DNA of 64,000 nucleotides from Syntrophomonas sp. DTU019 (GTDB lineage: Bacteria; Bacillota; Syntrophomonadia; Syntrophomonadales; Syntrophomonadaceae): contig CAJYDM010000005.1 of NCBI GenBank assembly GCA_913757435.1, forward strand, positions 186,001 to 250,000, given 5' to 3'. Numbering within the stretch: the stretch's first letter is position 1; every line of letters starts with the position of its first letter. A program made the translations under genes and the position numbers. Below, piece after piece: positions 1 through 64,000 of the stretch. A model generated the notes under the pieces. It was not told the origin of the DNA. It did not search any database and worked only from the letters and a program-made list of their open reading frames with translations.

Positions 1-1
1 G

Positions 2-55
2 CATAAACAGCATTTGCCCAAGGTGGCGGTGCTTCCTGACCGGTTAAAGCAGTAA
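2..55 (+). CDS. Possible C-terminal tail of an upstream gene (partial)
   Basis: A reading frame open from the window edge ends in TAA at 53-55 and encodes 17 residues ending ...VLPDRLKQ. It could be the end of a gene that starts outside the window. It is too short to identify, and a second frame is also open for 15 codons, so this is a weak call. Confidence 0.2.
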   Translation, partial: HKQHLPKVAVLPDRLKQ

Positions 56-97
56 ACCAGGGCTAATATCAACAGGGGATCAGAAAGGGATGGTGTT

Positions 98-784
98 TTG
101 AATTCCAGGCAAAAGAGCGTATTGATCCGTATCACGCTGGCGGTCTTGGTATTTCTGTATGTAGCTTATGTGGCTAACAATTATGTATTGAGCGGGCGCC
201 TGCCCCGATTTGATTTTAATGTCATAACATCGTTCGTGGGCATTTACTTCATCTGGACCATCATATCTGAAACGGTCTTATACCAAGACCCGGATGTATT
301 TGTAACCGAAGACGAAGATCAATGGTCATACGCCTACCTGCAGTTGGCGTCCATGATCGCGCTGTTTTACGCGGCCATAGATTTTGTCTCTACTCACTGG
401 ACCCGCATTTATGCTCTGGAGCCAGGCATCATTTATGTCGGCATGGCTCTGTTCCTTTTCTCATGCTTCTATCGGGGGTGGGGTTTAAGGGCTATCGGCA
501 AATATTTTAACCCTCGCATCGCGGTTTATGAGGGGCATCAATTGGTCACCAGCGGTCCTTACCGGTCGGTGCGGCACCCTCTCTACCTGGGGGTTTTTAT
601 CAGCCTGATCGGCATCGATTTGATATTTAGCTCCTGGGGAGCCTTGCTTATCACCGTTTTAGGTATCCTACCCCTGTTGATCTATCGTATCAACCTTGAA
701 GAAGCCTTCATGCAGAAGCACTTCGGGGAGCAGTATAGGGATTATATGAAGACGAGCAAAAAGCTGATACCGGGGTTATGGTAA
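98..784 (+). CDS. Isoprenylcysteine carboxyl methyltransferase-family membrane protein
   Basis: 228-residue integral membrane protein with about five to six hydrophobic segments (roughly residues 8-29, 41-62, 78-98, 108-127 and 163-196). Residues 152-161 (SGPYRSVRHP) followed by YLG form the signature of the ICMT/PEMT superfamily of SAM-dependent membrane methyltransferases, and the C-terminus carries the usual EE...FGEQYRDY segment. The substrate cannot be told; bacterial members methylate phospholipids, isoprenoid-type or small substrates. The start is TTG at 98: the upstream ATG and GTG run straight into TGA, while AAAGGGA at 84-90 is correctly spaced for the TTG. It lies 24 bp before yebC on the same strand and may be cotranscribed. 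Confidence 0.8.
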   Translation: MNSRQKSVLIRITLAVLVFLYVAYVANNYVLSGRLPRFDFNVITSFVGIYFIWTIISETVLYQDPDVFVTEDEDQWSYAYLQLASMIALFYAAIDFVSTHWTRIYALEPGIIYVGMALFLFSCFYRGWGLRAIGKYFNPRIAVYEGHQLVTSGPYRSVRHPLYLGVFISLIGIDLIFSSWGALLITVLGILPLLIYRINLEEAFMQKHFGEQYRDYMKTSKKLIPGLW

Positions 785-808
785 CAATCGTTAGTAAGGG
801 GGTTTTTT

Positions 809-1564
809 ATGTCAGGACATTCAAAATGGGCCAATATCAAACACAAGAAAGCCAAATCCGATGAGAAACGCGGCAAGGAATTCACCAAAGTGGCCAAAGA
901 GATCACTATTGCAGTGAAAAGTGGCGGAGGCGGAGACCCGGAGAGCAACGCCAAGCTGAAATTGGCCATACAGAAGGCCAAGAGCATCAATATGCCCAAT
1001 GACAATATCACCCGGGCCATCAAGAAAGGCACCGGGGAGATTCAGAGCGAGGCCATCGAAGAGTTTTGCTATGAAGGCTACGCCCCTGCCGGGGTAGCGG
1101 TGATGCTGGATATAGCCACCGACAACCGCAATCGCACGGCGCCGGATATCCGCCATCTGTTTTCCAAACATAATGGCAATCTGGGTGAGGCCGGCTGTGT
1201 TAGCTGGATGTTCAAGAGGGTAGGTCTGATCAGCATAGAAAAAGAAAAAGCCCCCGATGAGGAAGAACTGATACTCTTAGCCCTGGAATACGGAGCCGAC
1301 GATGTGCGCGACGAAGGGGACACATTTGATATCATAACCAGCGTGGAGAACTTCCTGGAGGTCAAAGAAGCCCTGGAAAAGGCAGGGGTCAGCGTTGCAG
1401 AGGCGGACCTGGACATGCTCCCTGAAAACCAGGTGGAAATCAATGACGTGGAAACGGCTTTGAAGATCATTAAACTGATCGACCTCTTAGAAGACCATGA
1501 TGATGTGCAGCGGGTGTATACCAATATGAACCTGAGTGATGAGGTCCTGGCCAAACTCAGCTAA
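809..1564 (+). CDS. yebC: YebC/PmpR (TACO1) family protein
   Basis: 251 residues, the standard family length. The N-terminus MSGHSKWANIKHKKAKSDEK and the GGGGDPESNAKLKLAI segment near residues 39-54 are diagnostic. Members were long annotated as DNA-binding transcriptional regulators; more recent work links bacterial YebC and mitochondrial TACO1 to relieving ribosome stalling, so 'translation factor' is also reasonable. The ATG is preceded by a strong AAGGGGG site. Its place upstream of bofC and the ruv genes matches the gene order of Bacillus and many Clostridia. Confidence 0.95.
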   Translation: MSGHSKWANIKHKKAKSDEKRGKEFTKVAKEITIAVKSGGGGDPESNAKLKLAIQKAKSINMPNDNITRAIKKGTGEIQSEAIEEFCYEGYAPAGVAVMLDIATDNRNRTAPDIRHLFSKHNGNLGEAGCVSWMFKRVGLISIEKEKAPDEEELILLALEYGADDVRDEGDTFDIITSVENFLEVKEALEKAGVSVAEADLDMLPENQVEINDVETALKIIKLIDLLEDHDDVQRVYTNMNLSDEVLAKLS

Positions 1565-1591
1565 AGAACCCAACAGAGAATCCAATAGAAT

Positions 1592-1649
1592 CCAACAGAG
1601 GGATGTTCTTTGTTGGCTTAGAAGCCAACAAAGAACATCCCTCTGTTGG
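1592..1649. repeat. Perfect palindrome, constant-loop family (CCAAC/GTTGG stems)
   Basis: Two 28-bp arms (1592-1619 and 1622-1649) are perfect reverse complements separated by 2 nt. Each arm is itself a mini-hairpin: CCAAC (1592-1596), loop AGAGGGATGTTCTTT, GTTGG (1612-1616), and its mirror image in the second arm. It lies between yebC and the bofC-like gene. There is no clear U-tract, so it is not a simple terminator. It belongs to the dispersed family described in the findings. Confidence 0.9.
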
Positions 1650-1698
1650 GTATAAATCGGCATAATTTGGCAATAATAAGCCGAAAGAGGTGATAACC

Positions 1699-2268
1699 GT
1701 GAAACACAAAGCCGTGACCGTCGTGCTATTGACAGCTATGCTGCTGCTAAGTCTGGGACTGGTGTTCTTTGTTACCGGGGGAGAGACCTTCGATAGACTG
1801 GTCAATGAACGTAAACCACTGCTCGAGGTCCAGCCTGTACAGAGCAGGGTGGACAATAATACGCAGGTGATATATGAACGGGAATATCAGCAATGCGGTC
1901 ATGTAGTCATTTCTGACTTTCCTAATGCCTTGGAACTGATTGGGAAGACCATAGATGAAATCCGGGCACTTTATAACGAACAGAACGGTTATCAGATCAG
2001 CATAAGCAACAACACCATCACGCTGCGCCAGCAGGTCAATGATTGGTGTCCACAGGAATATGAGAAAACCCGTTTCAAGGAATATCAGGGACGGATTGCA
2101 GTGTATAAAGGCCCTGATGCCAGCCATGACCAACTATTGAAGGTCACCAGCATACGAGTCGACTCCTTGCCTGCAGATCTTATTGCCGCCATCCGCAACG
2201 GGAATTATGAGTTTGCAGACGAAACTATGTTGAACGATGCACTAGAGAGCCTCGACGAATATATGTAA
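1699..2268 (+). CDS. bofC: BofC-like forespore regulator of pro-sigma-K processing
   Basis: About 189 residues with an N-terminal membrane anchor or signal segment (about residues 6-25) and a C-terminal region GRIAVYKGPD...LLKVTSIRVDSLPADLIAAI...LESLDEY that resembles the BofC C-terminal domain (bypass-of-forespore C). In Bacillus, BofC is a forespore protein that restrains SpoIVB and so the timing of sigma-K activation. The position between yebC and ruvC/ruvA is the conserved bofC location. GTG at 1699 is preferred to GTG at 1690, because the AGAGGTGA ribosome site at 1686-1693 overlaps the earlier codon. The family call rests on the C-terminal similarity plus synteny. Confidence 0.75.
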   Translation: MKHKAVTVVLLTAMLLLSLGLVFFVTGGETFDRLVNERKPLLEVQPVQSRVDNNTQVIYEREYQQCGHVVISDFPNALELIGKTIDEIRALYNEQNGYQISISNNTITLRQQVNDWCPQEYEKTRFKEYQGRIAVYKGPDASHDQLLKVTSIRVDSLPADLIAAIRNGNYEFADETMLNDALESLDEYM

Positions 2269-2297
2269 ACACCCCCGAACACAAGTTTGGGCAGACT

Positions 2298-2330
2298 AAG
2301 GCCGGTTATCTGGCCTTTATCTTTGTTTTC
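2298..2330 (+). terminator. Rho-independent terminator after bofC-like gene
   Basis: AAGGCCGG (2298-2305) pairs with CTGGCCTT (2310-2317) around loop TTAT, and is followed by the T-rich run ATCTTTGTTTT. It separates the bofC-like gene from ruvC. Confidence 0.6.
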
Positions 2331-2405
2331 TGGGCCATTTATGCATAGCACTGGCCCCAAATATCAAGTATCATAAGTGTAGCTTAAGGTAAGGAAATTA
2401 TTGTT

Positions 2406-2903
2406 ATGAGGGTTTTAGGACTCGATCCGGGAACCGCCCGCACCGGATATGGGGCGGTAGAATACCGCAGCGGCCGGCTCAAGGCGCTCGATTACGGGCT
2501 GATCACCACCACTGCGGATATGGAGATGCCGCAGCGCTTGCAGGTCATCAATCGCCAATTGGCAGGATTGATCGACACCATCAGGCCTGATGCGGTGGCG
2601 GTGGAGCAGCTGTATTATTTCAAGAATGCCAAAACGGTTATTACGGTGGCCCAGAGCCGTGGAGTGATACTGTTGACCAGCGCCCAGGCCGGCCTTAGTA
2701 TAGGCGAATACACTCCTCTGCAGGTCAAGCAGGCGGTAGCCGGATATGGCAATGCTGACAAAAAGCAGGTACAATACATGGTGCAGAAGCTTTTGTCGTT
2801 AAAAGAGGTGCCTCAACCTGACGATGCTGCTGACGCCCTGGCGGCAGCCATTTGCCATCTGCACTTCCATCGCCTTACCGACATTTATGGATATAAAGTA
2901 TAA
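2406..2903 (+). CDS. ruvC: Crossover junction endodeoxyribonuclease RuvC
   Basis: 165 residues, normal length. RuvC is the dimeric Holliday-junction resolvase acting with RuvAB in recombinational repair. The RNase H-like fold's four acidic metal ligands are visible: D7 in LGLDPG, E67 in AVEQLYY, and D140 and D143 in PDDAADALA. The ATG is preceded by AAGGAAA. It heads the ruvC-ruvA-ruvB cluster, although a small palindromic repeat separates it from ruvA. Confidence 0.97.
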   Translation: MRVLGLDPGTARTGYGAVEYRSGRLKALDYGLITTTADMEMPQRLQVINRQLAGLIDTIRPDAVAVEQLYYFKNAKTVITVAQSRGVILLTSAQAGLSIGEYTPLQVKQAVAGYGNADKKQVQYMVQKLLSLKEVPQPDDAADALAAAICHLHFHRLTDIYGYKV

Positions 2904-2928
2904 TTAAGACCAGTTCGGGTAGGTGACA

Positions 2929-2961
2929 GGTGACAAAAAAGGACTGTCCCCATCTATCACC
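2929..2961 (-). repeat. Degenerate member of the constant-loop palindrome family
   Basis: GGTGA (2929-2933) pairs with TCACC (2957-2961). Read on the minus strand the loop is AGATGGGGACAGTCCTTTTTT, close to the family loop. Only one half-unit is present. It lies in the ruvC-ruvA gap. Confidence 0.6.
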
Positions 2962-2998
2962 TGCCAGGAATAATTAAAGTACAAATGGGGTTTGCGAT

Positions 2999-3601
2999 AT
3001 GATCGCTTTCGTCAAGGGCCTACTCCACGACAGCGGCACCGATCAAGCCGTAGTGGATGTAAACGGCCTGGGTTTCGAGATAAATATTCATCAGCGGGCC
3101 ATTAACCGACTGCCCTCGCCGGGACAACCGGTAATGCTCTATACCCATCTGGCGGTTTCGGAAAATGAATTTAGACTATATGGATTCCTGGACCAGGGCG
3201 AACTGGAGCTGTTCAGATTGCTTTTATCGGTATCCGGCATAGGTGCCAAAGCAGCCCTAAATGTGCTCGGCACTATGGACCCGGCCCAATTTTATAAAGC
3301 CATTGCCAGCCAGGATGAAAAAGCCCTGTTGCGCATTCCCGGGGTGGGCAAGAAAATGGCTCAGCGCCTGATGTTCGAATTGAAAGACAAGGTTGCTGCT
3401 GAGCTGGCCTTGACTCCCCTGGATACCGAACCTGCTCTGCCCATCAATGAAGCCATTGAGGCTCTGGAGGCACTGGGATACAGCCGCAGCGAGGTTTTTC
3501 CCGAACTGCTGGAATTAAATAACCAAGGCCAGCTCGGCCAGAATGTGGCCGAGAATGTCAAGTTGGTGCTTAAGAGTAAAGCCCAGCGGATGAAGAAATA
3601 G
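2999..3601 (+). CDS. ruvA: Holliday junction branch-migration protein RuvA
   Basis: 200 residues, full length. RuvA binds four-way junctions as a tetramer and loads the RuvB motor. It has an N-terminal OB fold (MIAFVKGLL...[10 protein letters not shown]), tandem helix-hairpin-helix motifs ([16 protein letters not shown] and [22 protein letters not shown], about residues 72-127), and a C-terminal RuvB-binding domain ([14 protein letters not shown]). ATG start with a TGGGG site upstream. The next gene, ruvB, starts 14 bp downstream. Confidence 0.97.
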
Positions 3602-3615
3602 GCGGGAGGCACAAG

Positions 3616-4659
<1,044 letters not shown>

Positions 4660-4674
4660 TAAATGGGGTTAAGC

Positions 4675-5247
4675 ATGGCTAAAGTACTGCTGCATACCTG
4701 CTGTGGACCGTGTTCCACAGTACCTGTTCCTGCCCTCCGTGAAGAGGGTTTTGATGTCATGGGCTTTTTTTATAATCCCAACATCCACCCTTACACCGAA
4801 TACCGGCAGCGCTTCGATGCCTTGCAAGAGTATGCCCGACAACAGGAGCTAAAAATCATTGGTGATGCCAACTACGATCCAGTGGAATATTTTCACCACA
4901 TCACCTTTCGAGAGCAGAAGCGCTGTCTGCTATGCTATCAGATCAGGCTGCAGAAGACGGCGCAAATGGCCCGCTCGGGCAAATTCGATTATTTTTCCAC
5001 CACACTCCTGGTCAGCCCTTTTCAAAAACACCACTTTATAAAAGAGGCCGGGGAAATAGCAGCAGAGAAATACGGGGTGCCATTCCTTTATCGAGACTTC
5101 CGCGATCAGTATAAAGAAACTGTAAGCCGCTCCAGGGAGGCCGGGCTGTACCGGCAGCAATATTGCGGGTGTCTGTACAGTGAGCAAGAACGCTACGCGT
5201 CACCAGCACGCCAAGCGAAACGGAACAAGGAGGACGTGACACCATGA
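4675..5247 (+). CDS. queH: Epoxyqueuosine reductase QueH
   Basis: About 190 residues of the DUF208 family, shown to be the non-cobalamin epoxyqueuosine reductase that performs the last step of queuosine (tRNA wobble base) synthesis. The Fe-S/metal-binding cysteines are visible: HTCCGPCS at residues 7-14, KRCLLC, and YCGC near the end. The start is placed at ATG 4675, because TGGGG at 4664-4668 then acts as the ribosome site; the ATG at 4663 would overlap it. Its stop overlaps the next start (ATGA). With queA and tgt nearby, this is a queuosine operon using QueH rather than the cobalamin-dependent QueG. Confidence 0.93.
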   Translation: MAKVLLHTCCGPCSTVPVPALREEGFDVMGFFYNPNIHPYTEYRQRFDALQEYARQQELKIIGDANYDPVEYFHHITFREQKRCLLCYQIRLQKTAQMARSGKFDYFSTTLLVSPFQKHHFIKEAGEIAAEKYGVPFLYRDFRDQYKETVSRSREAGLYRQQYCGCLYSEQERYASPARQAKRNKEDVTP

Positions 5248-5471
5248 ACGGGATGGATAGTATAGCCAGACTGCTCATTACCATGGGGATATTAATACTT
5301 TTACTCGGAGTGGGATTCTGGCTGATGAGTAAACTGGGTGGGGGCGGGTATCGCATTCCAGGTGATTTTGTGATTCGCCGCGGCAATTTCACGCTCTATT
5401 TCCCTCTGGCCAGCGGTATAATTTTGAGCATTATCGTGACTGTTTTGCTGAATCTGTTTTTGAGGAGATAA
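5244..5471 (+). CDS. DUF2905 small membrane protein
   Basis: 75 residues with two hydrophobic helices (about 9-27 and 53-72) flanking GGGGYRIPGDFVIRRGNFTLYFPL, the hallmark of the DUF2905 family found beside ruv/queA genes in many bacteria. No function is known. Its ATG overlaps the queH stop codon (ATGA at 5244-5247), implying translational coupling. Confidence 0.88.
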   Translation: MNGMDSIARLLITMGILILLLGVGFWLMSKLGGGGYRIPGDFVIRRGNFTLYFPLASGIILSIIVTVLLNLFLRR

Positions 5472-5542
5472 TACGATTGACTGGCGGCGACCAGGCTGGC
5501 GCATCCAGGTCGGTCTGATCTATGAAAGAGGAGATAACACTA

Positions 5543-6598
5543 TTGTCAGCCGACGAACACAGCTGCTATTATGACCTGAAACAGTACCAATACCATTTGC
5601 CCCCGGATTTGATAGCCCAGTACCCGGTGGAGCCCCGCGACAGCTCGCGCTTGCTGGTGGTGGAGCGGAGCAGCGGGATTCTGCATGACCGCCACTTCCA
5701 TGATGTAGCAGACTATATCCATCCGGGTGATGTTCTGGTCTTAAACGATACCCGGGTGATCCCGGCCCGTTTGCTGGGTGTAAAAGAGAGTGGCGGGCAG
5801 GTGGAAATCCTGCTCTTGCGCAAACAAGGTCAAGAATGGGAAGCTTTGGTGAAACCAGCCCGCCGCCTGCGCCCCGGATATCGCATTCTCTTTCCCGGTT
5901 TCGAAAACGCTGCAGCCGTCATTACCGCTGAGCTGGATTTGCCCGGCGGAAGGCTGCTTAAGCTAGTAAACTGCGACGAGCAGGATTTTATAGCCCGGGC
6001 AGGGCATATCCCCCTGCCGCCGTACATCGAGCGCCATGACGAGCCCCTTGACGCGGAGCGTTACCAGACCGTCTACGCCCGCCACAGCGGATCGGCAGCC
6101 GCCCCGACCGCGGGGCTGCATTTTACAGCCTCCCTGCTGGAGAATCTCCAGGCTAAAGGGATAGAGGTGGCCACTCTGGTGCTGCACGTTGGCCTGGGAA
6201 CATTCCGTCCGGTAAGTTGTGAGGATATACGTCAGCACAAGATGCACAGCGAATTCTACCAGGTCAGTGCGGAGACCGCGCAAATGCTCAATAGAGCCCG
6301 GCAAAATGGGGGACGGGTCATTGCAGTGGGAACCACTGTGGTGCGCACGCTGGAGTCCATCTACGATAAAGAACGGGGCTACCTGGCCGGACAAGGAGAA
6401 ACCGACTGCTTCATCTACCCGGGATACGATTTTAATGCCATTGACCGTTTGATAACCAATTTTCACCTGCCGGGGTCCTCATTGTTGATGTTGGTTTCCG
6501 CTTTCTTGGGGGTGGAGAAGACGAGACAGGCTTATCAGCATGCAGTAACAGAGAGGTACCGGTTTTTCAGCTATGGAGATGCCATGTTCATATATTGA
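5543..6598 (+). CDS. queA: S-adenosylmethionine:tRNA ribosyltransferase-isomerase QueA
   Basis: About 351 residues. QueA transfers and isomerises the ribosyl moiety of SAM onto 7-aminomethyl-7-deazaguanine in tRNA, giving epoxyqueuosine, which the QueH product then reduces. Typical blocks are LIAQYPVEPRDSSRLLVV, VLVLNDTRVIPARL, YARHSGSAAAPTAGLHFT, LVLHVGLGTFRPV, GTTVVRTLES and TNFHLPGSSLLMLVSAF. An ATG at 5522 exists, but the strong AAAGAGGAG at 5525-5533 sits 7-9 bp before TTG 5543, and the shorter N-terminus fits the family better; either start is possible. Confidence 0.95.
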   Translation: MSADEHSCYYDLKQYQYHLPPDLIAQYPVEPRDSSRLLVVERSSGILHDRHFHDVADYIHPGDVLVLNDTRVIPARLLGVKESGGQVEILLLRKQGQEWEALVKPARRLRPGYRILFPGFENAAAVITAELDLPGGRLLKLVNCDEQDFIARAGHIPLPPYIERHDEPLDAERYQTVYARHSGSAAAPTAGLHFTASLLENLQAKGIEVATLVLHVGLGTFRPVSCEDIRQHKMHSEFYQVSAETAQMLNRARQNGGRVIAVGTTVVRTLESIYDKERGYLAGQGETDCFIYPGYDFNAIDRLITNFHLPGSSLLMLVSAFLGVEKTRQAYQHAVTERYRFFSYGDAMFIY

Positions 6599-6768
6599 CA
6601 ACCGATCCGGTTACTTAAAGAGATAACGCCTTCGCCCCGGTCGGATGCCACGATTATATGTCAATGCCGAGGGAAGCGGCGTTTGTATCAGCAGGCAGCT
6701 GAAGGGTTTTTCAGAGACGGCAAAAAGCTAGGCCCCGGGTACACGGATAAAATTACAAGTACAGTTGA

Positions 6769-7878
<1,110 letters not shown>

Positions 7879-7943
7879 TAGAGGATTTTGGGCATTAGTC
7901 ACGAATTTAAACTAAGTTGAACATAAATAAGGGGTGATAAAGC

Positions 7944-8222
7944 ATGCAATTGGACAATTCAGTAATAACCATGATCCTATACTTTGGCGGGTTCATTGCG
8001 ATTTTTTATGTGTTTATTATACAGCCTCGCAAGAAGCAGGAGAAACGTCATAAAGAACTGCTGGAAACGCTTAAAAGGGGCGAGAAGGTTGTGACTATCG
8101 GCGGCATAAGGGGGGAAGTTGCTCGCATTAAAGAAAAGACCATCATGTTGAGGGTCAATGACAACACCGAGATTGAGTTTCTTAAGACCGCGGTGGCATA
8201 CCGCCAGGATGAGGCCGAATAA
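7944..8222 (+). CDS. yajC: Preprotein translocase subunit YajC
   Basis: 92 residues with one N-terminal transmembrane helix (about residues 10-28, ending FIIQPRKKQEKRHKELLETLKRGEKVVTIGG). It is an accessory subunit of the SecDF-YajC complex assisting protein export. RBS AGGGGTGA precedes the ATG. It opens the tgt-yajC-HD-secD-secF run. Confidence 0.95.
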   Translation: MQLDNSVITMILYFGGFIAIFYVFIIQPRKKQEKRHKELLETLKRGEKVVTIGGIRGEVARIKEKTIMLRVNDNTEIEFLKTAVAYRQDEAE

Positions 8223-8224
8223 GG

Positions 8225-8884
8225 ATGATTGAGGCCGCTGATCTGAAACATCATCCCCTGGTGAAAGGTTTCATTAAACAAGGCAATGCACATCTGGAGG
8301 CTATCGGCTTTACAGATCACGGGCCGATCCATGTTGCAGTGGTTTCAAGGCTCAGCCGGGAGATACTGCTTAAACTGAAGTATCCTCAACGTAGGGCTGA
8401 ACTGGCAGCCATAGCCGGGTACCTGCATGATGTCGGCAATGTTATCAACCGCAACGGCCACAGCCAGGCCGGCGCCTTGATCGCCTGGGAATTGCTCCAT
8501 CGAATGAACATGCCCCAGGAAGAAATCGCAGTGATCTGCGCCGCCATCGGGAACCATGATGAAGGCTGCGGCCAGCCGGTTAATGAGGTAGCTGCCGCTC
8601 TGATCCTGGCTGACAAATCGCATGTGCACCGCAACCGGGTAAGGAATACCGATGTGGCCACCTTCGACATCCATGACCGGGTAAACTACGCGGTGGAATA
8701 CTCCATAGTCAATATTGATGCCGAGGAACGTGTCATCTCCATGGAGATAGCCATTGATACTGAAATCTGCCCGGTGATGGAGTATTTCGAGATTTTTATG
8801 ACCCGCATGTTGATGTGTCGATATGCTGCGGAGTTTCTGAGATGTGAGTTTGAACTCATTATAAATGGAGCCAAGCTGATTTAA
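8225..8884 (+). CDS. HD-domain phosphohydrolase
   Basis: 219 residues with an HD metal-dependent phosphohydrolase fold: TDHGPIHV near residue 36, the HD pair in GYLHDVGNVINR (about 67-78), GHSQAGALIA, and NHDEGCG near 115. The C-terminal half (ERVISMEIAIDTEICPVMEYFEIFMTRM) is typical of a family found beside secD/secF in Firmicutes. The substrate is unknown (nucleotide phosphohydrolase or phosphodiesterase likely). It starts 2 bp after the yajC stop, so it belongs to the sec operon. Confidence 0.8.
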   Translation: MIEAADLKHHPLVKGFIKQGNAHLEAIGFTDHGPIHVAVVSRLSREILLKLKYPQRRAELAAIAGYLHDVGNVINRNGHSQAGALIAWELLHRMNMPQEEIAVICAAIGNHDEGCGQPVNEVAAALILADKSHVHRNRVRNTDVATFDIHDRVNYAVEYSIVNIDAEERVISMEIAIDTEICPVMEYFEIFMTRMLMCRYAAEFLRCEFELIINGAKLI

Positions 8885-8908
8885 GTTAAGTTGCGGAGGG
8901 ATATTTTT

Positions 8909-10114
8909 GTGAACCGAACCATGAGTATCGCTATCAGTGTGGTGATTGTAGTCGCTTTGGCACTAGCCGCGTTTTTCCTGCAGAAGCCCTTGGTCAACAA
9001 CCTTGACCTGGGTCTGGACCTGAGGGGTGGTCTGCGGGTGGTCCTGCAGGCTGAGGAAAAGCCAGGTGAACCGATCACCGAGGACACTATTCAAAAAGCA
9101 GTAGGCATATTACGCGACCGCGTGGACAGCCTGGGTGTCAGAGAGACCAGCCTCTACCCACAGGGTAAAGATCGAGTGGTCATCGAGATAGCCGGGGAGG
9201 ATAATCCCGAGGCTGCGGTCGATATTTTAAAGAATGTGGCCCAACTGGAGTTCCAAGATGAAGGCGGCAATGTGCTGGTCAGCGGCAAGAACCTGATCGA
9301 TGCCCAGGCGCGCCTCAATCAGAACACCCAAGAAGCCTATGTGGAGCTGAAATTTGACAAAGAAGGGGCTGAGGCCTTTGCCAAAGCCACTGCTGCCAAT
9401 GTGGGCAAACCCCTGGTAATAGTCCTGGACGGGAAACGGATCAGTGCTCCCACTGTAAGGCAGGCTATTACTGATGGCAATGCGATCATAGAAGGCGGTT
9501 TTGAGGCCAAAGAGGCACAGGATCTGGCGGTGCTGCTGCGCTCCGGCGCCTTGCCGGTGAGCTTCACCGTTATGGAGAAACGCTCCATTGGACCCAGTCT
9601 GGGCGCAGACTCCCTGGACAAGAGCCTTAAAGCTGGTATAATCGGCATACTGGCAATATTCATCTTCATGCTCGGCTATTACCGCTTGCCGGGATTAATT
9701 GCCGACATCTCCATCATCTTGTACGGATTGCTGGTCTTAGGCAGTATGGTCTTGCTCAATGCGGTCTTGACTCTACCGGGCATCGCTGCCTTCGTATTGT
9801 CCATAGGCATGGCGGTGGATGCCAATATAATCATCTATGAACGCATCAAAGAGGAAATCAGGTGGGGTAAAACCCTGCAGGCCGCTATCGACGCCGGATT
9901 TAAACGGGCCTTCTGGACCATATTCGACTCCAACCTCACTACATTAATAGCCGCATTGGTATTGATGTACTTTGGTTCCGGCTCGATAAAAGGATTTGCG
10001 GTCACACTTTCCATAGGGTTGGTCATAAATATGTTCACCGCCCTGACCTTTACCCGCTATCTGCTGGTTTTGGCTTCCAACTTCACCAAGAACACTCGGC
10101 TATACGGGGTATAA
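8909..10114 (+). CDS. secD: Protein translocase subunit SecD
   Basis: About 401 residues. An RND-family membrane protein that uses the proton or sodium gradient to help complete Sec-dependent export. TM1 is at the N-terminus, the periplasmic/extracellular P1 domain includes LGLDLRGGLRVVLQAE, and the C-terminal five-helix bundle includes GMAVDANIIIYERIKEE. Start is GTG 8909 with GGAGGG at 8895-8900; the TTG at 8891 overlaps that site. secF follows after 13 bp. Confidence 0.95.
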   Translation: MNRTMSIAISVVIVVALALAAFFLQKPLVNNLDLGLDLRGGLRVVLQAEEKPGEPITEDTIQKAVGILRDRVDSLGVRETSLYPQGKDRVVIEIAGEDNPEAAVDILKNVAQLEFQDEGGNVLVSGKNLIDAQARLNQNTQEAYVELKFDKEGAEAFAKATAANVGKPLVIVLDGKRISAPTVRQAITDGNAIIEGGFEAKEAQDLAVLLRSGALPVSFTVMEKRSIGPSLGADSLDKSLKAGIIGILAIFIFMLGYYRLPGLIADISIILYGLLVLGSMVLLNAVLTLPGIAAFVLSIGMAVDANIIIYERIKEEIRWGKTLQAAIDAGFKRAFWTIFDSNLTTLIAALVLMYFGSGSIKGFAVTLSIGLVINMFTALTFTRYLLVLASNFTKNTRLYGV

Positions 10115-10127
10115 GGAGGGGAGAACA

Positions 10128-10967
10128 TTGATTATTGAACGACGCAAGATTTTCTACATCATATCGCTGATATTGATCTTACCGGGACTGGCCTCGCTGT
10201 TTATCAATGGGCTCAACCTGGGCATTGACTTCAAAGGCGGTTCCATCGTACAAGTGCGCATGGCAGCCGACGTAACCGCGCCCGAAGTGCGGGAAGCCTT
10301 GATTCCGGTGGGACTGGATGCCTCCGAGGTGCAGCGGAGCGCCGATAATACCTATTATATTCGCAGCCATGAACTGGACCAGGAACAAACCCGTGCTCTG
10401 CTCAATGCGCTGGAGTCCAAATTTGGAGAGGTTGAATTGCTGAGCGCTGAGAGCGTGGGTGCGACTATAGGGCGGGAGTTGAGCTTGAACGCCCTGCTGG
10501 CCTTAGGTATAGGTCTGGCTTTGATGCTGGTATATATATCCTTCCGCTTTGAATGGACCTTCGGGGTGGCGGCGGTCTTGGCCCTGGTGCACAATGTATT
10601 GGTAGTGGTCGGAGCTTTCTCCATATTTCAGTGGGAAATAAATACATTTTTCATAGCATCTATCCTGACAGTGGTGGGCTTTTCTATCAATGACACCATA
10701 GTGGTCTTCGACCGGGTCAGGGAGAACCTGCGCGGCAGCAGAAGGCCCGATTACCTTAATCTGTTGAACAAGAGCATCCTACAGGTGATAAACCGCTCCA
10801 TCAATACGGTGCTTACTGCAACTCTAGTCCTGGTAGCTTTGCTGCTTCTTGGCGGGGCCACTCTCAAGTATTTTGTAGCCGCTATGCTGATCGGCTTTGT
10901 GGTAGGTGCCTATACATCCATCTGCATAGCCAGCTCGTTATGGTATGAGATCAAAAAAGCAGCCTAA
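10128..10967 (+). CDS. secF: Protein translocase subunit SecF
   Basis: 279 residues. Partner of SecD. The N-terminus carries LNLGIDFKGGSIVQVRM, and the C-terminal membrane domain has VGFSINDTIVVFDRVREN and the conserved SINTVLTATLVL segment. Start is TTG 10128, supported by AAGGAGGGG immediately upstream. Last gene of the yajC-HD-secD-secF operon. Confidence 0.95.
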   Translation: MIIERRKIFYIISLILILPGLASLFINGLNLGIDFKGGSIVQVRMAADVTAPEVREALIPVGLDASEVQRSADNTYYIRSHELDQEQTRALLNALESKFGEVELLSAESVGATIGRELSLNALLALGIGLALMLVYISFRFEWTFGVAAVLALVHNVLVVVGAFSIFQWEINTFFIASILTVVGFSINDTIVVFDRVRENLRGSRRPDYLNLLNKSILQVINRSINTVLTATLVLVALLLLGGATLKYFVAAMLIGFVVGAYTSICIASSLWYEIKKAA

Positions 10968-10976
10968 TATATTCCT

Positions 10977-11006
10977 TTGACAGGATAAGGCCTGGTAACC
11001 TATACT
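10977..11006 (+). promoter_or_regulatory. Sigma-A-type promoter for the cation-efflux gene leader
   Basis: TTGACA at 10977-10982 and TATACT at 11001-11006 with an 18-bp spacer. It begins just 10 bp after secF and would start transcription near 11013, about 115 nt before the efflux gene. Confidence 0.65.
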
Positions 11007-11012
11007 AAAATT

Positions 11013-11076
11013 TAACAAAGTGATATTGGTACATTTGGTCAGGCCGTAGGCTGGGCTCACTGAGCAGCGGAACACC
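11013..11076 (+). promoter_or_regulatory. Candidate structured leader RNA upstream of cation-efflux gene
   Basis: The predicted 5' UTR between the promoter and the terminator hairpin is G-rich and foldable (GGCCGTAGGCTGGGC..., then ACTGAGCAG and CGGAACACCG). Together with the terminator that follows, the arrangement looks like transcription attenuation by a metal-sensing riboswitch. The local motif ACTGAGCAG recalls the NiCo (czcD) riboswitch, but the region looks too short for its full four-way junction, so the class is not assigned. Confidence 0.35.
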
Positions 11077-11113
11077 GCGGGACTTCATTCAAATATGGAG
11101 TCCCGCTTTTTCT
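11077..11113 (+). terminator. Terminator/attenuator hairpin before cation-efflux gene
   Basis: GCGGGACT (11077-11084) pairs with AGTCCCGC (11099-11106), followed by TTTTTCTT. It sits between the promoter and the ATG at 11127, so it would stop transcription before the gene unless relieved. Confidence 0.7.
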
Positions 11114-11126
11114 TACGGAGGGTGCC

Positions 11127-12017
11127 ATGGATACGCAGATAAAAACCAAAGCAGCCGTTATTTCAGTAATAAGCAATCTGTTTCTGATGACTGCCAAATT
11201 CATAGTCGGATTCCTGACCGGCTCTATAAGTGTGATTTCCGAAGCCATCCACTCCGCCAATGATCTTTTGGCTTCGTTTATTGCCCTTTTTGCAGTCAGA
11301 GAATCCTCCAAACCACCTGATGACAGGCATCCTTTCGGTCATGGCAAAATTGAAAATATTTCCGGAACCATCGAAGCACTATTAATATTTCTGGCCGCTG
11401 CCTTAATTATTAAAGAGGCGGTGGAAAAAATCAGGTTCGGCGAAGGTGTCATTGAGCCTACCTGGGGATTGATTGTGATGGGCGTGTCCGTTGTCTTAAA
11501 TCTGGGTGTCTCAGAATACTTGCTGAGGGTTGCTAAAGAACACCATTCTATTGCACTGGAAGCCGATGGCATGCATCTTCGCACCGATGTCTATACATCT
11601 CTAGGCGTTTTTGCAGGTCTTTTGCTCATTAAGGTAACCGGGCTGCAGATCATCGATCCCATCGCAGCCATGGTGGTCGCCGGTCTCATTATCAAAGCGG
11701 CTTATGATCTTACCCAAAAGGCTTTCGTTCCCCTGCTGGACACCTCGTTGGAAGATCACCACCTTGAAGCGGTGCAATGCGTCCTGGCCGAATATGAGTA
11801 CAGATATCTGGAATATCATGATTTGCGCACCCGCCGTTCTGGGCGCGAAGCCCATATCGACCTGCATCTGGTCATAGATGCCCAGGCTAGCGTACAGGAG
11901 GCCCACGACCTGTGTGATTCCATTGAGAAGTCCATCGGGGAAAGAGTACCCTTTTCATCGGTTTTGATACATGTTGAACCGAGTGGCGAAATCAAGCAAA
12001 GGCTCCTGGAGCAATGA
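11127..12017 (+). CDS. Cation diffusion facilitator (CDF) metal-efflux transporter
   Basis: 296 residues. Membrane antiporter exporting divalent metals (Zn, Co, Ni, Fe or Mn) for a proton. TM2 carries SEAIHSANDLLASF, then RHPFGHGKIENISG, and TM5 has LEADGMHLRTDVYTSLGV; these supply the transport-site His/Asp residues. The C-terminal cytoplasmic CDF dimerisation domain covers about residues 215-290. ATG with ACGGAGGG upstream. The attenuator-like leader suggests metal-dependent control; specificity cannot be read from sequence alone. Confidence 0.9.
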   Translation: MDTQIKTKAAVISVISNLFLMTAKFIVGFLTGSISVISEAIHSANDLLASFIALFAVRESSKPPDDRHPFGHGKIENISGTIEALLIFLAAALIIKEAVEKIRFGEGVIEPTWGLIVMGVSVVLNLGVSEYLLRVAKEHHSIALEADGMHLRTDVYTSLGVFAGLLLIKVTGLQIIDPIAAMVVAGLIIKAAYDLTQKAFVPLLDTSLEDHHLEAVQCVLAEYEYRYLEYHDLRTRRSGREAHIDLHLVIDAQASVQEAHDLCDSIEKSIGERVPFSSVLIHVEPSGEIKQRLLEQ

Positions 12018-12097
12018 GCGGTGATGCAGGAATTTTGTCAAAAAGAAAGAAATATATGCTCATAGAAATGAAAACGTAGGGAAATGGGGTTGTTAGA

Positions 12098-12421
12098 ATG
12101 CAGGTTTATTTAATTGGAGCAGTGATTTTTTTGGCGGCTATGGTAACCTTTATCTTTCAGAATCCTGCTGCCGTGGAGATCAATTTTTTGACCTGGAGCA
12201 CTCCGCAGATATCATTGGCCCTGGTGGTATTGATCGCTGCCCTGGGCGGGGCATTGATAACCTTTCTATTGGATAGTGTCAGGTATTTTAAAATCGCCCG
12301 CACTATCAAGGACTTGCGCAACAACAACGGCACCCTGCAAAAGCAGATTCATGAGCTGCAAGCAGCCAAGGATAAGCTGGAAAAAGATGCTAATAAGAAT
12401 AGCGGTAGTACAACATCCTAA
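12098..12421 (+). CDS. LapA/DUF1049-family membrane protein
   Basis: 107 residues with two transmembrane helices (about 3-22 and 41-62) separated by NPAAVEINFLTWSTPQISLALVVLIAALGGALITFLL, the LapA (lipopolysaccharide assembly protein A) domain, and a C-terminal coiled coil (KDLRNNNGTLQKQIHELQAAKDKLEK). In Gram-positives the role is unknown. A possible ribosome site, AAATGGGG, precedes the ATG. Confidence 0.82.
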   Translation: MQVYLIGAVIFLAAMVTFIFQNPAAVEINFLTWSTPQISLALVVLIAALGGALITFLLDSVRYFKIARTIKDLRNNNGTLQKQIHELQAAKDKLEKDANKNSGSTTS

Positions 12422-12505
12422 CGCCAATGAAGGCACGTTTTTCACAATGCGAGGAATTAGGAATGCATTGATGAGAGCGTAGTAGGGGGCGATGACCCTA
12501 TCGCC

Positions 12506-12553
12506 GGGTGACAGATGGAGGCGTTCCTTTTTTGTCACAACTGTCTGTCACCC
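12506..12553. repeat. Palindrome, constant-loop family (GTGAC/GTCAC stem)
   Basis: Outer arms GGGTGACAGA (12506-12515) and TCTGTCACCC (12544-12553) are perfect complements. Inside, GTGAC (12508-12512) also pairs with GTCAC (12534-12538) around AGATGGAGGCGTTCCTTTTTT, the family loop. It lies in the LapA-lysA gap. Confidence 0.75.
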
Positions 12554-12578
12554 AAGGTAAGATAGGCGTGTTTTCATA

Positions 12579-12633
12579 TTTAATAACAGCCGAGAGAGCT
12601 CTCCCTGGGAAAAGGGAGGGCTTTTTGTATACC
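12579..12633 (+). terminator. Terminator-like hairpin, direct-repeat copy 1
   Basis: A 9-bp stem (12598-12606 with 12613-12621, loop GGGAAA) is followed by five T. The whole 55-bp stretch recurs as copy 2 at 12706-12760. Confidence 0.6.
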
Positions 12634-12705
12634 AGGACAATAGAGGTGGTATGGGGGCGCCCGCAATTACCGAAGATACGGTCTTTTAGTTAACATGTTG
12701 TCAAA

Positions 12706-12760
12706 TTTAATTACAGCCGACGGAGCTTTCCCTGGGAAAAGAGGGGGCCTTTTGTATACC
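12706..12760 (+). terminator. Terminator-like hairpin, direct-repeat copy 2
   Basis: 55-bp near-copy of 12579-12633, sharing TTTAATNACAGCCGA, CCCTGGGAAAAG and TTTTGTATACC, with a slightly changed stem. Two tandem attenuator-like hairpins lie 127 bp apart upstream of lysA, but both are upstream of the lysA promoter, so they may only terminate read-through from lapA. Confidence 0.5.
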
Positions 12761-12815
12761 TCAAGGGGATATGGTCAACTTCTTAGACCATTGTCTCGGC
12801 AGCATCATTCGCAAA

Positions 12816-12891
12816 CGTAGGGGCGGGGCTCTGCTCCGCCCGTAGGGGCAGGGCTCTGCTCCGCCCGTAGGGGCAGGTTTCCATGCCTGCC
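12816..12891. repeat. Three tandem 25-26 bp palindromic units
   Basis: Units at 12816-12840, 12841-12865 and 12866-12891, each beginning CGTAGGGGC and each able to fold (GGGGCGGGGCTCTGCTCCGCC type). The third has the variant GGCAGGTTTCCATGCCTGCC. This GTAGGGGC...GCCC type of short repeat is common in intergenic regions of many bacteria. Confidence 0.85.
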
Positions 12892-12965
12892 TGCTGTAAC
12901 GCAAATCAATTCCGACCAATGCTCTTATGTTCGATGCATGTATGCTGTATATCGGCCTGGGTTGG

Positions 12966-12995
12966 TTGACCCTGAATAACCCTAAATGATACAAT
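12966..12995 (+). promoter_or_regulatory. Promoter for lysA
   Basis: TTGACC (12966-12971) and extended TGATACAAT (hexamer 12990-12995) with an 18-bp spacer. Start of transcription expected near 13002, about 27 nt before the lysA start codon. Confidence 0.6.
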
Positions 12996-13028
12996 AGTCA
13001 CGATTTGGTGAGTGGGGAGCTGGAAATA

Positions 13029-14339
13029 TTGCATTTGACAGGCACTATGAAAATAAATGAATTTGGCAACCTGGAGATCGGAGGGGTAGACACCACTAAA
13101 CTGGTGGAGCAATATCAGACCCCGTTATGGGTCATTGATGAAACCGGTTTCCGGGAAAACTGCCGAGCTTTCCGCAATGCCTTTGAGGTATGTGGCGACA
13201 ATCTGGTACTATATGCCAGCAAGGCTCTGTGCAACACAGCCCTATGTAAAATCGTGGCTGAAGAGGGCCTGGGGCTGGACGTAGTCTCTGGCGGAGAACT
13301 GTACACCGCTATGAACGCCGGCTTTCCCCTGGAAAAGGTCTATTTTCACGGCAACAATAAATCTCCGCAAGAATTGGAAATGGCGGTGGCCTCGGGAGTG
13401 GGCCGGATGGTAGTCGACAACTTTCAGGAATTAGAGACCTTGAACGACATTTGTACGGAACGGGCGGTCCGGCAGGATATTCTGCTGCGTATCACTCCCG
13501 GTGTCGAAGCCCATACCCATGAATTTATCAAGACCGGACAAATCGACTCCAAATTTGGATTTACCCTGCCCGGCGGTCAGGCTATGGAAGCAGTGCAGGC
13601 GGCCTTGAAGTGTGAGGCATTGCGCTTGGTGGGACTGCATTGTCATATAGGCTCGCAGATATTTGAAATGGAATCCTTTGAACACGCGGTCGACTTGATG
13701 ATGCAGTTCATGGCTGAGGTGAAACAACTAACCGCTCATGAATTCGATGAACTTGATATTGGAGGGGGATTTGGGATCTACTATTTCCCCGGTGACGAGC
13801 CCGGCAAACCGTGTGATTGGGCTCAGACAGTGAATGCAGCGGTACAAGCCCGAGCGGCTCAATACGGTTTAAAAAGACCGCGCATTATTACAGAGCCAGG
13901 CCGGGCCATTGTCGGACCGGCAGGGATAACCCTGTATACCATCGGCTCTAGCAAAGAAGTTCCAGGCATTCGAAAGTATGTCGCGGTGGATGGTGGCATG
14001 ACCGATAATCCACGGCCTGCCTTGTATGACAGCAAATACTTGGCGGTCATAGCCAACAAAGCGAACCTGGAGGCCACGGAACTGGTCTCCATCGCCGGCA
14101 AATGCTGCGAATCAGGGGATATGCTGATTTGGGATGCCAGGCTGGCCCCAGTGGAAAGCGGCGATATACTGGCGGTTTTTGCCACCGGCGCATACAATTA
14201 CGCCATGTCCAGCAATTACAACCGCCTGCCCAGACCGGCCATGGTGCTGGTCAAAGATGGCAAATCCTATCCGATTCTCAAGCGTGAGACCTATCAGGAT
14301 ATCGTCCGCAACGACCTGTTGCCAGAATATCTCAAGTAA
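13029..14339 (+). CDS. lysA: Diaminopimelate decarboxylase
   Basis: About 436 residues. PLP-dependent group IV decarboxylase converting meso-diaminopimelate to lysine. PLP-lysine context VLYASKALCN, substrate/PLP loop GLHCHIGSQI, glycine-rich FDELDIGGGFGI, EPGRAIVGPAG and the CCESGDML active-site Cys are present. Start is TTG 13029: it gives MHLTGTMKINEFGNLEIGG, matching the family N-terminus, with GGGGAG upstream; ATG 13047 is the alternative and TTG 13005 is unlikely. It stands alone with its own promoter and terminator. Confidence 0.95.
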   Translation: MHLTGTMKINEFGNLEIGGVDTTKLVEQYQTPLWVIDETGFRENCRAFRNAFEVCGDNLVLYASKALCNTALCKIVAEEGLGLDVVSGGELYTAMNAGFPLEKVYFHGNNKSPQELEMAVASGVGRMVVDNFQELETLNDICTERAVRQDILLRITPGVEAHTHEFIKTGQIDSKFGFTLPGGQAMEAVQAALKCEALRLVGLHCHIGSQIFEMESFEHAVDLMMQFMAEVKQLTAHEFDELDIGGGFGIYYFPGDEPGKPCDWAQTVNAAVQARAAQYGLKRPRIITEPGRAIVGPAGITLYTIGSSKEVPGIRKYVAVDGGMTDNPRPALYDSKYLAVIANKANLEATELVSIAGKCCESGDMLIWDARLAPVESGDILAVFATGAYNYAMSSNYNRLPRPAMVLVKDGKSYPILKRETYQDIVRNDLLPEYLK

Positions 14340-14389
14340 ACCTAATTTCAATTGCTACCTTAATATAGCATAAACGTATGTATCACCGC

Positions 14390-14412
14390 GGGGACCAGCA
14401 GGTCCCCTTTTG
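14390..14412 (+). terminator. Terminator after lysA
   Basis: GGGGACC (14390-14396), loop AGCA, GGTCCCC (14401-14407), then TTTTG. Confidence 0.75.
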
Positions 14413-14539
14413 TGCGTTTATCCCGATATTTTATGTTTTTTGGCAGGAGATTATGGATCCCCTAGCGAAGATTTAGAAAAAAGATAATATTATGCCAAAA
14501 TATTCTATAGTTTGGTAAGAGAGAGGTAAGCAGCAGATA

Positions 14540-15688
14540 ATGTATAGATGTGCGTATCCGAGGAATATTGCCTTAGTCATGTTAATGCTTTTTATGCTGA
14601 CTATACTATTTCCCGTCCTTCAGCCGTGTACAGCAGCCAATTTTTTATCCAGTTACCAGATACTGAAACAAGATTATTCGGAAGTGGTTGACAATATCGT
14701 CGCCGGTGGAGCTTCCGAGGACGACATAGAATCGTTTCTGAAAGACCTGGAGAGCACCGTTGCCGAATACGGCACCCTCACCGAAGAGAACTTTGATTCC
14801 ATCATGTATCAATCCTTCCAGGAAGTTGTACTGTGGCGCAAGCACCGTACTTTCTTTAATGCCCTGCTGACCAGCTACGGGGATGAAATCGACTACACCA
14901 AGGAAAACAAAGAACTGCACCCTTCTTTGATGCCAATACATGATGCCATCATGGAGGTTTTACTGAGCAGTGAGGAGGAAGACCCCAAAGATCCGGGCAC
15001 TGAACCTAATTCGCCTGGAGGCGGGGGAGGGGGAGGAGGCTCATCCTCAGGCGACAAAAACGATCAGGAAAAGCCTAAGCCAGTCCAGGATATTATCCCT
15101 ACCCCGGCTCTGGTTAAGAGCCCGTTCACAGATATCGTCGATCACTGGGCTGAAGATGCCATTACTGAGGCCTCCCAAAAGGGGCTAGTGGCTGGCATGA
15201 CCCCGGCCCAGTTCAGTCCTCAGACACCCATCACCAGAGCACAATTCGCAACCTTGATGCTGCAGGCTTTGGGGCAGCAGCCCGGTTCTTATAACCAGAG
15301 CAGGTTCGATGACGTTCCGCTCACCGCCTGGTATTGCAACGCTGTTAATCAAGCTGCCGATTTGGGCATAGTAGACGGCTACAGCCAGACTCAATTTGGA
15401 CCTGAAGATCCCATAACCCGAGAGCAGATCAGCGTGATCATCAGTCGTGCTCTGCTGTTACGTGAAAAAGGGGCCAAGGTTAGTGAAAGCCAGATCCCGC
15501 TGATCCTCAGTGCGTTTTCCGACCAGAGTCAAATCTCCCCATGGGCTAGATCAGGAGTGGCATTCTGTCTTACCAACGAAATCATGGCCGGTCGGGGTCA
15601 AGGTATTTTTGCTCCCGCACAGGATTCCACTCGTGCTGAAGCAACGGTAGTAATTTTAAAAGTATATCAGTTGTTACATGAGGTTTAG
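14540..15688 (+). CDS. Secreted SLH-domain protein
   Basis: 382 residues. N-terminal signal peptide (hydrophobic residues about 9-28), a helical region of about 120 residues with no recognised fold, a glycine-rich linker (PGGGGGGGGSSSG near 165-175), then three S-layer homology repeats (about 196-245, 255-305 and 325-378), with motifs such as FTDIVDHWAEDAITEA, ITRAQFATLMLQALG and ITREQISVIISRAL. SLH domains bind pyruvylated secondary cell-wall polymer, so this is anchored on the outer cell wall. It has the same design as the larger protein downstream. Confidence 0.88.
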   Translation: MYRCAYPRNIALVMLMLFMLTILFPVLQPCTAANFLSSYQILKQDYSEVVDNIVAGGASEDDIESFLKDLESTVAEYGTLTEENFDSIMYQSFQEVVLWRKHRTFFNALLTSYGDEIDYTKENKELHPSLMPIHDAIMEVLLSSEEEDPKDPGTEPNSPGGGGGGGGSSSGDKNDQEKPKPVQDIIPTPALVKSPFTDIVDHWAEDAITEASQKGLVAGMTPAQFSPQTPITRAQFATLMLQALGQQPGSYNQSRFDDVPLTAWYCNAVNQAADLGIVDGYSQTQFGPEDPITREQISVIISRALLLREKGAKVSESQIPLILSAFSDQSQISPWARSGVAFCLTNEIMAGRGQGIFAPAQDSTRAEATVVILKVYQLLHEV

Positions 15689-15875
15689 TACATTATAGTT
15701 TCAACCGATATACCTGTAAGAGCCCTTTAGACTGGGTGCTTAACCAGCATGCGGTTTTTAGGGAATTTGTTTTGGACCAACAGTTGGTATGGGAAAAAGG
15801 CTGCGGTACAGCTTGGCGAAAGCAGTCTCAAGGTAGTAAGGTGCGATAAACAAGGGTATTACGGAGGGGGGGTAA

Positions 15876-15929
15876 ATGGCTGTCCAGAATTTGTACTTTT
15901 TGGAAGGGAGGAGCAGATTATCAAAATGA
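15876..15929 (+). CDS. Short leader ORF (17 codons) overlapping the SLH protein start
   Basis: ATG at 15876 follows a very strong ACGGAGGGGGG ribosome site and encodes MAVQNLYFLEGRSRLSK. Its TGA (15927-15929) overlaps the ATG (15926) of the large SLH protein as ATGA. This arrangement indicates translational coupling or a leader peptide controlling the surface protein. The main gene has only a distant RBS of its own (GGGAGGAG about 12 bp upstream, inside the leader ORF). Confidence 0.5.
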   Translation: MAVQNLYFLEGRSRLSK

Positions 15930-18900
15930 AATGGATGCGAAAACCAGGTTTTGTGTTGTTGCTAGCTTTGTTTTGTATTTTCTCTATGACCAATTACGCT
16001 GCTGCGGACGCTATTGATGACATGGTCGCTCAAATGCAGGAGATTTACGGATTCATGAGTGATTATGACAAGGACAATATTAGCGCGGCGCGCGATGAAC
16101 TGCAGAGTTTTGCAACCGACGATACCGATCCCCAATGGGATGATGTTCTTAATGACCTTTTGACCAATCAGGTGATCCTCAGATTCGGTGATGAGACTGC
16201 TGCCCGGGCCGCAGCTCAGGATATTGTGACCGGACTGGGCAATGTCTATTATTCCACTGACTCCACACAATTGAGAACCACCCTGGAGGACTTCAAAGAC
16301 AAGTATAATGATGAATTCAAGACCCTCTTCGGGGACGATATCACCTTGGATGAGCTCTATGGGTTATTCTTCGATGCCCGCGAAGCGCTGCCTGGCGCTT
16401 TCAGTGAATCACAAGCTGGCTTGCTGGCCACCGAGGACAACCAGTATCTGCTGGAGAAAATGCCGAATTACCTGGTAGCGGCAATGGATGACGCCTTATC
16501 GCTGCCCGAGAATTTAACTTTTAGCGGCAGGTTGTCAGCGATCGGCTGGTCCTCATCCATGTTGATTAACCAACAAGAAGCCCTGGCCGAAATAGTGGAT
16601 ACCGCCGGAAACGCCAGGATCTCATTGGCATTGGCCGCGGTTCGCTCTGAGACCGTGCTGGAGGCAGGCCCTACTACCTTACAGGTGGGAAGCAGTACAG
16701 ACGTGGATGAGTACACCATTAAAATAATGGGACGCTATGCCACCGACCTGGTAGCCTGGGCAAGCGCTGATTCCAGTGTGGTTGACATAGGCGAGGACCC
16801 CGATACCGGGAATTTTGTCATTGAAGCCATAGCTCCGGGCGAGACCGAGTTGATTGTGTACCGTGACTATGATGGCGCTGACCCGGATTATGACTGGTTA
16901 TACAAGTTTACTGTGACGGTGGAAGGGTCGGGGCCCCCCAGCAGCGAAAAGGCAATACTTGGGGTCTTGAAAGTAGAGGACTTTAGTTCCGGTTCAGCAG
17001 TTGAGTTGCAACACTATAACGACAGTACTGATTTCGTAACCCATAAAGTAACTATAACTCTTCCCTACGGAAGCGTTCTTACAGATCTGGCTCCGTATTT
17101 CGATTTATCAATAGGTGCAACCATTGACCCTGTTAATGGAACCAGACTAGACTTTACCAATCCACAAACCTATACGGTTACTGCCGAGGACGGTTCAACC
17201 CAGGATTGGTCAGTAACCATTCAAGTCGGTGAGAGCGAAGTTACTACCATTCAGGTTATAACCGGCCATGACGATGTCGTTAAGCACGTCGACAACAGTA
17301 CAGATGCAGAAAGGGTTTTTGTTGCAAACGGGACCACTGTAAGCCAACTCCTGGCTGGCATTGAAGCCACTGATGGTTCCCCGCAGGAATACACTGTAAC
17401 CCGCAACGGAACGGTTCAAGCGGGTGATACGGTTCTAGCCGCCGGGGATATACTTGAGGTACAGGCCGATAATCCCAATCCGGCATTCTCGGCCAGCTAC
17501 GATATTAAGATTGCCCTGTTTATAAACGGTGGGAGCTTGAACGCGGCTACCCGGGGAATGCCATATGAATGGCAGCTTGCTATGGCTACCGGGGGCGGAG
17601 TTGGGACTATTACTTGGGAAATTGATGCAGGATCAACTGTTCCTCCGGGATTGGCTTTGAATGAGGCTACCGGAGCCCTGACTGGCACACCCACAGCAGC
17701 AGGTGACTACAGTTTCACCGTCATTGCGCGTGATAATCAGGCTCCTGCTCCTGTGTCTACGGCAACAGCTGATTATACCCTGAAGGTATATGAGCCAGCT
17801 TTGCTAATCGACTTGACCATCAGCCAGGGAACTCTGACCCCGACATTTGATCCAGAGACATTTGATTACACTGCCTCAGTTGCGAATTCGGTAAAATCAG
17901 TGACTATTGAAACTGTTTCTAATGTAGGTTTGACTGCATCAGGAACTGGTACCTTCGACCTCGTAGTCGGAGCTAATACTTTTGAAATCGATGTAACTGG
18001 TGCAGGATATGGTGCCACAACCTATACCATCGTTATCACTAGGAAATCTTCCAGTGGCGGTGGTGGCGGAGGAGGCCTCTCAGGCTTTGCCATCCGCACC
18101 AGCGGAACCACAGCGGAAATGTACAACATGGTGGTCGATATACCTGAGGGTGCAGTAGATGAGGACACCAGAGGGGACATTGAGCGCTTGGACAATGATG
18201 AGATCAACGCCCCTGAGGACAGCGTTATCCTGGGCTACATCTACGAGTTTAGCAAAGAAGCCCCGGGTAACTTTCTCGAACCGGTCAACATTAAACTGCC
18301 ATACGACAAGGGTGCAGTAGACATCGACAAATACACCTTATCCATCTACAGATTTGATGAAGATGCGGATGAATGGGTGGAGCTGGAAAATGTAGAAGTG
18401 AAGACGTACAGTATCAACGGCGAAACCTTCAAAACTGGCTACTTCGCTGTAATTGCAACTGAGAAATCGGTTGAACCGCCGGTGGAGCCACCGGTAGAAC
18501 CGGATCCAGTTTTACTGACTGACATCAGCGGACATTGGGCTGAAAATGCTATCCAGAGCCTGGTAGGAATGGATGCTATTGCTGGCTATCCCGATAAAAC
18601 CTTCAGGCCGGACAACACCATCACCAGAGCGGAATTCGCCACCGTGTTGGTCAAGGCCTTCGACCTGCCGGACGGACAGGGTAAGGTGTTCAATGACACT
18701 ACCACCCACTGGGCCAAGGACTACATCTCAGCCGCTTATGCAGCCGGTATTATCCAGGGCTATGACGATACCCGTTTCGGACCGGATGATCTCATCACCC
18801 GCGAGCAAATGGCAATCATGATCGTCAAGGCTGCCAAACTGCAGCAAGCCAGCGGACAGCTGAGTTTCGCCGATAGTGGCAAAGTCTCAGTCTGGGCCTA

Positions 18901-19024
18901 CAGCTGGGTAATGAGTGCGGTGAACAACCAGCTGATGAGTGGTTATGAGGACAATACCTTCCGGCCTCAGAACAATGCTACCAGGGCGGAAGCCGTAACC
19001 GTCATCTACAACGCATTGAATTAG
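15926..19024 (+). CDS. Large secreted SLH protein with Ig-like and cadherin-like domains
   Basis: About 1032 residues from ATG 15926, which gives a clean signal peptide (MKWMRKPGFVLLLALFCIFSMTNYAAAD); the frame is open further upstream but without a signal-like start. After a helical N-terminal region come a Big2-like segment (LQVGSSTDVDEYTIKIMG), a cadherin-like or Ig-like stretch with QTYTVTAEDGSTQDWSVTIQV, a putative Ig domain (PPGLALNEATGALTGTPTAAGDYSFTV), a cadherin-like beta-sandwich (LTPTFDPETFDYTASV), a poly-Gly linker, a ZU5-like stretch (VVDIPEGAVDEDTRGDI), a Pro-rich linker and three C-terminal SLH repeats (about the last 165 residues). A likely S-layer or adhesin/scaffold protein exposed on the cell surface. 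Confidence 0.88.
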   Translation: MKWMRKPGFVLLLALFCIFSMTNYAAADAIDDMVAQMQEIYGFMSDYDKDNISAARDELQSFATDDTDPQWDDVLNDLLTNQVILRFGDETAARAAAQDIVTGLGNVYYSTDSTQLRTTLEDFKDKYNDEFKTLFGDDITLDELYGLFFDAREALPGAFSESQAGLLATEDNQYLLEKMPNYLVAAMDDALSLPENLTFSGRLSAIGWSSSMLINQQEALAEIVDTAGNARISLALAAVRSETVLEAGPTTLQVGSSTDVDEYTIKIMGRYATDLVAWASADSSVVDIGEDPDTGNFVIEAIAPGETELIVYRDYDGADPDYDWLYKFTVTVEGSGPPSSEKAILGVLKVEDFSSGSAVELQHYNDSTDFVTHKVTITLPYGSVLTDLAPYFDLSIGATIDPVNGTRLDFTNPQTYTVTAEDGSTQDWSVTIQVGESEVTTIQVITGHDDVVKHVDNSTDAERVFVANGTTVSQLLAGIEATDGSPQEYTVTRNGTVQAGDTVLAAGDILEVQADNPNPAFSASYDIKIALFINGGSLNAATRGMPYEWQLAMATGGGVGTITWEIDAGSTVPPGLALNEATGALTGTPTAAGDYSFTVIARDNQAPAPVSTATADYTLKVYEPALLIDLTISQGTLTPTFDPETFDYTASVANSVKSVTIETVSNVGLTASGTGTFDLVVGANTFEIDVTGAGYGATTYTIVITRKSSSGGGGGGGLSGFAIRTSGTTAEMYNMVVDIPEGAVDEDTRGDIERLDNDEINAPEDSVILGYIYEFSKEAPGNFLEPVNIKLPYDKGAVDIDKYTLSIYRFDEDADEWVELENVEVKTYSINGETFKTGYFAVIATEKSVEPPVEPPVEPDPVLLTDISGHWAENAIQSLVGMDAIAGYPDKTFRPDNTITRAEFATVLVKAFDLPDGQGKVFNDTTTHWAKDYISAAYAAGIIQGYDDTRFGPDDLITREQMAIMIVKAAKLQQASGQLSFADSGKVSVWAYSWVMSAVNNQLMSGYEDNTFRPQNNATRAEAVTVIYNALN

Positions 19025-19043
19025 TACTTCAATAGAACCTACT

Positions 19044-19080
19044 GGCTCCTTCGGGTAAGCAGCCCGAAGGAGCCTTTTTT
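19044..19080 (+). terminator. Strong terminator after SLH gene
   Basis: A 12-bp perfect stem, GGCTCCTTCGGG (19044-19055) with CCCGAAGGAGCC (19063-19074), followed by TTTTTT. Confidence 0.9.
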
Positions 19081-19083
19081 CGA

Positions 19084-19310
19084 CCCAACAGAGGGACGTC
19101 AGACTGTGTAAAAACTATTCTACGTTTTTTGGGCGCCCCACTTTTGGCTGTTTTAGGGCTGATATATGGGATGGGGGCTGGCATTTAGTTCCTAGTGGCA
19201 CGACTGTCCCCCACTATGAGAGCACAGTCCATGAATTCGAGCACTTTTCGCACGGTCTGACGTTCTTTTTGTTGGCTGTTAAGCCAACAAAAGGAACGTC
19301 CCTCTGTTGG
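19084..19310. repeat. Constant-loop palindrome interrupted by a MITE
   Basis: CCCAACAGAGGGACGT at 19084-19099 continues, after a 160-bp insertion, at 19260 as ACGTTCTTTTTGTTGG; its mirror half is 19284-19310 (CCAAC...GTTGG). With the insertion and one ACGT copy removed, the two arms pair over about 30 bp with a single mismatch. This is the same unit type as at 1592-1649. Confidence 0.85.
19100..19259. mobile_element. 160-bp MITE-like element with TIRs and ACGT target duplication
   Basis: The insert starts CAGACTGTGTAAAAA and ends with the reverse complement of CAGACCGTGCGAAAA (consensus terminal inverted repeat CAGACYGTGYRAAAA, 12 of 15 identical). It is flanked by direct repeats ACGT (19096-19099 and 19260-19263). 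It has no transposase, so it is a non-autonomous element mobilised in trans by an unidentified IS with similar ends. Confidence 0.8.
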
Positions 19311-19351
19311 GTACTGTTGGGTGCCTCTGCGGTGCGGGCAATGGGCAGGTA

Positions 19352-19360
19352 TGATATAAT
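19352..19360 (+). promoter_or_regulatory. Extended -10 promoter element before the DHH-CBS-nucleotidyltransferase gene
   Basis: TGATATAAT (TGn plus TATAAT, hexamer 19355-19360) lies about 30 bp upstream of the start codon. No good -35 hexamer is visible, as is usual for extended -10 promoters. Confidence 0.5.
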
Positions 19361-19390
19361 GCTTATATCCTTGGGAAGGAAAGTTATGGA

Positions 19391-22030
19391 ATGGAGATAA
19401 TCGTTTCACATACAGCACTGGATTTCGATGGTCTGGCCGCCATGGTGGCCGCCAATTTGCTCTACCCCCAGGCGGTAAAGGTCTTTTCCGGAACTCAATC
19501 GCCCAATGTCAAACGTTTCATGGCCTTGTATAAAGATCTCATCAGTATTTACCAGCCGCAGGACATCAAACCGGCAGAGGTAACGAAAATGATTGTGGTG
19601 GATACCGCCAACCCCAGACGCCTCGATCAACTTCGTGCTCTGGCCAGCCAGCCGGGCATGGCTTTCGATGTATTCGATCACCACCCTGCAATGCCCGACG
19701 ATATCAAAGGCGAGCGTCATGAAGTCCATCTTATAGGTGCCACCACCACCATACTGGTTGAAGAGATCATCGCCCGGGGATTGGATGTAAATGCTTTTGA
19801 TGCCACCATTTTAGCCCTGGGGGTTTACGAGGATACCGGCAGCCTGTTGTTTAGTTCGACCACTGCTCGGGATATCAGAGCGGCCGCGTTTCTGGTGGAA
19901 CAGGGCGCCAATCTCAGTGTGGTCGCCAATTTCATTGATCAGCCCTTATCCCGCACTCAGCGCCGCCTGATGCAGGAATTGCTCAACGGCACCATGCGCT
20001 ACCATATCAAAGATTACGATATCGTGGTAGCCAGCTGCCACAGCCGGGAATATGTCAGCCTGGTAACGGTTACCGAACGACTTCTGACTATCGAAAACTG
20101 CGATGCTGTGTTTGTGATCGCCAGCCAGGCAGGAAAGATCAATATCATCGGCCGCAGCCGCACTGCTAATATTCCCGTCAATGAAATCCTGGCCGTATTT
20201 CAAGGGCGCGGCCACAGCAAAGCCGCTTCGGCCAGTATCAAGGGCAAGGACGACGGGCAGATCGCTCCTCTGCTCTTAGAGGCCATTAAGGAAAAAACCA
20301 AAGCTCCGCTGGTAGCCAGAGATATCATGTCCTCGCCAGTTAAGACCGTTCCGGTACATGTGTCCATGGAAGAAGCCGGCAAGATCATGCTGCGCTATGG
20401 ACATACTGGTATGCCGGTTATGGACGGCAATAAAATGGTGGGCTTGATCTCGCGCCGCGACGTGGATAAAGCCCGGCAGCACAATTTAGGCCATGCTCCG
20501 GTGAAAGGCTTCATGAGCGCCCGGGTCATCACTGCCAACCCCGACACTCCGGTAAATGAGATCCAGAAAGCCATGATCAGCCACGATATCGGCAGGGTGC
20601 CCATACTTGGCGATGAGGGCGATATGGTGGGAATAGTCTCCAGGACCGACGTGTTGCGCACCCTGCACGGGGATGATTATCCCGAGGACCATGCGGTGCT
20701 CTACGATAAGAACTATAGCAATGAATCCAGTTGTCTGGAGTTGATGCGGGAGCAGTTGCCCGAGCAGATGGTGAACATCCTGGAACGCATCGGACAGGTG
20801 GCGCAAGATGCAGGCTATCAGGTTTATCTGGTGGGGGGGCTGGTGCGCGACCTTTTCCTAAGGGTGCCTAATTTTGATGTTGATCTGGTGGTTGAAGGGG
20901 ATGGGCCTGAATTCGCCAGTTTATTGGGGAAAGCCTTGCCAGCCCGGGTAAGAGTGCATCAGCGCTTCAAAACCGCCGTGCTGATCATGGCCGATGGCTT
21001 CAAAATTGATGTGGCTACCGCCCGGGCGGAGTATTATGAGTTCCCGGCAGCCTTGCCGCAGGTGCAGCGGTCTTCTATTAAAGAAGATCTGTATCGCCGG
21101 GATTTTACCATCAATACTCTGGCCATTGCTCTCAATCCCAATTGTTTTGGCGAATTGATCGACTTTTTCGGGGGGCGCCGCGATATCGAAGCCGGTTTGA
21201 TTCGAATCCTTTATAATCTCAGCTTTGTGGAAGACCCCACCCGGATAATACGCGCCATCCGTTTTGAACAGCGCTACCACTTTACCATGGAAGCCGACAC
21301 CCTGCGCTTCGCCTGTGACGCCATCGAGCGCCGCATGCTGGGCCAGCTGTCATATGGGCGCATTCTCAACGAATTGATTCTGATATTAAATGAAAAGGAC
21401 CCCTTGCCGGCTCTGAACCGCATGCAGGAGATAGGGGTGTGGGCCTATATTTTCCCCGAGATCGATTTGAAACTGCTCAATTGGAATGATATGCGCCGTA
21501 TAAGTGTGCTCCTGGGCTGGTTCGAAGAGCGTTATCATATTACCGGGGTGCAGGGCTGGCTGGTTTATCTCCTGGCATTTCTGTCCGTATTGACCCGAGA
21601 GTCAGCCTTGCTGGCGGTTTCGCGCTTTCCCCTGAAAAAAGCGGCGTATCGCTGCATCGATGAATCCTTTTTGGCCCCGGCCTTGGCAGCCTCTTATCGC
21701 GATAATCCTCAAGTACGCCCCAGCGATATGGACGGCGACCTGTACAATTGGACCTGGGAAGGCATCATCTATCTATTGCTGTGCATCAAAGATGAGGAAA
21801 CCTGGGAAAGGCTGGTTTTCTATTTGGACCAGAAGGAGCGAGTGACAGTCAGCCTGGACGGTCAAACTTTAATAAGCCTGGGCTTATCCCCGGGACCGGT
21901 GTTCACGGAGATTTTTTCCGAACTGTATAAATTGAAACTGGACGGCGTGATCAAGGACAGCCAGGAAGAATTGGAAACAGTCAGGAAATGGCTGAAGGAG
22001 GAGCGTTTTTCAAATGAATTCCCTGTATGA
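19391..22030 (+). CDS. DHH-CBS-tRNA nucleotidyltransferase (CCA/A-adding) fusion
   Basis: 879 residues. Residues 1-300: DHH/DHHA1 phosphoesterase module (SHTALDFDGLAAM, VVDTAN, DVFDHHPA, LGVYEDTGSL). About 305-430: two CBS domains (VARDIMSSPVKTVP..., VKGFMSARVITANPD...). About 465-879: class II poly(A) polymerase/tRNA nucleotidyltransferase head with VYLVGGLVRDLFL and the catalytic pair in FDVDLVVEGDG, then RRDFTINTLA and the RNA-binding arm. The architecture is known in Firmicutes and other phyla; the enzyme is expected to add A or CCA to tRNA 3' ends, with the DHH part possibly degrading nanoRNA or a nucleotide signal. Its end overlaps the next gene. Confidence 0.9.
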   Translation: MEIIVSHTALDFDGLAAMVAANLLYPQAVKVFSGTQSPNVKRFMALYKDLISIYQPQDIKPAEVTKMIVVDTANPRRLDQLRALASQPGMAFDVFDHHPAMPDDIKGERHEVHLIGATTTILVEEIIARGLDVNAFDATILALGVYEDTGSLLFSSTTARDIRAAAFLVEQGANLSVVANFIDQPLSRTQRRLMQELLNGTMRYHIKDYDIVVASCHSREYVSLVTVTERLLTIENCDAVFVIASQAGKINIIGRSRTANIPVNEILAVFQGRGHSKAASASIKGKDDGQIAPLLLEAIKEKTKAPLVARDIMSSPVKTVPVHVSMEEAGKIMLRYGHTGMPVMDGNKMVGLISRRDVDKARQHNLGHAPVKGFMSARVITANPDTPVNEIQKAMISHDIGRVPILGDEGDMVGIVSRTDVLRTLHGDDYPEDHAVLYDKNYSNESSCLELMREQLPEQMVNILERIGQVAQDAGYQVYLVGGLVRDLFLRVPNFDVDLVVEGDGPEFASLLGKALPARVRVHQRFKTAVLIMADGFKIDVATARAEYYEFPAALPQVQRSSIKEDLYRRDFTINTLAIALNPNCFGELIDFFGGRRDIEAGLIRILYNLSFVEDPTRIIRAIRFEQRYHFTMEADTLRFACDAIERRMLGQLSYGRILNELILILNEKDPLPALNRMQEIGVWAYIFPEIDLKLLNWNDMRRISVLLGWFEERYHITGVQGWLVYLLAFLSVLTRESALLAVSRFPLKKAAYRCIDESFLAPALAASYRDNPQVRPSDMDGDLYNWTWEGIIYLLLCIKDEETWERLVFYLDQKERVTVSLDGQTLISLGLSPGPVFTEIFSELYKLKLDGVIKDSQEELETVRKWLKEERFSNEFPV

Positions 22031-22637
22031 TATGATGATATTTTTGCCCGGCATCTTAATAGCCATTACTTTCCATGAATTTGCCCATGGCTGGGTGGCC
22101 AACGCTTTAGGAGACGATACCCCGCGCCTGCAGGGCCGGCTGACCTTAAATCCCCTGCCACACATCGACTGGATCGGTTTTGCCATGCTGTTCATCTTTC
22201 ACTTCGGCTGGGCCAAACCGGTACAGGTAAACCCTTATAGGTTCAAGCAGACCTCTATTAAACAGGGCATGATGCTGGTGTCCCTGGCCGGGCCAGGGAT
22301 GAATCTGCTTCTGGCCTTGGCCGGCATGATTGCCCTGCGTCTGTTGATCCCGTTTCACCAGAGCGAATGGGGGCTCATTGCCCTGCAGTTGCTGCAGCCG
22401 CTGGTAACTATAAACATCATACTAGCGGCCTTCAATTTAATCCCTTTGCCACCCCTGGATGGATCCAAGATCCTAGCTGGGATATTGCCTGATAGTGGTA
22501 CCCGTCTGATGTATTCTCTGGAACAATACGGCATGTTTATCCTGTTGCTGTTGATCGTGACCGGGGTGGCATCCAAGATATTTCTGCCCATAGCCGGGTT
22601 TTTATATGGTTTACTCCATGCCCTGGTATTTTTCTAA
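22014..22637 (+). CDS. Site-2 protease-type (M50) membrane metalloprotease
   Basis: 207 residues, polytopic. The zinc-binding HExxH motif is in TFHEFAHGW (about residues 20-28), and the third ligand motif in PLPPLDGSKIL. This short, PDZ-less subgroup of M50 is common beside scpA/scpB in Firmicutes; substrates are unknown. It overlaps the preceding gene by 17 bp and has AAGGAGGAG upstream, implying cotranscription. Confidence 0.88.
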   Translation: MNSLYDMMIFLPGILIAITFHEFAHGWVANALGDDTPRLQGRLTLNPLPHIDWIGFAMLFIFHFGWAKPVQVNPYRFKQTSIKQGMMLVSLAGPGMNLLLALAGMIALRLLIPFHQSEWGLIALQLLQPLVTINIILAAFNLIPLPPLDGSKILAGILPDSGTRLMYSLEQYGMFILLLLIVTGVASKIFLPIAGFLYGLLHALVFF

Positions 22638-22651
22638 GAGGGGATGGCTAT

Positions 22652-23389
22652 ATGCCCTACGTTGTAGCCCTGGAGGCTTTCCACGGGCCTTTGGACTTGC
22701 TGCTCTACCTGATCGAGGAGAATCAGCTCGATATTTATGATATACCTATCGCCAGGATAACCGACCAGTATATGGCCTATCTCTCCGATACCGGGGATTG
22801 GGACCTGGACCGCCTGGGCGACTTTCTGGTGATGGCTTCATACCTGATGCAGCTGAAAAGCCGCCTGCTTCTGCCCAAAAGTCCCCTGGAACGCCAGGAG
22901 CCGGAAGAGAGCGACATTGATCCTCGAGAGGAACTGGTACGAAAGCTATTGTCCTACAAACGCTACCGCCAGGTGGCCAACTATCTGGCCGCCATGGAAC
23001 AAGGTGACGTGCATCGGGTTTTCTACCGCCAGCCTGATGACACTCCGCGTGAGGAAGAATTGGTGGCCGATGTCAAATCACTGGTGTCGGCTTATAAAGC
23101 CTTGCGCGAACAGCTCAAGCAGAGCCAGCAGCAAATGGAGATCCCCGGCGGAGATGTGGACATAAACCTGATGATGAACCGTTTGATGTCTATGCTGGGG
23201 GAGAAAAAGCGCCGTGGCATGGCTTTTCATGAACTACTGGGGAGCGCGGCCAGCCGCAAGGAATTGCTGGGCTATTTCCTGGCCTTGCTGGAGCTGTTGA
23301 GGCAGCATCGGGTGAGGGCCATGCAGAGCGAACACCGGGCTGAAATTAGAATATACTTACAGGCAGGAAATAAACATGTTGATGCGTGA
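22652..23389 (+). CDS. scpA: Segregation and condensation protein A
   Basis: 245 residues. The kleisin subunit that bridges SMC heads in the SMC-ScpAB condensin. The N-terminal kleisin motif LEAFHGPLDLLLYLIEENQLDIYDIPIA (residues 7-34) is unmistakable; the C-terminal winged helix is LLELLRQHRVRAMQ...AEIRIY. It overlaps scpB by 14 bp. Confidence 0.96.
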   Translation: MPYVVALEAFHGPLDLLLYLIEENQLDIYDIPIARITDQYMAYLSDTGDWDLDRLGDFLVMASYLMQLKSRLLLPKSPLERQEPEESDIDPREELVRKLLSYKRYRQVANYLAAMEQGDVHRVFYRQPDDTPREEELVADVKSLVSAYKALREQLKQSQQQMEIPGGDVDINLMMNRLMSMLGEKKRRGMAFHELLGSAASRKELLGYFLALLELLRQHRVRAMQSEHRAEIRIYLQAGNKHVDA

Positions 23390-23900
23390 TGAGGTAAAAG
23401 CGGCCGTAGAAGCCATTCTGTTTACCCGCGCCGAAGCAGTCTCCTTGGAGGAACTGGTGGAGATCCTGGATGTGGGATTGCTGGATCTGATACCCATTAT
23501 GCGGGAATTGATTTTACAGTATAATCAAGAAAAACGCGGCCTGCAGATCGTAGACACCGGCAGCGGCTATTTGATGTGCACCCGGCCGGAATTTGCTGGC
23601 TTGCTGGCCAAAACACGGCCAGCGCTGCGCAAACGCCTGTCCGGGGCAGCTCTGGAGACCCTGGCGGTGATCGCCTATCAGCAGCCGGTCACCCGTGCCG
23701 AGATCGAAGCAGTGCGCGGGGTGAAGATCGACCGTATCATAACCATGTTATTAGAAAAAAACCTGATCGAAGAGGCCGGCCATAAGCCGGTAGCAGGCAA
23801 ACCGATGTCGTATCAGACCACCCCCGAGTTTCTGAAAATATTCGGTTTGACCAGTCTGAAAGACCTGCCCGTTTTAGAGGAGGATTCAGGTAATGTCTGA
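23376..23900 (+). CDS. scpB: Segregation and condensation protein B
   Basis: 174 residues. Winged-helix (kite) subunit binding ScpA in condensin. Motifs AVEAILFTRAEAVSLEELVEIL, AALETLAVIAYQQPVTRAEIEAVRGV and LLEKNLIEEAG...GKPMSYQTTPEFLKIFGL match the family. The next gene starts 8 bp before its stop. Confidence 0.96.
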   Translation: MLMRDEVKAAVEAILFTRAEAVSLEELVEILDVGLLDLIPIMRELILQYNQEKRGLQIVDTGSGYLMCTRPEFAGLLAKTRPALRKRLSGAALETLAVIAYQQPVTRAEIEAVRGVKIDRIITMLLEKNLIEEAGHKPVAGKPMSYQTTPEFLKIFGLTSLKDLPVLEEDSGNV

Positions 23901-24462
23901 GCAAAACAAATCCATGGAAGAACAGGTTAAGATAAAATCCCAAGAGGCGCGCAAACTGGCTCGCTATATGAGCAGTACCGCCGACCTGGTGGAGAATCAG
24001 ATTCTAAAAGCTCAGCAACGGGGCGATTTCAACAACCTCGACGGTCATGGCAAACCGCTGCGCTTTGATGAAAACCCGTATGAACCGCCGGAGCTGCGCA
24101 TGATATTCAAAATTCTTAAGGACAATGACTGTGCCCCTTACTGGATCGAATTGGGCAAGGAGATCGACGCGGACTTTGATAGACACCAGCGGGAACTGGA
24201 AAAATTCCGCAGATACGCGGTCATGTTCTATGGTTCCAAGCATAACCGCCAGGCGGTGGAGCGCTTTGAAAAGCGCAAAGAGTCGCTGTATTTTGAAGAA
24301 CGAGTGCGGCTTGAAGCCATCAACAAAAAGATCCTGGACTACAATCTGATGTGTCCCACCTACCATCTGGGCCGGCAGAACATTGCCGTAGAAGAAATCA
24401 TGCTGGAAGTCATAACCCAGATGGAAGCATATCTGGAAACCCTTCGCCAAGCATCTCGCTAA
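23893..24462 (+). CDS. DnaJ-homologue subfamily C28 (DUF1992) protein
   Basis: 189 residues. The conserved DUF1992 core VENQILKAQQRGDFNNLDGHGKPLRF...PYEPPELRMIFKILKDNDCAPYWIELGKEI covers about residues 33-92; the rest is a charged helical region. There is no J domain. The function is unknown. It overlaps scpB. Confidence 0.85.
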   Translation: MSEQNKSMEEQVKIKSQEARKLARYMSSTADLVENQILKAQQRGDFNNLDGHGKPLRFDENPYEPPELRMIFKILKDNDCAPYWIELGKEIDADFDRHQRELEKFRRYAVMFYGSKHNRQAVERFEKRKESLYFEERVRLEAINKKILDYNLMCPTYHLGRQNIAVEEIMLEVITQMEAYLETLRQASR

Positions 24463-24600
24463 ATTGCATAAGTACCCTTACTGCGTATGGTTTTATCGCA
24501 CGGCCTTTGCGTGCCAGCTGGCTAAATTGAATAAATACCCTAATTGCGTCTGGTTCTAGCGCACAGCTTTTGCAGGCCGTTCCTGGCTAAATTGCATAAA
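24458..24600. repeat. Imperfect tandem repeat, about 64-bp period
   Basis: GCTAAATTGNATAA recurs at 24458, 24521 and 24586. The first two units continue alike (TACCCT, TGCGTNTGGTT, CGCAC). The first copy includes the stop codon of the DUF1992 gene. No function is evident. Confidence 0.8.
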
Positions 24601-24641
24601 GTGTCCCAACCCGGTAATAATATGGTAAAACGGAGATCACG

Positions 24642-25166
24642 ATGTGGTATGCCATTATCATAGTGGTGGTTGTAGCCGGGTTGGCCGCGTTCGCGCAGCT
24701 TCCTTACACGATCACGCTGCGGGTCACCTTTGAGGCCCAGCCGCTTTCCCTCGAAATAGAAACGAAATCCAAACTGCGCCGATTTAACAATAGTCAACGT
24801 CTGCAGGCCGATCAACTCGGTCAGGCCTTGCTAAAAATGGGTTCAGGCAATTCAACACAGGCCAAGAAATTCTTAGTGCGCCAATTCCTCAAGCAACTGG
24901 GGGTGCAGAAAGTGATATGGCGAACCTGGCTGGGCCTGGATGATGCCATGCTCACCGCAGTCGGCAGCGGAGCCTTATGGGGACTCAAGGGAGCCGCTGT
25001 CAGTCATCTTAACCGCTTCAGTGTGATCAGGGCCTGCAAGCTGGAAGTCAACCCAGATTTCTGCGCCTGGCGCTGCACATCGCAGCTGGACTGCATATTC
25101 AAAATACGCCTGGTGCATTATATCTATATAGTCAATTGGATGAGGTTTAAAGCGAAGGGAGAATAA
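24642..25166 (+). CDS. DUF2953 protein (YtfI-like)
   Basis: 174 residues: an N-terminal transmembrane helix (about 2-20) and a DUF2953 domain ending with GALWGLKGAAVSHL and ...CIFKIRLVHYIYI. In Bacillus the homologous ytfI is directly upstream of ytfJ, and the same order is seen here, 2 bp apart. The role, presumably in sporulation, is not established. Confidence 0.78.
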   Translation: MWYAIIIVVVVAGLAAFAQLPYTITLRVTFEAQPLSLEIETKSKLRRFNNSQRLQADQLGQALLKMGSGNSTQAKKFLVRQFLKQLGVQKVIWRTWLGLDDAMLTAVGSGALWGLKGAAVSHLNRFSVIRACKLEVNPDFCAWRCTSQLDCIFKIRLVHYIYIVNWMRFKAKGE

Positions 25167-25168
25167 AA

Positions 25169-25612
25169 ATGGACGAAGGGTATCAGCAGCAGCAACAGCG
25201 CTCTGGCGACCAGAGCCATCCTATCGAAGGCTTAATGAAGACTGCCATGCAGAGCATCAAAGAGATGGTGGACGTCAATACCGTGGTAGGCGATGCCGTA
25301 GAGGCCAATGATGGCAGCGTGATTATTCCTATTTCGCAGGTGGCCTGCGGATTCGCGGCAGGTGGTGGCGATTATGAGGTGGAAGGCGGGCAGCAAGGCG
25401 ACAAGCCATTCGCAGGGGGCAGCGGTGCCGGAGTGTCCGTAAAGCCTATTGGCTTTTTAGTAGTACGCGCCAATGACGTCAGACTGCTCTCCACTAACGG
25501 CAATCACGTAGCCGAGAGGGCCCTGGACCTTCTGCCGCAGTTCGTGGACAAAATCCAGAATGCTTTCCAGAACCGCGGCTCTGAGCAACAACCGACTAAC
25601 CCCATACAATAA
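25169..25612 (+). CDS. gerW: GerW family sporulation protein (YtfJ)
   Basis: 147 residues. HPIEGLMKTAMQSIKEMVDVNTVVGDAVE (N-terminus), VIIPISQVACGFAAGGGDY and a Gly-rich segment followed by GAGVSVKPIGFLVV are typical. GerW is a sporulation protein required for normal L-alanine-triggered germination in Bacillus. RBS GAAGGGAG precedes the ATG. The gene ends 8 bp before the intron-split palindrome. Confidence 0.9.
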   Translation: MDEGYQQQQQRSGDQSHPIEGLMKTAMQSIKEMVDVNTVVGDAVEANDGSVIIPISQVACGFAAGGGDYEVEGGQQGDKPFAGGSGAGVSVKPIGFLVVRANDVRLLSTNGNHVAERALDLLPQFVDKIQNAFQNRGSEQQPTNPIQ

Positions 25613-26162
25613 TAACCGACTAAAATGACACAGGAAACGAATGACACGCGGGGACACGCGGGGATGTGAGCGACCGAGCAAGGTCGTGACATATAGTGGG
25701 TGAGAAGCCCACCGAGAAAGGACTAGCCAACCACTCGTAGCCAGCCTTGGAGCGCAACTGGCAACAGAAGCGTTTAAGCGTAGGCAGGCGAGGTAATGGG
25801 CCGAAAGCCAGAGGCTGAAGGGAATGAGCCCCGAAATGTGTGTGGATGAGGAGGCCGATGCCGTACGTCCAGCAGAAGGCAACACCTCAGCGGTCGATAG
25901 GGCGAGAACGCTGAGGCTCCTCCGGGGTCAGAGACCTTGGCACGTTACACATTGTTAAGTCACGGTAACTCGGGAGACCCTGACAGTTCTTCCGCAGGGG
26001 AGTATGGCCGACAAGCAATACAAAGCAAGGGAGCCAAAAGTCTGTCAGGGAGTCGGATTGCTGCATAGTACTGATGAACAGGGTAATGCCTGGGGAGGAA
26101 AGGCGGCAACGTATTATAGCCCTTAGTCAAGGAAACATTGTCCTACTGGAGAGGAGAAGACA

Positions 26163-27485
26163 GTGGAAACGCAACTGGCAAGGATAGCCGAACGAGCAAG
26201 AGAAAATCCCAAGTACAAATTCATGACCCTAATCCATCTCATCAACGAGGATACGCTAAGTGCTGCACATAACCAGATGGCAGCACGAAAAGCACCAGGA
26301 GTGGATGGGGTAACCAGAAAAGACTACGGCGAAAACCTGGAAGAAAACATCAAAAACCTGGTGTCAAGAATGAAGAAACAAGCCTACAAACCGCAAGAGG
26401 TCAGGCGGGTTCGCATCCCCAAGCCAGGAACAGACAAAACGCGTCCGCTCGGAATACCCGCCTATGAAGACAAACTTGTACAGGCAGTAGCAGCACAGAT
26501 ACTAAACGCCATCTATGAACAGGACTTCATGGGTTTCTCCTATGGATTTCGACCCAAGCGGAGTGCGCACGATGCATTAAAGCACCTTAACAAGCTCATA
26601 GAGGATCATCGAGTAAACTACATCGTGGACGCTGACATCAAGGGATTCTTTGACCATGTGGATCACAAATGGGTAATGGAATTTCTAAAGGAACGCATAG
26701 CAGACACGAACATGCTACGACTCATCTACCGATTCCTCAGAGCAGGGGTGATAGAAGCCGGGGTAAGATATGATACCCCCGAGGGAACTCCCCAGGGCGG
26801 GGTAATATCACCAATACTGGCAAATGTGTACTTACACTATGTATTGGATCTATGGTTTCAGAAAGTAGTGCGAAAGCATTGCCGTGGTTCGGCCCATATG
26901 GTAAGGTACGCAGACGACTTTGTATGCTGTTTTGAATTTGAGGAAGACGCCCGAAGATTCTACGTCGCACTAGAGAAGAGACTGGCGAAATTCAACCTCG
27001 AGCTGGCCGCTGACAAAAGCCAGATCATAGCATTCGGAAAGAAGGCGGAGGCAGAGGCTAAAGCAAACGGGCTGCCCAAACCCGGGACTTTCGACTTTCT
27101 AGGTTTCACACACTATTGCGGAAAGAGCAGGCATGGTAAATTTCGTGTAAAGCGGAAAACCTGTCGCAAGAAATTCAAAATTAGTGTAGCCAAGGCAAAG
27201 GAATGGATAAAGTCACATCGACACATTCCGGTGCCGGATATTATGGAGGTGCTGAAGAGGAAGCTGCAGGGCTACTATCAGTACTATGCAGTGACGGATA
27301 ACAGCGACGCGCTCTATCGGTACAAGGAACAGATAGAGAGACTCCTATTCAAGTGGCTAAACCGACGAAGTCAGAGGAAGAGTTTTGGATGGGACAAATT
27401 CCAGAAAATGCTAAGAAAGTACCCACTACCAAGGCCAAAGATAGCTGTAAACATATTTGACATGAGGTGGGAAATCTCTAGCTGA
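26163..27485 (+). CDS. ltrA: Group II intron reverse transcriptase/maturase
   Basis: 440 residues. RT fingers/palm blocks: APGVDGVTRKDY, RRVRIPKPGTDKTRPLGIPAYEDKLVQ, GFSYGFRPKRSAHDAL, VDADIKGFFDHVDH, GTPQGGVISPILANVYLHYVLD and the catalytic YADD (MVRYADDFVCC), followed by domain X (maturase). There is no HNH endonuclease domain, so retrohoming would rely on other priming, as in classes C-E. GTG start with GGAGAGGAG upstream. The ORF is intact, so the element may still be mobile. Confidence 0.95.
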   Translation: METQLARIAERARENPKYKFMTLIHLINEDTLSAAHNQMAARKAPGVDGVTRKDYGENLEENIKNLVSRMKKQAYKPQEVRRVRIPKPGTDKTRPLGIPAYEDKLVQAVAAQILNAIYEQDFMGFSYGFRPKRSAHDALKHLNKLIEDHRVNYIVDADIKGFFDHVDHKWVMEFLKERIADTNMLRLIYRFLRAGVIEAGVRYDTPEGTPQGGVISPILANVYLHYVLDLWFQKVVRKHCRGSAHMVRYADDFVCCFEFEEDARRFYVALEKRLAKFNLELAADKSQIIAFGKKAEAEAKANGLPKPGTFDFLGFTHYCGKSRHGKFRVKRKTCRKKFKISVAKAKEWIKSHRHIPVPDIMEVLKRKLQGYYQYYAVTDNSDALYRYKEQIERLLFKWLNRRSQRKSFGWDKFQKMLRKYPLPRPKIAVNIFDMRWEISS

Positions 27486-27506
27486 GAAGGCAAATGATAA
27501 TACGAA

Positions 27507-27540
27507 GAGCCGTATGCGTTAATAGCGCACGTACGGTTCT
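27507..27540 (+). ncRNA. Group II intron domain V
   Basis: The hairpin starting GAGCCGTATGCG and ending CGCACGTACGGTTC contains the catalytic AGC triad and is the most conserved part of group II ribozymes. Confidence 0.9.
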
Positions 27541-27674
27541 GTGAGGGGTAAGGGTACAATCGTATGGAAATTAAGTACGGTTGAGCTAGTGAGACACTGC
27601 CAACCGAAAGGGGCAGAAACCGAGTAGGCTCAACCTAACCTTAATCATCTGGCGAGAGGCCCTGCCTACTCGAC

Positions 27675-27900
27675 TTTCACTGTGTCATTTTATCTGTGTC
27701 ACGCGGGGACCCTTTGTCTGTGTCATTTGAATATGCGGGTATGGTTTTATATATGCTTTCTTTCTATGATACGCGGGTGTCACGCGGGCAAGTATTATCT
27801 GCTCCATCTTCTGTAGCAATGATATCAGACCATGCGAAAACCGCATTGCAGTTTATAGATGCCCCACCTATGGCCTCCATACTGTAGCCCTGCCGCCGGG
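27675..27900. other. Non-coding exon-side region with CACGCGGG repeats
   Basis: Downstream of the intron, CACGCGGGGAC and variants (GTGTCACGCGGG) recur, matching the sequence 5' of the intron. A 63-codon ORF here lacks an RBS and similarity to a known family. I see no supportable gene. Confidence 0.4.
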
Positions 27901-27987
27901 AACCTGTTCAACCTCCTGAAACAGTATCTTCTCGTGCGCGAGGCATCCTTCCTGGGATTCGTTCTATTTTTCTACAGCTGGACATAA
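27901..27987 (+). pseudogene. Possible gene remnant before spmA
   Basis: This frame reads NLFNLLKQYLLVREASFLGFVLFFYSWT then TAA, which looks like the amphipathic/membrane C-terminus of a protein, but there is no start or upstream body. In Bacillus, dacB (sporulation D,D-carboxypeptidase) precedes spmA, so a deleted dacB is one possibility. Speculative. Confidence 0.25.
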
Positions 27988-28019
27988 CCCTTCTTTAGAA
28001 GGCTTTAAGGGGGATGTCC

Positions 28020-28610
28020 GTGCTAAATCTTATATGGTTGGTCCTTTTGGCCTCGGGCATTGTGGTGGCGGCCTGGCATGGCAATATCGAGGTGGTCACC
28101 AAAGCAGCGTTGCAGGCTGCCCATGATGCGGTAGAGGTGTGCATCAATTTGGTGGGCGTGATGGCGTTGTGGCTGGGTATTATGAAAATAGCCGAGTCTG
28201 GCGGCCTGATTAGGGTCTTGGGTCGTATGCTGAGACCGCTGATGGTTCGCCTATTTCCCACTGTGCCTCCCAATCACCCTGCTATGGGTGCGATCATCTT
28301 AAATTTGTCCGCCAACGTACTGGGTCTTGGCAACGCCGCCACACCCTTCGGCATGAAAGCCATGCAGGGGCTGCAGGAAATCAACCCCAGGCCGGGGGTG
28401 GCTTCTGAAGCCATGTGTACTTTTCTGGCTTTGAATACCTCCTGCATAACCCTCTTGCCGGCCACTATTATTGGGGTGAGAGCTTCATTTAATTCCGCCA
28501 ATCCCACAGAGATCGTTGGTCCCTGTATTCTGGCCACTGCAACCTCCATGACGGTAGCGGTGACCCTGGATTACCTATTCCGGCGGCGCAACCGCCGGCG
28601 GAGGAGATAG
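28020..28610 (+). CDS. spmA: Spore maturation protein A
   Basis: About 196 residues, polytopic, with a nucleoside-recognition (Gate) domain (VCINLVGVMALWLGIMKIAE and NLSANVLGLGNAATPFGMKAM). SpmA and SpmB are needed for spore core dehydration. GTG 28020 is chosen: AAGGGGG at 28007-28013 is correctly spaced for it and the product (M)LNLIWLVLLASGIV aligns with Bacillus SpmA; ATG 28014 sits directly on the RBS. spmB follows within 3 bp. Confidence 0.93.
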   Translation: MLNLIWLVLLASGIVVAAWHGNIEVVTKAALQAAHDAVEVCINLVGVMALWLGIMKIAESGGLIRVLGRMLRPLMVRLFPTVPPNHPAMGAIILNLSANVLGLGNAATPFGMKAMQGLQEINPRPGVASEAMCTFLALNTSCITLLPATIIGVRASFNSANPTEIVGPCILATATSMTVAVTLDYLFRRRNRRRRR

Positions 28611-28612
28611 CC

Positions 28613-29149
28613 GTGCTGGTCAACGCATTAAACACTATATCGCAATGGGCCATACCATTCTTGCTACTCAGCATCCCATTATATGGCTTCATCAAAAAGG
28701 TTCCGGTGTACGAGAAGTTTGTGGAAGGTGCTGAGGAAGGCTTTCACACCGCAATCCGGATTATCCCTTTTTTGGTGGGAATGATGGTGGCCATTTCAGT
28801 TTTTAGGGCTTCCGGTGCCATGCTGGTCTTTGCCAACCTGATCAAGCCTATCACCGAGCTGATCAGCGCGCCTGCCGAGATTATCCCTTTGGCGGTCATG
28901 CGCCCGCTTTCCGGCAGTGGGGTTTTGGGTATGGCCACAGAAATTATGCGGGTTCACGGGCCGGATTCTTTCATCGGCCGCCTGGCCTCAGTGATGCAAG
29001 GCACTACTGACACCACCTTCTTCGTGCTCACCGTTTACTTCGGCTCCATCGGGATTACCCGCTATCGCTATTCGGTTTTGACCGGGCTCAGTGCTGATAT
29101 TACCGGTTTTCTGGCCGCCCTCTACTTATGCCATCGCGTTTTTGGTTAA
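28613..29149 (+). CDS. spmB: Spore maturation protein B
   Basis: 178 residues, polytopic partner of SpmA. Motifs IPLYGFIKKVPVYEKFVEGAEEGF, MRPLSGSGVLGMATEIM and MQGTTDTTFFVLTVYFGSIGI are typical. GTG start with GGAGGAGA upstream. It forms a two-gene operon with spmA. Confidence 0.94.
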   Translation: MLVNALNTISQWAIPFLLLSIPLYGFIKKVPVYEKFVEGAEEGFHTAIRIIPFLVGMMVAISVFRASGAMLVFANLIKPITELISAPAEIIPLAVMRPLSGSGVLGMATEIMRVHGPDSFIGRLASVMQGTTDTTFFVLTVYFGSIGITRYRYSVLTGLSADITGFLAALYLCHRVFG

Positions 29150-29290
29150 ACTAAGAAATAGTTCAGTTCCTCGCCTTATATAGAGGGCCAGGTATCTGAA
29201 TAGAATATCTTTGGCCAGGCATGGTTTCTGTGCCAAATTATGATAAAATCATACATATTGACGCAAAATTTGCATGATGGAGGGACCACC

Positions 29291-30958
29291 TTGAAAAGCG
29301 ATATTGAAATAGCCCAAGAAACACAGATGAGGCCCATAGTTGATGTTGCCGCGTCACTCGGTCTCTATGATGACGACATTGAACTATTCGGCAAATACAA
29401 AGCCAAAGTAGCTTTGCCGGTGTGGGAGCGCCTCAAAGACCGACCTTCAGGAAAATTAGTCCTGGTCACCGCTATCACCCCCACCCCGGCCGGGGAGGGC
29501 AAAACCACTACTACGGTTGGGCTGGGACAGGCTCTGAATAGAATTGGCAAGAAGGCTATCATCGGCCTCCGAGAACCTTCGCTAGGTCCGAGTTTCGGCA
29601 TCAAGGGCGGGGCCGCCGGGGGAGGGTACAGCCAGGTGGTTCCCATGGAGGACATCAATCTGCATTTTACCGGCGACATTCACGCTGTGACCACCGCCCA
29701 TAATCTGCTTGCGGCTATGCTGGACAACCACCTGCACCAGGGCAATGCTCTAGGCATCGACCCGCGCCAGGTAGTTTTGCGCCGAGCAATGGATCTGAAT
29801 GAGCGCGCCCTGCGCAACATCGTGCTGGGATTGGGCGGAAAAATAAATGGAGTGCCACGGGAATCAGGGTTCGATATCAGTGTGGCTTCAGAGGTTATGG
29901 CGGCATTGTGCCTGGCCACCGATCTCATGGACCTTAAGGAACGCTTCAAACGCATCGTGGTGGCTTATACCTACGATGGACAACCGGTCACCGCTGATGA
30001 TCTAAAAGCTGCCGGCTCCATGACGCTGTTGATGAAGGATGCCATTAAGCCCAATTTGGTGCAGACTTTAGAGGGCACTCCGGCATTCATACACGGCGGA
30101 CCGTTCGCCAACATAGCCCACGGTGCCAACAGCATTATCGCCACCCGCCTGGGCTTGAAACTGGGTGATTACATGATTACCGAAGCCGGTTTCGGTGCAG
30201 ATCTGGGAGCTGAAAAATTCTTCGATATAGTATGCCGCTACGGGGCGATGACACCCGATGCAGTGGTAGTGGTCGCCACCGTAAGAGCACTTAAAAACCA
30301 TGGCGGAGTGGCCAAAGCAGACCTGTCCAGGCCTAATCTGGAGGCCTTAAAGACCGGTTATGCCAACCTGAAGAAACAACTGGAAAACGTTAAAAAATAC
30401 GGGGTGACCCCGGTAGTGGCTCTGAACGAATTTCCAACTGATACCAGGGAAGAGATCGATTATGTGATCGATTGCTGCCGGAGCATGGGTGTAGAATGCG
30501 CGCTTTCCAGGGTCTGGGCCGATGGCGGAGCCGGCGGCGAAGAACTGGCTCACAAGGTGATCGCCGCGGCTGAAGGCGGCAGCGACTTCCGCTTCCTGTA
30601 CCCCTTACAGCTCCCGGTAAAGGAGAAAATCAAAACTATCTGCCAGGAAATCTATGGTGCTGATGGAGTTACCTACAGCGGTGAAGCTGATCGGGTCATA
30701 AAGACCCTCGAACAATTGGGATATGGAGAACTGCCCATTTGCATAGCCAAAACCCAATATTCGTTATCTGATAATGCTGATCTAAAAGGGCGGCCACAGG
30801 GATTCGATGTCAATGTCCGCGAAGTGCGCCTCTCTGCCGGGGCAGGCTTCATAGTGGCCATTGCCGGCAATATAATGACCATGCCCGGTCTGGGTAAGAC
30901 CCCGGCTGCAGACAACATCGACATCAAGGCCAACGGCGAGATCGTAGGTTTGTTCTAA
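29291..30958 (+). CDS. fhs: Formate-tetrahydrofolate ligase
   Basis: About 555 residues. ATP-dependent synthesis of 10-formyl-THF from formate (methyl branch of the Wood-Ljungdahl pathway, or C1 supply). The ATP site [20 protein letters not shown] is near residue 50, followed by [25 protein letters not shown] 29291 is preferred ([10 protein letters not shown] matches the family N-terminus, GGAGGG 6 bp upstream) over the longer ATG reading at 29240. Confidence 0.96.
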
Positions 30959-30980
30959 AAGGCCAACAGGGCCAACAGGG

Positions 30981-31007
30981 CCAACAGAGGGACGTTCTTT
31001 TTGTTGG
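30981..31007 (+). repeat. Constant-loop half-palindrome (CCAAC/GTTGG) preceded by GGCCAACAG repeats
   Basis: CCAAC (30981-30985), loop AGAGGGACGTTCTTTTT, GTTGG (31003-31007); the loop is identical to the reconstructed one at 19084. It is preceded by GGCCAACAGG units from 30961, which look like triplication of its left stem. Confidence 0.8.
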
Positions 31008-31096
31008 GTTCGAAAATTGGGGACGACAGAACCGTCGAACCGTCTCTCTGTACCCGCATGTACCTGAAACGTCCCAAAAACAGGAGGGTTTGAATA

Positions 31097-31672
31097 ATGG
31101 AGCGCAAACCGATCGATAAGGAAAAAATCGAGCGAGCCATATTGATGTTATTAGAAGCAGTAGGGGAAGACCCGCAGCGTGAAGGTTTGATCGATACCCC
31201 CAAGCGAGTGGCGCGCATGTATGAGGAGATTTTTGCCGGGTGTGATCAGGATCCTCGCGAGTTTCTGAAGGTTTCTTTCACCGAGTATCATGATGAACTG
31301 GTCTTAGTCAAGGACATTCCCTTGTATTCCATGTGTGAGCACCATCTTCTGCCCTTCTACGGCAAAGCCCACGTAGCTTACATTCCCAAAGGCGGGAGGG
31401 TAGTCGGCATAAGCAAATTGGCCCGGGTGGCGGAGGCCTATGCCCGGCGCCCGCAACTGCAGGAACGGCTCACTTCACAGATTGCTGATTGCATCTACGA
31501 CACCGTCCAACCGTTTGGGGTGGCGGTGGTCATTCAAGCCGAACACATGTGCATGACCATGCGTGGTATCCGCAAACCGGGGGCCCTGACGGTAACCTCA
31601 GCAGTGCGCGGACTTTTCGAGACCCGCGCCCAGACCCGTAATGAACTATTGACCCTGATCCTCAACGATTAG
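31097..31672 (+). CDS. folE: GTP cyclohydrolase I
   Basis: 191 residues. Converts GTP to 7,8-dihydroneopterin triphosphate, the first step of folate (and here also queuosine) synthesis. Zinc ligands are in [11 protein letters not shown] and [33 protein letters not shown] is the signature. ATG with AGGAGGGT upstream. Confidence 0.97.
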
Positions 31673-31733
31673 GGCAATGTTACACGGTTCCGGTCTATCC
31701 AGAAACGACGCATACCGGTGTGTCCGGTATATC

Positions 31734-31776
31734 AAGGCTCAAGTTTCAGTTATTAGCTGAATTTTGGAGCCTTTTT
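31734..31776. terminator. Bidirectional terminator between folE and gapN
   Basis: AAGGCTC (31734-31740) pairs with GAGCCTT (31767-31773), with further pairing inside (TTCAG/CTGAA) and T-runs on the + strand. It lies between two convergent genes. Confidence 0.65.
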
Positions 31777-31799
31777 GGTGCGTAAAACCTTTGACCCCA

Positions 31800-33389
31800 C
31801 TAAATCCGCATGAACTGAGATCGATTACTTTTGAATAGATCCCAGAACAAGGCCTGACCGTTGGGATTGGCTGTGACCAGTGAGGGCAGAGAGAAGGTTT
31901 TCAGGGCTTCTCCCACCGACAGGGTACCCTCGGCCGAATCCTTGCGCCCGGTGAACGGTAATTCGTCGGGACTGCGGCGGCACTGCGCATTTAAATTGAT
32001 TCTAGCCACCATATTGCTTAACACATCTATAAACTGAGCACAGGTCTCTGGATTCTGGCTGAAAACGCTGGCCTGTTGACCATATCTGCAATCTTGCATA
32101 TATTTTATAAGCTCATCTTGATCTGTAAATACCCCGATCGGCAAAACTGGCCCGAACTGTTCCACCTGGGAGATCTTCATCTCCAGATCTACTGGGTACA
32201 GTATAGTCGGATACCACATCGTACCTTCCCCTGAACCGCTGCGCTGGTTGCTCACTGCAGCACCCTGCGTCGTCGCATCTTCGACCAGCCCCTGCAGCCA
32301 CTCCACCCGGTCCTCTGCGGGCAACGGGGTTATCACTACGTCCTCTTCCCAGGGCATGCCGCAATGGATACCATCGGCTTTATCGCTGATGAGCTGTACG
32401 AATTTCTCAGCCACCTGCTTATGCACCCATACCTGCTTGATAGCCGTGCAGCGCTGTCCGTTGTACTCCATAGCCCCGGCCAGGCACTCATCTGAGGCCA
32501 GTTTCAGATCGGCATCGGCAAAAACAAAAGCCGGATTCTTAGCCTCTAGTCCCAATACAGTGGTGAGGCGATTGGGGGCGGGATGCAGGGAGATGAGGTG
32601 ACTAGCCACTGAAGTAGAACCAATAAATGCCAGCGTGTCAACTTCGCCCGAGGCCATTAAGGGGTCGATTATGGTTTCCCCGTCACCATTGATTACATTC
32701 ACTACCCCCGGAGGAAAAGCGGCTGCAAAGGCATCGAGCAGCATCATAGTGCACAAAGAGCCGAAGCGGGGAGGTTTTACTACCGCAGTATTACCCATCA
32801 ACAGAGCCGGGATGAGCATGGCAAAGGTCTCATTCAAGGGATAATTGAAAGGCCCCATGCACAGGACCACACCCAAAGGCGTGCGGCGTAGAATGGAAAC
32901 ATAGTTATTGATGCGGCTGAGCCGTGCTGATGAATCGAGGTTATCCTCCAAAAAGGAGATCGACGCCTGAATATATTTGACGGTGCGCTCGAACTCATCC
33001 CGGCAGGCTGGGTGAGGTTTGGCGATTTCCCACATCTCCATGCGAATAAAGGGTTCCTCCATTTCACGGAGCATCTCCAGGAAACACTCCAGAGTGGAGA
33101 TGCGCTGGGCTGTGGTCATCAATGGCCATCCTCCGGCACCGTTCCCATAAGCTTTCCGGGCTGAACGCAAAGCCCTTATGGCCTCATCTTGAGTGAGCTC
33201 ACCAACCGACCCCAGGTAAACCCCATCATTTTTAAGGGAACTCTTACCGATAGGGGAGTAAACCGGTGAATTGGGGCCTCTCCAGGTAAATACCTGGCCA
33301 TCGATCAGGTAATCCAAACCATCATTGACCGGTGTGATACGGTAATTCTCAGGCACGGTTCGCATGTCAAAATTAGATACAACTAACAT
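31800..33389 (-). CDS. gapN: NADP-dependent glyceraldehyde-3-phosphate dehydrogenase (non-phosphorylating, ALDH family)
   Basis: About 529 residues. Aldehyde dehydrogenase with the GapN-type signature: catalytic Cys in YNGQRCTAIKQVWVHK, general-base Glu in TTVLGLEAKNPAFV, and cofactor region LGVVLCMGPFNYPLNETFAM. It would oxidise glyceraldehyde-3-phosphate to 3-phosphoglycerate with NADP, supplying NADPH. ATG 33389 is chosen because GAGGT lies 7 bp upstream; the ORF is open for 12 more codons. Single gene, convergent with folE. Confidence 0.82.
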   Translation of the reverse strand: MLVVSNFDMRTVPENYRITPVNDGLDYLIDGQVFTWRGPNSPVYSPIGKSSLKNDGVYLGSVGELTQDEAIRALRSARKAYGNGAGGWPLMTTAQRISTLECFLEMLREMEEPFIRMEMWEIAKPHPACRDEFERTVKYIQASISFLEDNLDSSARLSRINNYVSILRRTPLGVVLCMGPFNYPLNETFAMLIPALLMGNTAVVKPPRFGSLCTMMLLDAFAAAFPPGVVNVINGDGETIIDPLMASGEVDTLAFIGSTSVASHLISLHPAPNRLTTVLGLEAKNPAFVFADADLKLASDECLAGAMEYNGQRCTAIKQVWVHKQVAEKFVQLISDKADGIHCGMPWEEDVVITPLPAEDRVEWLQGLVEDATTQGAAVSNQRSGSGEGTMWYPTILYPVDLEMKISQVEQFGPVLPIGVFTDQDELIKYMQDCRYGQQASVFSQNPETCAQFIDVLSNMVARINLNAQCRRSPDELPFTGRKDSAEGTLSVGEALKTFSLPSLVTANPNGQALFWDLFKSNRSQFMRI

Positions 33390-33656
33390 AAAAATACCTC
33401 GAAAATTAGGGGAATTTGTATGCACATTGATGCAGGCATTACAAATGCCATTTTAACAAAGAAATCAGAGCATTAATGACTAAGGCGAAGGAAGGATGAC
33501 ACAAACAAACTAATACAAAGAAATTTAATAAAAATTGCCCTAAATCAAGACAAACAACCTTCCTCAGCTTTTTATTATCTTGCCCCCATCAGGTATTTTT
33601 ATATAAGTGAGCCTGTTTTAGGTTAAGGCTTAATTTAGGGGAAAGGAGGAATGCGA

Positions 33657-34100
33657 ATGGATTACCAGGGTATTATTGCTAAATACAAGGATGTTCCGGG
33701 GGGAATCATCGAAGCTTACCATGCTGTACAGAAAGAGCTGAGCTATCTGCCCGAAGAGGTGATAGTTGAAGCGGCCAAGATCTTCAATATGCCGGTAGCC
33801 GAAGCCTATGGAGTAGCAACCTTTTACTCTTACTTGTCCGTAGAGCCCAGAGGGAAGAATATTATACGCATTTGTGAAAGCGCTCCCTGTCACATAGCAG
33901 GGGCAGCTGAAGTTATTGCGGCTTTAGAAAGGGAACTTGGCATCATTATGGGCGAAACCACATCTGATGGCAAGTTCACCTTAGAGTATACCGAGTGTGT
34001 CGGCCAATGCCAGTCCACGCCTGTGATAACTATCAACGGCAAGCCTTATGCAGGCGTATCTCCGGCTCAGATTGCTGCAATTCTGGCGGAATATAGATAG
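33657..34100 (+). CDS. hydC: NADH-linked hydrogenase subunit, NuoE-like [2Fe-2S] protein
   Basis: 147 residues. Thioredoxin-like [2Fe-2S] fold of complex I 24-kDa type: ligands in CESAPCHIAGA and ECVGQCQSTP, plus PVAEAYGVATFYSYLSVEPRGKN. Electron relay between the flavin subunit and the hydrogenase. ATG 33657 is favoured over 33651, since GAAAGGAGG ends at 33649. First gene of a three-gene operon. Confidence 0.9.
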   Translation: MDYQGIIAKYKDVPGGIIEAYHAVQKELSYLPEEVIVEAAKIFNMPVAEAYGVATFYSYLSVEPRGKNIIRICESAPCHIAGAAEVIAALERELGIIMGETTSDGKFTLEYTECVGQCQSTPVITINGKPYAGVSPAQIAAILAEYR

Positions 34101-34153
34101 AGGCGCGTCCGCCATTCATGATTAATAACATACCTCAGAAAGGAGGTCATACG

Positions 34154-35377
34154 ATGGCCGAAGAACTGCGCATCGTATTGCGTAACTACGGCAAAATCGA
34201 CCCGCTCAATATAGACTCCTATATTGCTCTGGGTGGATATAAAGCATTAGAGAAGGCTCGCGGCATGGATCAGAAAGGCTTAATAGAAGAGATAAAGCAA
34301 TCTGGTTTGAGGGGGCGTGGAGGGGCTGGATTTAATTGCGGTCAGAAATGGCAGTTTGCTTACATGGCACCGGCAGAGCAGAAATATGTGGTGTGCAATG
34401 CTGATGAAGGTGAACCCGGAACCTACAAAGACCGTTTAATTATGCAGAATGACCCTCAGTCACTTATTGAAGGGATGGCCATATGCGGCTATGCCATCGG
34501 AGCGAACCAAGGCTATATTTACTGCCGGGGTGAATATCCCTATGTAGTGGAGGTTCTCAACCAGGCTATCGCCCAGGCGAAAGATAAAGGGGTTTTGGGC
34601 GATTTTGACATTGAAGTCAGAATGGGAGCTGGAGCTTATGTATGCGGTGAAGAGACTGCCTTGATTGAATCCATTGAGGGCAAGAGGGGTGAGCCGCGCT
34701 TTAAACCGCCTTTCCCGCCAGCCCAGGGTTTGTGGCAAAAGCCCACCATCGTCAACAATGTTGAAACCTTTGCCAACATCCCCGTGATCGTTGATAAAGG
34801 TGCAGAATGGTTTGCCGCCATCGGAGCCCCGGCTTATCCCGGAACCAAAGTTTTCACCTTGACCGGCGACATCAATAACAAAACCTTCTTCGAAGTACCG
34901 ACCAACACTACTATCAGAGAAATCATCTACAAGCTGGGAGGGGGGATCCCCGGCGACAGAAAATTCAAAGCGGTCCAAATCGGGGGGACCTCAGGTGCAT
35001 TTATTCCTGAGGCGCAGTTGGACACGCCGGTAGCTTTTGATGCCATGGCCGCGATTGGTGCGACCCTGGGTTCCGGCGCAGTATTCGTTCTGGATGACAG
35101 CCGCGACATAGTGGACGTGGTCACTCGAATTGCCGGATTCTTTGAACATGAGTCCTGCGGGAAATGCGCTCCGTGCCGAGAAGGAACCATGCGCACCGCA
35201 GCATTGATGGAAAAGATCGAAGCGGGTGAAGGGGCAAATGATGACATCGCCTTGTTAGAAAAGTTGGGCCGGGTTATGTCCTATTCCTGCCTGTGTGGCC
35301 TGGGCCAGGCGGCACCGACTCCGGTATTAAGTACTATCAAGCATTTCAAAGCCGACTATAATGCCAAATTATTGTAG
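34154..35377 (+). CDS. hydB: NADH-linked hydrogenase subunit, NuoF-like flavoprotein
   Basis: About 407 residues. FMN/NADH-binding subunit: GLRGRGGAGFNCGQKW and VVCNADEGEPGTYKDR (FMN site), MGAGAYVCGEETALIESIEG, and the [4Fe-4S] ligands in ESCGKCAPCREGT...CLCGLG. It lacks both the N-terminal thioredoxin-like domain and the C-terminal ferredoxin domains seen in many bifurcating HydB proteins. ATG 34154 has a perfect AAAGGAGGTC; the ORF extends 12 codons upstream without an RBS. Confidence 0.92.
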   Translation: MAEELRIVLRNYGKIDPLNIDSYIALGGYKALEKARGMDQKGLIEEIKQSGLRGRGGAGFNCGQKWQFAYMAPAEQKYVVCNADEGEPGTYKDRLIMQNDPQSLIEGMAICGYAIGANQGYIYCRGEYPYVVEVLNQAIAQAKDKGVLGDFDIEVRMGAGAYVCGEETALIESIEGKRGEPRFKPPFPPAQGLWQKPTIVNNVETFANIPVIVDKGAEWFAAIGAPAYPGTKVFTLTGDINNKTFFEVPTNTTIREIIYKLGGGIPGDRKFKAVQIGGTSGAFIPEAQLDTPVAFDAMAAIGATLGSGAVFVLDDSRDIVDVVTRIAGFFEHESCGKCAPCREGTMRTAALMEKIEAGEGANDDIALLEKLGRVMSYSCLCGLGQAAPTPVLSTIKHFKADYNAKLL

Positions 35378-35399
35378 GGGAGCAAAGGAGGGAAACTAA

Positions 35400-37124
35400 T
35401 TGGTAAACGTCACAATTAACGGAATGAATGTATCCGTTCCCAAAGGCTCAACCATCCTGCAGGCGGCACAGCGAGTCGGTATTCATATTCCAACTCTGTG
35501 TTATCACCCTGATCAGTCCATAAAAGCCAACTGCAGGGTGTGCGTTTGCGAAGTTGAAGGCAACAGGCTTCTGCAAGCAGCCTGTTCGGCCCCGGTCTTC
35601 GAAGGCATGGTGGTTAGAACCAACACCCCCAAGGTATTGGAAGCTCGCAAAACTATAGTAGAGTTGATCCTGGCCAACCATCCCCAGGATTGCCTGAACT
35701 GTATCAGGAACGGTGTCTGCGAACTGCAGACCCTGGCTGAGGAACTGATTATTCGCGACAATCCTTTTGAATTGATGATCCGCGGTTATGAAAAAGACAC
35801 CTCTACACCGTCATTGTTCAGGGATCCTGATAAATGCGTCTTATGCCGGCGCTGCATTGAGGCCTGCTCGGTGGTTCAGAGCGTCAATGCCCTGGGGATT
35901 GAAGGCCGCGGCAATAACGCCATGGTGGTTCCTACTCTGGGCAAAGACCTCATCGACAGCCCGTGCGTAATGTGTGGTCAGTGCATACATGCCTGCCCGG
36001 TAGGTGCTATCGGTGAAATAGAAAATATCGAACAGTTCCTGGCCGCAGTGGCTGATCCTGAGACCATTGTGGTCACTCAAATTGCCCCTGCAGTCAGAGT
36101 GGCCATTGCTGAAGAGATTGGCATGGCAACCGGCGAACTGCCGATGGATGTGTTTGTGAACGGGTTGCGCCAGATTGGCTTCGACTATGTCTTGCACACT
36201 AACTTCACCGCCGACCTGACCATACTGGAAGAAGGCAACGAGCTGTTAAAGAGGGTGAAAGAAGGCGGCACACTGCCTATGTTCACCTCCTGCAGCCCGG
36301 GATGGATAAACTTCTGTGAAACCTTCTATCCCGATTTGTTAGATCATCTATCCACCTGCAAATCACCGCAGCAGATGTTTGGCGCCCTGGTAAAAACCTA
36401 CTGGGCCGAAAAGATGAATATCAACCCTGCCAAGATTTTCAGTGTGTCGATCATGCCCTGTGTGGCCAAGAAGTTTGAGGCGGATCGCCCCGAAATGAGA
36501 GACAGCGGTTACAAAGATGTGGATATCGTCCTAACCACCCGTGAGATCGGGCGTTTGTTCAGACAGAGCGGCATCGATTTCAGCAAACTGCCTCCTTCAA
36601 ACTTCGATTCCTGGATGGGGGCCTACACCGGCGCAGCCGTTATCTTTGGAGCCTCCGGCGGGGTCATGGAAGCGGCTTTAAGAACGGTTTATGAAGTAGT
36701 GACCGGCAACACCCTGGAGGATGTTAACTTCACTGCGACCCGTGGTTTTGACGGCATCAAGGAGGCCACTGTCGACCTGAACGGCCTGGAAGTGAAAGTG
36801 GCTATCGCCCACAGCCTTTCCAATGCCCGCAAGCTGATGGATCAGGTCAGAGCTGGAGAGTCACCCTACCACTTCATCGAGGTTATGGCCTGCCCGGGCG
36901 GCTGCATTGGCGGCGGCGGACAGCCCATCACCAAGCGGAATCAGAAACGCGTTGAGCGCATTGAAGCCATTTACCTGGAGGACGAAGGACTGCCCATCAG
37001 GAAATCCCATGAGAATCCTGAAGTCAAGGTGCTCTACGATGAATTCCTGCATGAGCCGTTGGGACACAAGTCTCATGAACTACTGCACACCCATTATCAC
37101 GACAAAAAGAAAAAGTACCTGTAA
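35400..37124 (+). CDS. hydA: [FeFe] hydrogenase catalytic subunit
   Basis: 574 residues. N-terminal [2Fe-2S] (CYHPDQSIKANCRVCVCE), His/Cys [4Fe-4S] (HPQDCLNCIRNGVCELQ), two [4Fe-4S] (CVLCRRCIEAC and CVMCGQCIHACPVGAI), then the H-cluster domain with L1 TSCSPGWINFCE, L2 MPCVAKKFEADRPE and L3 MACPGGCIGGGG. TTG start, AAAGGAGGG 6 bp upstream. With the NuoE/NuoF-like subunits it makes an NADH-linked H2-evolving complex; the equivalent Syntrophomonas wolfei enzyme is reported to use NADH without ferredoxin. Confidence 0.96.
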   Translation: MVNVTINGMNVSVPKGSTILQAAQRVGIHIPTLCYHPDQSIKANCRVCVCEVEGNRLLQAACSAPVFEGMVVRTNTPKVLEARKTIVELILANHPQDCLNCIRNGVCELQTLAEELIIRDNPFELMIRGYEKDTSTPSLFRDPDKCVLCRRCIEACSVVQSVNALGIEGRGNNAMVVPTLGKDLIDSPCVMCGQCIHACPVGAIGEIENIEQFLAAVADPETIVVTQIAPAVRVAIAEEIGMATGELPMDVFVNGLRQIGFDYVLHTNFTADLTILEEGNELLKRVKEGGTLPMFTSCSPGWINFCETFYPDLLDHLSTCKSPQQMFGALVKTYWAEKMNINPAKIFSVSIMPCVAKKFEADRPEMRDSGYKDVDIVLTTREIGRLFRQSGIDFSKLPPSNFDSWMGAYTGAAVIFGASGGVMEAALRTVYEVVTGNTLEDVNFTATRGFDGIKEATVDLNGLEVKVAIAHSLSNARKLMDQVRAGESPYHFIEVMACPGGCIGGGGQPITKRNQKRVERIEAIYLEDEGLPIRKSHENPEVKVLYDEFLHEPLGHKSHELLHTHYHDKKKKYL

Positions 37125-37163
37125 AGCATCAATACTAAGTAGCAAAGAGGCTGCTAAATAGCA

Positions 37164-37194
37164 AAGAGGCTGCCCTTTTGAAGGGCAGCCTCTT
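37164..37194 (+). terminator. Terminator-like hairpin after hydA
   Basis: 14-bp perfect stem AAGAGGCTGCCCTT (37164-37177) / AAGGGCAGCCTCTT (37181-37194), with no strong T-tract after it. Part of its left arm (TAGCAAAGAGGCTGC) is also duplicated just upstream. Confidence 0.65.
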
Positions 37195-37208
37195 GTCACG
37201 GGGACGTT

Positions 37209-37268
37209 GTCACGGGGACGGGGTTGTTGACACACTCTTGAGTGTGTCAACAACCCCGTCCCCGTGAC
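37209..37268. repeat. Perfect 29-bp-stem palindrome, constant-loop family (GTCA/TGAC)
   Basis: Arms 37209-37237 and 37240-37268 are perfect complements with a 2-nt centre. Each arm holds a half-unit: GTCA, CGGGGACGGGGTTGT, TGAC. A partial extra half-unit (TGTCACGGGGACGT) precedes it. It lies between the convergent hydA and DUF2726 genes. Confidence 0.9.
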
Positions 37269-37269
37269 A

Positions 37270-37806
37270 TTATATGGCCAGGCCGGCTTCCTGAAGTGTT
37301 CTTGCCAGATCCTGACTGCCAGGCAGGTTGGCAACATCCATGCTAGTGTAGGGCAGCCCGGCGGATTCCAAAGCTCTGAGGGTAAAACGATCGCCGGCTG
37401 GTTTCTTTTTGTTGTTGCTGGTACTGATGGTAAACACCACCAGCAATGGAGCCAGATTATCACTGGCACAGATGACAAAATCAACCCGGCGGTCTTTAAC
37501 CCGCTCCAGATACTCCTGGCGGCGCGGGGCATCGGCTGGCATGGACAGAAGGTCAGCCAGGCGCACCTTGGGAAAAACCACATAACGGTCATCCAGGGTT
37601 TCTGAGATCAAACGAAAACCTGCCAGTTCGCGCGCATTAAGGATAAAATCGCGCTTGCGGTAAGGCATATCGTTGACATCAACCCAGGCGTTGCTGAGAT
37701 CAATGACCTTGCCATTGCGCTTGTTTTTGGTCTGGTATTCTTGATAAGCATCCCAGGCCAGCTTAGCAAATATAGCTATGATTAATAAAGCTAGGAATTG
37801 GGCCAA
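37270..37806 (-). CDS. DUF2726 protein, membrane-anchored
   Basis: About 178 residues: an N-terminal membrane helix, then a DUF2726 domain (LADLLSMPADAPRRQEYLERVKDRRVDFVICASDNLAPLLVVFTI, ALESAGLPYTSMDVANLPGSQDL), a restriction-endonuclease-like fold. The function is unknown. TTG 37806 is preferred to GTG 37815, since GGGAGG directly abuts the GTG. Confidence 0.75.
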   Translation of the reverse strand: MAQFLALLIIAIFAKLAWDAYQEYQTKNKRNGKVIDLSNAWVDVNDMPYRKRDFILNARELAGFRLISETLDDRYVVFPKVRLADLLSMPADAPRRQEYLERVKDRRVDFVICASDNLAPLLVVFTISTSNNKKKPAGDRFTLRALESAGLPYTSMDVANLPGSQDLARTLQEAGLAI

Positions 37807-37815
37807 AAATAACAC

Positions 37816-38290
37816 CTCCCGGGTAGAATGTGTAAAAAAATAATTCCATAACTTGTTATTCTGTCATTATATTGTTAGGAATGGAACGGTTACTTATCCT
37901 AAGCCAAACCCGTTTTGATAACCGTTTTTTGGGGAATGTCGTATCGGTCAGCAGGAGTTTTATTCCTGCACCAATTATCTTAGTATATATCTATATTATA
38001 TACTGATAACAGCCATGAGTTGCTGAATAAGATTTTTGTTTAAGAATTATTGTGCCCCAAGTTTTATTTACCGAGGAATCCTTGCCCATGCTGGCCATGG
38101 TTAGTCGTGCGGCCAAACGGCCTTTCCCAGCCTGTGTGACAATTGTGTGACAAGTGGGGCAGTCCTTATTTGTTACCCATTTCTCACCAGGCTTTTATAT
38201 AGAGTGCTTTCAGTATAAAATGAAGAACAGGCCCTGTTAAGCAGCCGGCTAGCCCGGTCCGCCAGGAGCAGCGAGAAGGAGATGGATTAA
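37816..38290. other. 475-bp intergenic region upstream of thrC
   Basis: Contains a terminator-like hairpin on the + strand (AACGGTTA 37885-37892 with TAACCGTT 37919-37926, then TTTT) and a small hairpin GCAGGA/TCCTGC (37951-37969). No ORF has a ribosome site. It may be a long thrC leader with attenuation, but I recognise no known riboswitch or T-box. Confidence 0.35.
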
Positions 38291-39790
38291 GTGCAATATA
38301 TGAGCAGCCGGGGAAACAGCCCCGAGGTGTCCGCCGCTCAGGCCATAATAAACGGCATCGCGCCGGACGGCGGCCTGTACATACCTGAAAACATACCCTC
38401 AGCGCGTGCAGAGGATTTCATTACATGGGCCCAAATGCCTTATCAGGGTAGGGCAGAAGCTGTTTTGCAGCGCTATCTGGGCGGTTTCACTCCTGACGAG
38501 ATAGCTCACTGTGTATATGGCGCCTACAACCAGACCAACTTTGATCATCAGGAGATCGCCCCGTTGATAGAATTATCGCCCCGCATGCACATCCTGGAGC
38601 TTTGGCACGGTCCTACCAGTGCTTTCAAGGATATGGCCCTGCAGATATTGCCTTATCTGTTGACCACCAGCATTAAGAAAACCGGAGAGAGCAAGCAGAT
38701 CGCCATCCTGGTAGCCACCTCCGGAGACACCGGCAAAGCAGCCCTGGAGGGTTTCAAGGACGTTGACGGGACTAGTATTGTGGTCTTTTATCCGGCTGAA
38801 GGGGTCAGCGAAGTGCAGCGTTTGCAGATGGTCACTCAGACTGGAGCCAATGTAAACGTGGCCGGTGTTTTAGGCAATTTTGATGACGCTCAGAACGGAG
38901 TCAAGCGCATTTTCAGCAATCAGGGCTTCATAACTCGTCTGGCGGATGGCGGGATAAAAATGTCTTCAGCCAACTCCATCAACTGGGGGCGGCTGCTGCC
39001 GCAGATAGTATATTACCTGTCAGCCTACGCTGATCTCATGCACAAAGGATTGCTGGCTTACGGAGAAAAGGTCAACATCGTGGTGCCTACAGGCAATTTC
39101 GGGAACATCCTGGCAGCATATTATGCCGGCGAAATGGGCCTGCCGATAGGGCGACTGATATGCGCTGCCAATGCTAATAACGTTCTGACCGATTTTATTA
39201 ACAGTGGGGTGTATGACCGCAACCGTCCGTTTTACAAGACTATCTCCCCGTCCATGGATATACTCATCTCCTCCAATCTGGAGCGGCTGCTGGCAGAAGT
39301 CAGCGGGCATGATTCTTTGCAGCTGAATGACTGGATGAAACAATTGGCCGCAGATGGGCGTTACCAGGTTTCGGATGCGGTGCGGGATAGAATCCAGGAA
39401 CTGTTCTGGTCGGATTCCGGCAATGATGAAGAGACCATTGCTGCCATCCGCCACACCTGGGAACAGTATCAGTATCTGGTCGATACACACACCGCGGTGG
39501 CATTGCACGTTTACAGGCGCTATCAGGAAAAAACCGGGGATGCTGCTAATGCCATAGTGGTTTCCACTGCCAGTCCTTTCAAGTTTGGCAGCAGCGTGGC
39601 TGAAGCTATACTCCCCGAAGCCGTACGCCGAGGCCAGGACGAATTCAGCCTGATCCGCATCCTCTCCGAATGGACTGGATGTGCGGTTCCCCCGGGTATC
39701 CGCGATCTGGATAAGCGCCCCGTGCTCCACGATACCAACACCAGCCCGGAGGAAATGCAGAGCACTGTAGCCCGGTTCCTCAACCTGTAA
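38291..39790 (+). CDS. thrC: Threonine synthase
   Basis: 499 residues, the longer (E. coli/fungal-type) form. PLP enzyme converting O-phosphohomoserine to threonine. Start motif MQYMSSRGNSPEVSAAQAIINGIAPDGGLYIPE; PLP lysine in HGPTSAFKDMALQ; phosphate-binding loop VATSGDTGKAALEGF. GTG start with GAAGGAG upstream. The convergent neighbour may supply its substrate. Confidence 0.95.
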   Translation: MQYMSSRGNSPEVSAAQAIINGIAPDGGLYIPENIPSARAEDFITWAQMPYQGRAEAVLQRYLGGFTPDEIAHCVYGAYNQTNFDHQEIAPLIELSPRMHILELWHGPTSAFKDMALQILPYLLTTSIKKTGESKQIAILVATSGDTGKAALEGFKDVDGTSIVVFYPAEGVSEVQRLQMVTQTGANVNVAGVLGNFDDAQNGVKRIFSNQGFITRLADGGIKMSSANSINWGRLLPQIVYYLSAYADLMHKGLLAYGEKVNIVVPTGNFGNILAAYYAGEMGLPIGRLICAANANNVLTDFINSGVYDRNRPFYKTISPSMDILISSNLERLLAEVSGHDSLQLNDWMKQLAADGRYQVSDAVRDRIQELFWSDSGNDEETIAAIRHTWEQYQYLVDTHTAVALHVYRRYQEKTGDAANAIVVSTASPFKFGSSVAEAILPEAVRRGQDEFSLIRILSEWTGCAVPPGIRDLDKRPVLHDTNTSPEEMQSTVARFLNL

Positions 39791-39799
39791 GGTCTGCGG

Positions 39800-39914
39800 G
39801 TGACGGAGGGACGGGGGACGGGGGATAGGGACGGGGACGGTTCTTTGTCACTTTTAAAAGTGACAAAGAACCGTCCTCTGTCCTATCCCCCTCCCCCGTC
39901 CCTGTCCCTTTCAC
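39800..39914. repeat. Long palindrome, constant-loop family (GTGAC/GTCAC)
   Basis: Central 21-bp perfect arms (39835-39855 and 39856-39876; GGACGGTTCTTTGTCAC...), extended by imperfect G-rich/C-rich pairing to about 39800-39914. The stem GTGAC (39800-39804) pairs with GTCAC (39847-39851), closing an enlarged loop with repeated GGGACGG. It lies between convergent thrC and the mutase-family gene and may stop both transcripts. Confidence 0.85.
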
Positions 39915-39921
39915 ACCGCTG

Positions 39922-41130
39922 TTACCCGCGGATGAAGTAGTCCATGATCTCGTGGCCTGCCGGGAAGTGGCGGCCCTGCCGGGCGGCAGCCTCAGTATAC
40001 TGCCCGATGCCATCATTGACCGGACGGTTCTTGTCAAATATCATATACGGCACCATGCCGCTGCTGTGCGTTCTAATGGCCAGTGGAGTAGGATGGTCGG
40101 GAATGATCATCACCCGCAGCTCATCGAAGCGCTCCATTTCCGAGCGCACCAATCCTACCACTTCTTTATCGATCTGTTCGATGCTCCACACTTTGGCCTT
40201 GAGATTGCCCTGATGTCCAGCCTCATCGGGTGATTCAATATGCATATAGACAAAATCCTGCCCGCTCAAGAGTTCATCCAGAGCAGCACGGGCTTTGCCT
40301 GCAAAATTAGTCTCCACTGCGCCGGTAGCCCCCGGCACCGCTACCGGTCTGAGCCCGGCGCATATCCCCAGGCCTTTGACCAGGTCTACCGCCGCGACCA
40401 CCGAGCCCTTTAACCCGTATTTGTCGGCAAAGCTATCCAAAGTGGGCCTTCTGCCCTGTCCCCAGAACCATGCCGATACTGCTGGATTCTTGCTCTGATT
40501 GCGTCGTTCCATATTAATTGGGTGGTTTTCCAACAAAGCCAGACTCTTCTCCATCAGTTCCATCAACACCGCACTATCCGCCCCCTGGGGGAGATAATCC
40601 CCTACCACGCGCCCGGTTATGTCATGGGGAGGGGTGAGATCCATGCTGCGCTGAGCACCGTTCTTCCACAACAGCAGGTGGCGGTAGCTTATCCCGGGAT
40701 GGAAGCTGAACTGCTCGCGGCCCAGATTACTCTGCAGCAAGGCTATCAACTGCCGCGCCTCTTCAGTGGTGATCTCCCCGGAACTGTAATCCACCATGGT
40801 CCGTTCTCCGTAAACCTTGCCTTCGGAAAGCGTAACCAGGTTGCAGCGCAGAGCCAGATCCTCATCATCCATGGGGACTCCCATGCTGACCGCCTCCAGT
40901 GGGCTGCGTCCGGTGTAATAGCGCCTGGGGTCATATCCCATCACCGACAAATTGGCCACATCACTGCCGGGCGGGAAGTTTTCAGGGACGGTCTGCGCGG
41001 TGCCTATAGCAGCAGTCCTGGCCAAAAAATCCATATTGGGTGTTTGGGCATACTCTAAGGGAGTCTTGTTGCCCAATTCCGGGATGGCGTCATCGGCCAT
41101 GCCGTCGGCCAGGATTAGCAGATATTTCAT
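39922..41130 (-). CDS. Cofactor-independent phosphoglycerate mutase family protein; possible homoserine kinase
   Basis: 402 residues of the ApgM group in the alkaline phosphatase superfamily: metal ligands in LLILADGMADD, NLSVMGYDP, ESPDEAGHQGN and MIIPDHPTPLAIRTHS. A subgroup of this family is annotated as proposed homoserine kinase when found with threonine genes, and here it ends convergently with thrC. Start ATG 41130 has GAGGAGGAAA; the ORF extends 7 codons upstream. Mutase versus kinase cannot be decided from sequence here. Confidence 0.8.
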   Translation of the reverse strand: MKYLLILADGMADDAIPELGNKTPLEYAQTPNMDFLARTAAIGTAQTVPENFPPGSDVANLSVMGYDPRRYYTGRSPLEAVSMGVPMDDEDLALRCNLVTLSEGKVYGERTMVDYSSGEITTEEARQLIALLQSNLGREQFSFHPGISYRHLLLWKNGAQRSMDLTPPHDITGRVVGDYLPQGADSAVLMELMEKSLALLENHPINMERRNQSKNPAVSAWFWGQGRRPTLDSFADKYGLKGSVVAAVDLVKGLGICAGLRPVAVPGATGAVETNFAGKARAALDELLSGQDFVYMHIESPDEAGHQGNLKAKVWSIEQIDKEVVGLVRSEMERFDELRVMIIPDHPTPLAIRTHSSGMVPYMIFDKNRPVNDGIGQYTEAAARQGRHFPAGHEIMDYFIRG

Positions 41131-41309
41131 TTGGTTTCCTCCTCTTTTCAACTAGCAACAGTATAGCATCTTCGGGGCAGGATGGTAAAATGGCCACCGC
41201 AACCCTCAATAATTGGCGATCGGGTCCTGTAATTGCTATATAATGGCATGACCCGTATAATTAAAATAGCTTGAATCAATTATATGTATAGAACGAAGGA
41301 GGCGCTATC

Positions 41310-41996
41310 ATGGGCAGCAAATTTTGGGATTCCTATCCGCTAGTCGTTGAAGGTATGCTGCAAGCCCTGCCGCCAGGATACACCTTTTATCTCTCCAACC
41401 TGGAGAAAGTGATCTTCAAGGCACCGGCTGATGCGGTCCCCGGGGTGAAAGTGGGGGAGCCCTACGTAGCTCATGGCCCCTCCGGCACCGCGATACGCAC
41501 TGAACAGGTGGTCACTATGGAACTGGACATCAGTTATTATGGAGAACCTATCAAAGTATATGCGGCACCGATATTTGACGAAGAACAGCCCGATTTGCTG
41601 CTGGGTGCCTTCGCCATATCACTGAGCCGGGATAGTGCCTTTTTGCTGCGCAACCTGGCCAACACCTTCCAGGTGGGGATGGCTGAGATAGGTATCGCCT
41701 TAAAAAGGATGGCCATGGACAGCCATGGGGTAAGGATCAACAATGCCGCACTTTACCAGCGTATTCAGAATATCCGGCAATCCCTTGAAAAGATCGAGAA
41801 CAGCGGGCCGTTGTGCGAGGAAACCATCAGCGCGCTAACGGCCATGAAGGCCGATCTGGAGATGATGGCTGATGAAGCGCAGACCATCTTGCAGCGCAGC
41901 GACCGGCAAGCCAGTCTGACACAGATATTAAGCCACCGGGTCAAGGAGCTGGCCAAAGACATCGATGATTTAAACCGCATCGCCCATGAGATCTAA
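41310..41996 (+). CDS. PAS-like/coiled-coil protein of unknown function
   Basis: 228 residues. The first about 120 residues (PLVVEGMLQALPPGYTFYLSNLEKVIFKAPADAVPGVKVGEPY...LLLGAFAISLSRD) look like a PAS/Cache-type sensor; the rest is helical and forms coiled coils (residues about 125-228), like a truncated soluble chemoreceptor without the conserved signalling tip. ATG with AAGGAGGCG upstream. No TM segment, and neighbours give no clue. A cytoplasmic sensor or scaffold is plausible. Confidence 0.55.
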   Translation: MGSKFWDSYPLVVEGMLQALPPGYTFYLSNLEKVIFKAPADAVPGVKVGEPYVAHGPSGTAIRTEQVVTMELDISYYGEPIKVYAAPIFDEEQPDLLLGAFAISLSRDSAFLLRNLANTFQVGMAEIGIALKRMAMDSHGVRINNAALYQRIQNIRQSLEKIENSGPLCEETISALTAMKADLEMMADEAQTILQRSDRQASLTQILSHRVKELAKDIDDLNRIAHEI

Positions 41997-42170
41997 ACTT
42001 CGCTTATAAATAACACATCGGTAATAGGACCCGTTTAGAGTGCATACTGTTAGCAAAGCAGCTGGCGCACCGTATGCCTGCTTAAAGGGCATACTGTCGG
42101 CAGAAAAGCCACCAAGCATGGCAAGCTAGTCAGCGAAACCGTTGAATGCCATTGAGCAAGGAGGGAAATT

Positions 42171-43040
42171 ATGAAACATAGCGGCTACGATGTGGTCATC
42201 CTGGGATGCGGCCCTGCCGGGCTGTCAGCGGCGGTGAACGCCACCATTCGCAACAAAAAGGTGCTGGTCATCGGAGGCGACCCGTGCAGTCCGCCTATGC
42301 ATAAGGCGCAGAAAATAGACAATTATCTGGGCCTGCCAGCGGTGAGCGGGTCTGAATTATTGGAGCGTTTCATGGCCCATGCTCAGGCTATGGATATAGA
42401 AATCGTAAATGGCAAAGTCGATCTCATCACCGACCTGGGTAAGGGCTATCAGCTAATGCTGCAGGAGCAATTCATAAACAGCAAAACCATAATCATCGCC
42501 ACCGGGGTTCCCTATAAGAGCACCCTGCCCCGGGAAGAGGAACTCCTGGGCAAAGGCCTGGGATACTGCGCTACCTGCGACGGGCCTTTGTACCGCGATA
42601 AAACCGTGATGTTGATTTCCCACGATCAGGAAGGTGAGGCCGAGGCTGATTTTATGGTGCAGATCTGCCGCAATGTGTACTATGTGCCGCTATATAAAAA
42701 GGTAGGAACTATGGATGCCCGGGTCAAAGCTCTGCAAGAAAGGCCGCAGGAAATACTAGGCCAGGATGAGGTGACCGGAGTGCGCATGGCCAATGGCCAG
42801 GTAATACCGCTAGATGGTTTGTTCATACTGGGCGGTGAAACCGCACCCAGTCGCCTGGTGCCAGGATTGGAGATGGATGACCGCCACATCAAAGTCAACC
42901 GAAAACAAGAAACCAATCTGCATGGGGTTCTGGCCGCCGGAGACTGCACCGGCAAGCCCTATCAGGTGGCTAAATCCATCGGTGAAGGGCAAGTGGCCGG
43001 GCTGCAGGCCAGCTTATTGGCTTCACAGATCCGGCCATAA
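42171..43040 (+). CDS. Thioredoxin-reductase-like flavoprotein, probable ferredoxin-dependent (FFTR) type
   Basis: 289 residues. FAD-binding YDVVILGCGPAGLSAAVNA at the N-terminus, redox-active CATCDGP near 138-144 (CxxC), and the FAD-closing AAGDCTGKPYQVAKSIGEGQVAGLQA at the C-terminus. The second nucleotide-binding region reads VMLISHDQEGEAEADFMVQICRNVYYVPLYKK, without the GxGxxA and HRRxxxR motifs that bind NADPH in ordinary TrxR. This resembles the clostridial ferredoxin-dependent flavin thioredoxin reductases. ATG with AAGGAGGG upstream. Confidence 0.78.
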   Translation: MKHSGYDVVILGCGPAGLSAAVNATIRNKKVLVIGGDPCSPPMHKAQKIDNYLGLPAVSGSELLERFMAHAQAMDIEIVNGKVDLITDLGKGYQLMLQEQFINSKTIIIATGVPYKSTLPREEELLGKGLGYCATCDGPLYRDKTVMLISHDQEGEAEADFMVQICRNVYYVPLYKKVGTMDARVKALQERPQEILGQDEVTGVRMANGQVIPLDGLFILGGETAPSRLVPGLEMDDRHIKVNRKQETNLHGVLAAGDCTGKPYQVAKSIGEGQVAGLQASLLASQIRP

Positions 43041-43050
43041 CATAAAGGGT

Positions 43051-43461
43051 CTATTTTGAATCAGAGGATTTAGAATCTTCTGGCTTCATCCGGTCTTCAG
43101 ACACCGGTCGGCTTTCGGTAGCCCGTTGAATAATGACTGATGTCCCACCGGTATTGCCTACCTGTGGCTGGATATATTCAAATAGTGATTGGCCTGCTGG
43201 AGTAGGGCCGCTGTCATCTGATTCTGTTCCGGTGCCTGCTGAAGGCGGCTGAGCAGATTCCTGCCCTTCTAAAGGCTTTTTGGCCGGTCCGGGCCTGTTT
43301 TCCTGATCCTTAAATAGACCGAACTCGAATAACATATTGTCTATACTCTGAGTGAATACACCGAAAAAATCATTGAGCCGGTTTTGCCCGGTGTCGCCTT
43401 TGGCCATCTGCATAGCTGTATTGCGCCGCTTGGGGTGAACATCCGCTTTGTGTCTGGGCAT
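43051..43461 (-). CDS. Hypothetical hydrophilic protein
   Basis: 136 residues from ATG 43461 (AGAGGTG 6 bp upstream; the longer ORF has no RBS). A basic N-terminus (MPRHKADVHPKRRNTAMQMAKGD), an amphipathic segment NRLNDFFGVFTQSIDNMLFEFGLF, then a disordered Pro/Ser/Glu-rich tail. No family recognised. Confidence 0.55.
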   Translation of the reverse strand: MPRHKADVHPKRRNTAMQMAKGDTGQNRLNDFFGVFTQSIDNMLFEFGLFKDQENRPGPAKKPLEGQESAQPPSAGTGTESDDSGPTPAGQSLFEYIQPQVGNTGGTSVIIQRATESRPVSEDRMKPEDSKSSDSK

Positions 43462-43655
43462 GATAACACCTCTTTTGGCTTTAGTATCTGCAGCATGGCG
43501 GCATTCATGATGCCAACACCTGGCAGTGCAGGGATAAAACGTCCATTCAGCCAGGTCCAAAGCGGGGTGCTTGCCTTTGAAAACGTTTGCCATGCACTCC
43601 GCTGTTTATATTTCCAGCGTCTAAAAAAACCAAGACACATAGTAAAACTGGTGTG

Positions 43656-43684
43656 TTGACTAAAAAAACAGAGGATGCTATAAT
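43656..43684 (+). promoter_or_regulatory. Promoter of the tRNA-Asp-Phe-Gly operon
   Basis: TTGACT (43656-43661), 17-bp spacer, TATAAT (43679-43684). Near-consensus sigma-A promoter 12 bp before tRNA-Asp. Confidence 0.85.
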
Positions 43685-43696
43685 AAAATTCGTTGC

Positions 43697-43772
43697 GGAG
43701 CCGTGGTGTAGCGGTTAACATGCCGGCCTGTCACGCCGGAGATCGAGGGTTCAAATCCCTTCGGCTTCGCCA
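43697..43772 (+). tRNA. tRNA-Asp (GTC)
   Basis: 76 nt with encoded CCA. Acceptor GGAGCCG/CGGCTTC, anticodon GTC in CCTGTCACG, T-loop TTCAAAT. First gene of a three-tRNA cluster. Confidence 0.96.
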
Positions 43773-43777
43773 TATAA

Positions 43778-43853
<76 letters not shown>

Positions 43854-43859
43854 TCAAAT

Positions 43860-43934
43860 GCGGAAGTGGCTCAGTGGTAGAGCATCGCCTTGCCAAGGCG
43901 AGGGTCGAGAGTTCGAATCTCTTCTTCCGCTCCA
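43860..43934 (+). tRNA. tRNA-Gly (GCC)
   Basis: 75 nt with CCA. Acceptor GCGGAAG/CTTCCGC, anticodon GCC in CTTGCCAAG, T-loop TTCGAAT. Confidence 0.96.
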
Positions 43935-43941
43935 TGAAAAC

Positions 43942-43972
43942 AAGCGCTGCTTTCGCGGCGCTTTATTCTTTT
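43942..43972 (+). terminator. Terminator of the tRNA-Asp-Phe-Gly operon
   Basis: AAGCGCTGC (43942-43950) pairs with GCGGCGCTT (43955-43963), loop TTTC, then TATTCTTTT. Confidence 0.8.
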
Positions 43973-44223
43973 GGCGGTTCTTAAAGAGAGCCTTCCGAAG
44001 TTATACGCACGAAGCAGTATCAATTTAGGACAAAGCCACAGATCAGGGATGCTTCTTACCTCCACCACTGTTATCTGCATTGGGGGTTGGCTTATCTCAT
44101 AAGTTTCCTTTAGCCAGGATAGATCCTGCAACCATATGTAGGATGTTAAGTTCTTTGATGTTGTAGCCCAATGGCTAGGGGATGACATTTCAGCTGACTG
44201 ACAACAACGGCCTACACTTACTG
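43973..44223. other. Intergenic region between tRNA clusters
   Basis: About 250 bp with no ribosome-site-supported ORF and no clear repeat. I see nothing in it apart from the promoter that follows. Confidence 0.4.
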
Positions 44224-44252
44224 TTGCATTAACTCGGCAAAGTTGATATAAT
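44224..44252 (+). promoter_or_regulatory. Promoter of tRNA-Cys-Leu
   Basis: TTGCAT (44224-44229), 17-bp spacer, extended TGATATAAT (hexamer 44247-44252). Confidence 0.75.
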
Positions 44253-44279
44253 TATGACTGCGCGAAATGCGCCAGTTGG

Positions 44280-44355
44280 GGGCGGATGGCGAAGAGGCTA
44301 ACGCTATGGTCTGCAAAATCATCATGCGCCGGTTCGAATCCGGCTCCGCCCTCCA
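44280..44355 (+). tRNA. tRNA-Cys (GCA)
   Basis: 76 nt with CCA. Acceptor GGGCGGA/TCCGCCC, anticodon GCA in TCTGCAAAA, T-loop TTCGAAT. Confidence 0.95.
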
Positions 44356-44372
44356 TTTTTATGCCAACAATT

Positions 44373-44460
44373 GCCCGGGTGGCGGAATAGGCAGACGCAC
44401 GGGACTTAAAATCCCGCGGCCCCAAAGGCCGTACCGGTTCGACCCCGGTCTCGGGCACCA
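44373..44460 (+). tRNA. tRNA-Leu (TAA)
   Basis: 88 nt with CCA and a long class II variable arm. Acceptor GCCCGGG/CTCGGGC, anticodon TAA in ACTTAAAAT. Its 3' 68 nt are repeated exactly 1.1 kb downstream, making it a probable integration site. Confidence 0.95.
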
Positions 44461-44463
44461 CTT
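44393..44463 (+). repeat. 71-bp direct repeat, copy 1 (tRNA-Leu 3' end)
   Basis: Identical over 71 bp to 45508-45578. It covers the tRNA from base 21 through CCA plus 3 nt, as expected of an att site created by integration into the 3' end of a tRNA gene. Confidence 0.95.
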
Positions 44464-44475
44464 AAGCAAAAACGA

Positions 44476-44508
44476 CCGAGAGTCATTAGGCTCTCGGCTA
44501 AGTGTTTT
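44476..44508 (+). terminator. Terminator after tRNA-Leu
   Basis: CCGAGAG (44476-44482) pairs with CTCTCGG (44491-44497), followed by GTGTTTTCT. A close copy lies at 45640-45672 after the second tRNA-Leu end. Confidence 0.65.
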
Positions 44509-44685
44509 CTGCATAGCCAAGGCCAAGACCTCAGAGATGATTGACATGCTTTATTGGAGGCCAGCACCTGCTATCGGCATCACAGCCTCGGGGGTTACTG
44601 AGCATTGCCATGTCAGCCAATATCAAATCGTTAAGCTTATTCCTTTATCGCATTTCGCGATATAATTAATATGGGAGGTGACCAT

Positions 44686-44880
44686 ATGACTAATAGAAAA
44701 CCTGATCGAGGTAATGTTAAGCGCATTTTAGCCAACGTAGAGGCCACCATGGCGGTTGAGGGGATTAGGCTTAACAAGGCATCGAAGGCCACCACCAAAC
44801 AGTATTTAACTGGGAGTATTAGTCGCGAAGAAGCGGTTGCCATCATCCATAAACGGCACGCTCGGAACTTTGGCAAGTAA
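44686..44880 (+). CDS. Fic antitoxin, VbhA-like
   Basis: 64 residues from ATG 44686 (GGGAGGTG at 44671-44678; the ORF extends 5 codons upstream over the RBS). The helix LANVEATMAVEGIRLNKAS contains TMAVEG, matching the Fic-inhibitory motif [S/T]xxxE[G/N], whose Glu blocks ATP positioning in the partner Fic enzyme. The rest (TTKQYLTGSISREEAVAIIHKRH) is like the antitoxin VbhA domain. Its stop overlaps the fic start (TAATG), typical of class I Fic toxin-antitoxin pairs. Confidence 0.85.
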   Translation: MTNRKPDRGNVKRILANVEATMAVEGIRLNKASKATTKQYLTGSISREEAVAIIHKRHARNFGK

Positions 44881-45509
44881 TGAGAGATAGACTCTCGCGC
44901 TACAGCAGGAAACAAAAGAAGACATCAGACTACTGTTATGAAGACACTGAAGTGCTCATAAATAAAAAAGGGATTAAGAACGCAAAGCATTTGGCTGCTT
45001 TCGAGAGAGACATAACAGCGCAGCGGCTATCAGAGTTAGAACTTGAAAACCCTATTAGAGGCCGTTTTTCCCCCACCCATTTAAAGAGAATCCATGAATA
45101 TATTTTTCAAGACATATATCCCTTTGCTGGCAAGTACCGTTTGGAAGATATGTGGAAAGAAACCACCTTTTTCTGTAAGAGCCAGTATATCCATGAAAAC
45201 TTAACCAGAGTCCTGGTAGAACTGAGAAAGGAAAGATATTTAAAAGGCTTGGATAAACGGGAGTATTCTCTGCGTATGGCCTATTATATGGCGGAGATGA
45301 ATATGATTCATCCTTTTAGAGAAGGCAACGGCAGAACAATCAGGGAGTTTATCCGGCAGTTAGCACTAAAAGCTGGTTACATCATAGAGTGGTCATTAAT
45401 TAAACCTGAGTCAATGCTGCATGCAATGAAGCTAACGGTAACTGGAGACCTGGTCCCATTAGCACAATGCATTGAGCAAGCTCTTGTTAAGCACCACTCT
45501 AGATCATAG
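44880..45509 (+). CDS. fic: Fic-domain toxin (AMP-transferase)
   Basis: 209 residues. The Fic active-site motif HPFREGNGRTIREF (about residues 141-154; consensus HPFx[D/E]GNGRxxR) is intact, so it should AMPylate protein targets, such as gyrase or topoisomerase IV in the VbhT/FicT family. The N-terminal RGRFSPTHLKRIHEYIFQDIYPFAGKYR is also typical. Its ATG shares a base with the antitoxin stop. Its own TAG (45507-45509) uses the first two bases of the second tRNA-Leu repeat copy, so the gene ends exactly at the element border. Confidence 0.94.
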   Translation: MRDRLSRYSRKQKKTSDYCYEDTEVLINKKGIKNAKHLAAFERDITAQRLSELELENPIRGRFSPTHLKRIHEYIFQDIYPFAGKYRLEDMWKETTFFCKSQYIHENLTRVLVELRKERYLKGLDKREYSLRMAYYMAEMNMIHPFREGNGRTIREFIRQLALKAGYIIEWSLIKPESMLHAMKLTVTGDLVPLAQCIEQALVKHHSRS

Positions 45510-45578
45510 ACGCACGGGACTTAAAATCCCGCGGCCCCAAAGGCCGTACCGGTTCGACCCCGGTCTCGGGCACCACTT
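45508..45578 (+). repeat. 71-bp direct repeat, copy 2 (partial tRNA-Leu)
   Basis: Exact copy of 44393-44463: anticodon arm, variable arm, T arm and CCA without the first 20 nt of the tRNA, so it cannot be a functional tRNA. It marks the far end of the Fic cassette. Confidence 0.95.
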
Positions 45579-45590
45579 TAGATTACCAAC

Positions 45591-45613
45591 ACCGGCTTTG
45601 CAGGCCGGTTTTT
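45591..45613 (+). terminator. Terminator downstream of partial tRNA-Leu
   Basis: ACCGGC (45591-45596) pairs with GCCGGT (45604-45609), followed by TTTT. Confidence 0.7.
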
Positions 45614-45639
45614 AAAACGGGTTTATCAGCCAGAAATAA

Positions 45640-45672
45640 CCGAGAGTCATAAGGCTCTCGGTTTTACTGTTT
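45640..45672 (+). terminator. Second terminator downstream of partial tRNA-Leu
   Basis: CCGAGAG (45640-45646) pairs with CTCTCGG (45655-45661), followed by TTTTACTGTTTT. It and the sequence after it (TGTTTTCTGCATAGCC) repeat the region behind the intact tRNA-Leu. Confidence 0.7.
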
Positions 45673-46029
45673 TCTGCATAGCCGACGCAGGGTAAACAGT
45701 CGGTTTGTTTTGAGTTCAATCAGTGGTTCGCTATCCAAAAAGGATGAAGCTCATCCTCCGGTTGCAGTCAGCTGTTGTTGCATATAGCCAGTCCCAGACC
45801 AGCAGCGATTGTCAGGTTGTGAGCTGGAATCACAGATTGTATGGACTCAATTATCTCCGCTGGTATCGCTGCATCATTATAATACCTGATGATGTAATAC
45901 GTACTTATGAGCAGTCATATAAATGTAAAAGAATGCCAGGCCTGTTAAATATTCAGTGAATAAGAATTCCCCTTGTATGCAAGGCATATACTTTGCTCTA
46001 ATCCACGCATGATTCTTGGAAAGAAAATT
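45673..46029. other. Intergenic region before disrupted CoA-transferase gene
   Basis: A 78-codon ORF (45723-45959) lacks an RBS and family features. No convincing gene, promoter or repeat is seen. Confidence 0.35.
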
Positions 46030-46869
46030 ATGAATGATTTATTTGACCAAAGACACAGGAAAACCAGGGAAAACAAGATAGTTACTCTGCCAGAAGCCAT
46101 CGGCGAAATCAGAGATGGTGATGTGGTTATGCTGGGAGCTTTCATCGACACCCGTCGACCAATGGCTGCTGCCTATGAAATCGTGCGTCAGCAAAAGCGG
46201 GGCTTGATCCTGCTGGCCCAGTGTTCTCTGGCGGAAGATATTCTGGTTGGAGCTGGATGCGCTGCAGCCTGGCGGGGTTGTTATACCGGGATAGCCACTT
46301 TTGGGCTGTCTCCGGCAACACTTCGCAAGACCGAGTCAGGCCAGTTCTTCCCAGATGAGATCGGGCATTTGGATATTATCTATGGTGCCATGGCAGCCAT
46401 GGCCGGCTGCCCATTCGTGGCTACCCGCGCTACTCTGGGCAGTGATGTGCTAAATGATCAGATGGACAGGAATCAGGTTCTGCTGGAAATGGCCGGCAAT
46501 AAAGGGATGATCCCCAGGAAGAAGTTCGAGCTTATGGAGGACCCATTCTATGACCAGGGTATGGTAAAACTTCTGCCTGCCATGCCTGCTGATGTAGCCG
46601 TAATCCACACCTCCATGGCGGGAGAAGCGGGGACTGCCAGGATAAGCGGCAGCCTGGCTTTTGATCATTACTTCATTCATGCGGCGCGAACAGTGATCAT
46701 ATCCACCGAGCAAATAGTACCGGAAGAATACTTGCGCCGTGAGCCGAATCGAAACCAGATACCCTGTACTGCAGTCGACATGGTGGTGGAGGTTCCCTGG
46801 GGAGGACATCCCAGTCAAGTTCATGGTTGTTATGATACTGACATTGCATTTATCAGAGACTACGTAAAA
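46030..46869 (+). pseudogene. CoA-transferase subunit A, 5' part, disrupted by IS
   Basis: 280 codons homologous to glutaconate CoA-transferase subunit A (GDVVMLGAFIDTRRPMAAAYEIVRQQK, LVGAGCAAAWRGCYTG, DIGHLDIIYG, CTAVDMVVEVPWGGHPSQVHGCYD). The reading frame is broken by an IS1634-family element right after ...FIRDYVK; the C-terminal part resumes at 48640. Start placed at ATG 46030 (GGAAAG upstream). It is a paralogue of the intact subunit at 48829, so the locus had a tandem duplication. The truncated product lacks about 52 residues. Confidence 0.88.
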
Positions 46870-48633
46870 CCTGGATTCCCGTCAACTCATAACGAGGTGG
46901 GCAATTCAACCCCCAACGCGTGATAGACTTCTTTTTGCTTTTCTAGCAGTTCGCCTACACGCAGCCGTTGACCAGGGAACTCAAAGCATTCAATAACATC
47001 CAGCTTATCCAAGGCTCCCTGGATGCTATACTTTTGGAACAACTTCGACACCTGCATTTGCTTTTTGATGTAAGACAAGTAGATCAGTGCCACAAATTCA
47101 ACGAAAAGCTTGCCATCCAAGCTTTGCTCGGATGATACTAGAGCGCGGCGCAGGTTTAACCGTTCTTTTAGGTTGCCAAAAGCCTTTTCTACCAGATCCT
47201 TGTTCCGGTAGGTTTCAAGAGCAGTAATCGCATCCATGGTTTCGTTGGTGAGTAGTGCAAAAAACCCGAAATACTTCTTGGCCTGTAAAACCGCTTCTTC
47301 CTTTACGGTGGCCTTTGTACCCCGTTTTGGTGTGGTTTTAACATCGAAGTACTTCCTATACTGAGTTTCATGTTCTGGAACCCGCTTGCCGGATTCTAGT
47401 TCGCGACGTAGCATGATCAACTTTCTGTCAAAGGCCTTTTCCTCATCAGCTGCTTTTTCAATGTTGTAGTAATAGTGAACGTAGATCCGACGGGGTTCTT
47501 TTAGGGTTTCTTTCTTGTATGGTCGATACTGGGTATACTGCCATTGGGTTTCAATGCTGCGGTAATAAAGCTCATAGGTCTCGCTGTAGTGCTCAAAGTT
47601 GCGAAAGTTGTCATAGACACCCTCCAAATTGGACTTCATAAAGTTTAGAGACATTTTGCCGGCAATGAGGAATTTTACATGGTCTTTGAAAAGGGCATTC
47701 AGGTTTTCTTCACTGTAGAAACCCCGGTCCATGACCAACTTCACCTTGGAAAACCCCAGGGTGTCCAAATCTGACAATAAGTGCTTCAAGGTTTTGGAGT
47801 CGGGGATGTTACCTGCCAGTTTTCGATAGTAAAAGGGCAGGTTGGAGGTTTGGCCAAAGACCAGCGCTAGGTTTAGCTGGGGAAGTCTGTCATCCTCCTT
47901 GTTTTTCCCATACTGCACTTGTCGTAGGGATTCCGAATAACTTGAGATGGAGGTAATGTCATAGGCCCAGTATTCTTTTTCGCTTCTGCGCTTCCCTTGC
48001 AGCTTGAAGAAATGCTGCTTTTCTTCTTCAGTAATGGAGGCGAACAACTCGCTGCTTCTTTGAGAGGGTATGTTTTTACCATAGGGGTGCTTGTGAAGGC
48101 TTCCCCACTTTTCAAAGCGGTACAATGGGTTATGGTCTTCCAGAACCAGGTAATAGGCTGTGGACAATATCTGCCGGTAGGTTGCCGGGAAACAGGTCTT
48201 TAAGTCTTGGGTTATGCCCAGCTTCTCGCTAATAGCATCTAGTAGATAGGTAGCGCCATAGAAAAAGCGCGCAGTTTCCTCCGTGGGTACTGGACCCCTT
48301 TTAGCAGGGACGGATTCGTCCTTCTTCTTTCGCCCCCGACCGTCTGTAGGAAGGATTTCGCCAGTCTTGTCATCTACTCGTCCAATGAGGGTTCTTCTAG
48401 AACGCGACTGCTGCTTCTCCTTGTCCCAGTAGGATACGGATTGATATGCGTATGTAATTCCAGAGCGTTTATCTTTCTGATGAATGATTGCTGCCACAGG
48501 AGCACCTCCTCGTTATGCATATTATTACACATAACGAGGTTTGGGGCAATTATAAATGTTCGCCAAAGTAAGTAAATTCATAGGTTTTCAGCCTTTTTCT
48601 CGCTGACTCGTTATGTGTCAGCGGGAGGGCAGG
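46870..48633 (-). mobile_element. IS1634-family insertion sequence
   Basis: 1764 bp. Imperfect terminal inverted repeats of about 27 bp start CCTG and share CATAACGAG (left end CCTGGATTCCCG..., right end as reverse complement CCTGCCCTCCCG...). It is flanked by 6-bp target duplications GTAAAA (46864-46869 and 48634-48639), matching the 5-6 bp known for the family. One intact transposase on the minus strand. Confidence 0.88.
46887..48497 (-). CDS. IS1634-family transposase
   Basis: 536 residues. DDE transposase of the IS4 supergroup: first Asp in EYWAYDITSISSYSE, second in KLVMDRGFYSEENLNALF, Glu in KDLVEKAFGNLKERLNLRR. GTG start with GGAGG 7 bp upstream. The ORF is intact, so the element may be active. 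Confidence 0.93.
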   Translation of the reverse strand: MAAIIHQKDKRSGITYAYQSVSYWDKEKQQSRSRRTLIGRVDDKTGEILPTDGRGRKKKDESVPAKRGPVPTEETARFFYGATYLLDAISEKLGITQDLKTCFPATYRQILSTAYYLVLEDHNPLYRFEKWGSLHKHPYGKNIPSQRSSELFASITEEEKQHFFKLQGKRRSEKEYWAYDITSISSYSESLRQVQYGKNKEDDRLPQLNLALVFGQTSNLPFYYRKLAGNIPDSKTLKHLLSDLDTLGFSKVKLVMDRGFYSEENLNALFKDHVKFLIAGKMSLNFMKSNLEGVYDNFRNFEHYSETYELYYRSIETQWQYTQYRPYKKETLKEPRRIYVHYYYNIEKAADEEKAFDRKLIMLRRELESGKRVPEHETQYRKYFDVKTTPKRGTKATVKEEAVLQAKKYFGFFALLTNETMDAITALETYRNKDLVEKAFGNLKERLNLRRALVSSEQSLDGKLFVEFVALIYLSYIKKQMQVSKLFQKYSIQGALDKLDVIECFEFPGQRLRVGELLEKQKEVYHALGVELPTSL

Positions 48634-48639
48634 GTAAAA

Positions 48640-48795
48640 GCTGCGAAGAGCGATGAGGGTTTTGACCAATGGGCGGAGGAATGGATCCTGAGCATAACGT
48701 CTCGCGACCAATACTTAAATAAGCTCGGTGCTTCAAGATTGGAAAACTTGAGAGCAACCAGCCCGTGGGGATACAGATCCCGTTGCAATAGGTAA
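48640..48795 (+). pseudogene. CoA-transferase subunit A, 3' part after IS
   Basis: AAKSDEGFDQWAEEWILSITSRDQYLNKLGASRLENLRATSPWGY... matches the end of the intact paralogue (STQEGFDQWADTWIF...YLDKLGASRLEKLRAFPPYGY). Collapsing one GTAAAA duplication joins it in frame to 46869. Confidence 0.88.
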
Positions 48796-48828
48796 CAGGC
48801 CAATTTTGAAATGAGAAGGAGGATGGAT

Positions 48829-49794
48829 ATGAGTAAAGTGGTAAGCCTTCAGGAAGCCATACAGGAAGTAAAAGACGGAGATACTTTGCTGTTTGGCGGC
48901 ATAGTTGAAGATAGAAGGCCAATAGCGGCGGCTATGGAAATTGTGCGGCAGGGGAAAAAGAACCTGGTGCTTTTAGGAACCTGTTCGCAATCAGGCGATA
49001 TTCTGGTGGGAGGCGGGTGCGTGGCGGCCTATCGAGGGTGTTATTCATCCAATGGCGCTTTTGGTATTTCCCCTAATATAAAAAGGAGGGCCGAATCAGG
49101 GACGATTATTATTGATGACATTGGACACCTGGATCTAAGTATTGGCCTATTGGCCCTTCAAGCGGGAGTGCCTTTTATCGCTTCCAAGACTTGTATTGGA
49201 ACCGATGTTTTGAACCCGGCTTATGACAATTTACCCAAAGTGGCTGAGGTAGTCGGAAATAAAGAAATGCTGCCCAATAAAAAATACGTTTTGATGGAAG
49301 ATCCTTTCTTCAATATGGGGACCGTACAGTTGATTCCCGCCATCAAATTAGATGTTTGCATCTGTCATGTACAGATGGCAGGTGAAGAGGGCACAGTCAG
49401 GATCGACGGCAGCCTGACCTTTGATCATTACGGCGCCCTGGGTGCCAAAAAGGTAATAATTACCGCCGAACAGGTAGTACCGGAATCATACATAAGGCAA
49501 GATCCGAATCGCAATTGCATTCCTTGTACTTCGGTCGACATGGTAGTTGAAGTGCCGTGGGGAGCACATCCGGGCCAGGTCTACAATTGCTATGATATGG
49601 ACATTCCATTTCTCCTGGAGTACGCCAAGTCTTGTTCGACCCAGGAGGGCTTCGACCAGTGGGCCGACACCTGGATTTTTGGATGCAAGGGGCATGAAGA
49701 TTATCTGGATAAATTAGGTGCCAGTCGTTTGGAAAAACTGCGTGCGTTCCCGCCATACGGATATGTTCCCAGGAGAAAAGGAGGAGTGAGATAA
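48829..49794 (+). CDS. CoA-transferase subunit A (glutaconate CoA-transferase type)
   Basis: About 321 residues. Class I CoA-transferase alpha subunit closely resembling GctA: MSKVVSLQEAIQEVKDGDTLLFGG, DRRPIAAAMEIVRQGKKNLVLLGT, DNLPKVAEVVGNKEMLPNKKYVLMEDPF, DPNRNCIPCTSVDMVVEVPWGAHPGQVYNCYD. It would move CoA between acyl donors and a carboxylate; the exact substrate is uncertain. ATG 48829 has AAGGAGG 6 bp upstream. Its stop overlaps the subunit B start (TAATG). Confidence 0.88.
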   Translation: MSKVVSLQEAIQEVKDGDTLLFGGIVEDRRPIAAAMEIVRQGKKNLVLLGTCSQSGDILVGGGCVAAYRGCYSSNGAFGISPNIKRRAESGTIIIDDIGHLDLSIGLLALQAGVPFIASKTCIGTDVLNPAYDNLPKVAEVVGNKEMLPNKKYVLMEDPFFNMGTVQLIPAIKLDVCICHVQMAGEEGTVRIDGSLTFDHYGALGAKKVIITAEQVVPESYIRQDPNRNCIPCTSVDMVVEVPWGAHPGQVYNCYDMDIPFLLEYAKSCSTQEGFDQWADTWIFGCKGHEDYLDKLGASRLEKLRAFPPYGYVPRRKGGVR

Positions 49795-50600
49795 TGACTC
49801 AACAATATGCAAAAATAGGCGAATACACTCCGGTCGAGGCTATGGTGGTTTATGCGGCACGATTCCTGGCCAATTTCGATGGCAAAAAGGGCCTGATCGG
49901 AACAGGCTTGCCCCTGGTGGCTACCCAACTGGCTAAGATGCTCTACAGCCCCAATATGGTTGTTTTCGTGGAAACCGGGCAGGCCGACGCCAACCCCGAA
50001 GAATTGGCCATATCTATTATGGATAGCCGTTTAACCTACGGATCCTCCTGGCAAATGGGTGATCCCGAAGGGCTTTATCCGTTAAGCCGCAATGAAATCG
50101 ACTTTGGCTTCATTGGTGGTGCGCAGATAGATAAATATGGGAATGTGAATTCCACCTTTATAGGCGGGGATTATAATAAGCCTTTGAAGAGATTGGCGGG
50201 AACGGCCGGTGCAGTCGATATCGGAGTCTTTGCCAAAACCACGGTGATACTCATGGCCCACCAGAAACGACGGGTATGTGAATTTGTAGATTACCTTACC
50301 ACCCCCGGATGGATGGTGAAAAAGTGGCCGGAAGGCACCCTGGTCAGACGCGAGGAATTAGGCATGCAGGGAGGACCCAGCTGTTTTATATCTTCCATGG
50401 GAATATGCAAGTTCAACGATGACGACAAAATAATGTACCTCGACAGGTACTTTCCCGGAATAACTCCTGAAGATGTTAAAGCCAATACTGGTTTTGACAT
50501 TGATGTTTCCCGAGCAACTGAGGCGGACCCTATTCTGGTGGATGAAATCCGTATTTTACGGGAAGAAATCGATCCTTTGAACATCTATAAAATGAGGTAA
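49794..50600 (+). CDS. CoA-transferase subunit B (glutaconate CoA-transferase type)
   Basis: 268 residues. Beta subunit resembling GctB: GLIGTGLPLVATQLAKMLYSPNMVVFVETG (the Glu of VETG is the expected catalytic residue that forms the acyl-glutamyl anhydride), IDFGFIGGAQIDKYGNVNSTFIG, KRRVCEFVDYLTTPGW. Translationally coupled to subunit A. Only one B gene serves the two A paralogues. Confidence 0.88.
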   Translation: MTQQYAKIGEYTPVEAMVVYAARFLANFDGKKGLIGTGLPLVATQLAKMLYSPNMVVFVETGQADANPEELAISIMDSRLTYGSSWQMGDPEGLYPLSRNEIDFGFIGGAQIDKYGNVNSTFIGGDYNKPLKRLAGTAGAVDIGVFAKTTVILMAHQKRRVCEFVDYLTTPGWMVKKWPEGTLVRREELGMQGGPSCFISSMGICKFNDDDKIMYLDRYFPGITPEDVKANTGFDIDVSRATEADPILVDEIRILREEIDPLNIYKMR

Positions 50601-50607
50601 ATTCTCC

Positions 50608-50638
50608 GGGAAAGCGGGGGGACGCTGGTTTTGCTTCC
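50608..50638 (+). repeat. Weak constant-loop hairpin (GGAAAGC/GCTTCC)
   Basis: GGGAAAGC (50608-50615), loop GGGGGGACGCTGGTTTT, GCTTCC (50633-50638). It matches the GGAAGC-stem subtype with one extra A in the stem. Confidence 0.5.
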
Positions 50639-50826
50639 TCTCGCTTCCTTTTCACTTTCTCCCGTTTTTCTTAGCACGGCTGGTAAGCCCTCAGTCTAGC
50701 TTCCTCCCCGCTGTTGTTTCATCTGTGTCATAGTCATGAAACTCGCGGATACTTTGGATACTGGGTCGGTATTTGTGATTCACCCCACAGAGCCGGGAGC
50801 AACTGTCCCCTCACCAGCTGAGGTAC

Positions 50827-51588
50827 TCATTTAGCAAGAAAGGCCTGTGCCCGGTGTTTAAACTCGCTACTGGCAAACATTTCGTGTATAGCTTCGGCTT
50901 CCAAATCGAGCGCATCCTCAAGGGGAAGTTCCAGACCAGCGTCAATCACCTGTTTTACCCTACGCACAGCTTCCTGCCCCTTGGAACTAATTTGCCGGGC
51001 AATGACTTCAGCCTCACGCAGTGCCTGCCCCGGTTCCGCGACATGCTCTACAAGACCGATTCGTAATGTTTCCTCGGCACCCATCCGCCTTGCCCGCAAT
51101 AGCATATCTTTAGCCCGCCCCGGGCCCACCAGTCGCGCCAGCCTCTGTGTACAGAAAACCAGATTGAGGTTGACCCCGGTGCCGCACATTTGCGTGTTTT
51201 GGTCCATAACCCTGATATCAGCGCACAGGGCTAGATCCAGTCCAGCTCCAAACGCATAGCCGTTTACCGCAGCTATGACAGGGAATCCGCAGGTACTTAC
51301 CAGGTTGAGAGCGTAGTACAGCCGGGAAAAATAGGCCCGGTTCTCTTGGGGGCCATTCTGCACCAACTCTGTGATATCTGCGCCCGCGCAGAAGAAATGG
51401 CTGCCGCGACCAGTTATTATCACTGCAGCCAAATCCAATCTCCTTAAATCTTCGAAAGCCCGGATCAATTCACCCGTCATTGTCCGCGACAGCACATGGG
51501 CGGGTGGGTTGTTGAGCGTAATAATTGCCACCCGGTCATCCCTTGCTACCAAAACCAGCTGGTTTTCGCTTCCCGATTCCATAGTCAT
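50827..51588 (-). CDS. Enoyl-CoA hydratase/isomerase (crotonase) family protein
   Basis: 253 residues. The crotonase fold is clear: CoA-binding HFFCAGADITEL (oxyanion hole) and VNGYAFGAGLDLALCADIRV. However, the two catalytic Glu of true enoyl-CoA hydratases are not seen: GGGCE is GAGLD here, and the GxPE segment reads MCGTGVNLNLVFCTQRL. The reaction may therefore not be simple hydration. ATG 51588 with GGGGAGG upstream. It lies convergent to the CoA-transferase operon. Confidence 0.85.
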   Translation of the reverse strand: MTMESGSENQLVLVARDDRVAIITLNNPPAHVLSRTMTGELIRAFEDLRRLDLAAVIITGRGSHFFCAGADITELVQNGPQENRAYFSRLYYALNLVSTCGFPVIAAVNGYAFGAGLDLALCADIRVMDQNTQMCGTGVNLNLVFCTQRLARLVGPGRAKDMLLRARRMGAEETLRIGLVEHVAEPGQALREAEVIARQISSKGQEAVRRVKQVIDAGLELPLEDALDLEAEAIHEMFASSEFKHRAQAFLAK

Positions 51589-51920
51589 ACTAGTCCTCCC
51601 CGGTTAAGCCTGAACCCGACTATGGCCTCAATATGGGCTCAAAAGCCCTATCTCCGGCCTTTGCCGGAATTAGTCCGGTTCATGATATTATGAATTTTGT
51701 TCACACTGTCTTTTCTTAATTATATTATTCAGGTTTGGAAAGTGTGTCTGATTGTGTTTTCGTGCGCTGCGTTGCTGGACAACAGAGGGCCCCACCTGCT
51801 TTTTGAATATATCAGAATAACCAACTCTTATGAAGTTTGCTTCACAAGCGGGAATGTGACGGATTGAAGGGATTTTCGCAAAAACGAACGTCCCTAAGCT
51901 TTTTTCCGCTTCCACCCCAA
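51589..51920. other. Intergenic region before the VanRS-like operon
   Basis: No supportable ORF. Near its end (about 51870-51912) is a decayed half-palindrome (GAACGTCCC...CCGCTTCC) related to the unit at 51921. Confidence 0.4.
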
Positions 51921-51951
51921 GGAAGCAAAAAGAACGTCCCCCTCTGCTTCC
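51921..51951 (-). repeat. Constant-loop hairpin with GGAAGC/GCTTCC stem
   Basis: GGAAGC (51921-51926) and GCTTCC (51946-51951) enclose a loop that reads AGAGGGGGACGTTCTTTTT on the minus strand, the family loop with a stem unlike CCAAC/GTTGG. Confidence 0.8.
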
Positions 51952-51967
51952 TTAAGGTTTTATTAAG
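51952..51967 (+). promoter_or_regulatory. Putative response-regulator operator (11-bp-spaced TTAAG repeats)
   Basis: TTAAG at 51952 and 51963, exactly one helical turn apart, upstream of a TATAAT at 52001. The same spaced word occurs before the carboxypeptidase gene (53864-53890), so they may be binding sites of the OmpR-type regulator encoded here (autoregulation). Confidence 0.45.
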
Positions 51968-52000
51968 AATATTGCTGCTAAATGCTGCTTTTTAAGGGAG

Positions 52001-52006
52001 TATAAT
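52001..52006 (+). promoter_or_regulatory. -10 element upstream of vanR-like gene
   Basis: TATAAT, 38 bp before the start codon, with no consensus -35, as expected for an activator-dependent promoter. Confidence 0.45.
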
Positions 52007-52044
52007 AATTATGAACATTAATGATATAGAGGGAAGCTGATGGA

Positions 52045-52743
52045 ATGTCTGCTAACATCCTTATAGTTGATGACGAACAAGCCATTGCGGATTTGGTGGA
52101 ACTATACCTAAAGAACGAAAACTATACGGTTTTCAAATATTACAATGGTCAGGAAGCATTAGCCTGTGTCAAGCGGGAGAAGATAGACCTGGCCATTTTA
52201 GATGTAATGCTTCCTGATATCGATGGTTTTGCCATTTGCCAAGAGATCCGGGCCCAGCACAATTACCCCATTATCATGCTGACCGCCAAAGAAGAAGAAA
52301 TCGACAAGATTACCGGGCTGACCCTGGGCGCGGACGATTATATCACCAAGCCGTTCCGCCCTTTGGAACTGGTTGCCCGTGTCAAAGCGCAGCTGCGCAG
52401 ATTCACCAAATATAACGCGGCCGAGCCCAACCGGGAAGAGCATGTTATTGCATTTTCGGGTCTGGTTCTGGACAAAGACACCCATGAGTGCATGCTCAAC
52501 GAGCGGAAAATATCCCTTACCCCTACGGAGTTCTCGATACTATGGGTTTTATGTTCAAACCGGGGCCGGGTGGTCAGTTCCGAGGAGTTGTTTCAGCAGG
52601 TTTGGGGCGAAAAATACTTTACTAGCAGCAACAATACGGTAATGGTGCACATCAGGCATTTACGGGAGAAAATGAATGATTCAGCGGAACGACCCAAATA
52701 TATCAAAACGGTATGGGGAGTCGGGTACAAGATTGAAAAATGA
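52045..52743 (+). CDS. VanR-like OmpR-family response regulator
   Basis: 232 residues. Receiver domain with phospho-Asp in LAILDVMLPDIDGF (about residue 53), Thr/Lys switch residues in MLTAKEEEID and YITKPFRPLELVARVKAQLRR, then a winged-helix DNA-binding domain (TPTEFSILWVLCSNRGRVVSSEELFQQVWGEKYF...VHIRHLREKMND). The receiver is strikingly like VanR of vancomycin-resistance systems (VDDEQAIADLVELYLKNENYTVFKYY). No vanHAX genes are present in the window. Confidence 0.9.
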   Translation: MSANILIVDDEQAIADLVELYLKNENYTVFKYYNGQEALACVKREKIDLAILDVMLPDIDGFAICQEIRAQHNYPIIMLTAKEEEIDKITGLTLGADDYITKPFRPLELVARVKAQLRRFTKYNAAEPNREEHVIAFSGLVLDKDTHECMLNERKISLTPTEFSILWVLCSNRGRVVSSEELFQQVWGEKYFTSSNNTVMVHIRHLREKMNDSAERPKYIKTVWGVGYKIEK

Positions 52744-53878
52744 TTTTTCCAGACTGAATAGAAAGATACTGGTGCAGGTGATTTCGATCGCATTCACCGC
52801 CATTATTCTCGGCTGGATCCTGCAGTACTTCCTCATTGATGGGATTCTGCAAAACCTCTTTGCGGAGGCTTTTGTGGCCTTTTGTCAAAATGTGCTCTCA
52901 TTATCCCGCCCAGACAGCCTTTATTTGTATCAACAGCTGTTCCGCAACAACAAACTGCTGTGGCTGGCGGCCGGTCTATTTATCTTATTACTCTTGGTAT
53001 TTTATTGGTCTCTGGCGCGCATGACCAAATACTTCAATGAAATAAGTGCGGGCTTGGATCAGCTTGTGGAAGGATCTCCGGGGGACATAGAGCTTTCACC
53101 GGAAATGGATTTTATGGAATCCAAGCTGAACAAAGCCAAGAGTATATTAGAGCAGCGGGAACGGGCCGCCAGGGAGGCCGAGCAGCGCAAAAACGACTTG
53201 CTGGTTTATCTGGCCCATGATATTAAAACACCGTTAACCTCGATAATCGGATATTTGAGCCTCTTGGATGAAGCCCCGGACATGCCCACCGATCAGATGG
53301 TCAAATACACCGGCATTACCCTGGAAAAGGCCTACCGATTGGAAGCCTTAATTGACGAGTTTTTTGACATTACCAGATTTAATTTACAGGATATAGTGCT
53401 TAATAAAGAAAGGATTAATCTGCCCTTTATGCTTCAGCAGATGGCTGATGAGTTTTATCCCATGTTAGCCCCGCAGGGAAAGCGGATTACGGTCGAAGCG
53501 GCAGAAGGCCTCACCCTATGGGGAGATGCGGATAAACTTGCCCGGGTCTTCAACAATGTATTGAAAAACGCTATGGCCTACAGCTATCCTAATACCTCCA
53601 TCACTGTCACCGCACTTCAGGATAATGTCCATATAATCATAACCTTTGTAAACCAGGGCAACCCCATTCCACCCGCCAAACTTGACACCATCTTTGAGAA
53701 GTTTTACCGATTGGATAGTGCCCGTTCCTCCCATACCGGCGGCGCCGGATTAGGCCTGGCCATCGCCCGGGAGATTCTGACTGCTCACGGAGGAACCATC
53801 TCTGCGGAGAGCAATCGGGAATGCACCACATTTACGGTTACCTTGCCAGTTTTGGATGCAGAATTAAGAGAATCTTAA
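52733..53878 (+). CDS. VanS-like sensor histidine kinase
   Basis: About 381 residues. Two transmembrane helices (about residues 12-34 and 75-97) flank a short extracellular loop; then HAMP-like linker, H-box LVYLAHDIKTPLTSIIGYLSLLDEAPDMP, N-box DKLARVFNNVLKNAMAYS, G-box SSHTGGAGLGLAIAREIL. These blocks closely follow VanS kinases. It overlaps the regulator by 11 bp; TTG 52733 (MKNDFSRLNRK) is chosen, since the longer ATG reading runs deep into the regulator gene. The signal is likely cell-wall related. Confidence 0.88.
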   Translation: MKNDFSRLNRKILVQVISIAFTAIILGWILQYFLIDGILQNLFAEAFVAFCQNVLSLSRPDSLYLYQQLFRNNKLLWLAAGLFILLLLVFYWSLARMTKYFNEISAGLDQLVEGSPGDIELSPEMDFMESKLNKAKSILEQRERAAREAEQRKNDLLVYLAHDIKTPLTSIIGYLSLLDEAPDMPTDQMVKYTGITLEKAYRLEALIDEFFDITRFNLQDIVLNKERINLPFMLQQMADEFYPMLAPQGKRITVEAAEGLTLWGDADKLARVFNNVLKNAMAYSYPNTSITVTALQDNVHIIITFVNQGNPIPPAKLDTIFEKFYRLDSARSSHTGGAGLGLAIAREILTAHGGTISAESNRECTTFTVTLPVLDAELRES

Positions 53879-53890
53879 GAACTTTATAAG
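53864..53890 (+). promoter_or_regulatory. Putative operator: three 11-bp-spaced TTAAG-like words
   Basis: TTAAG at 53864, TTAAG at 53875 and ATAAG at 53886, each 11 bp apart, spanning the kinase stop codon and ending 69 bp before the carboxypeptidase ATG. The layout matches direct-repeat sites of OmpR/PhoB-type regulators. Confidence 0.5.
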
Positions 53891-53959
53891 CCTGAATTCA
53901 AATACAACTCCCGGTTCTTTGCTTCAATAGAGTCAGTACAGAACAAGGAGTTGTTTGTT

Positions 53960-54937
53960 ATGACATACCACACCACTAGGAAACGATCAAAGTCCAAATT
54001 GCTGATCCTGTTATTGTTAATCATAGCAATGGCTCTCATATGCAAATCGGTGGCCATGTCTGGTGCAGAATTCCCACAATTAAGTACAATTCCATCCAAG
54101 CGGCCCTTACAGCCGTTTAACACTGCCGCCAATCCTTCGGCAACCGTTTCCGCGGACAGGTTGTATAGTCCCCATGCCATTTTGGTGTCTGTGAGTGACC
54201 ACACGGTTTTATTGCAGAAAAGCAGCGAAACCAGGATTTATCCGGCTTCCCTGACTAAAATGATGACAACCCTGGTGGCTATTGAAAACCTGCCCAACCT
54301 GCAAAAGGAGATAAAAATATCTGACTCTGTTTTTCAAGAATTGCATAATACCGATGCAACCATGGCCGGTTTTCAACCCGGTGAAAAGGTTAGGGCGATC
54401 GATCTGCTATATGGAGTTATGCTGCCCAGCGGCGCGGAATGCTGTATTACCTTGGCCGACTATATCGGCGGTTCGGAGGCTGGATTTGTAAAACTTATGA
54501 ATAAGAAAGCCTCGGATTTGGGAATGAGTATGACCCATTTCAGCAATTCTACCGGACTGCATGATAAGAACCACTATACCACCGTTAGAGATTTAAGCGT
54601 TCTTTTAAACTATGCCTTGCAGAACGATACTTTCAAAGAGATCTTTTGCACCTCCCGGTACACCACTAATCCTACCAGGCAGCATCCTGACGGAATTACG
54701 TTTCATAGCACCATGTTTGAAAAGGTCAATTCCAGCGGCACTGCCTACAGAATTAATGAGGGGAGACTTATGGGGGGGAAAACCGGCTATACGGAAGAGG
54801 CGGGCTTATGCCTGGCCAGTTACGCGGTTAAGGGAGGAAAAGAATATATCCTGGTTACGGCAGGGGCCAAAGGCAGCCATAAGACTGAGCAGTACAACAT
54901 CAAGGATGCCTTTACAGTGTACAACAGTATAAGGTAG
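53960..54937 (+). CDS. D-alanyl-D-alanine carboxypeptidase (DacF/PBP5-type)
   Basis: About 325 residues, exported (hydrophobic segment about 15-34). Penicillin-binding S11 peptidase: SxxK in YPASLTKMMTT, second motif MLPSGAECC (SGA in place of the usual SxN), KTG in MGGKTGYTEEAGLCLASYA. It trims the terminal D-Ala of peptidoglycan stem peptides. ATG 53960 has AAGGAG 9 bp upstream; the TTG at 53951 abuts the RBS. Placement after vanRS-like genes suggests it is their target, like vanY. Confidence 0.9.
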   Translation: MTYHTTRKRSKSKLLILLLLIIAMALICKSVAMSGAEFPQLSTIPSKRPLQPFNTAANPSATVSADRLYSPHAILVSVSDHTVLLQKSSETRIYPASLTKMMTTLVAIENLPNLQKEIKISDSVFQELHNTDATMAGFQPGEKVRAIDLLYGVMLPSGAECCITLADYIGGSEAGFVKLMNKKASDLGMSMTHFSNSTGLHDKNHYTTVRDLSVLLNYALQNDTFKEIFCTSRYTTNPTRQHPDGITFHSTMFEKVNSSGTAYRINEGRLMGGKTGYTEEAGLCLASYAVKGGKEYILVTAGAKGSHKTEQYNIKDAFTVYNSIR

Positions 54938-54969
54938 GGTGCGCTAGTTCGGTTTCCATTCAGTCCTGC

Positions 54970-55064
54970 ATCCTTTAAAGCCCTGTACCGTTCGGACCCG
55001 GTCTCAGGTGCAAGTAAAGAAAGAAAACCGGGAGTAATCAAGCTCTCGGTTATCTGTTTTTCTG
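54970..55064 (+). other. Decayed tRNA-Leu 3' end with terminator
   Basis: GTACCGTTCGGACCCGGTCTC resembles the T arm/3' end of tRNA-Leu (GTACCGGTTCGACCCCGGTCTC), and it is followed, as behind the real gene, by a CCGGGAG (55028-55034)/CTCTCGG (55043-55049) hairpin and TTATCTGTTTTTCTG. The hairpin probably terminates the carboxypeptidase transcript. Confidence 0.5.
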
Positions 55065-55118
55065 ACTAAAGGGCCTTTATGACCAGCCAGTATTGCTATT
55101 TACCGAAATCACCGCCAG

Positions 55119-55325
55119 CTATCCAGACAGCTTGAAGCTCATATCGCCTGTTGTATATGGGTTTTCATACGGGTCATTAATGCATTTATGGCACATATAT
55201 AGGGGAACTACACATCCACAGCCGTGACCAAACAGATCCAAAAAGCAGCAGTCATTACACAACGGCAGCCCGCATCCCTGGCAGTTCAGAGACGCCGTGT
55301 TCTTTTCACAAACCTGGCATTTCAT
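55119..55325 (-). CDS. Small Cys-rich putative zinc-binding protein
   Basis: 68 residues from ATG 55325 (GGGAGGG 7 bp upstream). Eleven Cys, mostly in pairs (CQVC, CQGC, CNDCC, CGC, CHKC), like a B-box or treble-clef zinc finger. The function is unknown. It is convergent with the carboxypeptidase gene. Confidence 0.65.
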   Translation of the reverse strand: MKCQVCEKNTASLNCQGCGLPLCNDCCFLDLFGHGCGCVVPLYMCHKCINDPYENPYTTGDMSFKLSG

Positions 55326-55549
55326 GCATATCCCTCCCTTAATTTCATTATATATGCTCAAGCAGATTCAAGCACTAAATACTAACTAGACCATGGGTGG
55401 CCCATGAAAAATATATGCCGGTGAAATTTGACTGAGCAGGGTTTTCAGGGGTAGGTGGACACAGGCAACCGTTATCAGAGGAATGAAAAAAGGCAATAGC
55501 AGGAAAATCCATTAAGAGTTGCCAATATATAACATAAAGGAGGGATGTT

Positions 55550-55654
55550 GTGCATAACAATGATGTATTCTCTGTAGCGGCTTATTTCATTATGTCATCC
55601 ATAGGTATGTTGATAATGCACGGGGGTACGGTAATTATTATTGTTGCGGTGTAG
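55550..55654 (+). CDS. Small hydrophobic protein (34 residues)
   Basis: GTG start after a strong ATAAAGGAGGG site; product MHNNDVFSVAAYFIMSSIG followed by MLIMHGGTVIIIVAV, one membrane helix. Unknown function; the strong RBS is the main support. The flanking 55655-55825 and 55326-55549 show no other gene. Confidence 0.4.
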   Translation: MHNNDVFSVAAYFIMSSIGMLIMHGGTVIIIVAV

Positions 55655-55825
55655 GGGCTCATGAATCTATAGTTCAGTCATTGCAGGTGCTGGCGATGAA
55701 TATTAACCGGGATAACGCAGGCAGTGAATAAGACCCTGTTTTAAAGGATATTTAATCTGGCCTCCCCCTTTAGCTGTTGGTTGATTGTGCAGTACTTACA
55801 GAGAAAAGAAAAGGAGAGGTGAATT

Positions 55826-57277
55826 ATGAAAACTGAGCAGGAGTACCGGGATAGTATTAGAGCCATGAACACGACGGTCTACGCCTTTGGTGAAAAGGTT
55901 GAACAGGTTGCTGACCATCCCACCTTTGCACCGACACTAAACGCTATTGCTTTAACCTACCGGATGGCCAAGGAGACCGAGAACGAAACCCTGATGACCG
56001 TCAAATCGCCCTTAACCGGGAAGATGATCAACCGTTTCTTGCACATCTGTCAGTCACCCGAAGACTTGATCAAAAGGGCTGAGGTGAGTAAGTTCCTGAC
56101 CCCATTTCACGGCGCCTGTGTAGGTGCCCGTTGTGTTGGAACCGGTGCTTTAAACACCCTGTACATGATTACCGGCGATATTGATAAAAAATACGGTACT
56201 GACTACCACGACCGGTTTTTAAAATTCCTTACATACGTTCAGGAAGAGGACCTGGTTTGCAGCGGTATGGTCACTGATGCGAAAGGGGATAGATCCTTAA
56301 GCCCCGGCCAGCAAGCCGACCCGGATGTATACCTGCATGTGGTCGAAAAACGCCCCGACGGTATCATAGTGAGGGGCGCAAAAGCTCACCAGTCCGGAGC
56401 AGCACTGGCTCACTACAATATAGTAGTTCCAACCACCTCTATGAAAGCAGACGAAAAGGACTTTGCCCTAGCCTTCGCGGTTCCGCCCAATGCTCCCGGA
56501 ATCGTTCATATTGCGGAAGCTCCGGCCCCCAATGCCCGCCGTTTATTTAGCACCGACCCCATGGACTTCGGCAATGCCAAATACGGGGTTCACGGCTCCA
56601 CACTGGTGGTCTTCAATGATGTTTTTATCCCCAATGAAATGATATTCATGTGCGGTGAGTACGAATTCGCAGGCATTATGGCGGCCACATTCGGCACCTT
56701 CCAACGCATGGCAACCGCAGCCTGCAAATCCGGGCATTGCGACCTTACCTATGGGGCTGCTGCTGTAGCTGCTGAGTATAACGGTATTGATAAGCTAAGC
56801 CATATAAAAGATAAGATAGTGGAGATGTCCTTCCAGTCAGCCCTGGCTTATGGGACTGCTATCGCGGCTGGGTACAAGGCCAAAGCACATCCCTCAGGCG
56901 CCTATATCCCCGACGATTTGCTGGTCAATGCGGCCAAACTGCAGGCTGTGGAAGCGGTCTGGGCTGCATCCAAATGGGCCACCGAGATAGTTGGCGGTAT
57001 AATCTGCACCGCTCCCACCCAGAAGGATTTCGATAATCCTGACATAGCTGAATATGTTGACAAGTATTTCAAAGGCCGGGCTGATGTCTCTACAGAAAAC
57101 AGGGTGCGGATTACGCGCCTGGTTGAATACCTGTGCGGCCAGGGGTCCATCGTGCCCACTGAATCCTCCCATGGGGGCGGCCCCGCAGCTGTACAGAGAT
57201 TGGGAATGCGTATGAATAATAATCTAAACTACTTGAAGGGGAGAGCCATGAAAATGGCGGGGATCACGAATAAATAG
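55826..57277 (+). CDS. 4-hydroxybutyryl-CoA dehydratase/vinylacetyl-CoA isomerase (AbfD)-like protein
   Basis: 483 residues of the AbfD/4-hydroxyphenylacetate hydroxylase (HpaB) flavoprotein family, with typical AbfD length and N-terminus (EYRDSIRAMNTTVYAFGEKV). AbfD uses FAD and a [4Fe-4S] cluster held by a CxxxC pair, one His and one Cys. Here the first pair reads ACVGARC (spacing differs) and the His/Cys region reads TFQRMATAACK, with Gln where YHR has His. The cluster may be altered or absent, so the substrate and reaction are uncertain. ATG with GGAGAGGTG upstream. Confidence 0.82.
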   Translation: MKTEQEYRDSIRAMNTTVYAFGEKVEQVADHPTFAPTLNAIALTYRMAKETENETLMTVKSPLTGKMINRFLHICQSPEDLIKRAEVSKFLTPFHGACVGARCVGTGALNTLYMITGDIDKKYGTDYHDRFLKFLTYVQEEDLVCSGMVTDAKGDRSLSPGQQADPDVYLHVVEKRPDGIIVRGAKAHQSGAALAHYNIVVPTTSMKADEKDFALAFAVPPNAPGIVHIAEAPAPNARRLFSTDPMDFGNAKYGVHGSTLVVFNDVFIPNEMIFMCGEYEFAGIMAATFGTFQRMATAACKSGHCDLTYGAAAVAAEYNGIDKLSHIKDKIVEMSFQSALAYGTAIAAGYKAKAHPSGAYIPDDLLVNAAKLQAVEAVWAASKWATEIVGGIICTAPTQKDFDNPDIAEYVDKYFKGRADVSTENRVRITRLVEYLCGQGSIVPTESSHGGGPAAVQRLGMRMNNNLNYLKGRAMKMAGITNK

Positions 57278-57318
57278 GTTGAGGCGATTTCCCCTAATTG
57301 GATAGCGTTCTATGAGAA

Positions 57319-57357
57319 AAAGGGCAGCTGGCTTAATAAAGCAGCTGCCCTTTGTGG
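57319..57357 (+). terminator. Terminator after AbfD-like gene
   Basis: AAAGGGCAGCTG (57319-57330) pairs with CAGCTGCCCTTT (57342-57353). An 83-codon ORF crosses this hairpin and is not considered a gene. Confidence 0.7.
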
Positions 57358-57625
57358 TGGTTGCGGAAGAATGGGGGCAGTTTGGTTTCGAGTTTATCGC
57401 CGGTTTCGACCACATTGAAGTTCAGATCCTCATGATACATGGCAAAGGGTTTTCATTCCATATCAATGAGAACGTATGGATTAATAGAAATTGTAGGTGG
57501 AGCCATGGTGAGGGTGTCAATTATTCGCCATCTATTGATGTATTAGAGAAGATTTTTAGTTGATGTGTGAAAAACATTATCTTGGTGACAATGACTTGTC
57601 CTTAGTAAGGATTAGAGTAAATTAA
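57358..57625. other. Intergenic region before the CRISPR-cas operon
   Basis: No RBS-supported gene. No CRISPR repeats are seen here. Confidence 0.4.
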
Positions 57626-57667
57626 TAGCATTATTATGGGTGTACAGAAGTCGACGTGATAATGCTA
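57626..57667. promoter_or_regulatory. Inverted repeat upstream of cas6
   Basis: TAGCATTAT (57626-57634) and ATAATGCTA (57659-57667) are perfect complements 24 bp apart, about 100 bp before cas6. They could be an operator or part of a leader structure; no regulator is assigned. Confidence 0.4.
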
Positions 57668-57766
57668 CCTAATGTACAAATATGTAAAATATATGAAAAT
57701 GTTGGCAGGAGATGCTTGGCCTGCAAAAGAATATGTAAATAAGTAGCTCCTCTAGGGGGTGTACCG

Positions 57767-58513
57767 ATGCGCATAAACATCGAACTAAATGCCGAAAAAG
57801 ATTTGGTTCTTCCCATCCACTACAGCCACATGGTGCAGGGGTTTCTTTATAAAAACCTTCGGGATCGCGAGTATAGCGAATTCCTACATCAAACCGGTTT
57901 TCAGTATGGTAGAAAGCGATTCAGGCTATTTACCTTCTCTAGATTGCTGGCTCCATTTACTTTGTATAGGAATCAGGGAATCATAGCATTTCGTCCTCCC
58001 ATTCATCTCATCATTTCCTCCCCACTGGAACCGTTTATCACTGACCTGGCCGAGACTCTGATTACATCCGACTGGAGCTTTCTGGGCGGCACCGTTGTCG
58101 GAGTAAAAAGTATCTCTGTGGAAAAAGAGATTTCTTTTCAGGACCGAGTTCAAATAAAAATGCTTTCCCCGACTGTAGCGTATTCGACCGTCAATGTAGA
58201 AGGCAACCGCAAACGAACCGAATACTATTCTCCCTGGCAGACCCGCTTCCAGGAAATAGCCCGGTCCAATCTGCTAGCCAAATATCAGGTCTTATATGGA
58301 GGGCCCCCAGGCAATCATGAATTTAAAATCATCCCTAATGGAACCCAGGAGCAGCGCTTTAAAGCGGTGATCAATTATAAGGGAACATATATTGTCGGGT
58401 ACAACGGTATCTACTGGCTTCAAGGCAGCCCGGAGTTAATCAAGGTGGCATATGATACCGGCCTGGGAAGCAAGAACTCACAGGGGTTTGGATGCTGGGA
58501 GGTGGTGGGGTAG
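57767..58513 (+). CDS. cas6: CRISPR-associated endoribonuclease Cas6
   Basis: 248 residues. Processes pre-crRNA within repeats. Two ferredoxin-like halves, with the C-terminal Gly-rich loop GLGSKNSQGFGCWEV that defines Cas6, and a candidate catalytic His in LPIHYSHMVQGFLYK. ATG with AGGGGGTG upstream. First gene of the cas operon. Confidence 0.93.
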   Translation: MRINIELNAEKDLVLPIHYSHMVQGFLYKNLRDREYSEFLHQTGFQYGRKRFRLFTFSRLLAPFTLYRNQGIIAFRPPIHLIISSPLEPFITDLAETLITSDWSFLGGTVVGVKSISVEKEISFQDRVQIKMLSPTVAYSTVNVEGNRKRTEYYSPWQTRFQEIARSNLLAKYQVLYGGPPGNHEFKIIPNGTQEQRFKAVINYKGTYIVGYNGIYWLQGSPELIKVAYDTGLGSKNSQGFGCWEVVG

Positions 58514-58615
58514 ATATAAACCTGTAACAGTTTATTCCCCAAGATGAATCCTGAGTAGTGGGAAAAGACGATAGAATTATGTGGATGTAGATTTTCAAGA
58601 TGGAGGTGATAGAGT

Positions 58616-60730
58616 TTGAATTTACCGTTATTGACAGCCAGGATTGGACGGGTCTGGGCTGATGAGGATATATTCAGTGTGCTGTATCAAGAGCCCAAGC
58701 TTAATACAGAGGATGACAAGCCACCTTATATAGCTTTCATGACCTTTGATTTGGGTAAAAATGAAATAGATTTTGTCGATCTTCACTCGTACAACAGTGA
58801 AGCAGTAAAGCGTTATAAATATTTTGGCAATAATAGGGCGAACGCGAAACAGTTTCATGTCGTAAGGGAAGGCAAAGACCTTTATTATTTTATGGGCTTG
58901 TGGAACAATCTTCACGAATTATTGAAGTTAAATAAACTACAGGCCTTATCAAGCCAATTGCAGGAGCTAAAGGATGCAGGTTTAATCGAGGATGAAACCG
59001 GCAACCTGGTCCTAGAGAGGATGACCTATTTTATAAATAATCCGCATTTGGACTTGAAATATGATAGCAAGAAAAAAAGGCTAGTACGTAAAACACAAGC
59101 GGGAAAAGAAGAAATTACCATGGAGACGTTAGTCAAAATGGCAGTACGAGCAAGGTCCGGGGATCAAATTGCTCTCGTGATACCGAGGATTAAGACTAAG
59201 GATGGTAAAACGATCGAAATTGCCACCCATGACGATTATCTTGAATTAATCAAGCGTGTTCATAAGCTGGAGGAAGAGAGCAGCGAAAAGGCTGCAAAAG
59301 TTAATAAGAAAACCATTAATAAGCCTGAAGCCTGTTATATTTGCGGTTTAAAGAAAAATGATTTAGCCTGTGCAGAGTATTCGACCAGACTAAGAAGAGA
59401 TGGTATTAACAAAGTTTTTACCACCACTACCATAAATTATGCTAAGAATATCGAAACAGAAGGTTACGAACATAATTACAGCTTCTGCAAAGATTGTTTC
59501 GCTGATTTGCGGCAGGGGGAAAAAGTGATTCTCAATCGTTTGACCACACGCTTGGCCGGAGAGAGAACCTTTATACTCCCGGAAGGGCTGTTGAAAGATT
59601 TTGAGTATGAAAATATTAACGAGATCAAACGTGAAATTGATTTTGTCTTTAAGCCACAAGAAGCTGAGTTCTGGATAAATGGTATCGGTGCGGAAACCCG
59701 GTGGCTGCACATAGAGCATTTTAATTTGCACTTCATTGTTTATGATACTAACGGCAATTCGGTGACAGTTTTACAAACCATCAGCGATGTCAACAGCAGA
59801 TTTTTCCTTGAGATCATAGAAGCATTTAAGCAGCGCCTAGTGACCGTAACCGAGCATTTGAAATACTTTTCCTTGGATAGTATTTACCGCGTTATACCTG
59901 TAAAAACCAAGAAGGTCCGTAACAAACTTAAACAGGTGGATGCAAGCCGCGTTTTATCTTTTTACAAAAGTATTTTGAAACGCGAGCAGGTGAAAGCTGA
60001 TTTGGTTTATCGCTATGCCCTGGAAGCGTTGGATAAGGGTTTAAGGCAATTGTCAAGCGATAAAATACGAAACTATTTCAATCTGGAGCTGAAAAGATAT
60101 ACAGGGGGTAAGGAAGACTTTTATATTAAAAAAGTTATATTTTCTTATTTGGTCATATTGCAGGTAATGCAGGAACTTGGGTTATTAAAAGGTTCGATAT
60201 TCAATCATAAGGGGGAGTACAAAGCTATGAATGAAGACTTACCAAAAGATGGATATCCAGAGTTCATATGTGAGGCGGAGCGTTTTTTAGAAGAGCAGAA
60301 TTTTACTGTCGAATCTAGAGCCTTGTTTTATCTGGGACTTATGATGAAGAGGGTAGCGATAGCCCAGGCTGCCAAGGGTCATAAAAATAAGCCAATTTTT
60401 AAAAAGGTGAATTTCCAGGGCATGAACCAGAAAGACATTCTGCGATTTTACGAAGATCTTGTCGAAAAGCTCCGTCAATATAATAAAATCAATTTCTATA
60501 CCGAATGGCTTATGAATCGCTTCCATCATTATATGGGCTCTGTGTTGACTACAGGGGGCTGTTCTTTAAGTGAACATGCTAATGTGTTTTATATTATGGC
60601 TGGATACGCTTTCCGGGTGGGGAAAAAGTCTTCGCCCGATTTGAGCCAGGAGGAAAAGAAAACCATGCAGGAAGAAGATGCTACAATATCAGCGGAGGAG
60701 GAAGAGAATAATGGCAATAGTGAAGAATAA
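58616..60730 (+). CDS. cas8b: Type I-B CRISPR large subunit Cas8b (Csh1/TM1802-type)
   Basis: 704 residues. Large Cascade subunit expected to recognise PAM. A zinc-finger-like pair CYICGLKKNDLAC...FCKDC (about residues 240-300) and the overall arrangement match the TM1802/Csh1 group. Start TTG 58616, with GGAGGTGAT upstream. The C-terminal tail is acidic (EEKKTMQEEDATISAEEEENN). It overlaps cas7 by 20 bp. Confidence 0.88.
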   Translation: MNLPLLTARIGRVWADEDIFSVLYQEPKLNTEDDKPPYIAFMTFDLGKNEIDFVDLHSYNSEAVKRYKYFGNNRANAKQFHVVREGKDLYYFMGLWNNLHELLKLNKLQALSSQLQELKDAGLIEDETGNLVLERMTYFINNPHLDLKYDSKKKRLVRKTQAGKEEITMETLVKMAVRARSGDQIALVIPRIKTKDGKTIEIATHDDYLELIKRVHKLEEESSEKAAKVNKKTINKPEACYICGLKKNDLACAEYSTRLRRDGINKVFTTTTINYAKNIETEGYEHNYSFCKDCFADLRQGEKVILNRLTTRLAGERTFILPEGLLKDFEYENINEIKREIDFVFKPQEAEFWINGIGAETRWLHIEHFNLHFIVYDTNGNSVTVLQTISDVNSRFFLEIIEAFKQRLVTVTEHLKYFSLDSIYRVIPVKTKKVRNKLKQVDASRVLSFYKSILKREQVKADLVYRYALEALDKGLRQLSSDKIRNYFNLELKRYTGGKEDFYIKKVIFSYLVILQVMQELGLLKGSIFNHKGEYKAMNEDLPKDGYPEFICEAERFLEEQNFTVESRALFYLGLMMKRVAIAQAAKGHKNKPIFKKVNFQGMNQKDILRFYEDLVEKLRQYNKINFYTEWLMNRFHHYMGSVLTTGGCSLSEHANVFYIMAGYAFRVGKKSSPDLSQEEKKTMQEEDATISAEEEENNGNSEE

Positions 60731-61754
60731 CAGTGAGTTTATCTTTGGCTTTGAAGCCATTATGACCAATGTTAATGGAGATCCAGATCAGGAAAACAAA
60801 CCACGCATGGATTATGAAACCATGACTGCGTTGGTGAGCGATGCCCGGAGAAAAAGGGATATCCGGGATTTTCTGAAGAATAAAGGCTTTAGCATCTTTG
60901 TGGATGTTTTGGCTGACCAAAAAGTACCGATGGATAAAATGTTGGCTGCAGTACTAAAAGACTTTTTGAGCCAGCCTGATCGAGTTGAAGCAATCAAAGC
61001 CAATCATGAATATTTACGTAGCAATTGGCTGGTTGATGACAAATGGACTGATATCTATGAAGAATTAAAGAAACTGGCCAAAAATAATAAATCCAAGGAA
61101 AAGGCCTCCGTTTTTAACAATGCCTTATTTACGGAAATTATTAAACAGCAGTTAATCGATATTCGGCTGTTTGGCAGCGCCATGGCGGTAGAAGGGTTCT
61201 CCAAAACATATACAGGAGCAGTTCAGATTACCTGGGGATATTCTATGCATCCGGTCGAGTTAGTCGAATCAAGCAGCATTACGTCCATTATGAACGACGA
61301 CAGTTCCACCTTCGGTAAAAAATATAAACTGTATTATGGCCATTTTGTCCATTACGGAACTATAAATAAATATGCTGCCCAGCTTACGGGGATGACGGAT
61401 GCCGATCACGAAATCTTTTGTAAAGCATTGGTTCAAAGCATGCATAATAACCAAACAGACAGCAAACAGGGCCAAACGCCACAGTACTACCTCGAGATCG
61501 TATATAATCCTGAATTTGATGGCTATCTCGGAGACCTCAGACGTTTTATCACAATTGAGGATGCAAAAGATAATGTTCGCCGCTGGTCCGATATTAAAGT
61601 AAATTTTTCTGAATTAGACGCAAAGATAAAGATTATGCGGGACAAAGGCTTTGTGGAAGAGGTTAGGGGTTGGATCCACCCCAGCGTCGACACTGCTAAT
61701 ATGGTAAACTTTCCTGAATATCAACCTTTAGAATTATTAACGCCTATCCTTTAG
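60711..61754 (+). CDS. cas7: Type I-B Cascade backbone protein Cas7 (Csh2)
   Basis: 347 residues from ATG 60711 (GGAGGAGGAAGAG upstream; the ORF extends 11 codons further). The Cas7/Csh2 signature FGFEAIMTNVNGDPDQENKPRMD (N-terminal RRM-like), RLFGSAMAVEGFSKTYTGAVQITWGYSMHPVEL and IKIMRDKGFVEEVRG are present. It forms the crRNA-binding filament. Confidence 0.95.
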   Translation: MAIVKNNSEFIFGFEAIMTNVNGDPDQENKPRMDYETMTALVSDARRKRDIRDFLKNKGFSIFVDVLADQKVPMDKMLAAVLKDFLSQPDRVEAIKANHEYLRSNWLVDDKWTDIYEELKKLAKNNKSKEKASVFNNALFTEIIKQQLIDIRLFGSAMAVEGFSKTYTGAVQITWGYSMHPVELVESSSITSIMNDDSSTFGKKYKLYYGHFVHYGTINKYAAQLTGMTDADHEIFCKALVQSMHNNQTDSKQGQTPQYYLEIVYNPEFDGYLGDLRRFITIEDAKDNVRRWSDIKVNFSELDAKIKIMRDKGFVEEVRGWIHPSVDTANMVNFPEYQPLELLTPIL

Positions 61755-61768
61755 GAAGGGTGAAGCAC

Positions 61769-62530
61769 ATGGATATTTTAGCTTTTCATCTATGTGGAAA
61801 AATGGCTCATTTCCGCAAATACTATTCCAATTCTTCTGCATTGAGCTATTGGGTACCACCGCGTACGACGATTATTGGTATTCTGGCTGGCTTATTGGGC
61901 ATAGAACGCGATTCATATTATGAACGATTCTCATTGGAGGAGTGCCAGATTGGGCTGGCCCTCTGTTCACCGCAGAAGAAGACTATGCAGAAAATGAATC
62001 TGCTCATGGTTAAGGGCTCCAATGACTTAAATGGTTCAGCAGACCATCATTCTCAAACCGCTACGGAATTTGTCATACCATGGGATCTAGTCAATGGATT
62101 TCTTGATTATAAGGTCTGGGTACACCATGACAATAAAGCGATACATAATGCACTATTGAAAATCTTATCACCCGAGAATGAACACTTTTATCGAAGTAAA
62201 GGTATAGCTCTTGCCTTGGGCAGTGCCCAGAATCTCGGATGGATTGAAACGGATCAGATATACCAAGGTGAACCGCTGCGTGACGCACAAGAAAAACGTC
62301 ATATTTCTTCGATCGTAGCGGCTAAAGACTTAACTCACCTAGAGGTGGCCACAGACAGAACTTACAATTACCTGAAAGAAGACCTGCCGTTGGAGTTTGA
62401 TCGGGAACGTAAGCTGACAGCTAGAGGTAAAGGAAATTTTATCATTAATGCCAATGGCACAGGCATCTGGGGCAGCGCTGATAAGCTAGTGCAATTGGAT
62501 AACGGCGAAGTCATTGCTTGGATGCATTAA
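61769..62530 (+). CDS. cas5: Type I-B Cascade subunit Cas5
   Basis: 253 residues from ATG 61769. RAMP-family protein capping the crRNA 5' handle; N-terminal signature FHLCGKMAHFRKYYSNSSALSYWVPPRTTIIGILAGLLG. GTG 61760 is possible but abuts the RBS. Cas3 follows after 1 bp. Confidence 0.93.
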   Translation: MDILAFHLCGKMAHFRKYYSNSSALSYWVPPRTTIIGILAGLLGIERDSYYERFSLEECQIGLALCSPQKKTMQKMNLLMVKGSNDLNGSADHHSQTATEFVIPWDLVNGFLDYKVWVHHDNKAIHNALLKILSPENEHFYRSKGIALALGSAQNLGWIETDQIYQGEPLRDAQEKRHISSIVAAKDLTHLEVATDRTYNYLKEDLPLEFDRERKLTARGKGNFIINANGTGIWGSADKLVQLDNGEVIAWMH

Positions 62531-62531
62531 C

Positions 62532-64000
62532 ATGGAGAGGTTAGAAGTGTACTGGGCCCATTACAACAAAAATGTAAAACAGTGGCTACCGGAGCATTTG
62601 CAGTTGGTAAGCAGAGGCTGCCAATCGGCTGTCTCAGAATATATTAACTTTCGCGGTATCAAAGCCGAACAGTTCGAAAAACTGGCTATGCTGTGCGGAA
62701 AATATCATGACTTGGGCAAGTATACGGATTTTTTTCAGGATTATATGATTAAGGGGCAAAATTCGCCGGATCAAGATCATGCGCACATATCGGCGTTGTA
62801 TGTCTATAATATGCTGAACGGTTCTGCAGATGGCCGACCTGATCTTAACATGATAATCAGCTTTTTTTGCTATCTTGCGGTGCGCTTGCATCATAGCAAC
62901 CTGCGAGTGCACGGTCTGAATACGAATCCCAATGACATGACCAAATCCCTGCTAAATAAACAGAAGAACTTGTTGCAGAATGCGGAAAAGATTCTGAAAG
63001 AGTTCCCTGAAAAATGCAGCAGGAAAGACTTTGAAGACTACTTAAGTTTAGGAAACACCGTTTTGCAAAACATCTGCGACATCCCGCACTATTTAAAAAG
63101 TGCCAGATTGAAAAATGCTCAATGGTTTTTCTTCTTGATTCTTTTATTTTCGCTGCTGATTGATCAGGATAAACTTGATTCCGCCCAGATCGCAATCAAA
63201 GTAAGAAATCAGATTAGCCCGGATAGGATTCCTGAGTACCTGGTGAAAAAAAACAAGGGAAAGCACCTAGAATTAAATGAGCGCCGGGAAAATGCTAGAA
63301 AAGAAGTAATTGAAGTTCTAAGCAAGATGACTGAGCAGGAAATACTGGACCACAGAATCTATACTTTAACCGCTCCCACTGGAATAGGCAAAACCTTAGC
63401 CTCTTTGCAGGCAGCTGCCTATTTATCTCATAGGCTTAAAGGATTGGGCTTAAAGAAACTGCCCAAGATAATTACAGCTATCCCCTTCGTGAACATTATT
63501 GAGCAAAACCTTGAAGATTATCAAGAAATCTGTGGCGAAGACGTAAGTTTGCTGGCCCACTACCATCTTGGCCAAGTTGAGAAGCATACAGACCAGCACC
63601 GCTCTTTGGAAAACGTGCTGCTAGAAACCGAATCTTGGGAAGCAGATGTAATCATAACTACCTATGTACAGTTGCTGCAATCTTTGCTATCAAATCGAAA
63701 TCGAAATCTCAAGAAGATAAACAAATTAGCGGGCAGCATAGTGATTATGGATGAGATCCAGGCCCTGCCAGATGAATATATGCCCCTGATTGGAGCTGTT
63801 ATAAGAAGGTTGGCGGCACATTATGGTACCCGTTTTATCTTGATGACAGCAACCCAGCCGAAAATCATGCAGTTTGCCGATCAGCTTAAAGATGATATAG
63901 GTATGCTTCAACCAAGCATTGAATTATTACCTAATAATGAAGCTTATTTTACCAATTTAAGAAGAACCCAGTTCATATCATTAATTGAGGGCCGAGCCAT
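62532..64000 (+). CDS. cas3: CRISPR-associated helicase/nuclease Cas3 (partial, runs off the window)
   Basis: The first 489 codons are present. N-terminal HD nuclease: CGKYHDLGKYTDFFQDY (HD pair), DHAHISALY, LAVRLHHSNL. Then SF2 helicase: Walker A LTAPTGIGKTLASLQAA, motif II VIMDEIQALPDEY, motif III LMTATQPK. It degrades target DNA after Cascade recognition. The HD domain is fused, as is usual for I-B. It continues past the end of the window, and cas4/cas1/cas2 and arrays are expected outside. Confidence 0.93.
   Translation, partial: MERLEVYWAHYNKNVKQWLPEHLQLVSRGCQSAVSEYINFRGIKAEQFEKLAMLCGKYHDLGKYTDFFQDYMIKGQNSPDQDHAHISALYVYNMLNGSADGRPDLNMIISFFCYLAVRLHHSNLRVHGLNTNPNDMTKSLLNKQKNLLQNAEKILKEFPEKCSRKDFEDYLSLGNTVLQNICDIPHYLKSARLKNAQWFFFLILLFSLLIDQDKLDSAQIAIKVRNQISPDRIPEYLVKKNKGKHLELNERRENARKEVIEVLSKMTEQEILDHRIYTLTAPTGIGKTLASLQAAAYLSHRLKGLGLKKLPKIITAIPFVNIIEQNLEDYQEICGEDVSLLAHYHLGQVEKHTDQHRSLENVLLETESWEADVIITTYVQLLQSLLSNRNRNLKKINKLAGSIVIMDEIQALPDEYMPLIGAVIRRLAAHYGTRFILMTATQPKIMQFADQLKDDIGMLQPSIELLPNNEAYFTNLRRTQFISLIEGRA

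Follow-up and report, generated by a model that had tools for sequence, protein, structure and literature searches.

The element analyzed here lies in a 64-kb stretch of DNA (hereafter the window) from a genome of 3.2 Mb (G000), whose closest named relatives, judged by its CDF gene, are Syntrophomonas species. The gene order around it, with all features below on the forward strand, is queA, tgt, yajC, an HD-domain-like ORF, secD, secF, the leader, a CDF gene, a small membrane ORF, and lysA; except for secF, CDF, and lysA, these names are what we take the genes to be from their translations. The leader is located directly 3' of secF, the stop codon of which is at 10967. The downstream gene (11127–12017) encodes a CDF-family cation efflux transporter of 296 amino acids (TIGR01297, 248.8 bits), which contains the Pfam domains Cation_efflux and ZT_dimer as well as an HD-HD transport site (H42, D46, H150, and D154). 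By sequence, its nearest solved relatives in PDB are FieF (Cd/Zn/Fe pumps) and CzrB. The NCBIfam name MntE was rejected for this protein, which scores 221.5 bits where the cut-off is 500 and has an HD-HD site. Elsewhere in the window, two group II intron pieces (25703–25937 and 27505–27674) score above the Rfam cut-offs.

A preliminary description of this DNA had proposed that a promoter, a foldable leader, an intrinsic terminator, and an RBS precede the CDF gene in an arrangement typical of riboswitches. All of these parts were located and the start at 10977 was correct, with the aptamer proper spanning 11037–11084. The promoter (10977–11006) consists of a -35 box TTGACA (10977–10982) and a -10 box TATACT (11001–11006) separated by an 18-nt spacer, and agrees with the consensus at 11 of 12 positions. 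Promoter-like sites are not rare by themselves (10 found in 4 kb vs 4.9 +/- 2.0 expected). The other three genomes of the genus (L006, L007, and L116) show the same -35/-10 pair, and 62 of the 92 compact leaders defined below have a promoter matching at least 9 of 12 positions within the 75 nt upstream, compared with 16% of mononucleotide shuffles. The terminator (11077–11106) is a stem of 12 bp with a 6-nt loop, followed by TTTTTCTT; its stem alone accounts for -20.6 kcal/mol, and its 5' arm shares with the aptamer the last part of P4', J4/1, and P1'. The RBS GGAGG (11117–11121) was read directly, and the ATG is at 11127. The whole leader folds better than its shuffles (z = -4.1; 1 of 200 shuffles was equally good). 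This excess in folding energy is owed mostly to the terminator, and the relatives were therefore examined for support of the aptamer.

The aptamer forms a conserved four-way junction of 48 nt. The 5' strand of P1 (GGUC, 11037–11040) pairs with 11081–11084 through three Watson–Crick pairs and one G-U pair. A11041 represents J1/2 and is followed by the 3-bp P2 hairpin (GGC-CGUAG-GCU, 11042–11052), J2/3 (GG, 11053–11054), the P3 hairpin (GCUC-ACU-GAGC, 11055–11065), the invariant A11066 of J3/4, and the P4 hairpin (GCGG-AACA-CCGC, 11067–11078). J4/1 (GG) and the 3' strand of P1 (GACU) occupy 11079–11084 and are also part of the 5' arm of the terminator. Within the junction, J1/2 (11040–11043) resembles J3/4 (11065–11067), both of which contain C-A-G and thus make up a pseudo-repeat. 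A 13-bit match to the Rfam family Plant_SRP at 11044–11070 was regarded as chance.

A DNA search of 61 genomes with a query of 171 bases revealed good matches before the orthologous gene, which were centered on query positions 75–152. From the fetched loci, 32 different leaders were aligned (alignment A1). Repeat leaders were left out, as were eight that were considered by eye to be chance matches of a regular expression (L004, L041, L051, L058, L084, L086, L094, and L112); L028 and L048 stayed in the alignment and were later found to carry a non-compact P1, and L255 and L277 were removed as copies of L198 and L215. Alignment of leaders of orthologous genes had been suggested in the preliminary description, and the leader proved to be conserved across genera. 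The consensus fold comprises P1 (GUC/GAC), J1/2 (A), P2 (GGC/GCY), J2/3 (GG), P3 (GCUC/GAGC-like), J3/4 (A), P4 (GCGG/CCGC-like), and J4/1 (GG). In these 32 leaders, 97.3% of 480 cells are paired and 6 of the 15 pairs have changed on both sides (23 cells), a number of two-sided pairs that was matched by 2 of 500 shuffles; none of the 500 matched the covariation score. When the partner was shifted by 1–3 columns, pairing was only 27–46%, and RNAalifold arrived unprompted at the same four helices. Covariation says little about P1 because this helix hardly varies (columns 15–16/81–82 are invariant in the 32 rows). Among 74 model-fitted matches, in an alignment that leans to the structure, 8 of 15 pairs have changed on both sides. 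The aptamer is better supported by conservation than by folding energy.

Two covariance models were used to analyze the distribution of this RNA. Since the first (R1) includes the window, a second (R2) was built for independence, without the four members of the window's genus; both models and the larger alignments A2 and A3 were fitted to the proposed structure, which favors that structure. R2 detected the aptamer in the 64-kb window with 56.3 bits (E = 1.6e-13; next match, 14.0 bits), and R1 found a single site in the whole genome (62.5 bits; next, 16.4). At E<=0.01, R1 has a site in 52 of 63 genomes of the order (55 places, 51 of which have a compact P1); the compact form occurs in 49 of these genomes, and G029, G068, and G070 have a non-compact site only. 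In a sample of the phylum, 81 of 398 genomes have a match, canonical NiCo RNAs being among these. Of 80 named CDF loci, R2 matched 13, including those of Syntrophomonas, Syntrophomonadaceae, a Desulfosporosinus, and a Desulfitobacteriaceae bin, and found nothing at the other 67, which are mostly Geobacter-type or from other phyla. Sorted by the 5' strand of P1, the 139 rows (A2 and A3) fell into 92 compact ones with a final GUC, 12 intermediate ones with a final AUC, and 35 others. Downstream of the 92 compact leaders, 82 CDF-like ORFs were detected; three other leaders run off their contigs, four precede P-type ATPase-like ORFs (one confirmed by Pfam), and three precede something else (L228, L264, and L273, the last of which may be a false match). 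The junction letters are nearly constant in the compact leaders: J3/4 is A in 92/92, J4/1 is GG in 91/92, and J2/3 is GG in 84/92.

We compared this fold with the NiCo (czcD) riboswitch class (RF02683; structure 4RUM), the description of which rests here on Rfam output and on passages of the literature. Both share a P1–P4 four-way junction with the junction letters CA, GG+G, A, and GG, a GGGAC at the 3' end, a terminator that overlaps the 3' end of the aptamer, and a CDF or P-type ATPase gene downstream. On the other hand, the aptamer in the window has 48 nt versus 96 positions in the Rfam model; its P1 has 3–4 continuous pairs (G-U-C/G-A-C), whereas the canonical P1 is longer and has an internal loop (GAGC/GAC; acuG-Ag-C/G-A-Cagu in the Rfam consensus); and its P2 has 3 pairs and a short loop where the canonical P2 has a long arm (GAUG/UGGG). 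Canonical NiCo RNAs carry ACUGAGCAGGC across P1-J1/2-P2, and the corresponding match in the window is GGTCAGGC at 11037–11044 together with GGGAC at 11079–11083. Homologs, covariation, and an identical junction core support the idea of a minimal NiCo variant with riboswitch geometry, but not the clue that had led to it: ACTGAGCAG lies in the loop and 3' strand of P3, J3/4, and P4 (11060–11068), and its likeness to NiCo is a positional coincidence, for which the pseudo-repeat of J1/2 and J3/4 may be the source.

An Rfam search had been proposed in the preliminary description. RF02683 did not report the window site at the gathering cut-off (37 bits for RF02683, which the window element does not reach) or, in a search of 401 nt, at E<=10, and neither search revealed any Rfam riboswitch. 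For compact relatives, RF02683 gave end-to-end matches with the core letters aligned at 5 of 6 loci (32.3, 31.9, 30.4, 24.1, and 19.3 bits), and compact relatives in the order reach at most 35.3 bits. Only 6 of the 63 genomes of the order pass the RF02683 cut-off, none at a compact site; four of the passing places are R1 matches with a non-compact P1, and two are separate sites without an R1 match at E<=0.01. Across 20 sources with compact sites, none reaches the cut-off of any Rfam family at those sites. The Rfam model misses the compact form, despite the same core letters, because the internal loop is absent from P1 and the long arm from P2. Four RF02683 matches elsewhere in the source genome (13.7–18.1 bits) were considered chance, as 7 of 14 control genomes score alike. 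The yybP-ykoY Mn2+ riboswitch (presumably RF00080) is also a metal-sensing leader before cation exporters; no match to it was found at the window leader or at the compact relatives scanned with Rfam. In a literature search that mostly covered papers outside subscription journals, no title pointed to a compact NiCo form.

Outside the order, some of the 92 compact leaders have longer P2 loops of up to 40 nt, and at least one of them (L258 in G134) passes the RF02683 cut-off at 48.6 bits, so that compact and canonical forms grade into each other. Intermediates with an AUC/GAUC P1 also occur between the two. The strong canonical NiCo RNAs L207 (G213) and L208 (G048), with about 62 bits at about 1501–1596, are followed by a small membrane-like ORF of 125–139 amino acids and a kinase-like ORF, with no metal pump. 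Another canonical NiCo RNA, L232 (G073:C424, 1652–1742; 80 bits), precedes a 204-aa ORF that appears methyltransferase-like from a motif; a Pfam search with its first 60 residues found nothing. The same genome, G073, also carries a compact element before a CDF gene (L221).

In 88 of the 91 compact leaders with enough sequence, three or more bases of GGGAC belong to an intrinsic terminator, compared with 107 of 455 controls in which the downstream sequence was shuffled. The same overlap was observed in 40 of the 47 other leaders, which are mostly canonical (37/235 when shuffled). A first version of this test, in which the stem could not start within P4, gave 74/92; the widened version gave 88/92. 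Since GGGAC of the aptamer also starts the terminator stem, a metal-dependent ON switch is predicted. A divalent transition metal bound by the junction guanines (11053–11055 and 11079–11080) would stabilize the P1–P4 fold, which would withhold GGGAC from the terminator, so that the polymerase could read through and the pump would be made; without metal, GGGAC would pair with the GUCCC in the terminator, which would end transcription. When the RNA ends at 11084, the aptamer fold lies no more than 1.0 kcal/mol from the metal-free optimum; with the terminator stem completed (11106), it is 18.5 kcal/mol worse. With a gap of about 18 kcal/mol between the unbound aptamer and the terminator in the full transcript, switching must be kinetic, and any metal would need to act while transcription is under way. 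For canonical NiCo RNAs, passages of two papers likewise describe a metal that prevents an overlapping terminator (PMC7917058, PMC7689651).

Taken together, the leader is very probably a compact version of the NiCo (czcD) metal riboswitch, with transcription attenuation as its means of controlling the CDF efflux gene; metal binding, the direction of the switch, and the identity of the metal (Ni/Co or Fe(II)) are the parts that we infer. Against this reading stand the silence of RF02683 at the window, the lack of the class's internal loop in P1, and that of its long arm in P2. The element is predicted to work like NiCo RNAs and is not filed as a member of RF02683, because it stays below the cut-off and differs in P1 and P2.

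Regarding the metal, cooperative binding of Ni2+/Co2+ (or Fe2+) is a trait of the NiCo class. Passages of PMC7689651, which cite Xu and Cotruvo 2020, present Ni/Co versus Fe(II) as the disputed ligand of the class, and name G46, G47, G87, and G88 as Co(II)-site ligands in 4RUM and G45 as needed for site III. By position, J2/3 with G11055 (11053–11055) and the GG of J4/1 (11079–11080) would correspond to G45–G47 and G87/G88, respectively. The first junction G is replaced by A or C in 8 of the 92 compact leaders (L164, L166, L219, L220, L029, L221, L031, and L246) versus 0 of the 47 others; the altered base is probably the equivalent of G45 and linked to the metal site. Seven of these eight leaders have a full-length CDF, all seven of which keep HD-HD. 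Behind all compact leaders, 75 of 77 full-length CDFs have HD-HD (two have HDED), and behind the others, 31 of 32. With HD-HD nearly everywhere, the pump does not reveal the metal.

A possible but rather unlikely alternative is that the compact RNA is derived from NiCo but senses another cation, such as Fe(II), Zn, or Mn, the short P1 and P2 and the altered junctions having shifted its affinity or selectivity. The disputed ligand of the class, the possibility raised in passages of the literature that variants with other specificities exist (PMC10043782, PMC7689651), the presence of both forms together in G064, G073, G048, and G213, the eight leaders without the first G of GGG, and the proximity of the window CDF to FieF are all consistent with this idea. 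However, nearly all compact leaders retain four of the five guanines presumed to make up the metal sites, and HD-HD is found in 106 of the 109 full-length CDFs, whichever type of leader precedes them, so that nothing in the gene points to another metal. A still more speculative version, which we consider doubtful, is that the compact RNAs make up a metal-sensing subclass of their own with distinct selectivity, in which the eight leaders might have lost the G45-linked site and might respond to another ion, or respond without three-site cooperativity. If so, it would provide a natural metal-specificity series built on one RNA scaffold.

It is quite improbable that the leader is only a constitutive terminator, marking the end of secDF next to a leaky promoter without sensing any ligand. 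Its position directly after the secF stop and the large share of the terminator in the folding energy would fit, but a promoter precedes the terminator, and the 48-nt core, unneeded for termination, is nevertheless conserved and covarying in different genera and upstream of CDF genes from different subfamilies. Convergence of an unrelated metal riboswitch on the NiCo junction is hardly credible: the Rfam NiCo model misses the window and the architecture of P1 and P2 differs, yet relatives align end to end with RF02683 at up to 35 bits, GAUC-P1 intermediates exist, and the gene context is the same. The other option in the preliminary description, a new leader that responds to metal but has no relation to NiCo, is not needed. 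We give equally little credence to an attenuator that responds to a protein or small peptide instead of a metal: the geometry of leader and terminator also fits protein-dependent antitermination, but conservation is concentrated in junction letters and base-paired positions, which is the pattern of a metal aptamer, rather than in an ORF or an exposed site for a protein.

For the NiCo family as a whole, the compact riboswitch variant implies that the class is under-counted, as Rfam passes 6 of the 63 genomes of the order, compared with compact sites in 49 of 63 by the compact-trained model. The metal-sensing core would shrink to about 48 nt, and the variants found in nature at the proposed metal-linked base offer a test of selectivity. 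With such a small core and such natural variants, both the sensed metal and the bases that set selectivity become directly testable.
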